Virus record (IMG/VR): IMGVR_UViG_3300027759_000179
Coordinates: 1 to 39,900 of that record
DNA from: a virus
Direction: 5' to 3' (one strand)
DNA length: 39,900 nt
In this document: positions 1-39,900 of the stretch, in pieces
Layout: the number at the start of each line of letters is the position of its first letter
How positions within the stretch are numbered: the stretch's first letter is position 1
Program-made: the position numbers and the translations under genes
The notes under the pieces: model-generated
Told to the model about the DNA's origin: nothing
Seen by the model: the letters and a program-made list of their open reading frames with translations, nothing else
The model's database searches: none

Positions 1-684
1 CTGCCTGTCCTGCGCTTGCTGGGGCGATCCCTCATAAGCCGCAGCATCTTCAGCCTGTGCTGCCGCCAGCGCCTCACGCAAGTCTTCTGGTAACGCTTGC
101 CGAATGTCCTGTGGAGCGCCAGCATTTGGACGGAATGTGGCGGTTGGCAAACCGTTCTCGTCTCTCCCATACGAATACGTGTCACCCGCATATGAGGCAC
201 TGCCCGCAGTACCACCGCCACCACCTGCCATGCCACTCAGATCGGGAGTGTCAGCAAAAGCTCCAGTAATGGAGCGGCCACTGTCACCCCACCCAGCCGC
301 TGCCTTATTGATGTTGGCAAGGCTAGTCTCCTGCAAGCTCTTAAACCGCTCTCTCGCGGCAGTCAGCTCCTGTGGCGTGAACTGCCGTTTGGCCGCTGGC
401 GCTGGGGCCTGTGGCTGGTTCAACTGCGTGTTGAGTGCCGACAGCATCGGTGGCTGCTGTGGGGCAGGGGCAGCGGCAGGAGCCATACCCGCCGCAGGAG
501 CAGGGCGGGCCTGACCCTGCTGCTGCAACTGGGCGAACGTGGGCGTGGTGCCGGGGGCTAGTCCTTGCTGCGCGACAGGCTTTTTTTGCTGTGGAGGAGC
601 GCCAGCCATCCCACCGCCAGCGTTCCCACCGAAGAGCTGGGTCGTAGGGTTTGGCAGTGTGCCAAATGCGGTGCTGGTTGCCAT
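1..684 (-). CDS. Internal virion (ejection) protein, N-terminal part, left-end allele
   Basis: This is the N-terminal 228 codons of a large Gln/Ala-rich virion protein cut by the window edge; the rest is at 37939-39900. ATG is at 682-684, two bases after the stop of the upstream gene (TAA at 687-689), so it is probably translationally coupled; the Shine-Dalgarno sequence is weak. Residues 1-25 are Gly-rich, followed by a Pro/Gln/Ala low-complexity stretch, then a segment starting at KRQFTPQELT. Compared with the right-end copy it has about 6% nucleotide differences, lacks 18 bases near 400-413 and has 9 extra near 480-490, all in frame. It lies with the other large Ala/Gln-rich genes typical of podovirus ejection proteins. 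The role is inferred from composition and position. Confidence 0.75.
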   Translation of the reverse strand, partial: MATSTAFGTLPNPTTQLFGGNAGGGMAGAPPQQKKPVAQQGLAPGTTPTFAQLQQQGQARPAPAAGMAPAAAPAPQQPPMLSALNTQLNQPQAPAPAAKRQFTPQELTAARERFKSLQETSLANINKAAAGWGDSGRSITGAFADTPDLSGMAGGGGGTAGSASYAGDTYSYGRDENGLPTATFRPNAGAPQDIRQALPEDLREALAAAQAEDAAAYEGSPQQAQDRQ

Positions 685-686
685 GA

Positions 687-1325
687 TTACGCCCCGCCGT
701 AAGGGAGCTTCATGCCAAGGTTGCCAGCCATCTGCGGGGCAAACATTGCCATCAGTTCAGCGCGAGCGCGTAGCTGCCGCTGCTGCTCCTCGTAGTCCCG
801 CTCTTCCCGCGCACCCTGCGCCTGTGAGCCAAGGATGCCAGCGCCCGTCTGCAAGGCACTGCCAGCAAAGCCAAGTCCTTCCTTGCTTTTCCACCACGGA
901 GTTTGACTTGACATGGCAGGGTTTGGAGCGGGCATAGGAGAAGGCATAGGAGCTGGCATAGGAGTTTCGGCAAAGTCAGTCGGGGCGTTGAGCACACCAA
1001 CGGGAGACTTTGCGGCAACGCCCGCTGCCTGTGCCCCAGACGCAACCTTCCCCCCACCCGTAAACATATTGGCAAGCCCACCCTTCGCCGCTTGACCCAG
1101 CTTGGCTCCACCGTAGCCACTCAGGCCACCTTTGGCTGCGCCCATGACATCAAGGCCAATCCCGCTCTTGCCTTCACGGTCTAGCCCACCAATTGCCGCG
1201 CCAATGCCAGCGCCAAGCATGGGACCAATGCCGGGGATAAACCCAGCGGCAATCGGAGCCACCGTCTTGATGATGCCCTTGTTGCGGTCATACAGCCCCG
1301 CCAACCCACCACGCTTCTTTGCCAT
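687..1325 (-). CDS. Gly/Ala-rich protein with glycine-zipper segment, probable internal virion protein
   Basis: 212 residues. A basic start (MAKKRGG) is followed by a hydrophobic Gly-zipper segment at about residues 20-47 (VAPIAAGFIPGIGPMLGAG and onward), a Gly/Ala/Lys-rich middle, a Pro/Met repeat near 122-140 (APMPSPMPAP) and a charged Gln/Arg-rich helix near 172-195. The start is firm: AGGAGG lies 7-8 bases before ATG. It precedes the large ejection-protein gene by two bases in the late operon. Glycine zippers occur in membrane-inserting proteins, so a role in DNA ejection across the host envelope is plausible but inferred; no family is recognised with certainty. Confidence 0.8.
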   Translation of the reverse strand: MAKKRGGLAGLYDRNKGIIKTVAPIAAGFIPGIGPMLGAGIGAAIGGLDREGKSGIGLDVMGAAKGGLSGYGGAKLGQAAKGGLANMFTGGGKVASGAQAAGVAAKSPVGVLNAPTDFAETPMPAPMPSPMPAPNPAMSSQTPWWKSKEGLGFAGSALQTGAGILGSQAQGAREERDYEEQQRQLRARAELMAMFAPQMAGNLGMKLPYGGA

Positions 1326-1354
1326 GTCCCTACCCTCCTAGAAGAATCCCGCTC

Positions 1355-2233
1355 TTAAAGTACCCGATTCCACGCACCACTGGTGTAGATGTACATGAAC
1401 AGCGTGTCGGTCCCGATATACACGCTGCCCTCCGTCGCCGTCGTTGGACGGACAGCCAGCGCCCCTGACCGGATGTGGATCGCCGTATCCGCATCATGGG
1501 CGTTGTAGGCGGCAGCGGTGATGTTGTCGTTCGACCGCACGATGTTGGCGTCAATCGGACCCGCTGCGTTGACCGGATTTGGGAACAGCGCGACCTGATG
1601 CTGTCCCGTCTGGAAGACGCCCGCCAAGAAGGTGGCGGCTTGTCCCGTCAGCGTGAACGATCCTGCGCTGGCAATGAGGACTTTGCCCTTGAGCAGGGTC
1701 GCATCTTTGCCAGTCAAGGCAAACGATCCCACCGAAGCAGTCAGTACCCGCTGCAAACGGAGAGTGGCGCTCTTGCCAGTCAGCGCAAAGGCACCAGCCC
1801 CACTCACCAACATTTTGCCAGCCCGCAGAACCGCGTCTTGCCCAGTCAGCGTGAATGACCCAACGGCTCCTGACATCACCCGCGTGATGCGGAACGAGGC
1901 ACTCTGCCCAGTCAGGATAAAAGTGCCCACCGCTGCGGTCAGCGATTTGCCAGCCCTGAGTGTGGCAGGCTGTCCTGTCAAAGCAAACGCGCCAGCCGCA
2001 GAGGCGCGAGACACACGGAAGTTGGCTGCTTGCCCGCTTGCTAAGAACGCGCCAACGGCAGCGGTCAGCGTGAGGGACGTTGCCGAGGCTATCCGTCGAG
2101 CGCGGAGAACCTGTGGGCCACTCCGATTAACCGGCCCTGTGGCTTTTGGGACAAAGACCGGACGCACCACACCCCGCGCCACGATCCCTGTGGCGGCGGC
2201 AACGCCAGCGGAGAGGAGTGTTAGGAGGGACAC
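1355..2233 (-). CDS. Tail-associated repeat protein with seven LTGQ-type repeats
   Basis: 292 residues. Residues 55-206 hold seven repeats of about 22 residues with the core G-x-F-x-LTG(Q/K)-x-A-x-LR; the Gly-Gln/Gly-Lys pairs fall at 67, 87, 109, 131, 153, 175 and 197. Such repeats are common in phage structural proteins of unknown detail. Residues 209-292 form a separate module (GQHQVALFPNP to GAWNRVL) related to the N-terminus of the tail fibre encoded at 6060-7007. The start is a GTG placed directly after the TAA stop of the upstream gene, in the same frame, so re-initiation or read-through is possible. It is probably a virion surface or tail-fibre protein, from context. Confidence 0.8.
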   Translation of the reverse strand: MSLLTLLSAGVAAATGIVARGVVRPVFVPKATGPVNRSGPQVLRARRIASATSLTLTAAVGAFLASGQAANFRVSRASAAGAFALTGQPATLRAGKSLTAAVGTFILTGQSASFRITRVMSGAVGSFTLTGQDAVLRAGKMLVSGAGAFALTGKSATLRLQRVLTASVGSFALTGKDATLLKGKVLIASAGSFTLTGQAATFLAGVFQTGQHQVALFPNPVNAAGPIDANIVRSNDNITAAAYNAHDADTAIHIRSGALAVRPTTATEGSVYIGTDTLFMYIYTSGAWNRVL

Positions 2234-2878
2234 TTACCGACGCGCCCCGGCAATGCGGTAGCGACCAAAGGCGGGAGTGCTGCCAGACGAAGGAGCGGCA
2301 GGTATCAACGCCACCGCAACGTGCGCTTGTCTCTGACCAGCGCCATTTGTCGTCCAGCTAAACGTTGTCGTCGTACCAGACGCAGTTTGGCGAGACGCCG
2401 CGTACATCTTTGGCGTGACCGCGAACGTGCTGGACAAGATTAGCGTCTGCGATCCACCCGCCGTTGCGGTGGCGTTTTCTTGGATGACGATGAAATCGGA
2501 ACACAAATCAGCAGCAACAGACGTTACGCCGAGTGAAAACGATGTGGCATAGTTTCCGCCCGCCGTTGCACTGCCTCGCACAGAGTCAATGTTGTCATAG
2601 TACTCCAGCGTGGCCTTTGCGTATGCTGCGCCAGAACTGAACGCAAGAGCCAACGACCCAATGACAGGCGATACCCTTGAGTAGACACCAACAGCTAAAG
2701 AGTCGCCGTTGTCCACCGTTGCCACTGTAGTGGCAGAAGTCCCACCAAGCGTCACAGAACTAGGAACTGCTCCTGTGCTAACGGCCAGTTTTACCAGCAA
2801 AAACGTGCAGCCAGACGGAACAGTAAATGTCCCGCCTCCACCGCTGGTATCTAGTGTCTCTGCGCTCAAATAGCCCAT
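2234..2878 (-). CDS. Probable tail/virion surface protein, beta-rich
   Basis: 214 residues, rich in Ser, Thr, Gly and Ala with alternating hydrophobic patterns expected of a beta-sandwich. It opens with a Gly-rich loop (LDTSGGGGTFTVPSG) similar in style to phage tail-tip proteins and has two Cys (positions 24 and about 126). No enzyme motif is seen. ATG at 2876-2878 is preceded by GAGGAG with an 11-base gap. The gene sits in a run of six to seven similar small beta-rich genes between the tail fibres and the repeat protein, so a structural role in the tail is inferred. Its TAA stop abuts the GTG start of the next gene. Confidence 0.8.
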   Translation of the reverse strand: MGYLSAETLDTSGGGGTFTVPSGCTFLLVKLAVSTGAVPSSVTLGGTSATTVATVDNGDSLAVGVYSRVSPVIGSLALAFSSGAAYAKATLEYYDNIDSVRGSATAGGNYATSFSLGVTSVAADLCSDFIVIQENATATAGGSQTLILSSTFAVTPKMYAASRQTASGTTTTFSWTTNGAGQRQAHVAVALIPAAPSSGSTPAFGRYRIAGARR

Positions 2879-2886
2879 TGCTGGCG

Positions 2887-3345
2887 CTACTCCTCGTAGG
2901 TCAACGTACAGCGGACGTTTGTCAGATTCTGCTGGCTGGTCAACCGCACACCCAACAGCTTGCTCGTCGCCCCCACCATCGGCTGGCTGGCAAAGTCAAA
3001 CGGTTCGATCAGCGTGCCACCCACAGGCGTAATCCGCTTCTCGTCCACCACCGTAAACGTGGTGGCTTCTGCCGTGTAGTTCACGAAACCGCTGCACAAC
3101 GCCGCCGTCTCAGACGAGTCGATAGCCACAGGGGTGCGTGAGGTTGCCGTGCCAGCGGTGGTGCCGTCCGACCGCACGATCTCGACCAAGACGCTGCCAT
3201 CGGTTGCGGTGACGCTGTCAAAACTCACCGACACGCCAACCAACTTGGCACGACGGGTAGCAGGGGTGCTGACGGCAGCAATCGTCTTAGCCGTGCTGGC
3301 CGTGAGGGAGACGTTGGTCTGCGTGGTAATGGTATAGCGAGGCAT
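2887..3345 (-). CDS. Hypothetical beta-rich structural protein
   Basis: 152 residues from the chosen start (MPRYTITTQTNVSL). Thr/Val/Ala-rich with alternating hydrophobics, one Cys near residue 85 and one near the end; no recognised catalytic motif. A longer reading from a GTG at 3390 is possible but would overlap the small upstream gene that ends at 3357; ATG at 3345 starts 11 bases after that stop, which fits the tight packing of the operon. It resembles small virion proteins commonly placed beside podovirus tail genes; function is inferred from position only. Confidence 0.7.
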   Translation of the reverse strand: MPRYTITTQTNVSLTASTAKTIAAVSTPATRRAKLVGVSVSFDSVTATDGSVLVEIVRSDGTTAGTATSRTPVAIDSSETAALCSGFVNYTAEATTFTVVDEKRITPVGGTLIEPFDFASQPMVGATSKLLGVRLTSQQNLTNVRCTLTYEE

Positions 3346-3356
3346 GATTGGTATGG

Positions 3357-3521
3357 CTAGGAGTTCGGACGCGCCCACCAGACGCACCAAGGAGTATCAA
3401 TCGGCCCATCTTCCACGATTGACAGTTCAAGCACCGGCACGCCGGTAAACACGCCGCCGTCAATCGCGGCCTGCGCGTCCGCTTCCGTCGCGTATGCGCC
3501 CATCACGATGTTGTCAGTCAT
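3357..3521 (-). CDS. Small hypothetical protein (54 aa)
   Basis: MTDNIVMGAYATEADAQAAI onward, ending WWARPNS. ATG at 3519-3521 overlaps the upstream stop as ATGA, the same coupling used elsewhere in the genome, and it fills what would otherwise be a 170-base gap between two structural genes. It is acidic with a Trp/Cys-containing C-terminus. No domain is recognised. The coupling, the open frame and the fit between neighbours make it likely real. Confidence 0.65.
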   Translation of the reverse strand: MTDNIVMGAYATEADAQAAIDGGVFTGVPVLELSIVEDGPIDTPWCVWWARPNS

Positions 3522-4126
3522 CCGTAGTATGCGTTAGAGCCTTTAATCTCAAACGGGGACACATCTTGAATGTCGTCGGTCACAAAGTCTTCGGTGAACG
3601 TGATGTAGTTGTCGCCACTCGCTGCGGCGGCTGCGCCGTTGTAGTGCATGGTCACCGTGCCGCCGCCCATCGTGCCCACGTTAATTAGCGAGATCGTCAC
3701 CCGAATACGCTCGCCGGCCGAGAATGCCGTTGACGTCGGCGTGAGGGCGGCAGTGCGGGCGGTTTCGGAGGTCGTCAGCTCGGCGCCAATGACTTGCCGC
3801 GCAATGACCGTTGACTGCGCCACCCCTGCGTTGTTCGCCCGCTCGACCAACAGCGCCAACCCCGAGTTGACGGCGTTCGCCGATTCCAGCCCTCGGAGGT
3901 TTGGCGTCACCGTCCCGCTAATAGTGACGCCCGCCGTCAACGGTTCTGAAAAGAACGTCACCGCCTGACCACCAGCCGTCGTTTCTGTGAGCTGAATGTT
4001 GGTCCCGCTGGCAACTGACGTCGTCACCGCCGTCGTCACCGCGTTCCCACGCCGCTGCCCCATAGAAAACTGCCCAGCACCACCCAGTGACGAGGCAATG
4101 TTTCGGAGAAAAAACGTGGTTGCCAC
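3518..4126 (-). CDS. Probable virion structural protein, beta-rich
   Basis: 202 residues, Thr/Ala/Gly-rich. The N-terminus (MATTFFLRNIASSLGGAGQF) is followed by alternating beta-type sequence ending GSNAYYG. No catalytic motif. The start is a GTG immediately after the TAG of the upstream gene and in the same frame, so the pair could be re-initiated or occasionally read through. Its own stop overlaps the next ATG. It belongs to the block of small structural genes downstream of the tail fibre; attachment to the tail or capsid surface is inferred. Confidence 0.8.
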   Translation of the reverse strand: MATTFFLRNIASSLGGAGQFSMGQRRGNAVTTAVTTSVASGTNIQLTETTAGGQAVTFFSEPLTAGVTISGTVTPNLRGLESANAVNSGLALLVERANNAGVAQSTVIARQVIGAELTTSETARTAALTPTSTAFSAGERIRVTISLINVGTMGGGTVTMHYNGAAAAASGDNYITFTEDFVTDDIQDVSPFEIKGSNAYYG

Positions 4127-4645
4127 CTAAATCTCAAAGCCCCACACCGTGACGGTGATGGACTGCGCGTTGGTGGTGGTCAGACGCAGCACATAGTCTG
4201 CCGTGCCGCGAGGGTGTGCTGGATAGGTAACATAGACCCCCGGCTTGTTCGTCGCAGAGGGCGCAAATTCCCCGTCAAACAGCGGCGCATCTGTGCTTCG
4301 CGTGTACGTCGCGTCGGCAGTTGCGCCAAACCACACAATTGCCGTCCCCGCCGTGGTGCCATACGACTGAATCTGAAGCGCCGTAATCACCACCGCTTTG
4401 CCAGCGGCAGGCGTCCAAATAGCAACTCCGGTCTGTGCTGTCGTGAACGTCTGGCACTTGAACGTGGTGATCGTCGGCAAGCGCGTAATGTCAACGTCCA
4501 TGCCGTTCGTGCCGTCGCCCGGTGCATCAACTGCCGTCCCATCCGCGCCAAGAGAAATCTTGACCCGCTGATGGAGGATGCCGCTGATGTCATCGGCAGC
4601 AACCGTTGCGCCCGTGCCGGGGGTGTAGCCTACGTTGTCTGCCAT
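4127..4645 (-). CDS. Probable virion structural protein with common phage N-terminal motif
   Basis: 172 residues. The N-terminus contains VKISLGADGTAVDA, a motif I recognise from many phage structural proteins of unknown role, where it precedes a variable beta-domain. Here the remainder (residues about 60-172) is beta-rich and ends NAQSITVTVWGFEI, a pattern seen in proteins that bind on the outside of virions. ATG has TGAGG 7 bases upstream. The TAG stop abuts the GTG of the next gene. Role inferred from family resemblance and position. Confidence 0.8.
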   Translation of the reverse strand: MADNVGYTPGTGATVAADDISGILHQRVKISLGADGTAVDAPGDGTNGMDVDITRLPTITTFKCQTFTTAQTGVAIWTPAAGKAVVITALQIQSYGTTAGTAIVWFGATADATYTRSTDAPLFDGEFAPSATNKPGVYVTYPAHPRGTADYVLRLTTTNAQSITVTVWGFEI

Positions 4646-4654
4646 GTGTTAGCC

Positions 4655-5077
4655 TCAGACCAGCGTGAGAACGCCCGTGGTCGGATCAAAGTCTACGGTG
4701 AACGAATCGCCAGACGCCAGCGTCACGGCACTGCCGTAGTCCCACCAGCCGATCAGATTCTTTGAGGCAGCGGTGTCGTTGTAGAGGACGGCGTAGCGGA
4801 AGGTGGCAATCGAGCCGCCAGAAGCGGTGAAGGACGCAGGATCAGCAAGGACCAGCGTGTAGGTGCCGCTGGTCTGCGAGGAGGAGGTCTGCGTCGCGGT
4901 GTTGCCACCCGCCGTGTAGCCGTTGCCCGCCGAGATTTCCGTGATGTCCGTCTTGATCGCGTTCGCCGCTGTTGGCAGCGTGTTGGTCAGCATGACCTTC
5001 AGCGTGTCGGTGCCCAAGTTATGCACCTTCTCCGCAACGGCTTCGACGAAAGCGTTGAACTTGTTAAACGTTGCCAT
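4655..5077 (-). CDS. Conserved small phage structural protein (MATFNKFNxFVE family)
   Basis: 140 residues. The N-terminus MATFNKFNAFVEAVAEKVHN, followed by LKVMLTNTLP and a C-terminal beta-domain (RYAVLYND, NLIGWWDYGS, FTVDFDPTTGVLTLV), matches a family found across very many tailed phages, next to tail genes and without assigned function. The family length is about 140, so this copy is complete. ATG overlaps an AGGATC context rather than an ideal Shine-Dalgarno sequence. A virion component is the usual inference. Confidence 0.88.
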   Translation of the reverse strand: MATFNKFNAFVEAVAEKVHNLGTDTLKVMLTNTLPTAANAIKTDITEISAGNGYTAGGNTATQTSSSQTSGTYTLVLADPASFTASGGSIATFRYAVLYNDTAASKNLIGWWDYGSAVTLASGDSFTVDFDPTTGVLTLV

Positions 5078-5096
5078 GATCCTGTGTGATTAAGTG

Positions 5097-6056
5097 TTAA
5101 ACGTCCGCTGCGTTTGACGGGTACGACCGCCCACCGCCCCACAGAATACGCACTGCGCCAACACCACCGGGGACGGAAGCCCCATAACTCACATAGCCTC
5201 CCGCTGGATTGGTTGGCGGATCCCATGCATATCCTCCAGAACCAGAGCCAGCCCCTCCTCCGTATGCACCGCCGCTGGTAGCAAATGTGCCGTCAGTGCC
5301 GCCAGAGCCACCCTTGCCGGGACCGGGGTTGGAATTGTTGTACGTCCCACCAGAGGCGCTGGCTCCGCTGGTTCCTGTTCCTTTAATGCCAACGCCACCG
5401 CCGCTTCCACCGGGGAAAGAGCCTTTGACTTCCTCGTAGAGGACGGCCACATTCGTGCCTGCCCCACCACCACCACCGCCCGCAGCACCACCCGTCCCTG
5501 CGGCTCCTGCGGTGCCAGAGGTGGTCGTCACAGCACTTTGATTGTTGCCCCCAGCGCCACCCGCCGCACTGTATCCTCCAGCGCCGCCGCCCCCACCGCC
5601 CCCGTACAAAGGGGTAGAAGGCACAGCGTCCGTGGAGTACCCGTAGTTGGCCGTACCACCAGCACCACCAGCGCCACCCGTGCCAACCGACACGGTGCCG
5701 CCAGCGCCTCCGTTGCCGCCACCCTGCCCACCGTTGGCCGCGCAAGAGGTGCTGTTAAACGTTGATGCGCCCCCGTTGGTCGTGCCGTTCGTCCCACCAG
5801 CGCCGACGACAACGGTGTAGGAACCGCCCGGAGTCACGGCAATACTGTTGACATAGGCCAATGCCCCACCACCGCCACCCCGTGCGGAAGCGGCGGTTGC
5901 CCCTCCACTCGTTGACCCGCCTCCCCCACCAATGCAGCACACGCTGACACTCGTCACACCCGCTGGCGCGACAAACGTGTAGGTGCCAGCCGTGTCATAT
6001 AGCAACTGACTAGCACGGGTGCTACTTGCGGCCATCTGTAGTCGATTAGCAAGCAT
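5097..6056 (-). CDS. Glycine-rich tail protein
   Basis: 319 residues, about one third Gly. Residues 20-40 form a beta-strand module (YTFVAPAGVTSVSVCCIG) that begins the phage glycine-rich domain; the middle is runs of GGGGG and GGAGG; the C-terminus GAVRILWGGGRSYPSNAADV is the conserved ending of this family in many phages. In other phages such domains form polyglycine-type bundles at fibre tips or tail collars. Its ATG lies three bases after the upstream fibre stop; an inner ATG seven codons on is an alternative. It probably works with the fibre encoded at 6060-7007 in host recognition. Confidence 0.88.
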   Translation of the reverse strand: MLANRLQMAASSTRASQLLYDTAGTYTFVAPAGVTSVSVCCIGGGGGSTSGGATAASARGGGGGALAYVNSIAVTPGGSYTVVVGAGGTNGTTNGGASTFNSTSCAANGGQGGGNGGAGGTVSVGTGGAGGAGGTANYGYSTDAVPSTPLYGGGGGGGAGGYSAAGGAGGNNQSAVTTTSGTAGAAGTGGAAGGGGGGAGTNVAVLYEEVKGSFPGGSGGGVGIKGTGTSGASASGGTYNNSNPGPGKGGSGGTDGTFATSGGAYGGGAGSGSGGYAWDPPTNPAGGYVSYGASVPGGVGAVRILWGGGRSYPSNAADV

Positions 6057-6059
6057 GGG

Positions 6060-7007
6060 TCAGGTCGTCACAAAGTCTTGCCCAGACGTCATGGCGTACC
6101 ATGTCGTCCCGGCGTTGTTCGTGTAGAACACAAACAGATCACTCCTGCCGCTTGTCGTCGTAATCGTTGGCGCAACGCCAGCGGGCCACTTGACCGCAGC
6201 GGGCCATGTAATGGCATAGCTCGTCCCGTTGGCGTCAAAAATCAGCGTGAACGATCCCGCATTGCCGCTTGCTGGCGGGTTGCTGATGGTGATCGTAGAG
6301 ATAATGGCGTTGCGGGAGACGCGGAACACGTTGCCGTTCTCAAGATTCAGCGTCAGCGTACCTCCGCTAATGGTCGGCGTGGTGTACGTCTCGGCGTAGT
6401 CCGTGAACCGTGGACGGGTAATTACGTTGTCGCCCATTGCTAGCGCAGACAACGTGCCGACACTAGTCAGCGAAGAGGCGGTGACGCCAGAGGCCAACGT
6501 TGCCCCGCTCAACGTGCCAGCCGCTGCCGTCACGGTCACATCGGCGCTGCCGTTAAACGACACGCCGTTAATCGCCCGTGCCGTTTGCAGTGTGGTCGCC
6601 GTACTAGCGTTGCCAGTCACTGCGCCCGTCACGTTACCCGTGACGTTGCCCGTCAGATTGCCCGTCACACCACCCGTTGCCGTCAGCACACCTGACACAC
6701 TCAGCGTTCCGGTGATCGCTCCACCGTTGACAGACAAGTACGAGATGTCCACCCAAGCCGATCCGCTGTCAAACCACAGTTTGACATCACCCGTGTCGGT
6801 GGTCAGCCACTTGCGGCCAGCCGTGCCAGCCGCAGGGCGGGCGGCAATCAACGACGACTGCACATGGATGCCACTATCGCTGTCGTGATCAACATACGAA
6901 TCACGCACAGAGTTGTCGTTCGCTCGGACCACCGTAGCGTCAAGCGAGTCGCCGTTCTGCGGATTGGTAAATGCGGCAAGGCCATGCTGGCCCACTGTCT
7001 GTGCCAT
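6060..7007 (-). CDS. Tail fibre-like protein
   Basis: 315 residues in three parts. Residues 1-93 (GQHGLAAFTNP to WVDISYL) resemble the C-terminal module of the protein at 1355-2233 and may be a virion-docking unit. Residues about 110-170 contain a collagen-like linker of TGNVTG repeats followed by TARAINGVSFNGSADVTV, a hallmark of phage tail fibres. The rest (about 205-315) is a beta-domain with NVFRVSRN, FTLIFDANG and AVKWPAGVAPT, known from many aquatic-phage fibres. Start: GGGGAGG five bases before ATG, with a TGATG overlap with the upstream gene. Confidence 0.88.
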   Translation of the reverse strand: MAQTVGQHGLAAFTNPQNGDSLDATVVRANDNSVRDSYVDHDSDSGIHVQSSLIAARPAAGTAGRKWLTTDTGDVKLWFDSGSAWVDISYLSVNGGAITGTLSVSGVLTATGGVTGNLTGNVTGNVTGAVTGNASTATTLQTARAINGVSFNGSADVTVTAAAGTLSGATLASGVTASSLTSVGTLSALAMGDNVITRPRFTDYAETYTTPTISGGTLTLNLENGNVFRVSRNAIISTITISNPPASGNAGSFTLIFDANGTSYAITWPAAVKWPAGVAPTITTTSGRSDLFVFYTNNAGTTWYAMTSGQDFVTT

Positions 7008-8542
7008 CAGCGCCTCCCCAGCGCAAAGGTTTCTAACTGAAATTTGCTAAAGATAGGCGCAGCCGTGCCAGAGTCGATGATAAATACGTCGATGTAGTAG
7101 CCCGTCCCGCCCATTTGCACCCGATAGTTTTGAGTGCTGGCACCACCCCACACGCCCGTGCCCCACACGCCCGTGCCCCACACGCCTGTCCCAGACGAGG
7201 TGGTGGGCAAGGTAAAGGCTCCTGCATCAATGTCCGTGCGCCATGTGACATCGGTCGCCAGCGAGCCTTTTAACTGCGCGGTGAGGTAGCCAAAGCGGAG
7301 CGACTTGGCCGTCGCTTCATCGCCACAGAACATCCGGTGCATCTGGGCAGTCATCGTGTAGACCGTCCCGCCTGTCCCGTTTGCCAGTTGGTTGTCTACA
7401 TAGACCCCCGGCGCATCGCAGACGGTGACATATCCCGTCGCATCGCCCTTCAGCAGCGCAGGAAGTCCGTTGGAGTCCAGCGAGTCAAAGATCGCCGTGG
7501 TCGCTGGCGTGACATAGCCAGTGTCCCACGGACCAGACCATGCTTGCAGGATCGTGTGATACGCATACACGCCAAAATCTGGGATGCTGATCCACAGCTC
7601 TCGCGTAGCGCGGTTAAACGCAGACCGGATGCTGGCAAAATCGGTTACGGACAGGCTGCGGATCGCGGCCAAGGTCGGGTCAGGCGTATCGACCGTGCCG
7701 ACAGGGCTGACCTCTGACTCGTTGCAGCGGTACAGCCCTCTCTCTGAGATGAAGAACGCCAAGTTGCCAATGCTGACAATGGACTTGGGCGCGATAGTGC
7801 CAACGTCTGCGGTCAGACCCTGCGGGAGGACCGTAATATCGTCCTGCCCATAGCCCGTCAATCGCGAGATACCGCGACGATGGAAGATTAGCAAAGACGT
7901 ATTGACCGAGGCCAAGCCCACCACGGTTTCGTCGGCAAACGTGCGGACAATAATCTGTCCACCGCCAGACGCACCGTTGGCAAACGTGCTGCCGTTATTC
8001 AGCGACGAGTAGAAGATCGAGTCAGGGAACGCCGAGTTGCCACAGCCCCACAGCCGCTGGTTATGCACGGTGATCGTCTCAACGGCAATGGTCCCCGCAA
8101 TGTCCGTAGACAGCGTGGTGCCGTCCCACACGTTTAGCAGCCCACCGTCTGCGATGTAGACGACATCAGCACTGCCATTCTGGAACTGAGCAAACGACGG
8201 CGCGACCGACGACGACAGCGCCCCAGTCTGGGCCGTCCATGTCCACGGGTAACTGGCGCTAAACGTAGACGTATGCAGCAACCCATTGCACACGGCCATC
8301 AACTGCTGGGTGCCACCGTCCTTGCGCCATGTGTAGCCGTTCAGAACTGACGCTGCGGCCAACGCACTGGTCGAAGTCCGTCGTGTCCCACCCCGCTTAG
8401 TAATGGCCCCGTAGTCCGTGAGCCGTGCGTTCTCGGCTCTGCGTAGCTGGTTGGGCAGCAACGCCGAGTCATCGGACACGCTGTTTAAGCCGCCGTCAAA
8501 GCGCGGCTGCTGGTCAACGATCTTCTCGCGCCCCTGCGCCAT
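7007..8542 (-). CDS. Tail hub/nozzle or head-closure beta-propeller protein
   Basis: 511 residues. The N-terminal signature FDGGLNSVSDDSALLPNQL, then RRAENARLTDYGAITKRGG, is typical of the P22 gp10/T7 gp12-like group that closes the head-tail channel (packaged-DNA stabilisation or nozzle). The central part has repeated blades with Trp/Gly turns, and a triple GVWGTGVWGTGVWGG run near residue 465. It lies directly after the adaptor gene in the order adaptor, hub, fibre, as in short-tailed phages. TGATG overlaps join it to both neighbours. Assignment rests on the N-terminal motif and gene order; P22-like versus T7-like is not settled. Confidence 0.82.
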   Translation of the reverse strand: MAQGREKIVDQQPRFDGGLNSVSDDSALLPNQLRRAENARLTDYGAITKRGGTRRTSTSALAAASVLNGYTWRKDGGTQQLMAVCNGLLHTSTFSASYPWTWTAQTGALSSSVAPSFAQFQNGSADVVYIADGGLLNVWDGTTLSTDIAGTIAVETITVHNQRLWGCGNSAFPDSIFYSSLNNGSTFANGASGGGQIIVRTFADETVVGLASVNTSLLIFHRRGISRLTGYGQDDITVLPQGLTADVGTIAPKSIVSIGNLAFFISERGLYRCNESEVSPVGTVDTPDPTLAAIRSLSVTDFASIRSAFNRATRELWISIPDFGVYAYHTILQAWSGPWDTGYVTPATTAIFDSLDSNGLPALLKGDATGYVTVCDAPGVYVDNQLANGTGGTVYTMTAQMHRMFCGDEATAKSLRFGYLTAQLKGSLATDVTWRTDIDAGAFTLPTTSSGTGVWGTGVWGTGVWGGASTQNYRVQMGGTGYYIDVFIIDSGTAAPIFSKFQLETFALGRR

Positions 8543-9231
8543 CAGCCGCCACTCCAGTCATACTTCTGGTCGGGATAGGCCATCATGGTCGGGTTGATCG
8601 TCATGCGGCGAATGTCGTCCAGCAGCGTCTTGCGCTCGTCATCGGCCAGCGTCTTAAGGTTTGACGCCGCAGCCGCTTCCGCACCACCCTTGAGCAGCAA
8701 CTGTGCCGCCGCCATCCAGACCAAAATCAGATGTGCGTTGTTGGGATAGTCTATCGTAGATGTCACACCGGCCAGATCAGAGATCGCCGTAGGCTTGTAG
8801 TTCACGCCAACGTACAGCGACTGCGCTGGGCTGACTGGCAAAATCTGCACAGACTGTCCCGCGATGTAATACAAGCGCGGGTAGGTCGGCAGGTAATTGG
8901 TGGTGGTCGCCAGCGGCACATCCTGAAACCGCGTCTGTCCATACAGGACGTTGCCGTCACTGACCGACATGATGCGGTAGAACAACTGCTGCGTATCGCC
9001 AGTCCCGTTGTTCAGCGTGGTAAACGCAAACTGCCCGTTGGCATCGGTGGTGACCGTGCGCTGGGCAAACCGATAGTACGGCGCGGCGTTGAGGATGTTC
9101 GACCACTCGCTGTCAAACACGCTGTTCAAGACCGTCGTAATCAGCGAGTCTGACCAGCGAATCGTTGAGCCAACCGCATCCATGTACTCGCGGGTGTCCG
9201 AGATCAGTTGCTGAAGGGAAATGACGGCCAT
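8542..9231 (-). CDS. Head-tail adaptor/connector protein (P22 gp4- or T7 gp11-like)
   Basis: 229 residues. The N-terminus (MAVISLQQLISDTREYMDAV, then WSDSLITTVLNSVF) is a helical module typical of phage adaptor proteins that bind under the portal. A beta insert follows (ANGQFAFTTLN, YYIAGQSVQILP), then a C-terminal helix with HLILVWMAAAQLLLKGGAEA. AAGGAG lies five bases before ATG. It is encoded between coat/neck genes and the propeller protein, the expected place for an adaptor. Function is inferred from fold-like pattern and order. Confidence 0.8.
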   Translation of the reverse strand: MAVISLQQLISDTREYMDAVGSTIRWSDSLITTVLNSVFDSEWSNILNAAPYYRFAQRTVTTDANGQFAFTTLNNGTGDTQQLFYRIMSVSDGNVLYGQTRFQDVPLATTTNYLPTYPRLYYIAGQSVQILPVSPAQSLYVGVNYKPTAISDLAGVTSTIDYPNNAHLILVWMAAAQLLLKGGAEAAAASNLKTLADDERKTLLDDIRRMTINPTMMAYPDQKYDWSGG

Positions 9232-9240
9232 CTGTTCTCC

Positions 9241-9684
9241 TTAGCTGACTTTACGAGGACGGCCACGGCCACGACGGATCGTGGTCGGATCGGCGCTGTC
9301 CAGCATATCCCCAATCGCTTCGTCCACGGCGGCACTCACCACACCCGTATTGTAGCTCTCCACCGAGTTTGACAGCCGCTGGATGTCGTCCCGTGGGAAC
9401 GCACGGACCATCTTGCTCAAGTACGCTGGCGCTTCATCAACTGAGCAGTCAAGCGGAAGATAGCCAATAATGTCGTAGGCCATGCGAGCATCATAGCTCT
9501 CGTTCTGCACCCACTCCCAGCGACGGTCGTCCGGTTGCCACTCCATGCAGACGCCCCATGTCGGGACACCTGTATCAGTCAGTCGCAACTTGAGTCCCCC
9601 ATGCACCGCCCGAAGCCGCCGCTGAATCTCAGGCGACGGCTCGGGGATGCCCGCAGGATTCACCAGAATCACGGGCGATGCCAT
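9241..9684 (-). CDS. Neck-region hypothetical protein with AT-hook-like C-terminus
   Basis: 147 residues. The N-terminal part (ASPVILVNPAGIPEPSPEIQ) leads to a short mixed domain with Trp clusters (PTWGVCMEWQPDDRRWEWV), then an acidic region, and the last residues RRGRGRPRKVS contain an RGRP core like an AT-hook, a minor-groove DNA-binding motif. Proteins of similar size lie after the coat gene in many podoviruses and are of unknown role. It starts one base after the upstream TAA. The DNA-contact idea is inference from the motif only. Confidence 0.72.
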   Translation of the reverse strand: MASPVILVNPAGIPEPSPEIQRRLRAVHGGLKLRLTDTGVPTWGVCMEWQPDDRRWEWVQNESYDARMAYDIIGYLPLDCSVDEAPAYLSKMVRAFPRDDIQRLSNSVESYNTGVVSAAVDEAIGDMLDSADPTTIRRGRGRPRKVS

Positions 9685-9685
9685 G

Positions 9686-10117
9686 TTACTCTTGCACCAG
9701 CAGTTCGACCACCACCGTCACATCTTCGGGCTGCACCGACACGGCCCCTACGGTCACGATAGACACGCGAAGGCTGTCAGCCGTGGTCAATGTGCGCTGG
9801 GCGTCTGTGGTCGTGGTCAGGAACACAAACTGCAACGGCGTGTCAGCCGTCTTGGTGTTAATGTCCAACCCCGAAGTCAGGGCCACCGCCGTCGCGCCCG
9901 TCATCTTAAACAGCGTCGCCACGCAGGACGTAGCTGCCGTGGGGAAGATTTCCGCACACAGCGTAGCGCGATTGACATACGACTTGGCAGGAAACCCACC
10001 AATGTTGTGCGTTTGGGTGCCAGCCGCCAGTGTGCCCGTATTCAAACGGCCACTGGTCAGTGGGACAGGCAGCGTCCCAAGGCGACCCGGCTTCGGAGCA
10101 AAAAAGTTATAGGCCAT
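9686..10117 (-). CDS. Probable capsid decoration or neck protein
   Basis: 143 residues. Opens with MAYNFFAPKPGRLGTLPV and continues as an alternating beta pattern with Thr/Ala/Val-rich strands; two central Cys (SYVNRATLCAEIFPTAATSC). It follows the major coat gene after a 62-base gap, a position commonly held by decoration or head-completion proteins. TTGGAG lies about six bases before ATG. No specific family is recognised, so the role is inferred from place and composition. Confidence 0.72.
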   Translation of the reverse strand: MAYNFFAPKPGRLGTLPVPLTSGRLNTGTLAAGTQTHNIGGFPAKSYVNRATLCAEIFPTAATSCVATLFKMTGATAVALTSGLDINTKTADTPLQFVFLTTTTDAQRTLTTADSLRVSIVTVGAVSVQPEDVTVVVELLVQE

Positions 10118-10179
10118 CTAGTCTCCAAGTTGATCCCAATGGGGGGCAGCAGCCGAAGTGCTACCACCCCCCACCGCGA

Positions 10180-11490
10180 CTAAATGTGGCTGTAACGAGC
10201 CGTGTCGGTGTAGCCTGTGATGCTGCCATGCGCGTTTCGCGCCAGACAGGCGAGGTTGCCGTACCAGCCGTAGGTCGTTTCAAACGCATCGCGGCCAGAC
10301 AACCAACGCCACGGACCCGCGCCCTCAAACTCCACGAAGCCCCAATCCTTCGCATCCACCCACGCCAGCGACGGGATGTGCAGGAGGTAGATCGTGCCAG
10401 CGGGGACGTAGTAGTCCGTCACGCACGGGATACCACAGATTTCAATGGCCTTGTAGCCACCCTTGATCGTCGTCCCAAACTCGCCAGCGGTGAACCGACG
10501 CTGCGCCACCATGCTCTCCATGAGCTTCTTCGCCATGCCCGGAGTGGTCATGAGGAGGAAGTCCTTGGGCTTCACGTTGGCGTCCTTGCCAGAGCGACCA
10601 GCGATGCGCTGAATCAAGTCCCAGATGTCCGATTCGGTCGGCTGAGTCGCGTCAGGCGTGTCCGTGCCCGCCGTCATGCGGGTGGCATCCCAGATGCTGT
10701 ACGTCGCGTTGCTGATGTTGTGTAGCGAGGCGTAGCCGTTAGCACGATTCGTGATGTTGATGAGACCGTTCATCGCGTAGCTGTACGAGTCATCGCTCGC
10801 CGTGGCCTTAATGATGATGTCCGTTGCCGCCATCGACGTAATCGCAGCACTCAGCGTCAGCGTGGCGTTGTCGCCGCTGTTCGTGATAGCCGTGATTGAT
10901 GCCTTGCCAGAACGGAGCGTTGCACCACCCGTTGCACGGACGGCGATGTAGTCACCCACGGACAGGAGGAGCGAACCCTGACCCGCGTTCGTCACGCCAT
11001 ACGGCGAGGAAACGATAATGTGCGTAGAGTCCGTTACCGTGCCAATAATGGCAACAATACCGTCCTGCTTGTTATGCAACGCCTGCTGCATGAGCAGCAT
11101 GGAAGCGTTTTTGATTTCTTCCATCGTCTTGCTGGCGATGGTCGTGAAGGCCGAATCCTTGGACTGCGTGCCAACGAACGCCAGACCGTCAACCTGACGG
11201 GTGGTGTAAGCGCGGACAATGCCGACATTGGCCTGTACTTCGGTCGCCGTCGTATCGGGCGGGAAATAACCAGAGTTGGAGAACGTCGCGCCAGAGGGAC
11301 GGCCAGTCACGACATCAAAGAACACGTTGTTACCGCCCCAGCGCATATTGCGCGGGCCGCCAGAACGACCCTTCTCCAACTGCGCGAGGAGGGGCGTGAC
11401 AAGATTCTGCACCTTCTCACGGAACTGCGAATACACGTTCTTCAGGAGGCCGGTTAGTTCGGCATCGGTGATAATTGTAGGAGCGGGCAT
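10180..11490 (-). CDS. Major capsid (coat) protein
   Basis: 436 residues. The N-terminus contains VYSQFREKVQNLVTPLLAQL and GGNNVFFDVVTG, then TTRQVDGLAFVGTQSKDSAF and MEEIKNASMLLMQQAL, a layout I associate with HK97-fold coat proteins of P22-like and related phages. Residues about 145-245 form a beta insertion (SVGDYIAVR, SITAITNSG, TLTLSAAI), comparable in place to the I-domain of P22 coat. The C-terminal half has GYKAIEICGIPCVTDYYVP. The gene follows portal and scaffold. No prohead protease is encoded nearby, consistent with P22-type scaffold-driven assembly. AGAGG lies before ATG. Confidence 0.88.
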   Translation of the reverse strand: MPAPTIITDAELTGLLKNVYSQFREKVQNLVTPLLAQLEKGRSGGPRNMRWGGNNVFFDVVTGRPSGATFSNSGYFPPDTTATEVQANVGIVRAYTTRQVDGLAFVGTQSKDSAFTTIASKTMEEIKNASMLLMQQALHNKQDGIVAIIGTVTDSTHIIVSSPYGVTNAGQGSLLLSVGDYIAVRATGGATLRSGKASITAITNSGDNATLTLSAAITSMAATDIIIKATASDDSYSYAMNGLINITNRANGYASLHNISNATYSIWDATRMTAGTDTPDATQPTESDIWDLIQRIAGRSGKDANVKPKDFLLMTTPGMAKKLMESMVAQRRFTAGEFGTTIKGGYKAIEICGIPCVTDYYVPAGTIYLLHIPSLAWVDAKDWGFVEFEGAGPWRWLSGRDAFETTYGWYGNLACLARNAHGSITGYTDTARYSHI

Positions 11491-11509
11491 CGAAACCTCT
11501 TGGAATGAA

Positions 11510-12553
11510 TTATCGGAATGACGACAACGCCGTACTCAACGCACTCGCCACGGCATCATCAACGGTGTTGCCCGTATAGGCTTTCGGCTTGCCAGACGGC
11601 TTGCCAGCACTGCCAACGGGGAGAGTCTTCTGTCCTACGGCGCGTTTGGCTTTCTGCGACTCAATGCGAGCTTGATCCCGTTCTGCCAACGCCTTCTGTG
11701 TCTCCCGCTGCGGAGACGAGGTGGTTGCGCGAGAGCGGCGACCGTGCTGCGCCTGTGCCCATACTGCCAAATCGTCGAGGATGTACTGACGGACAGCATC
11801 GTAGCGTGACGCCGGGATATACGCTTCTCCGTTGGGAGCGCGTTCGACGTGCGCGTACATCGCCATCTGGAACTTCTCGGCAAGTTCTTCCGCAGGAATG
11901 GATGGCAGTGCCTTAGCAATCATGTTGAGGGCCGGCATCACTTCATTCGTGTAGAACGTCTCGCCTTTCTCTGCAATCGCAGACATCTGGTGTTGCACAC
12001 GAATGTCCTGCACCTGTTGCTCTGCGCGAGCAGCCCTTTGTTCTGGCGAATTCTGTTCGCCATACGCATCGCGCACGGCCAATAAGAAGTCGTCGTCTAA
12101 CAACAGCTTTTCAATCTGTGCTTCTCGTTCCGACAGCAAGGCGGCGAATTCTTCGCGCTCTTGATAGACCTGTTGAGACATCTGCTCAACCTGCTGGACC
12201 TTCTGCTCCCGCTCTTGGTTGTACACGCCCCACTGCGCGAGTTTGACCACTTGATCTAAGCGGTCAGCCCGCATCTTGCCGTTGGCCTTGTACTCCACCA
12301 TCAAGTCAGGAACTTCTACCTCTCCCTCTGCATCACGGAGCGTGAACTCCGTTGCCAAATCGTCCGTCACCGTGCGAACGGCAACGTATCCCTCTGGCAT
12401 ATCTACTGGCGCATCAGATTCGTCTGATTCGTCTACGCCATCTTCTGCTGCATCTGGAGCCAGTGTCTCTTCGGCGTCTTCAGCCACAGCCGTGTCTTGC
12501 TGTGGTGGGAGGGCGTTTTCGATAGCACTGGAAATAGCTTCACCGAGGTCCAT
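11510..12553 (-). CDS. Scaffolding protein
   Basis: 347 residues. Residues 1-50 are strongly acidic (EDAEETLAPDAAEDGVDESD), residues about 100-200 form a Gln/Glu-rich coiled coil (EREQKVQQVEQMSQQVYQ and onward), and the C-terminus is basic and Ser/Lys-rich with a final helix (VDDAVASALSTALSSFR). Acidic start, coiled coil and basic tail between portal and coat genes is the classic scaffolding layout: it nucleates procapsid assembly and leaves on maturation. ATG has TAGGA eight bases upstream. Confidence 0.85.
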   Translation of the reverse strand: MDLGEAISSAIENALPPQQDTAVAEDAEETLAPDAAEDGVDESDESDAPVDMPEGYVAVRTVTDDLATEFTLRDAEGEVEVPDLMVEYKANGKMRADRLDQVVKLAQWGVYNQEREQKVQQVEQMSQQVYQEREEFAALLSEREAQIEKLLLDDDFLLAVRDAYGEQNSPEQRAARAEQQVQDIRVQHQMSAIAEKGETFYTNEVMPALNMIAKALPSIPAEELAEKFQMAMYAHVERAPNGEAYIPASRYDAVRQYILDDLAVWAQAQHGRRSRATTSSPQRETQKALAERDQARIESQKAKRAVGQKTLPVGSAGKPSGKPKAYTGNTVDDAVASALSTALSSFR

Positions 12554-12562
12554 GCGACGGTC

Positions 12563-14848
12563 CTATTGCTGTCGGGATAAGATGTCAGCTTGCTGTGCAG
12601 ACTGTTCTGCCTCTGGGATGCCAGTCAAACTCTGTTGGAGTAGATTGGTGACCCCGAGAGGAGGGTTGCTGGGAGCAAGCGGTAACTGTCCCGGTGGGAT
12701 ATTTGGTACACTGGCAGCGGGAGGTCCGCTTTCTGGGCCAGCACCAGCAGGGGCGGCACCTTGCGGTGGACCTCCCCCTTGTTTCTGCTGCGCTTGGTTT
12801 GCCAGCATTGTCCACCGCTCCATCGCGGCAGCGATGATCTCTGGCGCAACATCGTCTTGCAGGAGCAGTTCGCGTTGCAGCACATCTTGGTGGATACTCT
12901 CGTCATCCACCCACCGCATCTCAGGCACTTCCGTCTGCATCCGAATCGCGTCAGCCACCCGCTTAGCCCGCGCTTCTTGATCGTCGTCGGGTGACGCGAT
13001 GTTAGTTGCCACGGCAAACATCTGGCGACGACGGTACTCCTTCATGTCGATCACGCCCGTCTGGAGCCAGTTGTCCAGCAAGTACATACGGAACGCCATC
13101 GGCATGGGCATCATGCTTGTTGCTTCGACCTTCACATCGCTCTGGCCGTCAAAGTCCGACGACGACACCGCACGGGCCAGATCGGGACGGCCTTTGCCAA
13201 TGGCACCCAACGAGCGGGGCATATCGTAGCCCCACGCCATACCCGCCAGCGAAATTTTTCCCCAGTCCGTATAGGCCAACGCCAACGCACTCACGCACGG
13301 GCTGAACACCCGCTCTAGCTGCTCGCGAGAGGCGATGATAGCACGGCCCGATTCGCCGGTCACCTGACCACGACTCACCGTGTTCCAGCCCGACGCGTTC
13401 TCAAACGCACTCTTCTCCAGCGCCAGCGCCTCTTTGACATCGTTGCCAACGCTAAACCCCTGCACGGGCTGGATGCTGTCTGACATCGGACCCGCGCCAC
13501 GGATTTCGATCATAGAGGTCACGCCGCCCATGAACGTTTCGGTGGCAATCGCGTTAGGCCGTGTTAGGAATCGTCCACCCGCATTGACGCGGATGTTCTC
13601 GATCCACTTGGACAACAACGCATTGGTCCGCATCTGGTGGTCTACCCACTGCTCCATGATGGGGCGGGGGTAGTAACTGGGGTCGCTGGAACCGTCGCGG
13701 ATCGGGACCACGGGAATCACGTTCCACATTAATGGCGAGGGTCCGAACACGACTTCATCGCCAACGACCACCATCTGCAAGCCTTCGGGCAGCACATCGG
13801 GGTGCGGTTCCAGATAGACCGTAAACCGCTCCGTCACATCCTCATCCCGCAGCCGCTGGCCTTCGCCAATCGTCGTCTGAGACAGCACCCACGCGCCGAT
13901 CCCTTCACTGCCGCTGTACGTTGGGCCGTTCCCCGTGGACATCATCGTATTGGCCGCATCAAGACCTGTGATGCCGTACCGATACGCCGCTTCACTCCGC
14001 GAGATCACTTCCCGAATAATGACCCAATGCGGTTTCTGGGTGGCGGTGGCGTTAGGCGAGACACGAACCTGCTCCACCCGAAGCGTTTGGCAGCCAATAT
14101 CCCCCATTGGCTTCTTCTGCCCAGCGATGTCGCCCATGCGCTCGTCCCACGGGCCACGATTCGGATTCCAGAATTCGTGCCAGAAGGAAACGCCGTCCGT
14201 TTGCGCCCAGAAACTGGCCTCCCTCGCCATGCGCGGCATCTCCTGCTGCTCATACTGGTACTCCAGCGCCATCTGTTGAGCCTGTGCCTTGCGCCGATCC
14301 TCTGGGTCTTGCGTAACGGGCGTGACAGAGAAGCCGGGCTTCTGATCCATCATGATCTGCAATCGCTGATCCAGCGCCTTGTCAATCATGTTGTAGACCA
14401 CACGGGCCGCATCACGCGGACGCGCCGGTTCCCGCCACGGACCCATGCCGCTGGCTGAAATCCACTGCTGTCCTGCCCGAAACAGGCGATTCCGCTCAAC
14501 CAAGTGCAAGTGCATCTGCACCGCTTCGCGACGGCTGTCCCACAAGCCGCGACACCACGATGACCACGCAGACGGGTCGATGTTTTCTACGTCGTCGGCG
14601 GCGGGGAAGTCATGGCCGTACAGTGCCCTCCGCAACAGAGCGTCATTCTCCGACGCCGTGTTCGTGTTATTCGCTGGAGGATTCGGCGCAACCTTCTCAT
14701 TCGGGCCAAGCGGGTCGTTTGACAAGCCTTCCATGAGACGGGCGAGTTCTGTCTCAAGAATCGGGCCTTCCAAGGTCGGAACCGTCGCCGTGCCTTCATC
14801 CAACATCCCCATCGGATCAGCGTCATCAAAGAACATCGGTCCCGTCAT
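12563..14848 (-). CDS. Portal protein
   Basis: 761 residues, near the size of P22-type portals (about 725). Characteristic parts: RAGQQWISASGMGPWREPAR, VVYNMIDKALDQRLQIMMDQ, YQYEQQEMPRMAREASFWA, and FWHEFWNPNRGPWDE, then a long stem/wing region with VVPIRDGSSDPSYYPRPIM and GESGRAIIASREQLERVF. The C-terminus is a Pro/Gln-rich tail after residue 690, expected to form the barrel or a flexible end. It forms the 12-mer vertex ring through which DNA is packaged by the upstream-encoded terminase. GGGAGAG precedes ATG by about eight bases. Confidence 0.88.
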   Translation of the reverse strand: MTGPMFFDDADPMGMLDEGTATVPTLEGPILETELARLMEGLSNDPLGPNEKVAPNPPANNTNTASENDALLRRALYGHDFPAADDVENIDPSAWSSWCRGLWDSRREAVQMHLHLVERNRLFRAGQQWISASGMGPWREPARPRDAARVVYNMIDKALDQRLQIMMDQKPGFSVTPVTQDPEDRRKAQAQQMALEYQYEQQEMPRMAREASFWAQTDGVSFWHEFWNPNRGPWDERMGDIAGQKKPMGDIGCQTLRVEQVRVSPNATATQKPHWVIIREVISRSEAAYRYGITGLDAANTMMSTGNGPTYSGSEGIGAWVLSQTTIGEGQRLRDEDVTERFTVYLEPHPDVLPEGLQMVVVGDEVVFGPSPLMWNVIPVVPIRDGSSDPSYYPRPIMEQWVDHQMRTNALLSKWIENIRVNAGGRFLTRPNAIATETFMGGVTSMIEIRGAGPMSDSIQPVQGFSVGNDVKEALALEKSAFENASGWNTVSRGQVTGESGRAIIASREQLERVFSPCVSALALAYTDWGKISLAGMAWGYDMPRSLGAIGKGRPDLARAVSSSDFDGQSDVKVEATSMMPMPMAFRMYLLDNWLQTGVIDMKEYRRRQMFAVATNIASPDDDQEARAKRVADAIRMQTEVPEMRWVDDESIHQDVLQRELLLQDDVAPEIIAAAMERWTMLANQAQQKQGGGPPQGAAPAGAGPESGPPAASVPNIPPGQLPLAPSNPPLGVTNLLQQSLTGIPEAEQSAQQADILSRQQ

Positions 14849-15126
14849 GCGTCCACTCTCCCTACGCCAAAGGCGGCTCGCACCAAGTTCCAGTCGCGGA
14901 GTGCGTCATACTTTTCCCGAATCGCCTTGACCATGTCTTCTTGCGCCCATGCGTCAGGATACTGCATTGCCACGGCGATCAAATCTTCTGGCACCACAGC
15001 GTCATACGGGTCATCCTCGACTTGCTCCGTTTCACGAACGGGCGCAAACAAAGCCACCGTCTCGCACAGGCGATGGACGGCATACAGGATGACGACGGGC
15101 CAGAGGATGCGGAGCAGTTCGCTCAC
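14845..15126 (-). CDS. Small membrane-anchored hypothetical protein
   Basis: 93 residues from the chosen GTG. That GTG overlaps the upstream stop as GTGA, matching the coupling style of the genome; a longer start at 15180 would overlap the upstream gene by 58 bases and lacks a Shine-Dalgarno sequence. The N-terminus has one membrane-type helix (LLRILWPVVILYAVHRL), followed by an acidic segment and a helical C-terminus (PEDLIAVAMQYPDAWAQEDM). It overlaps the portal start by four bases. No known family; function unknown. Confidence 0.65.
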   Translation of the reverse strand: MSELLRILWPVVILYAVHRLCETVALFAPVRETEQVEDDPYDAVVPEDLIAVAMQYPDAWAQEDMVKAIREKYDALRDWNLVRAAFGVGRVDA

Positions 15127-15449
15127 GAGCCGACGTAGCGTACCGTGAGGACCGGCGAGCCAGACGTATAGGCAGAGCATCGTGCCCGAATCGCCGCATA
15201 CCCACCAGACGACACCGTGAATGCGCCGACTGCGGTCGCAGTCGAGGCGGCGGTTCCGCTGTTGCTGGGGAGGCAGTTGAGGGCCACGTAGTTGGTGCCA
15301 TCGACGGTCGCTTCAAACGTGATCGTCGCAGACAACGTGCCCGTGATCTGGATGCCAACAACTCCCACACTGGGAAAGCCAGAGATGGTAGCGGCGTCGT
15401 TTGCGGCAGCAACCGTTGTCGTGCTTTTGAGCAAGTTTCCAACAGACAT
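15123..15449 (-). CDS. Small beta-sandwich virion protein
   Basis: 108 residues. The sequence ITGTLSATITFEATVDGTNY to VALNCLP and YAAIRARCSAYTSGSPVLTV is a beta-sandwich module that I have seen repeatedly in small phage proteins, usually thought to be surface or tail components. Two Cys may pair. The start is firm: AGGAGA five bases before ATG. It is placed between a nuclease and the portal. The function in the virion is inferred. Confidence 0.75.
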   Translation of the reverse strand: MSVGNLLKSTTTVAAANDAATISGFPSVGVVGIQITGTLSATITFEATVDGTNYVALNCLPSNSGTAASTATAVGAFTVSSGGYAAIRARCSAYTSGSPVLTVRYVGS

Positions 15450-15478
15450 CGCTATCTCCTGACGTTAGTTGCAGACAA

Positions 15479-15922
15479 CTATACTGGAAAGAATATATCC
15501 GTGTTCTCGTCGTCTACCGTTGCTTCTCCACCCCAGTACGGCTGGCACTCTCCGCAAGCGCAACGGCCTTCCAAGTACAATGCGGCAAAGCGAAGAAGTT
15601 CTGGATTATCTCGGAAATGCCCGAGACCCATGTTGCATCGCATACACAACCCACCGCGTACGTGCCCAGTGCTGTGGTCGTGGTCTACGGCAAACTTCTC
15701 ATCTTTTGTCTCACCGCAAATTACACATTCTGGCAAAGCGCGAGCTTCAAGCCCTCGCATTTTATCAGAAACTCCTTTTGGCAATACCGTTCCGCGTTTG
15801 TACTCAGAACGGCATTGGCGGCACCATGAATCTAGACCGTTATGTTTTTTGCTGTGCAATGGGAAAAACTCAACGTTTGCTGGTTTTTCTGTTTTGCACC
15901 GTGTGCAGGTCAGCATTCCCAT
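15479..15922 (-). CDS. HNH endonuclease, recombination endonuclease VII family
   Basis: 147 residues. Zinc-binding pairs C6-x2-C9 and C34-x2-C37 start the protein; C66-x2-C69 and C93-x2-C96 form the knuckle around the catalytic DHDH (80-83) followed by STGHVRGGLCMRCN, the diagnostic T4 endonuclease VII-like motif. An extra Cys cluster (C121, C123, C126) follows. It may resolve branched DNA before packaging or act as the HNH partner of terminase, as in several phages with HNH next to terL. GAGG lies five bases before the first ATG; a second ATG two codons later is an alternative. Base composition is less GC-rich than the neighbours, so it may be a recent acquisition. Confidence 0.88.
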   Translation of the reverse strand: MGMLTCTRCKTEKPANVEFFPLHSKKHNGLDSWCRQCRSEYKRGTVLPKGVSDKMRGLEARALPECVICGETKDEKFAVDHDHSTGHVRGGLCMRCNMGLGHFRDNPELLRFAALYLEGRCACGECQPYWGGEATVDDENTDIFFPV

Positions 15923-16170
15923 TGACGCCTCGCTTTATTCAAACGGCTTTCTGGGTTTGCTGCGGCTTTCGGCCACATTTTAGCTTGCCCAGCACTCCGC
16001 TTACAAAACGCGATCCGTCGTTTGGCAGACGTAGGGCTTTTGGCCGCTTCGGCGGCTTTGACAGGCGGCTTGATGTCTTTGCCCATCGCCCGCAAGCTCG
16101 CCCGACCGGCGGCGTTTAGCCCCCCTTCAGGGTTTTTGCCTGCTTTGCGGGTCCATGCAGGCGAGGCCAT
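15910..16170 (-). CDS. Small basic protein resembling DUF6321
   Basis: 86 residues, rich in Lys/Arg/Ala. The pattern WTRKAGKNPEGGLNAAGRAS with KPPV, AFCKRSAGQAKM and a C-terminal PESRLNKARRQWEC matches a small phage family I recall as DUF6321 (from memory, unchecked), usually encoded near packaging genes. The basic charge and paired Cys suggest nucleic-acid or metal binding, unproven. ATG lies one base after the upstream TAA, so it is coupled. It overlaps the nuclease start by 13 bases. Confidence 0.75.
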   Translation of the reverse strand: MASPAWTRKAGKNPEGGLNAAGRASLRAMGKDIKPPVKAAEAAKSPTSAKRRIAFCKRSAGQAKMWPKAAANPESRLNKARRQWEC

Positions 16171-16171
16171 G

Positions 16172-16483
16172 TTACGGCTGCTGGGCCTTCTTCAACTGCT
16201 TGTGCTGCTTGATCGCAATCGCCAAGAAGCCAGCGACCAGCGCCTTGACCACTTCGCCGTCCCACATGGCAAGGTCGGTGGGGATGTCTGCGCCGATAAA
16301 CGCCGTCAGCGTGGTGCCGAGTGCGGCAATGGCGATAGCCAGTCCCTGCTTGACGTAGGTGGGCGAGGTATCCACAAAGCCCACCATGCGCTTGATCCCG
16401 TCCAGCGCAAAGGGCGTGATGAATCCAACGATGACAGGCGACAGAATTTTGAGCGCGAGCGTCAGCGCAGCGTCAGCAAACAT
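16172..16483 (-). CDS. Small membrane protein, possible holin
   Basis: 103 residues with three hydrophobic segments: about 7-27 (LALKILSPVIVGFITPFAL), 46-66 (GLAIAIAALGTTLTAFIGAD) and 79-93 (VKALVAGFLAIAI), then a short basic tail (KQHKQLKKAQQP). The size and three-helix topology fit a class I holin, but it sits among packaging genes, far from the endolysin, so a different membrane role is possible. Start: GGAGGAGG four bases before ATG, overlapping the upstream stop as TGATG. A second candidate holin is encoded at 33800-34069. Confidence 0.75.
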   Translation of the reverse strand: MFADAALTLALKILSPVIVGFITPFALDGIKRMVGFVDTSPTYVKQGLAIAIAALGTTLTAFIGADIPTDLAMWDGEVVKALVAGFLAIAIKQHKQLKKAQQP

Positions 16484-16839
16484 CAGTCCTCCTCCTCTTC
16501 GTCGTCGTCTTCCATGTCTTCGGCCTGTTCGCTATGTGCGCCCATGCGGGATTCCAGCGCATCAATGCGTTCCATCAGCGCGTCGATCTTGGCGTTCAAG
16601 CTCTTTGGGCTTGTCTCTTCCATCGGCTCGTCGTCCTGTCCTTCCTCGTCGGTGGGATAGCCTCGGTCATCGCGCTTTGCCATTGCCCCACGCATCGGCT
16701 TGCCCATGCCGATCACGACGGTCATGCCCGATTCCTTCATCGGGCTGCTGTCGGACAAGCCCTTCCGCTTGAGCATGGGCTTACGGCCCAGCTTCTTGCC
16801 AAGTTTTGCCAGTACGGCGTCCATGCCTGTCTTCTCCAT
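16483..16839 (-). CDS. Hypothetical protein with basic N-terminus and acidic coiled-coil C-terminus
   Basis: 118 residues. The first 55 are basic and Met/Lys-rich (LGKKLGRKPMLKRKG); residues about 78-98 form a helix with heptad features (LNAKIDALMERIDALESRM); the end is a run of Asp/Glu (EDMEDDDEEEED). It follows terL by three bases. Similar small basic-acidic proteins occur after terminase in other phages without assigned function. Not recognised as a named family. A second in-frame ATG five codons later is an alternative start. Confidence 0.7.
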   Translation of the reverse strand: MEKTGMDAVLAKLGKKLGRKPMLKRKGLSDSSPMKESGMTVVIGMGKPMRGAMAKRDDRGYPTDEEGQDDEPMEETSPKSLNAKIDALMERIDALESRMGAHSEQAEDMEDDDEEEED

Positions 16840-16842
16840 GTC

Positions 16843-18186
16843 TTACCAGCCCGATCCGGGCAGTTGCGATTGGAAGTCCCCTGACGGCTGGAATGACCGA
16901 GCCGATCCATTCTCTGGGGAAACATAGGGGTCGTCGCTGATTTGCCGCAAGCCTACGGGAGCCTCTGGCACCGCCCCCTGCACCCGATCCCAGCCATGCA
17001 GCGCCAACGCCACCGCCATCACGCCGTCGTCGTGGAACCCACTGGGGGCTTCGTAGCGGACTCCGGTGGCCGTATACGTAAACTCAAACGCCTCCATCTC
17101 GCTGGTCAGCCAGCGGGCGTCCTCGGCGTCAGGCAGGGTCAGTTCCTTGCCTTGGAACGCCGCCACCAGCCGCTGCATCAGCCGCAACTTGGACGACTGG
17201 GTGAACACATGAGGCGTGACATTTACGCCCATGGTCTGGAGATCCGCGACGATGGCGTCACCCACCCCCGTCGCGTCGGCCACGATGGGCGTGTCTTCAA
17301 CCTTGGCCTTTATCTTGGCCTTGGTGACGGCCCACGGGGCCTGCCAGCGGTCTAGGTAGGCTACACGGCGGTAGGCATCGAACCCCACCAGCACCGTGAA
17401 GTCCATGCTGCGGGCCAAGTCCACGCCGTAGACCACCACGGGCTGGTCGGACATGGCCCCAAGGCTGGCCCGGATGGCCTCTAAGCCAAAGGGGTTTGCG
17501 CCATCGTCGGTCGGGATGCCTTCAAATTCTTGCGCAAAGACTTCGGGGGGCAACTCTCGACGGGCGGCTTCGACCTCATCGGCGGGGATATACGGGTTTT
17601 CCAGCGTCGAGGCCCGAAAAGACGCCCAGTCCGGGTCTTCCCCTAGTCCACGGTTGAATAACACGACAAATCCGTGTCTGCGGCCCTTGGGAGTGCCTAA
17701 TATCAGCGCCCGACCCCGTAAATCCACCAGTGTGGGACGGATGGCCGCTTGCCAGACCTCTAGCAAATCACGGGCAATACCGGCCTCGTCGATCACCACC
17801 AGCGCATATTTGCGCCCTCGGGCGGCGTCTGGGGTGTCAAGCGTCCAGACTTCGATAATCCCACCCGTCACCAACTCCAGCCGCTTGTCCTGCTCGTTCA
17901 TACGGGCCGTAATCGGGGCCAATCTCTCCACCAACTCCCGCCATGCCTCCAGCGCCAGCTTGTAGGTGGGCGCAAACCAGCCCACTGGCTGTCCCGCAAT
18001 CGCCACATCGCTGGCCTCACGGATGCCACAGGCTGACTTCCCCCAGCGCCGACCACACATGACCACCCTGAACCGTGCAGGGTGAACGGCGATCTTCGCC
18101 TGACCGGGATGCCGCTTGTGGAGACGGACCTCCACCTCCGTAGCGGATGAAGCGCCAGATTTGTGCTTACCACGGACAGAAGCCAC
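16843..18186 (-). CDS. terL: Terminase large subunit (DNA packaging ATPase-nuclease)
   Basis: 447 residues. ATPase domain: Walker A-like CGRRWGKS (44-51) with K50, and Walker B ALVVIDE with D133/E134. Nuclease domain: VVYGVDLARSMDFTVLVGFD with D256, then VADATGVGD (D304) and FHDDGVMAVA (D386/D387), the RNase H-fold acidic set. It translocates DNA into the procapsid through the portal and cuts concatemers. The start is GTG at 18184-18186 with GAGGG about six bases upstream; this start lies inside the first unit of an 8-bp repeat array. Length is normal for the family. Confidence 0.93.
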   Translation of the reverse strand: MASVRGKHKSGASSATEVEVRLHKRHPGQAKIAVHPARFRVVMCGRRWGKSACGIREASDVAIAGQPVGWFAPTYKLALEAWRELVERLAPITARMNEQDKRLELVTGGIIEVWTLDTPDAARGRKYALVVIDEAGIARDLLEVWQAAIRPTLVDLRGRALILGTPKGRRHGFVVLFNRGLGEDPDWASFRASTLENPYIPADEVEAARRELPPEVFAQEFEGIPTDDGANPFGLEAIRASLGAMSDQPVVVYGVDLARSMDFTVLVGFDAYRRVAYLDRWQAPWAVTKAKIKAKVEDTPIVADATGVGDAIVADLQTMGVNVTPHVFTQSSKLRLMQRLVAAFQGKELTLPDAEDARWLTSEMEAFEFTYTATGVRYEAPSGFHDDGVMAVALALHGWDRVQGAVPEAPVGLRQISDDPYVSPENGSARSFQPSGDFQSQLPGSGW

Positions 18187-18348
18187 TCGTTCCCTCGTTA
18201 ACTCGTTTACTCGTTTACGCAGCTACTCGTTCACTCGTTGACGAGTTTACTCGTTCACGTTTACTCGTTCACGTTTACTCGTTCACGTTTACTCGTTCAC
18301 TAAAAAGATACCGTTAGGGTGACTGTAGAGTCACCCCTGACTCCAGAG
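18187..18348. repeat. 8-bp and 14-bp periodic repeat array between terS and terL (candidate packaging site)
   Basis: From 18185 to 18248 the DNA is a strictly 8-bp-phased series of ACTCGTTN-like units (18185, 18193, 18201, 18209, degenerate 18217, 18225, 18233, 18241). It then changes to 3.7 perfect 14-bp copies of ACTCGTTCACGTTT at 18249-18300. A hairpin GGGTGACT/AGTCACCC follows at 18317-18336, then a TGACTC dyad. No ORF of substance is seen. Placement between the terminase genes suggests binding by the small terminase (pac), but this is inference. Confidence 0.85.
18317..18336. repeat. Perfect hairpin GGGTGACT-GTAG-AGTCACCC
   Basis: 8-bp perfect inverted repeat with a 4-base loop, just beyond the terS stop codon. 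Read leftward, T-rich sequence (CTTTTT) follows about 10 bases after the stem, so weak termination between terS and terL is possible. The same TGACTC-type half-sites occur in the replication-initiator gene, favouring a protein-binding site. Confidence 0.6.
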
Positions 18349-18358
18349 TCACCCCCCT
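18338..18358. repeat. 21-bp TGACTCC-AG-AGTCAC dyad, near-copy of the site at 30193-30213
   Basis: Twenty of 21 bases match the sequence at 30193-30213 in the same orientation; only the eighth base differs (A here, T there). It overlaps the terS stop codon. The shared site links the terS-terL gap with the presumed origin in the initiator gene. Confidence 0.8.
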
Positions 18359-18909
18359 GAAGGCAGGGCTGGTAGCGCAAAGAATTGGATGTCCTGCACC
18401 ACCCCACTGACCAGCGCATCCTTCCCCGCTCCACTCAGCGCATGATGGTTCCTGACGGGCGCATCATCCTCGACAATCTTCACCGACAGGGTTTGCGCCC
18501 CTTGATGTTCCACCGTCTGCTTCTCCCCATACTCCACGGGGTTGGCCTTCGCTGCGGCCCATTTCAGCGTCTCAATCAGCACCCGATCCATCGCTGTGGT
18601 ACTACTCGTACTCTCCCGCGCTACCAAGATTGCTTCCTCGGCAAACGCCTGCCCCAGCATCGTCTTCGTCTTCTGATAGCGCTGAAACCACCCCTCCTCT
18701 GCCACAATCCAGCGCCTGACGAGCCCTGCACTCAGCGGCTCACCCAGCGCCGACGATACCGCCTTGACCGTCTCCGACAGCGTATGACCCTCTGCCATGC
18801 CCTCCAGCACCCGCTCCACCACCGCCACCTTCTCGTCCTCGCTCCACTCCCCTCTTTTACTCCGCTTCTCCACCGCTTGCACATCCATCCCACGAATCTT
18901 GCCCCCCAT
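18349..18909 (-). CDS. terS: Terminase small subunit, probable
   Basis: 186 residues from ATG at 18907-18909, chosen because GGGAG lies six bases upstream; a longer reading to 18978 has no ribosome site. The N-terminal part (WSEDEKVAVVERVLEGMAEG, then TLSETVKAVSSALGEPLSAG) is a helix-turn-helix of the kind used by small terminases to bind pac/cos DNA; the middle VRRWIVAEEGWFQRYQKTKT continues this. Residues about 85-120 (ARESTSSTTAMDRVLIETLK, WAAAKANPVEYGEKQTVEH) match the oligomerisation segment of many phage terminase small subunits. It lies directly upstream of terL and the repeat array. Confidence 0.85.
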   Translation of the reverse strand: MGGKIRGMDVQAVEKRSKRGEWSEDEKVAVVERVLEGMAEGHTLSETVKAVSSALGEPLSAGLVRRWIVAEEGWFQRYQKTKTMLGQAFAEEAILVARESTSSTTAMDRVLIETLKWAAAKANPVEYGEKQTVEHQGAQTLSVKIVEDDAPVRNHHALSGAGKDALVSGVVQDIQFFALPALPSGG

Positions 18910-18918
18910 GTGTTCTCC

Positions 18919-18963
18919 CGTTGCTGGTGTTGACACAGCAACGTAGCCTTTTTGTTTTTTTTG
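18919..18963. promoter_or_regulatory. Leader hairpin next to the terS ribosome site; T-tract on the + strand
   Basis: Perfect 8-bp inverted repeat CGTTGCTG/CAGCAACG with a 9-base loop (18919-18943). On the - strand its end abuts the terS Shine-Dalgarno sequence GGGAG, so it could control terS translation. On the + strand it is followed within five bases by a tract of 13 T in 14 (18949-18962), the form of an intrinsic terminator facing right. Either role is inferred. Confidence 0.6.
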
Positions 18964-18990
18964 CGCTAGTCCCCGCACTCGTTCACGCCT

Positions 18991-19005
18991 GTGTCAAAAC
19001 GACAC
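18991..19005. promoter_or_regulatory. Operator-like dyad GTGTC-AAAAC-GACAC
   Basis: 15-bp inverted repeat with 5-bp arms and 5-bp spacer, about 80 bases upstream of terS. An identical-arm site (GTGTC-ATAGT-GACAC) occurs at 19298-19312. Two such sites in one control region suggest one regulator. Confidence 0.5.
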
Positions 19006-19297
19006 ACTCGCACCCTCTGGCTCCCGTTGACTTGTACCGTGCAACGGCTGACCGTGTGGTGGTGGTGCCACGTTCGCCACTGCCGCAGCAGGGGTATGGG
19101 GGGGGTGCCAGCCTGCCAGCGCTGCCAACGTTCGCGCAAGCCGTTGCAGCGTCAGCACTTAGCCACTTGCCAGCGCTGCCAGCGCCAGCGCTCGAGCGCC
19201 CCCGCTGTCCCCCTGCTGCCCGTTGCCAGCGTTGCCAGCGCCGAAGGCGTGTGGCTGCTGCTGGCTGGCCCTGCCCCCTGCTGGCCAGCGCGGGGGT

Positions 19298-19312
19298 GTG
19301 TCATAGTGACAC
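19298..19312. promoter_or_regulatory. Operator-like dyad GTGTC-ATAGT-GACAC
   Basis: Same arms and spacer length as the dyad at 18991-19005, 307 bases away; here the match extends to GTGTCA/TGACAC around TAG. Followed by GCTATAGATC, which resembles a -10 element but lacks a convincing -35. Confidence 0.5.
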
Positions 19313-19517
19313 GCTATAGATCACGCGCGGGGACGGGGGACACTGACACTTAGGAAAGCTGACGGGGGGACGGTGACTGGGGGACGGTGACGGGGGCAGT
19401 CGATGACGGGGCAGCAGATCCCAGCAGCAGGGACTGGGGCAGCGTTGCCAGATCCCAGCGCCCCCAGCGTTGCCAGTCCAGCAGATCCCAGCGCCCCCCG
19501 TTCTAGTGGCTGGAATA

Positions 19518-19596
19518 CCTTAGCGCTAAGGGGTGTCAGTCCAGCCAGTCCAGCCCTTCAGCGCTAAGTATCTCAGCGCTACGGTATTTCAGCGCT
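19518..19596. repeat. Cluster of four AGCGCT sites including a 14-bp palindrome
   Basis: CCTTAGCGCTAAGG (19518-19531) is a perfect palindrome. Three TCAGCGCT copies follow at 19558, 19573 and 19589, spaced 15 and 16 bases; the first continues as TAAG and so keeps most of the palindrome. Spacing near 1.5 helical turns suggests a multi-site operator or iterons. No gene overlaps. Confidence 0.65.
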
Positions 19597-19664
19597 CTCT
19601 TCCGTTGCCCAGTACATAAACGCCAGTTCATACACTGCCCCAGTTAGGGGGCAAACTCAAGAGC

Positions 19665-19755
19665 ATATTTGTGATCTGGCTAAATTCCCCGAATGGTTCC
19701 CGAATCTGAGGCAATGTCACAAATATTTGTGATATTTTGCCATCATATTTGTGAT
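19665..19755. repeat. Three ATATTTGTGAT repeats with a perfect 16-bp palindrome
   Basis: Copies at 19665-19675, 19723-19733 and 19745-19755, the last two exactly 22 bases (two helical turns) apart. The central copy lies in the perfect palindrome TCACAAATATTTGTGA (19717-19732). The block is AT-rich within a GC-rich genome. It looks like a cooperative operator or an unwinding region. Confidence 0.7.
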
Positions 19756-20008
19756 ATTTCGCCCTTTTTCCAAAAAGTGAAATTCCCCCCAGATCGACGA
19801 AAACTGCGCAAGAGGGGGATAGTGCCATAATGGGGTGTCAATGGCTTAGAAACGATTTCGGTTTCGGTATTTATTCGCGCCATTTCTGCCCCCATTTCGA
19901 GCGCTTCCGTTGACTGATTTGAGCGAATCCGAACGCCAGAAAGCGCCCCTATATAATGAATGTACGGGGCTGGGCTGCTGTCCCCCGTATTTTGCCCCTG
20001 CCCTACCG

Positions 20009-20037
20009 TTGACATTGGCAACGCTAGCCGATACCTT
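20009..20037 (+). promoter_or_regulatory. Weak sigma70-like promoter upstream of the AAA+ operon
   Basis: TTGACA at 20009-20014, 17-base spacer, TACCTT at 20032-20037 (3 of 6 to consensus). It is correctly placed about 55 bases before the leader ORF. A perfect TATAAT at 19952-19957 without a -35 is an alternative that would need an activator. Confidence 0.35.
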
Positions 20038-20090
20038 GACAGTGCAGGACAATCCCCCGCCAGTTTTACCCCCTTTCTGGAGTGTCTACC

Positions 20091-20195
20091 ATGTTACCGA
20101 AGTTCTGGGACAGTGAAGAACTGCCCCCCGTTTCCCCCGCAGACGTTCTTCGGGATCTTGGAAAGGGCGCCCCGGCAGCCAACGGGGGCAAATAA
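20091..20195 (+). CDS. Small leader ORF (34 aa) preceding the AAA+ gene
   Basis: MLPKFWDSEELPPVSPADVL onward to NGGK. ATG has GGAG eight bases upstream, the best ribosome site in the local sequence, while the AAA+ gene three bases downstream of its stop has only a weak one. It is acidic and Pro-rich with no known domain. The arrangement suggests translational coupling or a leader peptide controlling the ATPase gene; a genuine small protein is equally possible. Confidence 0.6.
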   Translation: MLPKFWDSEELPPVSPADVLRDLGKGAPAANGGK

Positions 20196-20198
20196 ATA

Positions 20199-21557
20199 AT
20201 GTCTACCCCGTTGGCCCGTACCCCCCTGACCGGAACACATGGGATTGTTTCCGGGCGTCGTTTGAAGCTGGGAAGTGACTACATCGTCAGCCTCCTGACT
20301 GGCGTTTACACTGACGCCAGCGCTACCCGCCAGAAACTGACTGACAACGGGTACAAAGGGGACACGTCTCGCCTGACTGTTGTCACGGGGGACGTTGTTG
20401 TCCCTTCCGATAGCTGGGGAATCGTCGTCAAATGTGATCATTACTACGGCACCCTTGAAATCATTTTCGTATTTCAGCAGGGGAAACATCCCGTAGCCGT
20501 TCACATGGCAGCGTTGCCAGCCGAAAAGATTATCACCAGCCGTGGCGCCCCCCCAATGGTAGGCGAGTCCTACCCTGCCCCCAGTGCTACCCCTGCCCCC
20601 GTCCAGTCCACTACCCCAGCCCCCGCCACTATGTCCCCCGTTGCCCCCGTTGCGTCCGGTTTTGACGCCCTGATTGCTGGCGTTGTGTCCCAGCTTGTCG
20701 AAACTCGCATTTCCGAACTGGAAGCCAAAGTAGCCGCCAGCGCTGCCCCTGCTGGCCCGTCAGTCGTTCATGTCCAGATTAATCAGGCTGAGCCCCGTCC
20801 CCTTTCTGCTGCTCGCTCTCACGCCATGCTGGGCAAGCTGCTGCCCCTGCTGGGGGCTGTCAGCCCTGCCACTGGCAAGCGTTTAAACTTGATGCTTGTC
20901 GGCCCTGCTGGCACTGGAAAGACGACGTTGGCGTCTCAAGCTGCTGAAGCGTTTGGAGTGCCGTTTGGCACTGTCAACGGATCCGCTGGACTGACGGAAG
21001 GGCGTTTGCTGGGTACGATGACGCCCAATCTTTCAACAGGAGAACAAGTTTACGCCCCGTCTCAGCTTGTACGCTGCTACCGCGACGGGGGCGTCTACCT
21101 TATGGACGAAATCGACGCAATGGACGAAAACGTGATGCTGAGCGTGAATAACTTGGTTGACTCTATCAAGTGGCAGGGGCCAGACGGCCAGTGGATTGCC
21201 CGTCATGCAGATTTCTATCTGCTGAGCGCTGCCAATACGTTTGGGCTGGGGGCCAATCGCCTTTATTCTGGCCGCACCCAGCTGGACGCGTCGTCGGTAG
21301 ACCGCTGGTTCCAAGTTGAAGTCGGATATGATCAGGCGCTTGAGCGCTCTATCTGCGCCAATTCGGAAATCGTCCAGCGGATACATGCAGCCCGTGAAGT
21401 GCTGGCCAGCCGCCCCCAGATTCGTCGCTGGCTGACGATGCGGGGGCTGCTGACTGCTGACCTACTGGTGAGTCAGTGTGCCTATACGGTGCCCGAAGCC
21501 CTCAAGGCCATTACGCAAAGCTGGACGACAGAAGATCGTCAGGCGTGTGGACTGTGA
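20199..21557 (+). CDS. MoxR/CobS-type AAA+ ATPase
   Basis: 452 residues. Residues 1-110 form an unknown beta-rich N-domain, 115-155 a Pro/Ala/Thr linker, 158-182 a helix. The AAA+ core has Walker A VGPAGTGKT (234-242), Walker B GVYLMDEID with D303/E304, sensor 1 SAAN (N346), and the CobS/MoxR ending SGRTQLDASSVDRWFQVEV with the arginine finger in DRW (R369). This group remodels proteins or drives metal insertion and usually works with a von Willebrand-type partner; the next gene overlaps it by four bases and is the likely partner. Its job in the phage is unknown. GCTGGC words are unusually frequent in this operon. Confidence 0.9.
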   Translation: MSTPLARTPLTGTHGIVSGRRLKLGSDYIVSLLTGVYTDASATRQKLTDNGYKGDTSRLTVVTGDVVVPSDSWGIVVKCDHYYGTLEIIFVFQQGKHPVAVHMAALPAEKIITSRGAPPMVGESYPAPSATPAPVQSTTPAPATMSPVAPVASGFDALIAGVVSQLVETRISELEAKVAASAAPAGPSVVHVQINQAEPRPLSAARSHAMLGKLLPLLGAVSPATGKRLNLMLVGPAGTGKTTLASQAAEAFGVPFGTVNGSAGLTEGRLLGTMTPNLSTGEQVYAPSQLVRCYRDGGVYLMDEIDAMDENVMLSVNNLVDSIKWQGPDGQWIARHADFYLLSAANTFGLGANRLYSGRTQLDASSVDRWFQVEVGYDQALERSICANSEIVQRIHAAREVLASRPQIRRWLTMRGLLTADLLVSQCAYTVPEALKAITQSWTTEDRQACGL

Positions 21558-22447
21558 TCACTCAAGAGACCGGCAAAGGCGTGACGGTACTGCGAGTACC
21601 GTCCTTGTTGGACCTTCCTTCCCTGCTGACGGGGGAGCAAGTCCCCCCCGTCAACGCTGGCCGCCATGAAGAGCTACGGGGGCAATGGGCTGGGATTCAC
21701 ACGGGCTGGCAGTGGGGCGACGTGGCCAGCCTAGACGACGTGAAGGCACTGTTTGCGGCTGGCTGGGACGCTGGGGCTGAGAAAGCGCGGGGGGCGATTG
21801 CTGCCCTGCCATTGGCCGATCTGACGCCCGAAGCGCTGGTAATGAAACGTCGACGCGTCTATCGTGACGCTGGGGATACCGTCCGTATTGAATTGGCACT
21901 GGCTGGGGACTGGGATAGAGCGTTCGAATCACGCGCAAAGCGCTTGAGCGCTGCCCCGTCAGCCCTTTCGATTGCCTGCGCGTTTGGGGCCTGCGGGGGC
22001 ACCAGTCATGACGATTTCTTTTGGACGGGCGTTCAAATGGCTTGCCTTACTGATCTGTTGGAAGGGCAGGGCTGGCGGGTCGAACTTCGGGCAGTCAAGG
22101 CGAACGACATGGGCAGCGCTGGCACCCATCTTCAAGACATTACCGTAAAGCTGGCTGACCAGCCCATGCGAGACGACGCGGTTATGGCCCTCTTCGGTCA
22201 CGCTGGCGTTTACCGCGTCTACGGCTGGGCTGGCAACTATCACACCACCATCAAGGTCCCCTACGGTATGGGGACGGTACTGACTGGCAAGGAATTGACG
22301 GCAGCCGTTGGTAAAGCTGCTGACGCTGGCATGGTCCACCCCGCGTCTTTGATTGTACCGCAAGCGTATAGCCGTGACGCTGCCATCGTAAATCTACGGG
22401 CAGCGCTTGCCAGTGTACGGGCACTGGCAACGGGGGCAGCAGCGTAG
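21554..22447 (+). CDS. Partner protein of the MoxR-like ATPase (DUF7192-like, unknown function)
   Basis: 297 residues from GTG at 21554, which overlaps the ATPase stop as GTGA; a GTG three codons earlier is possible. The N-terminal half has a repeated Trp/Gly pattern (HTGWQWGDVASLDDVKALFA). The C-terminal half begins VYRDAGDTVRIELALAGDWD and continues LSIACAFGACGGTSHDDFFW and MACLTDLLEGQGWRVELRAV, resembling a phage family I recall as DUF7192, probably a divergent VWA-like fold. No canonical DxSxS metal motif is visible. Coupling and order suggest it forms a complex with the ATPase; the substrate is unknown. Confidence 0.75.
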   Translation: MITQETGKGVTVLRVPSLLDLPSLLTGEQVPPVNAGRHEELRGQWAGIHTGWQWGDVASLDDVKALFAAGWDAGAEKARGAIAALPLADLTPEALVMKRRRVYRDAGDTVRIELALAGDWDRAFESRAKRLSAAPSALSIACAFGACGGTSHDDFFWTGVQMACLTDLLEGQGWRVELRAVKANDMGSAGTHLQDITVKLADQPMRDDAVMALFGHAGVYRVYGWAGNYHTTIKVPYGMGTVLTGKELTAAVGKAADAGMVHPASLIVPQAYSRDAAIVNLRAALASVRALATGAAA

Positions 22448-22460
22448 GGGCTGGGCAGGG

Positions 22461-22878
22461 CTGGCAAGTACTGCCAGCGTAGCAAACGCCAGAAAGGGGG
22501 CCAGCCTAGCAAGCTGCCCCCTTTCGAGCGTTTACGGGGCTGCTGGGGGCCAGCGCTGGCAAGCTGGCAAGCTGCCCCAGCCCCAGCACTGGCCACTGGC
22601 AACGGGCCAGCGCTGGCAATGGCTGACGCTGGCAAGCTGGGGACACTGGCAAGCGCCCAGCAGGGCCAGCGCTGGCAACGCTGCCCGGTGCCCGGTGCCA
22701 GCCCCTACGCTGGCAAGCTGGGGAACTGGCAGCGCTGGCAACGGCTGGCAGGGTAGGGGCAGGGCTGGCAAGCGCTGGGGCTGGCAAACGGCTAAAACGT
22801 TGCCAGTCAACGGCTTGCGCTGGCAAACGGTAGCGCTGGCAAACGGTAGCGCTGGCAAACGCTGGTCAACGCTGGCAA
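22461..22878. repeat. CTGGCAA array (16 copies)
   Basis: Exact CTGGCAA begins at 22461, 22556, 22564, 22596, 22613, 22629, 22646, 22672, 22710, 22735, 22765, 22781, 22820, 22836, 22852 and 22872, all on the + strand; two CTGGCAG variants and one reverse copy (22800) lie among them. Copies at 22820, 22836 and 22852 are part of a perfect 16-bp tandem repeat GCGCTGGCAAACGGTA. Chance expectation for a 7-mer in this length is far below one. The opposite orientation (TTGCCAG) is found five times left of the AAA+ operon. Confidence 0.9.
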
Positions 22879-22962
22879 GCGCTCAAAAAGCACGGGAACA
22901 CGGCTCCGGGGGACCACCCGGCCAGCCCACCCCATATATCCCGACATATCCGCCAGACCCCC

Positions 22963-23080
22963 CTACTAAGGCGTCTCCGCGCGGGCGTACCCGCGTAGGC
23001 CCCTACTAAGGGAATCTCCGCGCAGGCGTACCCGCGAGGGGCATACTAAGGCGTCTCCGCGAGCGGGCGAACGGGTGTAA
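22963..23080. repeat. Three 40-bp tandem repeats with internal hairpins
   Basis: Units begin at 22963, 23003 and 23043, each with (C/A)TACTAAGG followed by TCTCCGCG; the first two then carry GGGCGTACCCGCG or a close variant, able to fold as a GC-rich hairpin. The third diverges in its last 15 bases. The array ends about 20 bases before the -35 of the next promoter, so it may be a regulatory or insulating element. Confidence 0.85.
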
Positions 23081-23100
23081 AACTTTCTTGAAGATTGCTG

Positions 23101-23129
23101 TTGACATTAACGGGGAGTGTTTGTATTGT
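23101..23129 (+). promoter_or_regulatory. Sigma70-type promoter TTGACA-N17-TATTGT
   Basis: Perfect -35 at 23101-23106, 17-base spacer, -10 TATTGT at 23124-23129. Predicted transcription start is near 23136, about 43 bases before the preferred ATG of the next gene. Confidence 0.75.
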
Positions 23130-23178
23130 TGACTCAAGCCGCATGACGTTCGTTTTTAACCCACTAGCCCAACCCGCC

Positions 23179-23577
23179 ATGCCCAACGCTTTCCGCATCA
23201 CCAGCCAGACCGCCGAAGCGGTACAGATTCCCCTCGGTTTGAAATCACTCCAGAAAGAGGTGGGGGGATATATCGAAGCGGCATTTACGGTGCCTTCCAT
23301 CGACGGCGGGAGCCGTTTCGTGACGGGTTACGTCAACGAAGAGGGGCTGCTGATCGGCCTTCCCATGTGCCTCATTACGGCTGATGGAGGTTCCTATAGC
23401 GGAAATTGCATCATCGTAGGGCTGGATTACAGCACGGGCGACACGGTGCCGCTGTCGGCTACGGAACTGGCATGGGTGTCGGAAAACTGCGAAAAGGTCA
23501 TGGAAATGACCCCGTTTGGCATGGATACGATGCGCGTCTGGGGACTGGATTTGACTTCTAAGGAGGTGGCCGCATGA
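23179..23577 (+). CDS. DUF3846-like protein
   Basis: 132 residues from ATG 23179. The run FRITSQTAEAVQIPLGLKSL, then QKEVGGYIEAAF and GYVNEEGLLIGLP, and later GNCIIVGLDY, is the pattern of DUF3846, a small domain widespread in phages and mobile elements, sometimes beside antirestriction proteins; its biochemical role is unknown. An ATG at 23143 would add 12 non-conserved residues and sit almost on the predicted transcription start, so 23179 is preferred although no clear Shine-Dalgarno sequence is visible. It is first gene of a short rightward unit. Confidence 0.75.
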   Translation: MPNAFRITSQTAEAVQIPLGLKSLQKEVGGYIEAAFTVPSIDGGSRFVTGYVNEEGLLIGLPMCLITADGGSYSGNCIIVGLDYSTGDTVPLSATELAWVSENCEKVMEMTPFGMDTMRVWGLDLTSKEVAA

Positions 23578-23801
23578 ACGCCAAAAAGAAGACAGAACAG
23601 GCTGAGACAGTAGAGGCTCAGTACATAAAGGTGGGAGACTTCATACTCAACAAAAACGCGCATAATGCGGCATGGGCATGGGATCGCGTTGTATCCTACG
23701 ACGAAATCGCAAGCAGCGGAGACATCGTAATAAAGTGCGCTGGCGGCATTGAATACTGGTTCGATCCGCGTGAAGTGGTGGGCATTAAACGCGCGAATTG
23801 A
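23574..23801 (+). CDS. Small hypothetical protein (75 aa)
   Basis: MNAKKKTEQAETVEAQYIKV onward to VGIKRAN. ATG overlaps the upstream stop (ATGA) and has AAGGAGG seven bases upstream, one of the best ribosome sites in the window, so expression is likely strong. The sequence looks like a compact SH3-like or beta-barrel fold (VGDFILNKN, IVIKCAGGIEYWFDPREVV), but no family is recognised. Confidence 0.75.
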   Translation: MNAKKKTEQAETVEAQYIKVGDFILNKNAHNAAWAWDRVVSYDEIASSGDIVIKCAGGIEYWFDPREVVGIKRAN

Positions 23802-23821
23802 TGCCCCGCAAGAAGCTATTG

Positions 23822-23850
23822 TTGACACCTGGGACCACGCACCACATATT
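23822..23850 (+). promoter_or_regulatory. Sigma70-type promoter TTGACA-N17-CATATT
   Basis: Perfect -35 at 23822-23827, 17-base spacer and CATATT at 23845-23850. Predicted start near 23857, about 36 bases before the ATG of the 88-residue gene, matching the layout of the promoter at 23101. Confidence 0.65.
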
Positions 23851-23892
23851 ACCTGCTCACCCACGCACCACACTACGCCAACAGGGAAAGCC

Positions 23893-24159
23893 ATGAACGC
23901 CAAAGATCGCAAGGCCGTAGCCAGCATCATTTCCAAGCTGGAAGGCATGAAGGCCGAGATGGAAGAGCTATCGTCCACGCTTAACGAGATGGCAGACGCC
24001 GCGCAGGAGGCATACGACAACATGACCGAGAAGGCGCAGGAGTCTGATCGCGGCATCGCACTGGAAGAGGCGACGAACTACCTAGCGGACGCTGCTAGTG
24101 CGTGTGACAGCGGCAACGTGGACGAAGCGCTGGACGCTCTTGGCAACTTGGAGAGCTAA
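23893..24159 (+). CDS. Small acidic coiled-coil protein (88 aa)
   Basis: MNAKDRKAVASIISKLEGMK onward to GNLES. Predicted all-helical: a coiled coil at about 10-45 (SKLEGMKAEMEELSSTLNEM), then helices rich in Ala/Asp/Glu. GGGA lies about six bases before this ATG and a promoter is just upstream, so the longer frame starting at 23749 is not used. Proteins of this type are common in phages next to DUF3846-like genes; function unknown. Confidence 0.78.
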   Translation: MNAKDRKAVASIISKLEGMKAEMEELSSTLNEMADAAQEAYDNMTEKAQESDRGIALEEATNYLADAASACDSGNVDEALDALGNLES

Positions 24160-24160
24160 T

Positions 24161-24251
24161 CTCGCCATTGCGGTGAGTGCCCACACTTCGTACATTCGTT
24201 GCTAGACATTCCTTGGCGGGGGTGTCATCGGATAAACCCGAAGTGTGGGCA
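24161..24251 (+). ncRNA. Strongly folded 3' segment, possible structured RNA
   Basis: A 6-bp hairpin (CTCGCC/GGTGAG, 24161-24177) is followed directly by a perfect 13-bp stem: TGCCCACACTTCG at 24178-24190 pairs with CGAAGTGTGGGCA at 24239-24251, enclosing 48 bases that contain a further GACA/TGTC pairing. A terminator follows nine bases later. The length of the perfect stem is well beyond a simple terminator. It could be a small RNA, a 3' processing or stability element, or an antisense RNA for the convergent operon. Confidence 0.55.
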
Positions 24252-24255
24252 ACAG

Positions 24256-24293
24256 AAAACCCCCTGATACTTGGTATCGGGGGGCTTTTTGTT
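24256..24293. terminator. Bidirectional intrinsic terminator between convergent operons
   Basis: 11-bp stem CCCCCTGATAC/GTATCGGGGGG (24260-24284, one G-T pair) with a TTG loop. Rightward it is followed by CTTTTTGTT; leftward by GTTTTCTGTT. It separates the rightward operon ending at 24159 from the leftward operon whose last stop is at 24292-24294. Confidence 0.85.
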
Positions 24294-24942
24294 ATCTCAG
24301 AGCCTTGCTAAAGTCTTTCTTTATTTCAAAGTCTGGCTTGTCAGGACGTTGTGGGACAGGTATTCCCAATGCCCGCGCCCGGATCGGGTGAATCCACCTT
24401 GGCAATGCCTCTCCCGTTGCCTTGAGCTTTGGCACGATGCAGTCGTCAATGCTGACAAATGCATGGGCGTAGATGTCGAGATGCCTGATTCCACTCTTAT
24501 GGGTGGCATGGTCTGGCACGTAGGCCAACTCAGCTACCTCGTCCATCTCCACCGTGACGCTCCTATTGCTCCATGTCAGGTCATTCCGGTGGAATTCCAG
24601 CCGGTCAAATCTCCGCCCGTCCGTACAGATCACCCGATAAGTGCCCATGTGCTTCAACATCACGCTTTTTGTGCTCTTTTTAGGCGCAAACTGGGCTTTT
24701 ACGCCCTCAGGAATGAACACCCAGACGAATTTTGGGTGCCCTTTCCGCGTACATTCGATCACCCGAAAGCTCTTCAGCTTCTTGAGGATGAAGCTGATAT
24801 AGCTGCCCGTTAAGCCTGTCGTTTTGGGCAAATACGCGAAGATTTCGACGAAGGGAATCGGCCCGTGGTCACGGATGATGTCCACCACCCGCTGCACGAT
24901 GGCTAAATGCGGCATGGTTGGGTCGATGCGGGGGTCGATCAC
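24292..24942 (-). CDS. Winged-helix-like hypothetical protein, last gene of the early operon
   Basis: 216 residues. Residues about 12-75 (VQRVVDIIRDHGPIPFVEIF, then GLTGSYISFILKKLKSFRVI) have the spacing of a winged-helix DNA-binding domain; the C-terminal 130 residues are of unknown type with NRSVTVEMDEVAELAYVPDH. The start is GTG at 24940-24942: GGAGGTG lies five bases upstream and the codon overlaps the previous stop (GTGA). It may be a transcription regulator or replication accessory; unproven. Confidence 0.75.
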   Translation of the reverse strand: MIDPRIDPTMPHLAIVQRVVDIIRDHGPIPFVEIFAYLPKTTGLTGSYISFILKKLKSFRVIECTRKGHPKFVWVFIPEGVKAQFAPKKSTKSVMLKHMGTYRVICTDGRRFDRLEFHRNDLTWSNRSVTVEMDEVAELAYVPDHATHKSGIRHLDIYAHAFVSIDDCIVPKLKATGEALPRWIHPIRARALGIPVPQRPDKPDFEIKKDFSKALR

Positions 24943-25370
24943 GGCTTCACCTCCGCGTCGGCGGTGCGGGCGGCGTCGTAGGCTTCAAGGCTATCTCGCA
25001 ACCTCCGCGTCATCTCTTGCCGTACACCGGCGTACTCATCTGGCCTAAGGGACACAACCTCACGCGCCCATCGGATGATCGGCTCTGTTGCCACGGCAGA
25101 TACTGACGCTGCGGTGAGAGCGTCCACCAGAGCGCCTCGCATCGTGTCGCACACGTTGTCCAACCGTGCCGCATCCTTCCACAACGCATCGCGCTCGGCA
25201 GTAAGGGTGGTTACCTGCTCGCGGAGGCTGACTGCAAGGCTGACTGCTTTGACAGACTGCAACGTCAACTGCTTGAGGCTTCCCTCTGCAATTAGCAGCG
25301 CGTCCTGAAGCTGTCGGACCTCTTCGCCCTTTGCTTCTAGTTGCTCTAAATGCTCTTGATACGATGTCAT
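24939..25370 (-). CDS. Coiled-coil hypothetical protein (143 aa)
   Basis: Starts MTSYQEHLEQLEAKGEEVRQ at ATG 25368-25370 with GAGGT six bases upstream and ATGA overlap with the previous gene. Almost entirely helical: a coiled coil over residues 5-75 (LQDALLIAEGSLKQLTLQSV, VSLREQVTTLTAERDALWKD) and a further Ala-rich helical end. No enzyme motif. Small early proteins of this kind in phages are often host-interaction factors; nothing specific can be said. Confidence 0.72.
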   Translation of the reverse strand: MTSYQEHLEQLEAKGEEVRQLQDALLIAEGSLKQLTLQSVKAVSLAVSLREQVTTLTAERDALWKDAARLDNVCDTMRGALVDALTAASVSAVATEPIIRWAREVVSLRPDEYAGVRQEMTRRLRDSLEAYDAARTADAEVKP

Positions 25371-25750
25371 GGCTGCACCTCTAGCGCCTTGTGGGCATCG
25401 GAGTGGTGCCACTCCACGTCGTAGATGAACTGCTCCCACTGGTCGAGGACACGCCCTTGCTGCCCCTCCATAAACGCCGACTTCACCAGCGCCCGCAGCT
25501 TATCCCGCTCGGCCCGCAGCCTCCGCACCTCAACTACCAGCGCAGGAACATCAACACGGGCAGCAGAGATAAACGCGCCATCAATGCCGCCGTCATCTCC
25601 CCCAATCCGTTCGAACAATGGACAACAAATGTTGTTCCCGTTGTCTCTGCAAATTGAGTAATCTTCGCGCCCTTGATCGTGAGTCACCCACGGCCCTTGC
25701 GTAGCGGCATTTGCCCGTGCTTCAATCGCTGTCAACTCTTCTTCTGTCAT
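25367..25750 (-). CDS. Ea22-like early protein
   Basis: 127 residues from ATG 25748-25750 (AGGA eight bases upstream, ATGA overlap with the upstream gene). The N-terminus AIEARANAATQGPWVTHDQG matches the ARxxAATxGPW opening of the phage Ea22-like/early family, followed by AFISAARVDVPALVVEVRRL, the conserved middle of the same family, and a helical Arg-rich stretch. Two adjacent Cys at about 42-43 (NICCPLF) are unusual. Family function is unknown; it is non-essential in lambdoid phages where studied. Confidence 0.78.
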   Translation of the reverse strand: MTEEELTAIEARANAATQGPWVTHDQGREDYSICRDNGNNICCPLFERIGGDDGGIDGAFISAARVDVPALVVEVRRLRAERDKLRALVKSAFMEGQQGRVLDQWEQFIYDVEWHHSDAHKALEVQP

Positions 25751-25959
25751 GGCTTGATTCCTATCATGGCGGCGGCTTGTGTGAATCGTGTTTCGATGTC
25801 TTTGATCGCTCTCTCTATTCGTGCAGGCGGCACAGGCACCCCAAACATCTCGCCTTTTGTCAGTGCCTCTTCTATCGCTCGGCACCGCACGGCGATGGTC
25901 TCCGCGTGTTGCGCGAGGACACGAATGTGCTTACGGAGTTGCGCGTCACTCTTAATCAC
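25747..25959 (-). CDS. Small helical hypothetical protein (70 aa)
   Basis: GTG start at 25957-25959 (GGAG about eight bases upstream). The sequence IKSDAQLRKHIRVLAQHAET and ARIERAIKDIETRFTQAAAM is helical and amphipathic, basic at its start. It overlaps the end of the 30-residue membrane ORF upstream by eight bases and couples to the next gene by ATGA. No family recognised. Confidence 0.68.
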   Translation of the reverse strand: MIKSDAQLRKHIRVLAQHAETIAVRCRAIEEALTKGEMFGVPVPPARIERAIKDIETRFTQAAAMIGIKP

Positions 25960-26044
25960 GCAGCAGTCTCCGCGTCCGTCGCACCACCGCTGCCACGGCT
26001 GACAACAAGAGCAGGGCAGCGGCGAGGCGTTCGTATGTGGTCAC
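25952..26044 (-). CDS. Very small membrane protein (30 aa)
   Basis: MTTYERLAAALLLLSAVAAV plus VRRTRRLLRD. One Ala/Leu transmembrane helix (about residues 6-21) followed by a strongly basic cytoplasmic tail, the positive-inside pattern. GTG overlaps the upstream stop as GTGA and has GGAGG four bases upstream. Despite its size, coupling and ribosome site support it. Function unknown. Confidence 0.6.
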   Translation of the reverse strand: MTTYERLAAALLLLSAVAAVVRRTRRLLRD

Positions 26045-26442
26045 GCTTCCTCCGTCTGCATCGACTTGAGTCCCTGCACGATGTGCAACGCAAGCGTCAT
26101 GTATGCGTCAACCTGCTCTTTCGTGGGAGGGCCATCCTCGTAATCGCGTATCCCCTCCAGCGTGTCGCACCCGCTGCATGACCCGTAGCCCACCTTGACG
26201 TACCAGTAATCACTCGGCTGATACCCCACAGCCGCGATCACAAAGAGTAGCGTGCCTTGATAGTCGCCATCGTCAATCAGGTGAATACGGGTTGCGTCAG
26301 GCTCTCCGTATGCGTCTTCCTCTCCGATCACGCTGACCACCGCTTTCATGATGTCGATGTACGCATCAGGGTGCTGTGCAGCGAACTTCTCCCTCAACAC
26401 ATTCTCTGCCGCCATGAAGCGGTTCACAAACTTCTGGATCAT
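26041..26442 (-). CDS. Hypothetical protein (133 aa)
   Basis: A mixed protein with an N-terminal helix (IQKFVNRFMAAENVLREKFA), a central acidic part (GEEDAYGEPDATRIHLIDDG) and a beta/turn region YWYVKVGYGSCSGCDTLEGI with C-x2-C. This SCSGCD context is common in phage proteins of unknown function in early regions. GGAGG lies before ATG at 26440-26442, and the codon overlaps the stop of the 57-residue gene upstream. No catalytic motif is recognised. Confidence 0.75.
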   Translation of the reverse strand: MIQKFVNRFMAAENVLREKFAAQHPDAYIDIMKAVVSVIGEEDAYGEPDATRIHLIDDGDYQGTLLFVIAAVGYQPSDYWYVKVGYGSCSGCDTLEGIRDYEDGPPTKEQVDAYMTLALHIVQGLKSMQTEEA

Positions 26443-26612
26443 GCTTCCTCCTCCTCTTCTCTCGGTTCAAACATCAACGGGTCCAACTCGTTGCCCGTGT
26501 CGCGGTCTTCCTGCCACTGCGCTTTCGCGTGGCGTTTGATCGCGGCATCATACGCTCGTTCGTAGTCCAGCCCGTCGTCTTCGGTCTGAATGTCCCAGTC
26601 GTCGTAACTCAT
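26439..26612 (-). CDS. Small acidic hypothetical protein (57 aa)
   Basis: MSYDDWDIQTEDDGLDYERA onward to REEEEEA. GAGG precedes ATG by about eight bases, and both ends use ATGA overlaps with neighbours. The run of Glu codons at its C-terminus (GAAGAGGAGGAGGAA) doubles as the Shine-Dalgarno sequence of the next gene, so protein and signal share bases. Function unknown. Confidence 0.65.
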   Translation of the reverse strand: MSYDDWDIQTEDDGLDYERAYDAAIKRHAKAQWQEDRDTGNELDPLMFEPREEEEEA

Positions 26613-26758
26613 TTGCAGTCCTCACAGGGTGTGCGTCCCATGTCCTTGTCTAGCGCGTCACCCATCTCTCGCGCCTTTGCGTCGAGGTACAGCAGTCGTG
26701 CTAACTCGACGAGTACGTACAGCACTAGCAGCCAGAACACCCACATTGCCCACGTCAT
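26609..26758 (-). CDS. Small membrane protein with C-terminal CxxC (49 aa)
   Basis: MTWAMWVFWLLVLYVLVELA followed by RLLYLDAKAREMGDALDKDM and GRTPCEDCK. One transmembrane helix at about 3-24, then an acidic/basic soluble tail with CEDC. GGAGG is four bases before ATG and its stop overlaps the next ATG (ATGA). It lies within the last 101 bases of the resolvase-like gene in another frame, an unusually long overlap; either both are used or the resolvase frame runs past its functional end. Confidence 0.6.
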   Translation of the reverse strand: MTWAMWVFWLLVLYVLVELARLLYLDAKAREMGDALDKDMGRTPCEDCK

Positions 26759-27116
26759 CTAGCCTCCAGATCGTGATGGTTGCGCCAGCGTTTGCTTTGT
26801 CTGGCGTGTCAAACTTCCACCGCTCTTCGCGCACTTGGCTGTCGTCTAGCCAAACACCATTGCCCTGCGTGATCCCGTCCTTGAGATTCTTGCTCCAATT
26901 GAAATCGCGGCGGCGGCGGTCAGGCTCACGGACCAAAACGTACAGCCCCAAGTCAACATCAGCAAGTGCCCACCCAAACATTTTCGCCGCCGCCAGCGAA
27001 AGTTCCCCGATCAGCAGCTTGCTCTGGCGGTACTCCTTGCTGAGGATGTACCCGCTCACAAACTTGCGATTGTCAGAGCAGAGTGCGGCCCACGGGACGG
27101 TAAACGTGAGGATCAA
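26658..27116 (-). CDS. RusA-like Holliday junction resolvase, divergent
   Basis: 152 residues from a TTG start at 27114-27116, chosen because AAGGAG lies five bases upstream and the codon overlaps the primase-helicase stop (TTGA), as in the rest of the operon; a GTG at 27131 lacks a ribosome site. RusA features: the RREPDRRRRDFNWSKNLKDG context is read as VREPDRRRRDFNWSKNLKD at 62-80, then GVWLDDSQVREERW (87-100) with D91/D92. The usual D-x-D-N is D-F-N here, so one metal-binding Asp is missing and activity is uncertain. Expected role: resolving branched replication intermediates. The last 33 residues overlap a small membrane ORF. Confidence 0.72.
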   Translation of the reverse strand: MILTFTVPWAALCSDNRKFVSGYILSKEYRQSKLLIGELSLAAAKMFGWALADVDLGLYVLVREPDRRRRDFNWSKNLKDGITQGNGVWLDDSQVREERWKFDTPDKANAGATITIWRLDDVGNVGVLAASAVRTRRVSTTAVPRRKGARDG

Positions 27117-28858
27117 TTTCTCTCCTTCCACCGGGGGATCATCGGGCCATGCACTTCTTCCGCTTCACGGATGCTGACGGTGCGTTGTGTCAATCGCAAC
27201 GTGCGGAAGTCCCACTGCACAGGTATGTCGCACATCCCGCCAATCCGGTTCTTATCTACGATCAGCCATGTGTCGGCCAAGTTGCCTGACCGTGTAAACC
27301 GCGAGTGGTCGAACAGCAGGACTTGGTGTGAGTCGTTCTCAATGGCACTGCCACCCATCAGCCCTTGACTGATCGGCCTTTCTGCTCTGTTCGCGGAGGT
27401 CTGCCGATTGAACTGTGACAGCGTCACCATCCGCACGTTCAGGCGCTGTGCGAGTTCGCGTAGCTCATGCGAGACGGCTTCGATCCTATCGTGGATGTTG
27501 TTCATGTTGGCTACGCTGGCAAGCTGGAGGTAGTCAATCACGAAGTAGCTGGACCCACTGACCTCGGCGTGATGCTTAATGCAGGCCGACACGTCGGACA
27601 TCTTGGACAACGGGCGGCGGTTGACCAGCACATGGCCTCCCGTCCTCTCCCGAGTCTCGTTAAGTGTTCTGGCCGCTCGCTTGTAGGCGTCTTTGTCAAA
27701 CGCTGGACCCTGTTCCAGCAGTGACACCGACTCCCCACTGACGACTGACATCAGACGGGTCGCCAATTCACTGCGCCCCATCTCCAGCGAGACAAACGTG
27801 ACCACCTCGCCGTGTTCGATAGCGCGAGCCGCCATGTTAATCCCGATCAAGCTCTTGCCCGTGCCCGTGTTCGCGCCGATGGTGACCAACCAACTCTTCG
27901 CAATGCCAACCCCACCACCGCTCGACCCGCACACCTTGTTCCATGCGTCGAGCGGCGTTGGTACGGCATCAACAGGAGCCAGCTTCTCCGTGAGCATCTG
28001 GTCCAGCGTGTCGCCCGTGATTGAATCAAAGGCGACGGCTGGTGGCTCGGCTCCAATCGGCGTGGTAGTGCTAATGATCCCCTGCCACACCGTCGCCCAG
28101 TCATCCCCATGTGACTGCACCGACTGATGCAGATCGCACAGGTCTTTCATCGGCTGGCCGTGGTGCTTCACGTCGCGCAGGATGCGAGCCTTGGGCAACG
28201 ACGCAGAGATCGCCGAGACCATCGTCGCCCCGCCTTCGTCAGGCTCTTGCCACACGATCACCTCACGGCCTGACAACAGGCTGGCATACTCTGGCTTCCA
28301 TTGGCTCGCCCCCGGAAGCCCAACCACCGGGAGGCCACGTTGCCAGCCCGCATGACAGTCACTCTCCCCCTCGACGATCAGCACGGGGCCGGTCGATGCG
28401 GCCAGCACATCCTGCCCGTACAGCGGCGTCCCTTCCCCGTCTCTGTCCCAGAAGGTTCCCTTGCGGGTGCGGCACTTGGTGCGGATGGTGCTGCCATCGG
28501 CACGACGGTAGGGCATGGCAATGATGGCATCGCCAAACTTGCCGGTTCTCTCCTCGACACCCGCCTTCGCCAGTCCTGCCAGCGACAGCCCCTTCCGCTC
28601 GGCGTACTCCTGTAGCGTCAGGCCAGAGGGGGCGGCATCGTCAGGCAGGGTCACCCCCAGCGCCTCACCCAGCGTTGCCAGTGGCTCGGTGAAGCCACAA
28701 GCAGCACAGCCCCATGCATGGTCACCTAGCCACGCACTGCTGGTGCTGTCGTTGTGCCGAGTGCAGCGGAAGGCGATGGCTTTCCCGCTCTTCTTCGCGC
28801 CATGACGGCCACGAAGGAGAGCAGACTTCAACACGCCATGCGCGTCGAGCGAGTTCAT
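27113..28858 (-). CDS. Replicative primase-helicase (CHC2-like zinc finger, Toprim, DnaB-type helicase)
   Basis: 581 residues from ATG 28856-28858, which overlaps the upstream stop (ATGA); a GTG 15 bases earlier is less likely. Zinc-ribbon residues C32, H35, C51, C54; Toprim core IVEGESD (E163, E165, D167) with IVWQEPDEGG as the second acidic motif; hinge about 270-310; helicase domain with Walker A GANTGTGKS (K335), Walker B YFVIDYLQLA (D442), and SQFNRQ (481-486). The layout is that of T7 gp4-type bifunctional proteins. With the adjacent initiator it should start and move the fork, using a host polymerase since none is encoded here. Confidence 0.9.
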   Translation of the reverse strand: MNSLDAHGVLKSALLRGRHGAKKSGKAIAFRCTRHNDSTSSAWLGDHAWGCAACGFTEPLATLGEALGVTLPDDAAPSGLTLQEYAERKGLSLAGLAKAGVEERTGKFGDAIIAMPYRRADGSTIRTKCRTRKGTFWDRDGEGTPLYGQDVLAASTGPVLIVEGESDCHAGWQRGLPVVGLPGASQWKPEYASLLSGREVIVWQEPDEGGATMVSAISASLPKARILRDVKHHGQPMKDLCDLHQSVQSHGDDWATVWQGIISTTTPIGAEPPAVAFDSITGDTLDQMLTEKLAPVDAVPTPLDAWNKVCGSSGGGVGIAKSWLVTIGANTGTGKSLIGINMAARAIEHGEVVTFVSLEMGRSELATRLMSVVSGESVSLLEQGPAFDKDAYKRAARTLNETRERTGGHVLVNRRPLSKMSDVSACIKHHAEVSGSSYFVIDYLQLASVANMNNIHDRIEAVSHELRELAQRLNVRMVTLSQFNRQTSANRAERPISQGLMGGSAIENDSHQVLLFDHSRFTRSGNLADTWLIVDKNRIGGMCDIPVQWDFRTLRLTQRTVSIREAEEVHGPMIPRWKERN

Positions 28859-29091
28859 GAACCGTAGTCCCACAAGCCAGCGTAGTATCCGTCAATCAAC
28901 CCAAACACATACTCGGCGGTGATATGATCGGACGACATCCACTGTGCAGAGTGACGTTCAGAATGCGACATCCAGAGTGACAAAATGTCGTCATCGCTGA
29001 TTGTGCGTAACTGATACGGGTTCATCACGGAGCGGAACTTCGCCACAGTCTCCGCGAATAGTTCAACGTCTTCAGGATCACGCGGCTTCAT
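28855..29091 (-). CDS. Small acidic hypothetical protein (78 aa)
   Basis: MKPRDPEDVELFAETVAKFR onward to GLWDYGS. Mostly helical, acidic, with IDGYYAGLWDYGS at the end. ATG overlaps the upstream stop (ATGA) and its own stop overlaps the primase-helicase ATG, so the three genes are translated as one coupled group. Possibly a helicase-loading accessory from position; no motif supports this. Confidence 0.7.
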   Translation of the reverse strand: MKPRDPEDVELFAETVAKFRSVMNPYQLRTISDDDILSLWMSHSERHSAQWMSSDHITAEYVFGLIDGYYAGLWDYGS

Positions 29092-29645
29092 TCGGCGTAC
29101 CAGATGTGCGACTGCCGCTTGATCGGCGGGATGCCGTCAATCACGGTGAAGCTGGAGTCTTCAATCAGCATCCGGTCTTGCGGCAGCAGCATCAGCGCAC
29201 GGTCACTCTCCCGCTCCACCACCCACAAATGCTTGTGCTGCTCTGGGGCCATGCTGTACCCATCGCCCATGTGGTCGATGCAGAACCACAGGGTGCCCTT
29301 CCCCATCGCCCGCTTGTGATCGGGGCTGAGGATGGCACAGGAGAGGCCAGAGAGGGCTTCCGGTTGCCATGCTTCGGCACTCCACCCGAAGCAATCCCAC
29401 GATACCAGTTCAGACAGCGGGATCGGGGCGTACTCCACCATCGCCCCCCGCAGGGCATGGAGCGGGACATCCACGACCAACGCCCCGTTCTCCAGAAGAA
29501 CGTGACAGCCGAGTGCTCTGCCGGGACTGACACTCACACCCACCCACATGGCAGGAACCAGTGCCGTCCGCAGCGGGTCCCGCAGCACGAAGCTGGGGAT
29601 GACGTAGACGTAGCGGTGGCGGGGCAGGGAAATGTTATGACTCAT
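29088..29645 (-). CDS. Conserved phage hypothetical protein of the replication module
   Basis: 185 residues. The N-terminus HRYVYVIPSFVLRDPLRTAL, then VGVSVSPGRALGCHVLLENG, continues with VDVPLHALRGAMVEYAPIPL and SWDCFGWSAEAWQPEALSGL. I recognise this as a family that recurs next to primase-helicase genes in podoviruses, with no known function. GGAGG lies before ATG (about eight bases) and the start overlaps the upstream stop. No nuclease or polymerase motif is visible. Confidence 0.75.
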   Translation of the reverse strand: MSHNISLPRHRYVYVIPSFVLRDPLRTALVPAMWVGVSVSPGRALGCHVLLENGALVVDVPLHALRGAMVEYAPIPLSELVSWDCFGWSAEAWQPEALSGLSCAILSPDHKRAMGKGTLWFCIDHMGDGYSMAPEQHKHLWVVERESDRALMLLPQDRMLIEDSSFTVIDGIPPIKRQSHIWYAE

Positions 29646-29779
29646 TGACGGTTCCTCCGGTAAGTGTCAAATACGGCCAGCGCCATCATCACAAGGATGA
29701 TCGGAGCGGCGACGGCGACAATCGTCAAAAAGACGATGACTTCTATTCTCAGCAGTGTCTCGATCCATTTCCACATCAT
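29642..29779 (-). CDS. Small membrane protein (45 aa)
   Basis: MMWKWIETLLRIEVIVFLTI then VAVAAPIILVMMALAVFDTY and RRNRQ. One long hydrophobic segment (about 11-36) followed by a basic tail. It fills the 130-base gap between initiator and the 185-residue gene exactly, with ATGA overlaps at both ends. Translation probably depends on coupling, as no strong Shine-Dalgarno sequence is seen. Confidence 0.65.
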   Translation of the reverse strand: MMWKWIETLLRIEVIVFLTIVAVAAPIILVMMALAVFDTYRRNRQ

Positions 29780-30483
29780 GCGGACACCAGCCGGTCAAAC
29801 TCGGCAACGTCCTGACCAGACCGTGCCCACTCTTCACGGGTGCGGCCATACACCAGCACGATCTGCGTGTAGTGTTCCCATGCGCCGTCAGCATAGAACT
29901 TGTGGATCGTCTTCACATAGCGGGGTTCGATCTGTTTGCGACGGACTTCGTCGGCGTACAGGAACGCCGCTGAGATCAGACGGTTGGGTTCAGCGCCGTC
30001 GTCCAGACACTCCGTAATGGCGCGGACAGCAGGAGGGTAGAGGTGTGGCGTATCCCGCTTGGGGTACATATCCCAGATGGAATTACACACGTTCCGTGCA
30101 ACGGCTTTGCTCTCGTTCTGTTTATCGTTCTTCTTATCGTTTGGGTGACTCAACTGAGTCGGGGGTGGGGTGACTCCCATGTCGCCCCCCAGTGACTCCT
30201 GAGTCACCCCCCTCTCGGTCGGTTGCAGCACGACTTCGTAGAGGGTGGTGCGACCGACACGGGGCACCCCACGCAGATAGCCTCGGTCGATCAGCACCGG
30301 CACCGCTCGCTGCACGGTACGGGGGTTCAGGTTGCAAGACTTGGCGAGCGTGTCCACGCTGGCCCAGACGTTGCCACCCAAGCGGTTCGTGAAGGTGCCT
30401 ATGGCACAGAGGACGCGGACTTGGGTGTCGGTCAGGTCAGGATCAGCCACAGCAGCGGCTGGGATAATGCAGAGGTATGACAT
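29776..30483 (-). CDS. Replication initiator / replisome organiser-like protein
   Basis: 235 residues. Residues 15-85 (LTDTQVRVLCAIGTFTNRLG, ASVDTLAKSCNLNPRTVQRA, VPVLIDRGYLRG) form an HTH_36-type winged helix. Residues 91-128 are a polar linker. The C-terminal part (RAITECLDDGAEPNRLISAA to TIHKFYADGAWEHYTQIV) resembles DnaD/DnaT-type C-terminal regions of phage initiators. DNA encoding the linker carries several TGACTC dyads, as the lambda O gene carries its own origin. It lies upstream of the primase-helicase, whose loading it probably directs. The start has no clear Shine-Dalgarno sequence. Confidence 0.8.
   Translation of the reverse strand: MSYLCIIPAAAVADPDLTDTQVRVLCAIGTFTNRLGGNVWASVDTLAKSCNLNPRTVQRAVPVLIDRGYLRGVPRVGRTTLYEVVLQPTERGVTQESLGGDMGVTPPPTQLSHPNDKKNDKQNESKAVARNVCNSIWDMYPKRDTPHLYPPAVRAITECLDDGAEPNRLISAAFLYADEVRRKQIEPRYVKTIHKFYADGAWEHYTQIVLVYGRTREEWARSGQDVAEFDRLVSA
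30143..30213. other. Candidate replication origin: TGACTC dyads inside the initiator gene
   Basis: TGACTC half-sites occur as GGGTGACTC-AA-CTGAGTC (30143-30160), GGGGTGACTC (30167-30176) and GTGACTC-CT-GAGTCAC (30192-30207) followed by CCCCCC. They occupy codons 91-115, the low-complexity linker. The last one is almost identical to 18338-18358. Repeated initiator-binding sites within the initiator gene are known from lambda-type phages; the claim here is inferred. Confidence 0.6.
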
Positions 30484-30506
30484 GGCGGGGGCTTAATGTG
30501 GAGTGA

Positions 30507-30731
30507 TTACTTCTTATGTCTACTATGGCTTCCTACGTTACACCCTCTCGGTCGAAGAACAACCCCCGACCTTTTCAGAAGGGCATGGACTGCTTGGAAT
30601 GACACGCCAATCCGCACGGACACATCGCGGATAGACAACCCGCTTTCGTACAGCACTCGCACGGTATGGCGACGTTCCTCGTTGGGCATATTCCCAGCGT
30701 GTCGCGCATAGGTTCTTTTGTTAGGTGGCAT
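30507..30731 (-). CDS. Small helix-turn-helix DNA-binding protein (74 aa)
   Basis: MPPNKRTYARHAGNMPNEER onward. The HTH is LSIRDVSVRIGVSFQAVHAL then LKRSGVVLR, with the GVS turn typical of resolvase- and transposase-type HTH domains; the flanks are basic, ending HSRHKK. ATG at 30729-30731 has GGGGAG very close upstream and overlaps the nuclease gene end by 11 bases. It is a candidate regulator for operators in the control regions or a replication accessory. Frame extension to 30830 would overlap the nuclease gene by 110 bases and is rejected. Confidence 0.75.
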   Translation of the reverse strand: MPPNKRTYARHAGNMPNEERRHTVRVLYESGLSIRDVSVRIGVSFQAVHALLKRSGVVLRPRGCNVGSHSRHKK

Positions 30732-31563
30732 TGCTCCCCGCTTTGCGTTGGGCGCAAAACTCCCGAACGTCACAGTAATGTTCGCACCGCTTGAACTCAC
30801 CCGCTCGGACTTCAATGCTGTACTGCTCAAAGTCTACCTCTCCAAATTCACGCGGGTCACTGCTGACACGGGTGGCTCGCTTGGCTCCACGCTTTGTCAG
30901 CGCGTAGCTGTTGCCACTGAACCACCGCTCTTCATCGGTGCAGGGGACTGCCTCGCCCCTACTCGCGGCTTGATGGGCGTAGACCCGTTCGGTGATGTAC
31001 TCCTCGGCGTCTTCCAAACTCCATAGAGGAACAGGAATCGCCTGAATCGCCGCTTGAGGGTACTCAGGATTCCGCTCGGCTTCCGTCTTGCGCCAGTCGC
31101 GGAAGATGCCGACAACCTCCAGCGTATTAATCTCATGGCCGTTCTTGTGTGCTAACCAGCGCAGCACGTTGAGTTGCCGTGTCCATCCATCGCTCCCGTT
31201 TTTCTTGTAGACCGTGGTGACTTTGTAGTCGCTGAGTTTGCCAAGGTCGCAGTGCATCCGGTCCACTTGACCAGACACTTGCCAGCCGTTGACCTCGGCA
31301 TACAACCGCTCTTCCACGACCATACCAGCTTCGCGTAGGCCAGCCCGCTCCAGAATCGTGTGGACGGCTTGCCCAAGCAGCGCCCACACCCGCTCGGAGA
31401 CATCGACGGAGATGTCATCCTTGTGCTTGCCACCCAGCACCCGAATCTGCGGAGCGTCAATCAGCTTGGTGGTGCTGATGTCTCCACCGCCCGTGTAGGG
31501 ATCGTTCTGCACAGCCGCAACAATCGCGGCTGGCAGGTTATGGACGTTTGTCAGCTTGCCCAT
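30721..31563 (-). CDS. PD-(D/E)XK exonuclease with C-terminal Cys cluster (RecB/Cas4-like)
   Basis: 280 residues. Motifs: LGQAVHTILE with H68, EERLYAEV (E85), WQVSGQVDRMH (G-x-x-D, D101), LSDYKVTTVYK with D112/K114, and TRQLNVLRWL (Q130), the full PD-(D/E)XK exonuclease set. The C-terminus has C260-x3-C264-x5-C270, resembling the iron-sulphur cluster end of AddB/Cas4-type nucleases, although the fourth Cys is not obvious (C105 or the Cys in VPCTDEE are candidates). It likely processes DNA ends for recombination, with the SSB-like protein two genes upstream. TAATG overlap with the upstream gene. Confidence 0.85.
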   Translation of the reverse strand: MGKLTNVHNLPAAIVAAVQNDPYTGGGDISTTKLIDAPQIRVLGGKHKDDISVDVSERVWALLGQAVHTILERAGLREAGMVVEERLYAEVNGWQVSGQVDRMHCDLGKLSDYKVTTVYKKNGSDGWTRQLNVLRWLAHKNGHEINTLEVVGIFRDWRKTEAERNPEYPQAAIQAIPVPLWSLEDAEEYITERVYAHQAASRGEAVPCTDEERWFSGNSYALTKRGAKRATRVSSDPREFGEVDFEQYSIEVRAGEFKRCEHYCDVREFCAQRKAGSNAT

Positions 31564-31799
31564 TAGTTCACGATCTCGATCTTCGGAGACTTCGGACCTT
31601 CAAACACATCGCGAGAGATGGATTGCAGCAGATCAATGATCTCCTTCGCGATAGGCTCCATCTCAGGCTCAGACAACATCGTGGCAAAGCCTTGTGCTGC
31701 TTCTCGGTCGTCCTGCATGACGGCCACGGCCAATCCTGTCAGTGCTGACAACACGGCAAACATCTGCACGTTGAGGTTGATCGTGATGTGCTTGTCCAT
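31563..31799 (-). CDS. Small helical hypothetical protein (78 aa)
   Basis: MDKHITINLNVQMFAVLSAL then TGLAVAVMQDDREAAQGFAT. A short beta start, a hydrophobic helix at about 13-30, and an amphipathic helical C-terminus (EMEPIAKEIIDLLQSISRDV). TAATG overlaps connect it with genes on both sides. It is placed between an SSB-like protein and a nuclease, so a recombination accessory is conceivable. No family recognised. Confidence 0.7.
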   Translation of the reverse strand: MDKHITINLNVQMFAVLSALTGLAVAVMQDDREAAQGFATMLSEPEMEPIAKEIIDLLQSISRDVFEGPKSPKIEIVN

Positions 31800-32260
31800 T
31801 AGCGGGTGGCCTTGATAAAGATCGTCGCCGCTGCCGCTTGCAACGCTGACGCATCATACGGCACCCCCGCCTCTTCGCACTTGGTGCCCAACGTGGCCAT
31901 CGCAATGCTGACACACTCGCTGTACAGCACCGCCAACGCGGCAAGGTCAACGGGAGCCTTTGGCGCAGCGGGAGAAGAAGCAGCAGCGGCGGTCTTTGCT
32001 GCCGTTCCAGCGCCAGCCAACGCGATATTCGTGTACGTTTTGCCGTCCTTCTTGATCTGCTCAAAGAACAGCGTCTGCCCAACGGCCTCTTCCATCGTCA
32101 TGTTCAGGCGAGCGATCTGCTTGGTCGCAGACAGTTCGCTGATGTAGACGGACGTACCTTCGTCGCCCGTAAAGCATACCTGCGGACCAAAGTTGCCTTC
32201 CGTGGCTTCAATCGCCACAATCGTCAGCGTGATCGGTCCAGTTGCGAGCTTGTGAATCAT
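31799..32260 (-). CDS. Single-stranded DNA-binding-like protein (OB-fold type)
   Basis: 153 residues. Residues 8-80 (PITLTIVAIEATEGNFGPQV, VYISELSATKQIARLNMTME, GQTLFFEQIKKDGKTYTNIA) have the strand pattern of an OB-fold and resemble phage proteins that replace SSB. An Ala/Pro linker (85-105) follows, then a helical C-domain with LYSECVSIAMATLGTKCEEA and ALQAAAATIFIKATR. GGAG lies seven bases before ATG. Position before an exonuclease and replication genes supports ssDNA binding, though the assignment rests on pattern only. Confidence 0.7.
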   Translation of the reverse strand: MIHKLATGPITLTIVAIEATEGNFGPQVCFTGDEGTSVYISELSATKQIARLNMTMEEAVGQTLFFEQIKKDGKTYTNIALAGAGTAAKTAAAASSPAAPKAPVDLAALAVLYSECVSIAMATLGTKCEEAGVPYDASALQAAAATIFIKATR

Positions 32261-32273
32261 GGAGATACTCCGG

Positions 32274-32498
32274 TTAGTTCAGGTGAGAAAAACGGGCCTT
32301 CGCGATGTCGTCGGCCAGTGAAGCCATCATGTCTTTGCTTTCGGGCTTGTCTACAACGATCTCTTCAATAATGTCCGTAATGGAGCTGATCTCTTTCGCG
32401 TGTTTAAGACACGTCATAAGAAGGAACAACGCCTTCTCGTTGAGTAAAATGATCTCGGCTTCCATCTCCTTCATGCGCTTCTCTAGCTCTTCGGACAC
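32274..32498 (-). CDS. Small acidic coiled-coil protein, first gene of the early operon
   Basis: 74 residues with a GTG start (AAGGAG six bases upstream). SEELEKRMKEMEAEIILLNE then KALFLLMTCLKHAKEISSIT: an acidic helical protein with heptad spacing. First positions in phage early operons are often host-takeover factors; nothing here identifies a target. The next gene follows after 13 bases. Confidence 0.7.
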   Translation of the reverse strand: MSEELEKRMKEMEAEIILLNEKALFLLMTCLKHAKEISSITDIIEEIVVDKPESKDMMASLADDIAKARFSHLN

Positions 32499-32551
32499 GG
32501 TATACTCCTTGGCGGTGGGTGGGCGTGCGGTTGACTGCGTGACTTATGGGT

Positions 32552-32580
32552 ATAGTATGTGTCGTTGACTCATCGCGCAA
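32552..32580 (-). promoter_or_regulatory. Possible leftward early promoter
   Basis: On the - strand TTGCGC (32580-32575), 17-base spacer, TACTAT (32557-32552); -35 matches 3 and -10 matches 4 of 6 consensus bases. It is correctly placed about 50 bases before the first early gene. Two GTTGACT words (32530-32536 and 32564-32570, + strand reading) flank the -10 and could be operators. Confidence 0.4.
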
Positions 32581-32589
32581 GTATTTCTG

Positions 32590-32624
32590 CAAAAGAAAAT
32601 CCCCCGCAGCGTGTGCCGCGAGGG
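32590..32624 (-). terminator. Leftward intrinsic terminator of the late/lysis operon
   Basis: On the - strand CCCTCGCGGC-ACAC-GCTGCGGGGG (10 pairs, two of them G-T) is followed by ATTTTCTTTT. It lies 23 bases after the endolysin stop and just before the early promoter region, so it separates late from early transcription. Confidence 0.8.
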
Positions 32625-32646
32625 ACTCTACTCTATAGGTCTGACA

Positions 32647-33168
32647 CTACAAGGCGCTAACGGCACTCCACACGGCAACCAACCCGCCGCTCTTCTTCAA
32701 TTCCACGGCTCGGCTGGAGGGACTCCTCCGCATCGCACCCCACTGGATATGGGGACGATCTACGAATGTCTCGTCGCTGATCGACCAGTCGCCGTTCCAG
32801 TCCCCACCCCAGACTAGCCCGTGCCTCCGAGCGGATGTCCCGAGAACGTGCCAGAAGTCTGGTGCAGCGGACCATTGTCGTCTTCCGCAGATGATGTCCA
32901 CGGCCAGCCCGTAGCCGTGCCATGTGTCGTGCGCCGTGGCACTCTGGGTGACCGTCCCACGGCCATCATCCCACTCGCGTCCAAAGCCGTACAGGAACGT
33001 CTGCCGCTCGTTGGTACGCAACGTCTCAAAGATGACGGGCGTGTATTCCCAGACCCGCATATCGGCCATGACCCGCCCCACCGCTTCACGAAAGCGCGGG
33101 GCCAAGAGCGTCATGTCGGACTGCACAGGCACTTCAGCGGGAGGGGAGGGGAGCTTATTGTCGCTCAT
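32647..33168 (-). CDS. Endolysin, peptidase M15 (D-Ala-D-Ala/L-Ala-D-Glu type)
   Basis: 173 residues from ATG 33166-33168, which overlaps the upstream stop (ATGA); a GTG at 33198 would lengthen it by 10 residues without better support. Zinc-site signature HGYGLAVD (H84, D91), then WGGDWNGDW and DRPHIQWG (H140) are the metallopeptidase M15 residues; PVIFETLRTNERQTFLYGFG is the matching N-terminal region. It cleaves peptidoglycan stem peptides during lysis. There is no signal peptide, so a holin is needed; the candidate is encoded two genes upstream. It is the last gene of the late operon. Confidence 0.88.
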   Translation of the reverse strand: MSDNKLPSPPAEVPVQSDMTLLAPRFREAVGRVMADMRVWEYTPVIFETLRTNERQTFLYGFGREWDDGRGTVTQSATAHDTWHGYGLAVDIICGRRQWSAAPDFWHVLGTSARRHGLVWGGDWNGDWSISDETFVDRPHIQWGAMRRSPSSRAVELKKSGGLVAVWSAVSAL

Positions 33169-33803
33169 TTGACTACTCGCGGTTGGTTTGCTTTCCACTC
33201 TCGCCCACCCATTGCTACACTCCCGCCGCGATTGTAGCCCTCAAACTGCTTGATTGCAGCCAACATGGCTTCTCGCTGCGACGGATTCAGTTTGTTGAGC
33301 GGGGCGTTTGTGCCGACCTTTGAAGAAACGAACTGCTTATAAGCCTTGGTATCGTTCTTGTCGTTCGGTGGGGCAAATATGGCAATGGCGTCCCCAACCG
33401 TCGTGTTCCGATACTTTGAGTCTGGCTGAAACAGGAGTGTACGAAGCGCGTCTTCGCCTTTTTGGGGTGACTTAAACACCGCGAACTTCTCTGACTTCCC
33501 AATGCTCCCGTGCGTATCAGCAAAGGCGCTCGCCTTGATATTGCCGGGGTTGTTGTTGCGCCATGGGAGAGTGCCACTGGCGCGAAACGCATTGCCGTAC
33601 TTGTCTTCCGCGTCGATATACCCCGGACCAGAGGATACCACGCGATGTATCTCTGGAGTGTACCGCATCAGTTCGTACACTGGCGCAGTCGGTGCAGACA
33701 GCGATGCCCCCTTGTCTACATACGTCGCATCGCTAGGTGCGGAAGGCATCTTTCTAGCAGACGGAGCAAACAAGTCTTTTACTTTACTGCGCGGAGTAAT
33801 CAC
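33165..33803 (-). CDS. Lysozyme-like muralytic virion protein, probable
   Basis: 212 residues. The signature LPWRNNNPGNIKASAFADTH, then GSIGKSEKFAVFKSPQKGED and RTLLF, belongs to a phage domain with lysozyme-like context (NNPGNI ... FAVF ... G...AL), often on virion-bound wall hydrolases. The first 60 residues are Ser/Ala/Pro-rich and may anchor it. No catalytic Glu can be assigned with certainty. GTG overlaps the upstream stop (GTGA), with AGGA about eight bases upstream. It either opens the wall during infection or helps lysis. Confidence 0.72.
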   Translation of the reverse strand: MITPRSKVKDLFAPSARKMPSAPSDATYVDKGASLSAPTAPVYELMRYTPEIHRVVSSGPGYIDAEDKYGNAFRASGTLPWRNNNPGNIKASAFADTHGSIGKSEKFAVFKSPQKGEDALRTLLFQPDSKYRNTTVGDAIAIFAPPNDKNDTKAYKQFVSSKVGTNAPLNKLNPSQREAMLAAIKQFEGYNRGGSVAMGGREWKANQPRVVK

Positions 33804-34069
33804 CGCTCAATCCTTCCTTCCATCTTGCTCACCCTATCGCTGATCTCGCGGCTGAGATTGTAAATGTCTCGGATGTCCTCTCTCATGCCCTTTACGTCAC
33901 GTTCGACCACCTTTACCGTGACCCGCATCATGCCCCATGACACGGCGATGCCAATGATGCCTGACACAATCGGCACCATCATGGTCCCTGCTGGGCTACT
34001 CTGAGCAAAGGCTGTCCCAGCCGCCGAGGCGGCACCGATCAGCAAGGCCGTACTAGTTTCAGCGGTCAT
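33800..34069 (-). CDS. Putative holin
   Basis: 89 residues. Hydrophobic Ala-rich segment 7-22 (TALLIGAASAAGTAFA) and a clear membrane helix 29-48 (TMMVPIVSGIIGIAVSWGMM), then a charged coiled coil (VVERDVKGMREDIRDIYNLS and onward). Two hydrophobic segments, small size and position just before two wall-degrading enzymes fit a holin or another lysis-control protein. It has no good Shine-Dalgarno sequence. The three-helix protein at 16172-16483 is the competing candidate. Confidence 0.7.
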   Translation of the reverse strand: MTAETSTALLIGAASAAGTAFAQSSPAGTMMVPIVSGIIGIAVSWGMMRVTVKVVERDVKGMREDIRDIYNLSREISDRVSKMEGRIER

Positions 34070-34085
34070 GGGGCGATGGATATGG

Positions 34086-36632
34086 TTAGCGTGTCAACTC
34101 AGCAGCCTTCTGCCCAACGAACAACTGGCGAGCGGTCTTCAGAGCGTCAGGCGTCCCCTTCTTCTGGATCTGCTCTATCAACGCCCGAATCTGCGGACCC
34201 ATCTGCTGACTGATGGCTGGGTTCGCTTCCATCTCCATCAATTTTGCCAGCGATGCCTTCGGGGTCAAGCCAGCGATCTGTGATTGGAGGATCGACCCAA
34301 ACACTCCGGGGACGGCTCGGTCGCCAAACCCACCCAGTTGCTTGCTGGTAATGTTGGCAAACGTCTCCGCTGGCTGACCACCCGCCATGATCCGCTCAAA
34401 CGGGATGTTGGCAATAGACTCAAGCTGCCCTGCCCGTCTGCCCTGTTCAGCGGACAACTTCTCAAGCTCGCCGATCCTCCCCTGTGACCGACCGGCAAAC
34501 TTGGCGGCTCGTTCTTCGCCACGGAGCACGGCTCGACCAGCCCGTGCCGCCGTTGGGCCAGCAAACGCGGCGGCAGTGCGCTCCATCTGCGGCTGCAAGA
34601 ACCGCTGCATGGACTCTACCGCATCGTCGCCAAGCGCCAGTGCTGTGCGACGGCGGGCAAGCGGAGTGCCGACCAGATTGGTAATCAGCGTGACAGCATC
34701 ATCGGTGGACGAGTTGGCCAAGTTGGCAATCGCTTCCTTTGCGCCTACCTGAAATGCGGCCTTAGCTTCTGGGTTTTTGCCATAGAGTTCTGCAATGGTC
34801 TTCTCCAGTTCGCCAATGTCCAGAACCCCACCGCTCTTGAGCTTGGCAGAGCTTGAGAGGCCGAACTTGGACAGGTTCAAGCCGTCTTGCAGCGCCTGAA
34901 GCTGGACCATCTTAGCGCGGTATGGCCCGCGAGCCGCAAGGACAGCGGCTTTGGCTTCTGGTTCCATCGCGTCAATCAACATCTTCTCAACTTCATCAAT
35001 GTTGTTAAGCAATTCCTTGCCAGCCTTCGGGGCCAGCCCAGTCTCGGCCCCGTTGAAGAACGCCGTGATCCGCGTGTTGACGTTTTGCCGAAGGTTGTCA
35101 AGGATCTCAAGGTCGATCTTGGGAACCGTCACATCCTCCAACTCTCCCGTCTGGATGTTCGTGCGCGTGCCAATCTTGAAGCGCGGCATACGGACATCAG
35201 GAGCGCTGACAAACGCTCGCTCCGCTTCAGGGACGCCAGCTTGCGCCTCTGCCAAGCGTTCGTTGAACAGTCGCGTTCCCTTGGCCTCCGCTGCCGATTC
35301 CAGCTCGTCAAGCAAATCGGCACTACCAAGTCGCTTATATGCCCCCATTGGCGCAATGGCGTTGCCCGTCACAGGGTCAATGCGCTCCACCATAGGGAAC
35401 TTCTGTAGCTCCTTGTAGTGAATAGGCGCCTCTTCCCGCATCTTTTCAACGATGTTCTCCCGCAGCTTGCTCGCACTCTCTACAGGAGAGCGCAAGCCGC
35501 TGGTCGTCATCTCCGCTTCGGCCTTTAGCTGGTTAAGCGTAGTCTGCGATTCTTGCTTTGCCCGCTCCGAAAGCTGCTTCTCAACGGACTTGGCTTTGCT
35601 AGAAATACGCGACCCAGCCTCTGACACGGACTTTTGCGCCCCTGCAAGCTCAGATTCTATTGCCTTTGCAGACGCCGTCGCCTTCTTGGACGCCTCGTTG
35701 ATTGCGCCAATCGCCCCACTGCCCGCACGGCCCGGAAGTGTCTCTGCGCCAAGACGAGAAATCTTCTGCGTGTCCATCGGTTCAATCGCCCGCGACAAGG
35801 CGCGAGCAATGTTTGACGGCTCAGCGCCTTCTACCACACGGGCTATCCCCGCTGGCAAGCTACGCTCAATGCCTTCTAAGAACGGCGCAGCCCGTTTTGA
35901 CAGCGCATCAGATGCGCTTCGTGTGATAGACTGTGCAGTTCCTTTAGCGCCCTGTGTCACAGCGTCAACTAAAACACCTGCACGCGGGACTGCGGTTGCA
36001 ACACGGGCAGCGCCCCGGACTAGCGGAGCGGGAATCTTGAGCAGCCCTTCTACGGCAGCACTACCAAAGCCAGCAGCGCCAGCAGGAGCGATTGCCGCAG
36101 AAGTCCGCTCGCCAAGCGTCGGCACTCTTTCATCCGCTGGCCTTGCCCCAGCGCCAAGAAATCCTCTGGCCCCTTCTATGCCAGCCGACATCAGCGCCCT
36201 GCCAACCATGCTTCCACCGCCCGTCATCGCGCCAAGGGCTACCGTTGGAACCGCAGACACCGCAGCGTATCGCCAGCCGCCCATCTGACCCTTGGCTTCT
36301 TCCCGCTTCTGGGCCACAAACTGACGGCCCTGCTGGCGATTCATGCCTCCGGGCAACAGCCCAGTGACCGCACCGCCAATCTCCTCTGCGCCGGGGATGT
36401 TGGTAAACAGTGCTGTCAAATCAGTAATGTCTTTTTGCATCCCCTCCTTGTACGACTTCTTTGCCTTGTCAATAAACGTCTCGTTAGGCGAAGACGGCTG
36501 CGGGGCAGAGGGAGCGGGCTGTGCGGCAGCGGTGGGTTGCGCCGTTGGCGACGCGCCGAAGTAGTCGTCAATCTCAGCAGACGAAAATCCAGCCGCAGCG
36601 AGGGATGCTCTTGTTGGCTTGTTAGGCTGCAT
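34086..36632 (-). CDS. Large internal virion (ejection) protein
   Basis: 848 residues, Ala/Gly/Glu-rich and mostly helical. Residues 1-50 are Ala/Pro/Gln-rich; a hydrophobic Gly-rich segment at about 118-165 (YAAVSAVPTVALGAMTGGGS) could insert in membrane; coiled coils occupy about 310-400 (SKKATASAKAIESELAGAQK and onward). The C-terminus NPAISQQMGPQIRALIEQIQ, then GTPDALKTARQLFVG, is shared by ejection proteins of many podoviruses. It should leave the capsid with the DNA and help build the envelope-crossing channel. GGAGG lies six bases before ATG, with TAATG overlap. Confidence 0.82.
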   Translation of the reverse strand: MQPNKPTRASLAAAGFSSAEIDDYFGASPTAQPTAAAQPAPSAPQPSSPNETFIDKAKKSYKEGMQKDITDLTALFTNIPGAEEIGGAVTGLLPGGMNRQQGRQFVAQKREEAKGQMGGWRYAAVSAVPTVALGAMTGGGSMVGRALMSAGIEGARGFLGAGARPADERVPTLGERTSAAIAPAGAAGFGSAAVEGLLKIPAPLVRGAARVATAVPRAGVLVDAVTQGAKGTAQSITRSASDALSKRAAPFLEGIERSLPAGIARVVEGAEPSNIARALSRAIEPMDTQKISRLGAETLPGRAGSGAIGAINEASKKATASAKAIESELAGAQKSVSEAGSRISSKAKSVEKQLSERAKQESQTTLNQLKAEAEMTTSGLRSPVESASKLRENIVEKMREEAPIHYKELQKFPMVERIDPVTGNAIAPMGAYKRLGSADLLDELESAAEAKGTRLFNERLAEAQAGVPEAERAFVSAPDVRMPRFKIGTRTNIQTGELEDVTVPKIDLEILDNLRQNVNTRITAFFNGAETGLAPKAGKELLNNIDEVEKMLIDAMEPEAKAAVLAARGPYRAKMVQLQALQDGLNLSKFGLSSSAKLKSGGVLDIGELEKTIAELYGKNPEAKAAFQVGAKEAIANLANSSTDDAVTLITNLVGTPLARRRTALALGDDAVESMQRFLQPQMERTAAAFAGPTAARAGRAVLRGEERAAKFAGRSQGRIGELEKLSAEQGRRAGQLESIANIPFERIMAGGQPAETFANITSKQLGGFGDRAVPGVFGSILQSQIAGLTPKASLAKLMEMEANPAISQQMGPQIRALIEQIQKKGTPDALKTARQLFVGQKAAELTR

Positions 36633-37927
36633 TATCGACCTCCGATACGGGCGACATACTCAGCAGGAGTTTCCCCCGGCAAGCGTCCGCCACTGCTGTA
36701 GTTGCTTGACGGCGTGTTAATGTCGCCGTCTGCGGCGTCGATGTTCTTCTTGCTGTTGGCAAGCCACGATGCCCAGCTTTTTAGGTTGTTCAGTTTGAAC
36801 CTGATCTGCGCCTCGTTCTCGCCGCCGTCAAACGAGACTTGGCTACGGAAGCGATTGATGTCTTGGTTGGTCAACACGCCCACTTCTGATGCTCTGGCAA
36901 CCGCATCGGCCACGGAACTGGAATACTGGAGGTACTGCTTATCAAGGTCAGAAATGTTAGTCAGCTTAGAGAGCAGCTTGGAGCCTATAACACCCGAAAG
37001 CCCGCCGTTTAACGTCAAAGTGTTTTGCGCCTGAATAAGCGCTGGGTTCAGGCTCTTAATCTCTTTCTCTCCCCACTTATTGACCGCTTCAGACGCCTTA
37101 ATCACCGTAGGCAGCACATCGTTTGCCGCCTTCTTTGACGCCGCCAGCTTTGCGGCCTTGTCAGTCTTTGGCTGTAATTCTCTGGTTTTGTCAAACGCCA
37201 GACGATCTCGCGACACTCCCAACTGCCCACGCGACACATCAAGATTGCCCTGCATGATGAACAGCCGCTGCTGCTCTTCTTCTGTCATCGGCTTCTGAGC
37301 AAACCCAAGATCAAGCGGCGTTTTCCCACTTTTGGCAGCGGCCAACGCCTGCGCCATCGGCATAGGCTTGCCATCCTTGCCAGTAAAGGCCGCAGAATAG
37401 GCACTGGCCAACTCGTTTTCGCCTTCCTCTTTGATACGGCGCTGTTCTTGCTTGTCTCTGGCAATGACGGCCAACTCCATGCTCTTTTTGGCCTCAGACT
37501 CCATCAAGTTACGCTGGGCAGCAGTCATGGTGTTCTCATACGTCTTGCCGCCAACCTTGAAGCTCTGCACGGGAGTCCCGTACATCCCAGAGGCTTTCTC
37601 AATGGCCGACATATCAGGCAGCACACCAGAGGGCACGGCCCCACGGCCCATCGACATGGCTTCGCTGAGCATCGCGGAAAGCGCAGGAGCAGAGGCTTTG
37701 GTCCGCTCTTGGCGAACGCCCGCTTCGGTAAAGCCTTCTTTGCCAAGCATGATCTGATCCATCATGGACGTTCGATCAGCCGCAGCCTTATCAATCTCCT
37801 GCTGTCTCTTGAGCGCTTCAGCCTGTCGCTCCTGCTCTTCCCGCTGCGCCCGTGCCTGTCCGTATCCTTGGATGCCGCTACCAACTGACCCGAGGGCCAG
37901 TTGGAGGGCGTTCATCAATCGTGCCAT
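36632..37927 (-). CDS. Internal virion (ejection) protein
   Basis: 431 residues, highly charged and helical. The N-terminus MARLMNALQLALGSVGSGIQ leads into a Gln/Glu/Arg coiled coil (GYGQARAQREEQERQAEALK); the middle is Ala/Lys-rich; residues about 300-400 contain QYSSSVADAVARASEVGVLT and FDGGENEAQIRFKLNNLKSW, a pattern found in phage internal proteins. The C-terminus ends PGETPAEYVARIGGR. AGGAGA lies four bases before ATG. Placed between two other Ala/Gln-rich proteins, it probably forms an internal core with them. Confidence 0.8.
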   Translation of the reverse strand: MARLMNALQLALGSVGSGIQGYGQARAQREEQERQAEALKRQQEIDKAAADRTSMMDQIMLGKEGFTEAGVRQERTKASAPALSAMLSEAMSMGRGAVPSGVLPDMSAIEKASGMYGTPVQSFKVGGKTYENTMTAAQRNLMESEAKKSMELAVIARDKQEQRRIKEEGENELASAYSAAFTGKDGKPMPMAQALAAAKSGKTPLDLGFAQKPMTEEEQQRLFIMQGNLDVSRGQLGVSRDRLAFDKTRELQPKTDKAAKLAASKKAANDVLPTVIKASEAVNKWGEKEIKSLNPALIQAQNTLTLNGGLSGVIGSKLLSKLTNISDLDKQYLQYSSSVADAVARASEVGVLTNQDINRFRSQVSFDGGENEAQIRFKLNNLKSWASWLANSKKNIDAADGDINTPSSNYSSGGRLPGETPAEYVARIGGR

Positions 37928-37938
37928 GTGATCTCCTG

Positions 37939-39900
37939 TTAAACGCCGGTGTTGTCGTCAGTTGTTGAATAACCACCGCCGGGTTTCGGCTTGATGCCAA
38001 GGTCTGCCAAGATTTGAGCGCGCTTGTTTGCGTCCAGCGGAGCCAAGGTCTGCGCCAGCGTTGCCAAGAACTGATTCTTGTTCTGCGCCGTATCGGCGTT
38101 AAATCGCTTCTCGTCCAACCCGAACTGCTTGTTAAAGCGTTCGGCTGCTGCCTTAATCTCATCGCCAGAAAGCGTTGCCCGCAAATCACGATCAAGCTGA
38201 GACTGCTCCGCTTGGAACTTGTTGCCTGCTGCGGTTTGTCCCGCTTGCCACGTTTGCTGGCCTTCCTGCAACGCTTTGTTTGCGTCAATCTGCGCCAACT
38301 GACGCTGACCGTCAGCGGTGATCTGACCCTCTTGCAACTGCTTTCGCAAGTCGCGTTCAAGCGTAGACTGTCCCGCTTGAAACGTTTGTGAGTCTGTTTG
38401 CAGCGCCTTATTGGCTTCGATCTGCGTCAACTGACGCTTCTCTTCTGAGGTCAACTCGCGGGTCTGCATGGTTTCCCGCAGGCTCCTCTCCAGCGCCGAC
38501 TGCTCTCGGTCAAAGCCGAACTGGCTCTGCTGCATCTGCTGACGCGCAGCGATGTCACTGGCTGACATCCGCTCTCGGCTGGATATCTCGGCGTAGCCCT
38601 GCTGCAACTGCCCACCTTGGTATTCCTTCGTTGCCAAGTCACGGGCTTCCTGCAAGTTGAGCGAGCGGCCTTCCAGTTGCGCTTTCTGCTGCAACTCCTG
38701 TGTCCGCAGCGAGATGTCCGCATCAGCCTGACGGCTCTTGAGGTTCGCCTCAAATGCGCCAAGGTCTTGCTGGCCCGCCATCCCTGCCAGTTCCGACATC
38801 CCTGACAAATACACCTTGCGGTTCTCAGCTTCCGCTTCAGCCTGTTGCTTAAGCAGATCAGCTTCAAACGATGCCGTTGCCCGTGCCTGCTGACCCGCCA
38901 GATCGCCATAGCGGCCACCACCAATGGTCGATGCCGCCAAGCCACGGCGAGCGAGGTCTTCTTCCAACTGCGACCGCTGGGCACCAAACTCTGCGCCCAT
39001 CTCGTCCATCTTGGCTTTCCGCAGGGCCGCATACGACTGCCCTTGAATCTGCGCTTCGTTCTGGCTCAGGTCGTTCAACTGCTGCTCCAGCCGCGCACGG
39101 AGGGCTTGGGCTTGGCTACTCCCACCAAAGGCACCAGACGACTGATACGCAGGAAGCCCTTGCTGTGGTGCGGTGTTTGCCGCAGAAGCCATCTGCTGCT
39201 GCTCGTACTCGCGGTTCGCCTGATCTTGCTGCGCTTGAACCTGCCTGTCCTGCGCTTGCTGGGGCGATCCCTCATAAGCCGCAGCATCTTCAGCCTGTGC
39301 TGCCGCCAGCGCCTCACGCAAGTCTTCTGGAAACGCTTGCCGAATGTCCTGTATAGCGCCAGCATTTGGACGGAATGTGGCGGTTGGAAGACCGTTCTCG
39401 TCTCTCCCATACGAATATGTGTCACCCGCATATGTGGCGCTGCCCGCAGTACCACTGCCACCACTTGGTATGCCACTCAGATCGGAAGTGTCAGCAAAAG
39501 CTCCAGTAATAGAACGGCCACTGGCACCCCACTCAGCCGCTGCCTTATTGATGTTGGCAAGGCTAGTCTCCTGCAAGCCCTTATACCGCTCTCTGGCAGA
39601 AGTCAGTTCCTGTGGCGTGAACTGCCGCTTGGCCGCAGGAGGCTGGACTGGCTGCTGCTGCTGCGGAGCGGGCTGGTTCAACTGGGCACCCAGCGCCGAC
39701 AGCATGGGCGGCTGCTGTGGGGCAGGGGCAGCGGTACTCGCCGCAGGAGCAGGGCGGGCCTGACCCTGCTGCTGCAACTGGGCGAACGTGGGGGTCGTGC
39801 CGGGGGCCAGTCCTTGCTGCGCGACAGGCTTTTTTTGCTGTGGAGGAGCGCCAGCCATCCCACCGCCAGCGTTCCCACCGAAGAGCTGGGTCGTAGGGTT
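37939..39900 (-). CDS. Internal virion (ejection) protein, right-end allele, 5' end beyond window
   Basis: The frame is open to the window edge; by alignment with 1-684 the true ATG lies 33 bases beyond, giving about 664 residues. Parts: Pro/Gln/Ala-rich N-terminal third (variable between the two alleles), a Gln/Ala coiled coil around 270-400, and three long repeats in the C-terminal third, each opening QS-x-LE/DRDLR and containing QIxANKALQ. The end is KPGGGYSTTDDNTGV. The repeats suggest a long helical bundle. It overlaps the gene part at 1-684, which is the other copy of the same N-terminus. Confidence 0.8.
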   Translation of the reverse strand, partial: NPTTQLFGGNAGGGMAGAPPQQKKPVAQQGLAPGTTPTFAQLQQQGQARPAPAASTAAPAPQQPPMLSALGAQLNQPAPQQQQPVQPPAAKRQFTPQELTSARERYKGLQETSLANINKAAAEWGASGRSITGAFADTSDLSGIPSGGSGTAGSATYAGDTYSYGRDENGLPTATFRPNAGAIQDIRQAFPEDLREALAAAQAEDAAAYEGSPQQAQDRQVQAQQDQANREYEQQQMASAANTAPQQGLPAYQSSGAFGGSSQAQALRARLEQQLNDLSQNEAQIQGQSYAALRKAKMDEMGAEFGAQRSQLEEDLARRGLAASTIGGGRYGDLAGQQARATASFEADLLKQQAEAEAENRKVYLSGMSELAGMAGQQDLGAFEANLKSRQADADISLRTQELQQKAQLEGRSLNLQEARDLATKEYQGGQLQQGYAEISSRERMSASDIAARQQMQQSQFGFDREQSALERSLRETMQTRELTSEEKRQLTQIEANKALQTDSQTFQAGQSTLERDLRKQLQEGQITADGQRQLAQIDANKALQEGQQTWQAGQTAAGNKFQAEQSQLDRDLRATLSGDEIKAAAERFNKQFGLDEKRFNADTAQNKNQFLATLAQTLAPLDANKRAQILADLGIKPKPGGGYSTTDDNTGV
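39241..39900. repeat. Divergent direct copy of positions 1-651 (contig-end overlap)
   Basis: The first 60 and last about 90 bases of the overlap are nearly identical; between them there are roughly 35-40 substitutions, one 18-base insertion (near 39630-39665) and one 9-base deletion (near 39733), all keeping the frame. The net length difference is +9. This is the sign of a circular or terminally redundant molecule assembled from two variants; a genuine tandem duplication cannot be excluded from the sequence alone. Confidence 0.85.

Follow-up and report, generated by a model that had tools for sequence, protein, structure and literature searches.

Dyad repeats inside a phage initiator gene and upstream of its terminase gene: a candidate in-gene replication origin and a second putative initiator-binding locus

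The locus considered here raises the question of why the DNA encoding the linker between two domains of a phage replication initiator should be built from repeated inverted half-sites, and whether these half-sites could constitute an origin of replication. The window analysed is the whole stretch of 39,900 nucleotides of the viral record IMGVR_UViG_3300027759_000179, in which the last about 230 bp (39670-39900) repeat positions 412-651, with identity over approximately the last 90 bp before the contig end; this represents either a duplicated gene segment or an assembly that stopped at a repeat. Based on the evidence obtained, the locus is best explained, with a probability that we put at about 0.8, as a lambda-O-like in-gene origin (element A) together with a second initiator-binding locus (element B). 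The features relevant to element A are the following.

29776 to 30483, minus strand: replication initiator gene (235 aa), encoding a winged helix, a disordered linker and a helical C-terminal domain
30118 to 30222, minus strand: predicted disordered linker, codons 88-122 (pLDDT below 50), holding the dyads
30192 to 30207, gene strand: iteron A1, GTGAC-TCAGGA-GTCAC
30170 to 30185, gene strand: iteron A2, GCGAC-ATGGGA-GTCAC, one mismatch
30145 to 30162: iteron A3, CCGAC-TCAGTTGA-GTCAC, N8 form
30108 to 30142, minus strand: 12-bp repeats of the AACGATAAG type past the last iteron, 60% AT (TRF period 12 at 30113-30141)
27113 to 28873, minus strand: primase/DnaB-type helicase (Pfam DnaB_C, 1.5e-32; PHROG 239)

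Assignment of the gene as an initiator is based on the HTH_36 domain at the N-terminus of its protein (Pfam, 3.6e-12; 46.3 bits, cut-off 25) and on the similarity of residues 6-207, hence of both domains, to the PHROG 270 family 'replication initiation protein' (1.6e-13). The match to the O-like family PHROG 391 is confined to the winged helix (residues 15-94, 9.7e-9). The AlphaFold 2 model, used for its domain outline alone given a mean pLDDT of 66 and a pTM of 0.39, comprises a winged helix, a linker of residues 88-122 and a helical C-terminus. The primase/DnaB-type helicase encoded nearby is presumed to be the enzyme loaded at the origin.

The repeat unit of the linker DNA, as defined from relatives, is the dyad GTGAC-N6-GTCAC, sometimes with a spacer of N8. 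The original prediction had taken TGACTC as the half-site, but this hexamer occurs 20 times in the window against 19.9 expected, so that only its clustering is unusual, and the half-site is GTGAC; the palindrome GTGACTC-CT-GAGTCAC named in the prediction is present at 30192-30207. Three dyad units, one every 22-25 bp, are arranged in the order GTGACTCAGGAGTCAC, GCGACATGGGAGTCAC, CCGACTCAGTTGAGTCAC, the distances between their GTCAC starts being 22 and 25 bp, and are followed by CCCAAACGATAAGAAGAACGATAAACAGAACGAG; TRF recovered the 22-bp and 12-bp periods of element A independently. Some 270 nt into the initiator gene, the sites separate the parts encoding the DNA-binding and the C-terminal domain, as in an in-gene origin of the lambda-O type. 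The adjoining AACGA-repeat stretch (30108-30142) is, by its sequence, a candidate unwinding element; the AT content of 60% beside the iterons is within the top 1.3% of 40-bp windows, yet several other sites have a higher AT content. No clear inflection of GC skew, proposed as a mark of the origin, was seen near 30.1 kb.

Does selection in the linker act on the peptide or on the DNA? When the peptide was kept constant and codons were sampled at genome usage, the four AGTCA/TGACT copies observed (mean expectation 0.36) were reached in 2 of 100,000 synonymous shuffles and the three GAC-N6/8-GTC copies (expectation 0.58) in 763 of 100,000. The shuffles are less telling for plain GTGAC/GTCAC (1,871 of 100,000), and the case for constraint on the DNA is thus carried by the reading frames and the comparative evidence. 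The three GTCAC copies occupy three codon frames, both in the window and in the relative L018. In L004, whose protein is 64% identical, the 14-mer AGTCACCCAAACGA is identical but is read in another frame, giving SPKR for SHPND. Across linker codons 104-114, 20 of 30 nucleotides are invariant among five sequences, which exceeds most of the gene. Past the last iteron, each of the 12 relatives examined has CACCC[A/T]AACG and then more AACG copies, mostly at a spacing of 12-13 bp. Within the entire window, GAC-N6/8-GTC is densest at two spots, the linker and a site at 18.32 kb. Relatives that keep the peptide and lose the dyads had been named as the finding that would speak against an origin; the opposite was encountered, in that relatives retain the dyads despite a changed peptide and even a changed reading frame. 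As judged from these sequence comparisons, the constraint on the linker is therefore one on the DNA, and the prediction of an origin in the linker dyads is well supported computationally.

The dyad also recurs in other phages. DNA-only scans for two dyads 22 bp apart returned 23 viral loci, compared to 2 with a scrambled half-site; an 18-bp version returned 53 viral loci, and with a variable gap 115 genome stretches were returned. For 104 of 202 dyad clusters, an ORF lying over the cluster matched a profile seeded with the winged helix of the window; these reduce to at least 81 distinct winged-helix ORFs. In none of these 81 are the dyads upstream of the winged helix, their median position being 112 nt after it, and in 59 of them the dyads use two codon frames; HTH_36 was confirmed by Pfam in 9 of 10 dyad ORFs tested. 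About half of the scanned clusters lie outside winged-helix ORFs, mostly in cellular genomes, so that the dyad alone is not diagnostic of an origin. Of these exceptions, the cellular ones are mostly unrelated repeats, and most of the viral ones are terminase-side elements like element B. In the Bacteroidaceae metagenome-assembled genome RGIG3537 (L098, L106, L121 and other contigs), many dispersed GTGACTTTAAAGTCAC paired elements were observed, which seem to form a repeat family of their own, unrelated to the phage dyads. Two GTGAC dyads are also found in a winged-helix ORF (L170:439-1149) of a contig that is labelled Thermoplasmatales archaeon and is either an archaeal virus or a mis-binned contig.

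Element B, located 11.8 kb from A, consists of the following parts.

18349 to 18978, minus strand: terminase small subunit, terS (Pfam Sf6_terminase, 2.8e-13; PHROG 1482)
18337 to 18352, minus strand: dyad B1, GTGAC-TCTGGA-GTCAG
18319 to 18334, minus strand: dyad B2, GTGAC-TCTACA-GTCAC
18309 to 18318, minus strand: flank CCTAACGGTA past B2, of the CACCC[A/T]AACG type common to A
18185 to 18301, minus strand: AACGAG/AGTAAAC direct-repeat array (plus strand ACTCGTT), period 8/14, spanning the stretch between B and the terL start
16843 to 18186, minus strand: terminase large subunit, terL (PHROG 2, 3e-39)

The original prediction had noted that a 21-bp site recurs with one mismatch, and 30193-30213 indeed recurs at 18338-18358; what lies there is not one dyad, however, but two, and together with a 3' flank and a repeat array they form a second complete element. 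Placed in the 162-bp gap directly upstream of terL, the dyads (18319-18352) are followed by CCCTAACGGTA and by the ACTCGTT (AACGAGT) array that reaches the terL start. The layout is the same in the sibling genome G001 with different spacer letters: between the dyads the window has AGTCACCCCTGACT (18317-18354) and G001 has AGTCAGGGGTGACA (16765-16802), a difference such as an inversion of the central CCCC/GGGG between near-palindromic arms would produce. Among 77 TerL relatives chosen by TerL sequence alone, regardless of B, a dyad with flank is found upstream of terL in 27, or 14 distinct sequences, numbers that overstate the independent cases because the relatives share kinship; shuffling of each region gave the dyad at a rate of 1.2% and the flank at 0.2%. 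Relatives with the element range in TerL identity from 95% down to about 70%. L015, L016 and G039 all keep A with no copy of B upstream of terL, so that B is not required in every genome, and it appears peculiar to the lineage of the studied phage, given that a second remote paired-dyad cluster was present in 0 of 30 unrelated dyad-bearing phage records.

Elements A and B are alike in their dyads, in the CACCC[A/T]AACG flank, in the AACGA-type repeats and in orientation, and their similarity score of 38 was reached in 0 of 2000 shuffles (maximum 28). In L018 both elements have N8 dyads with CAGCTG centres, and in G043 both end in TGACACCC in place of GTCACCC; from these two genomes, on which the statement rests, A and B appear to co-vary. 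Five relatives (L303-L307; genomes G057, G059, G047, G048 and G052) have the C-terminal domain of the initiator without the winged helix, which suggests that the DNA-binding part was exchanged. No winged helix was found in the neighbourhood of these five C-terminal-only homologues, and none of the five has dyads upstream of terL; the initiator-homologue locus was scanned in three of them, two being without dyads and one having a single dyad.

Could the repeats have arisen by chance, or from the codons of a low-complexity linker? TGACTC is not enriched overall and Gly-Val-Thr-Pro codons favour GTCACC, but the idea is contradicted by the synonymous shuffles, the three codon frames and the frame-shifted conservation, and equally by the 81 dyad ORFs and the non-coding copy B, which leaves it with hardly any probability. 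Scarcely better placed, and very improbable, is a reading of the dyads as hairpins in RNA or DNA, be it a terminator, an attenuator or a cruciform, instead of protein sites. Although GGGTGAC...GTCACCC is self-complementary, the half-site letters GAC...GTC are constant and the spacer is variable, which indicates sequence recognition and not pairing; the N6 centre is merely partly palindromic, and the dyads associate with winged-helix genes. No terminator was found at the B dyads, the sole terminator-like match lying elsewhere, and there was no Rfam match.

The dyads might alternatively be operators through which the initiator, or another phage HTH protein, regulates its own gene (A) and terL (B) with no origin involved. 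The position of B directly upstream of terL would suit this, an HTH_58 protein (Pfam) is encoded beside the initiator gene at 30507-30830, and winged helices are common in regulators; a structure search with the initiator gave nothing significant (best E 0.027), the weak winged-helix matches being mostly of regulator type. The A sites, however, are situated well within the gene and not at a promoter, no sigma-70-like promoter was found at B, the lambda-like spacing and AT-richer repeat flank suit an origin better, and PHROG relatives of the initiator are annotated as replication initiation, so that we consider operators unlikely. Somewhat more weight, though still that of a minority view, is due to the proposal that A is an origin while B serves chiefly for packaging, as a pac or cos site, with TerS binding the repeat array and the dyads serving packaging or being secondarily bound by the initiator. 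B lies exactly between terS and terL, its array extends to the terL start, and L287, L291 and L294 have AACGAG-rich DNA there that is free of dyads. Against B being mainly a packaging site stand the dyads, flank and orientation common to A and B, the co-variation of the two elements in two genomes, and the absence of dyads from B where the initiator is without its winged helix.

The in-gene origin with a second initiator-binding locus hence remains the preferred reading, and it is supported by DNA-level conservation, by the association with the winged helix, by the common anatomy of A and B and by their co-variation in two genomes. Element A is, on its sequence features, quite probably bound by its own initiator and used as the replication origin, and binding of the same initiator to B is likely, if slightly less so. 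To account for the mechanism (binding, melting, helicase loading and the role of B), we infer from lambda O and SPP1 gp38 that the winged helix would bind the three GTGAC-N6/8-GTCAC iterons in its own linker DNA, probably as dimers, although a spacer of either N6 or N8 is unexpected for a rigid dimer and speaks against this; the resulting nucleoprotein complex would open the adjoining AACGA-repeat DNA, and the C-terminal domain of the initiator would bring in the phage primase-helicase. B, with its like anatomy of iterons, flank and repeats, would be a second target of the initiator of A, and its most likely role, by analogy with SPP1 oriR and at somewhat less than even odds, may be that of a second origin or a replication-fork barrier aiding the switch to concatemer replication for packaging. 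More tentatively still, the initiator of this lineage might have been recruited to the terminase-side element, so that replication, through fork arrest or a late origin, would be tied to the onset of packaging, with GTGAC-N6-GTCAC as an iteron 'language' common to winged-helix phage initiators of many bacterial phyla. Origins of most environmental phages are unknown, and GTGAC-N6-GTCAC repeats right after a winged helix would locate many of them in uncultured phages; the conserved terminase-side copy offers a testable handle on the handover from replication to packaging, with SPP1 as its principal worked example so far.

Lastly, the two elements can be compared with known systems. The likeness to lambda O and ori-lambda, already drawn in the original prediction, holds for the anatomy: the lambda iterons are hyphenated palindromes that sit within gene O at intervals of 20-24 bp and occupy several codon frames. 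In lambda, a stretch that is AT-rich and purine-rich comes next (PMC7466680, PMC5043065). The two systems differ in that the lambda half-site ATCCCTC/GAGGGA is unrelated and gene O has no GTGAC dyad, that lambda has four iterons and the studied phage three, and that lambda uses a separate loader P whereas a primase-helicase is encoded nearby in the studied phage. Lambda is not known to have a site resembling B. The analogy for B, compared by organisation alone, is with SPP1 gp38, where the in-gene oriL is accompanied by a similarly organised initiator-binding oriR, intergenic and about 12-13 kb off in the late region; B likewise is a late-region copy, 11.8 kb from A. That forks are blocked at oriR and that this leads to concatemer synthesis is, even for SPP1, no more than a proposal (PMC6316719, PMC3485210). 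The surroundings differ, B being placed between the two terminase genes and oriR in a segment that carries three moron genes. Initiators of lactococcal and lactobacillus phages (Leuconostoc phage LLC-1, LJ, CAP, r1t) similarly have repeats in their linker DNA, with the same GTGAC-N6-GTCAC site in LLC-1 and other half-sites in most; LJ and CAP have the GGTATACC type, r1t has GGAACC, and the initiator of Ceridwen has TGAAC-AAAT-GTTCA. GTGAC thus represents one specificity class of a general habit. A literature search did not find the GTGAC dyad as a consensus string, and the exact site is in none of the experimentally studied cases examined, since the dyads are absent from the replication genes of Tuc2009 (including orf16, annotated as containing the origin), TP901-1, r1t and lambda. 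The candidate in-gene phage origin is of an ordinary kind; what is new is a specificity class of wide reach, together with an unusual terminase-side element.
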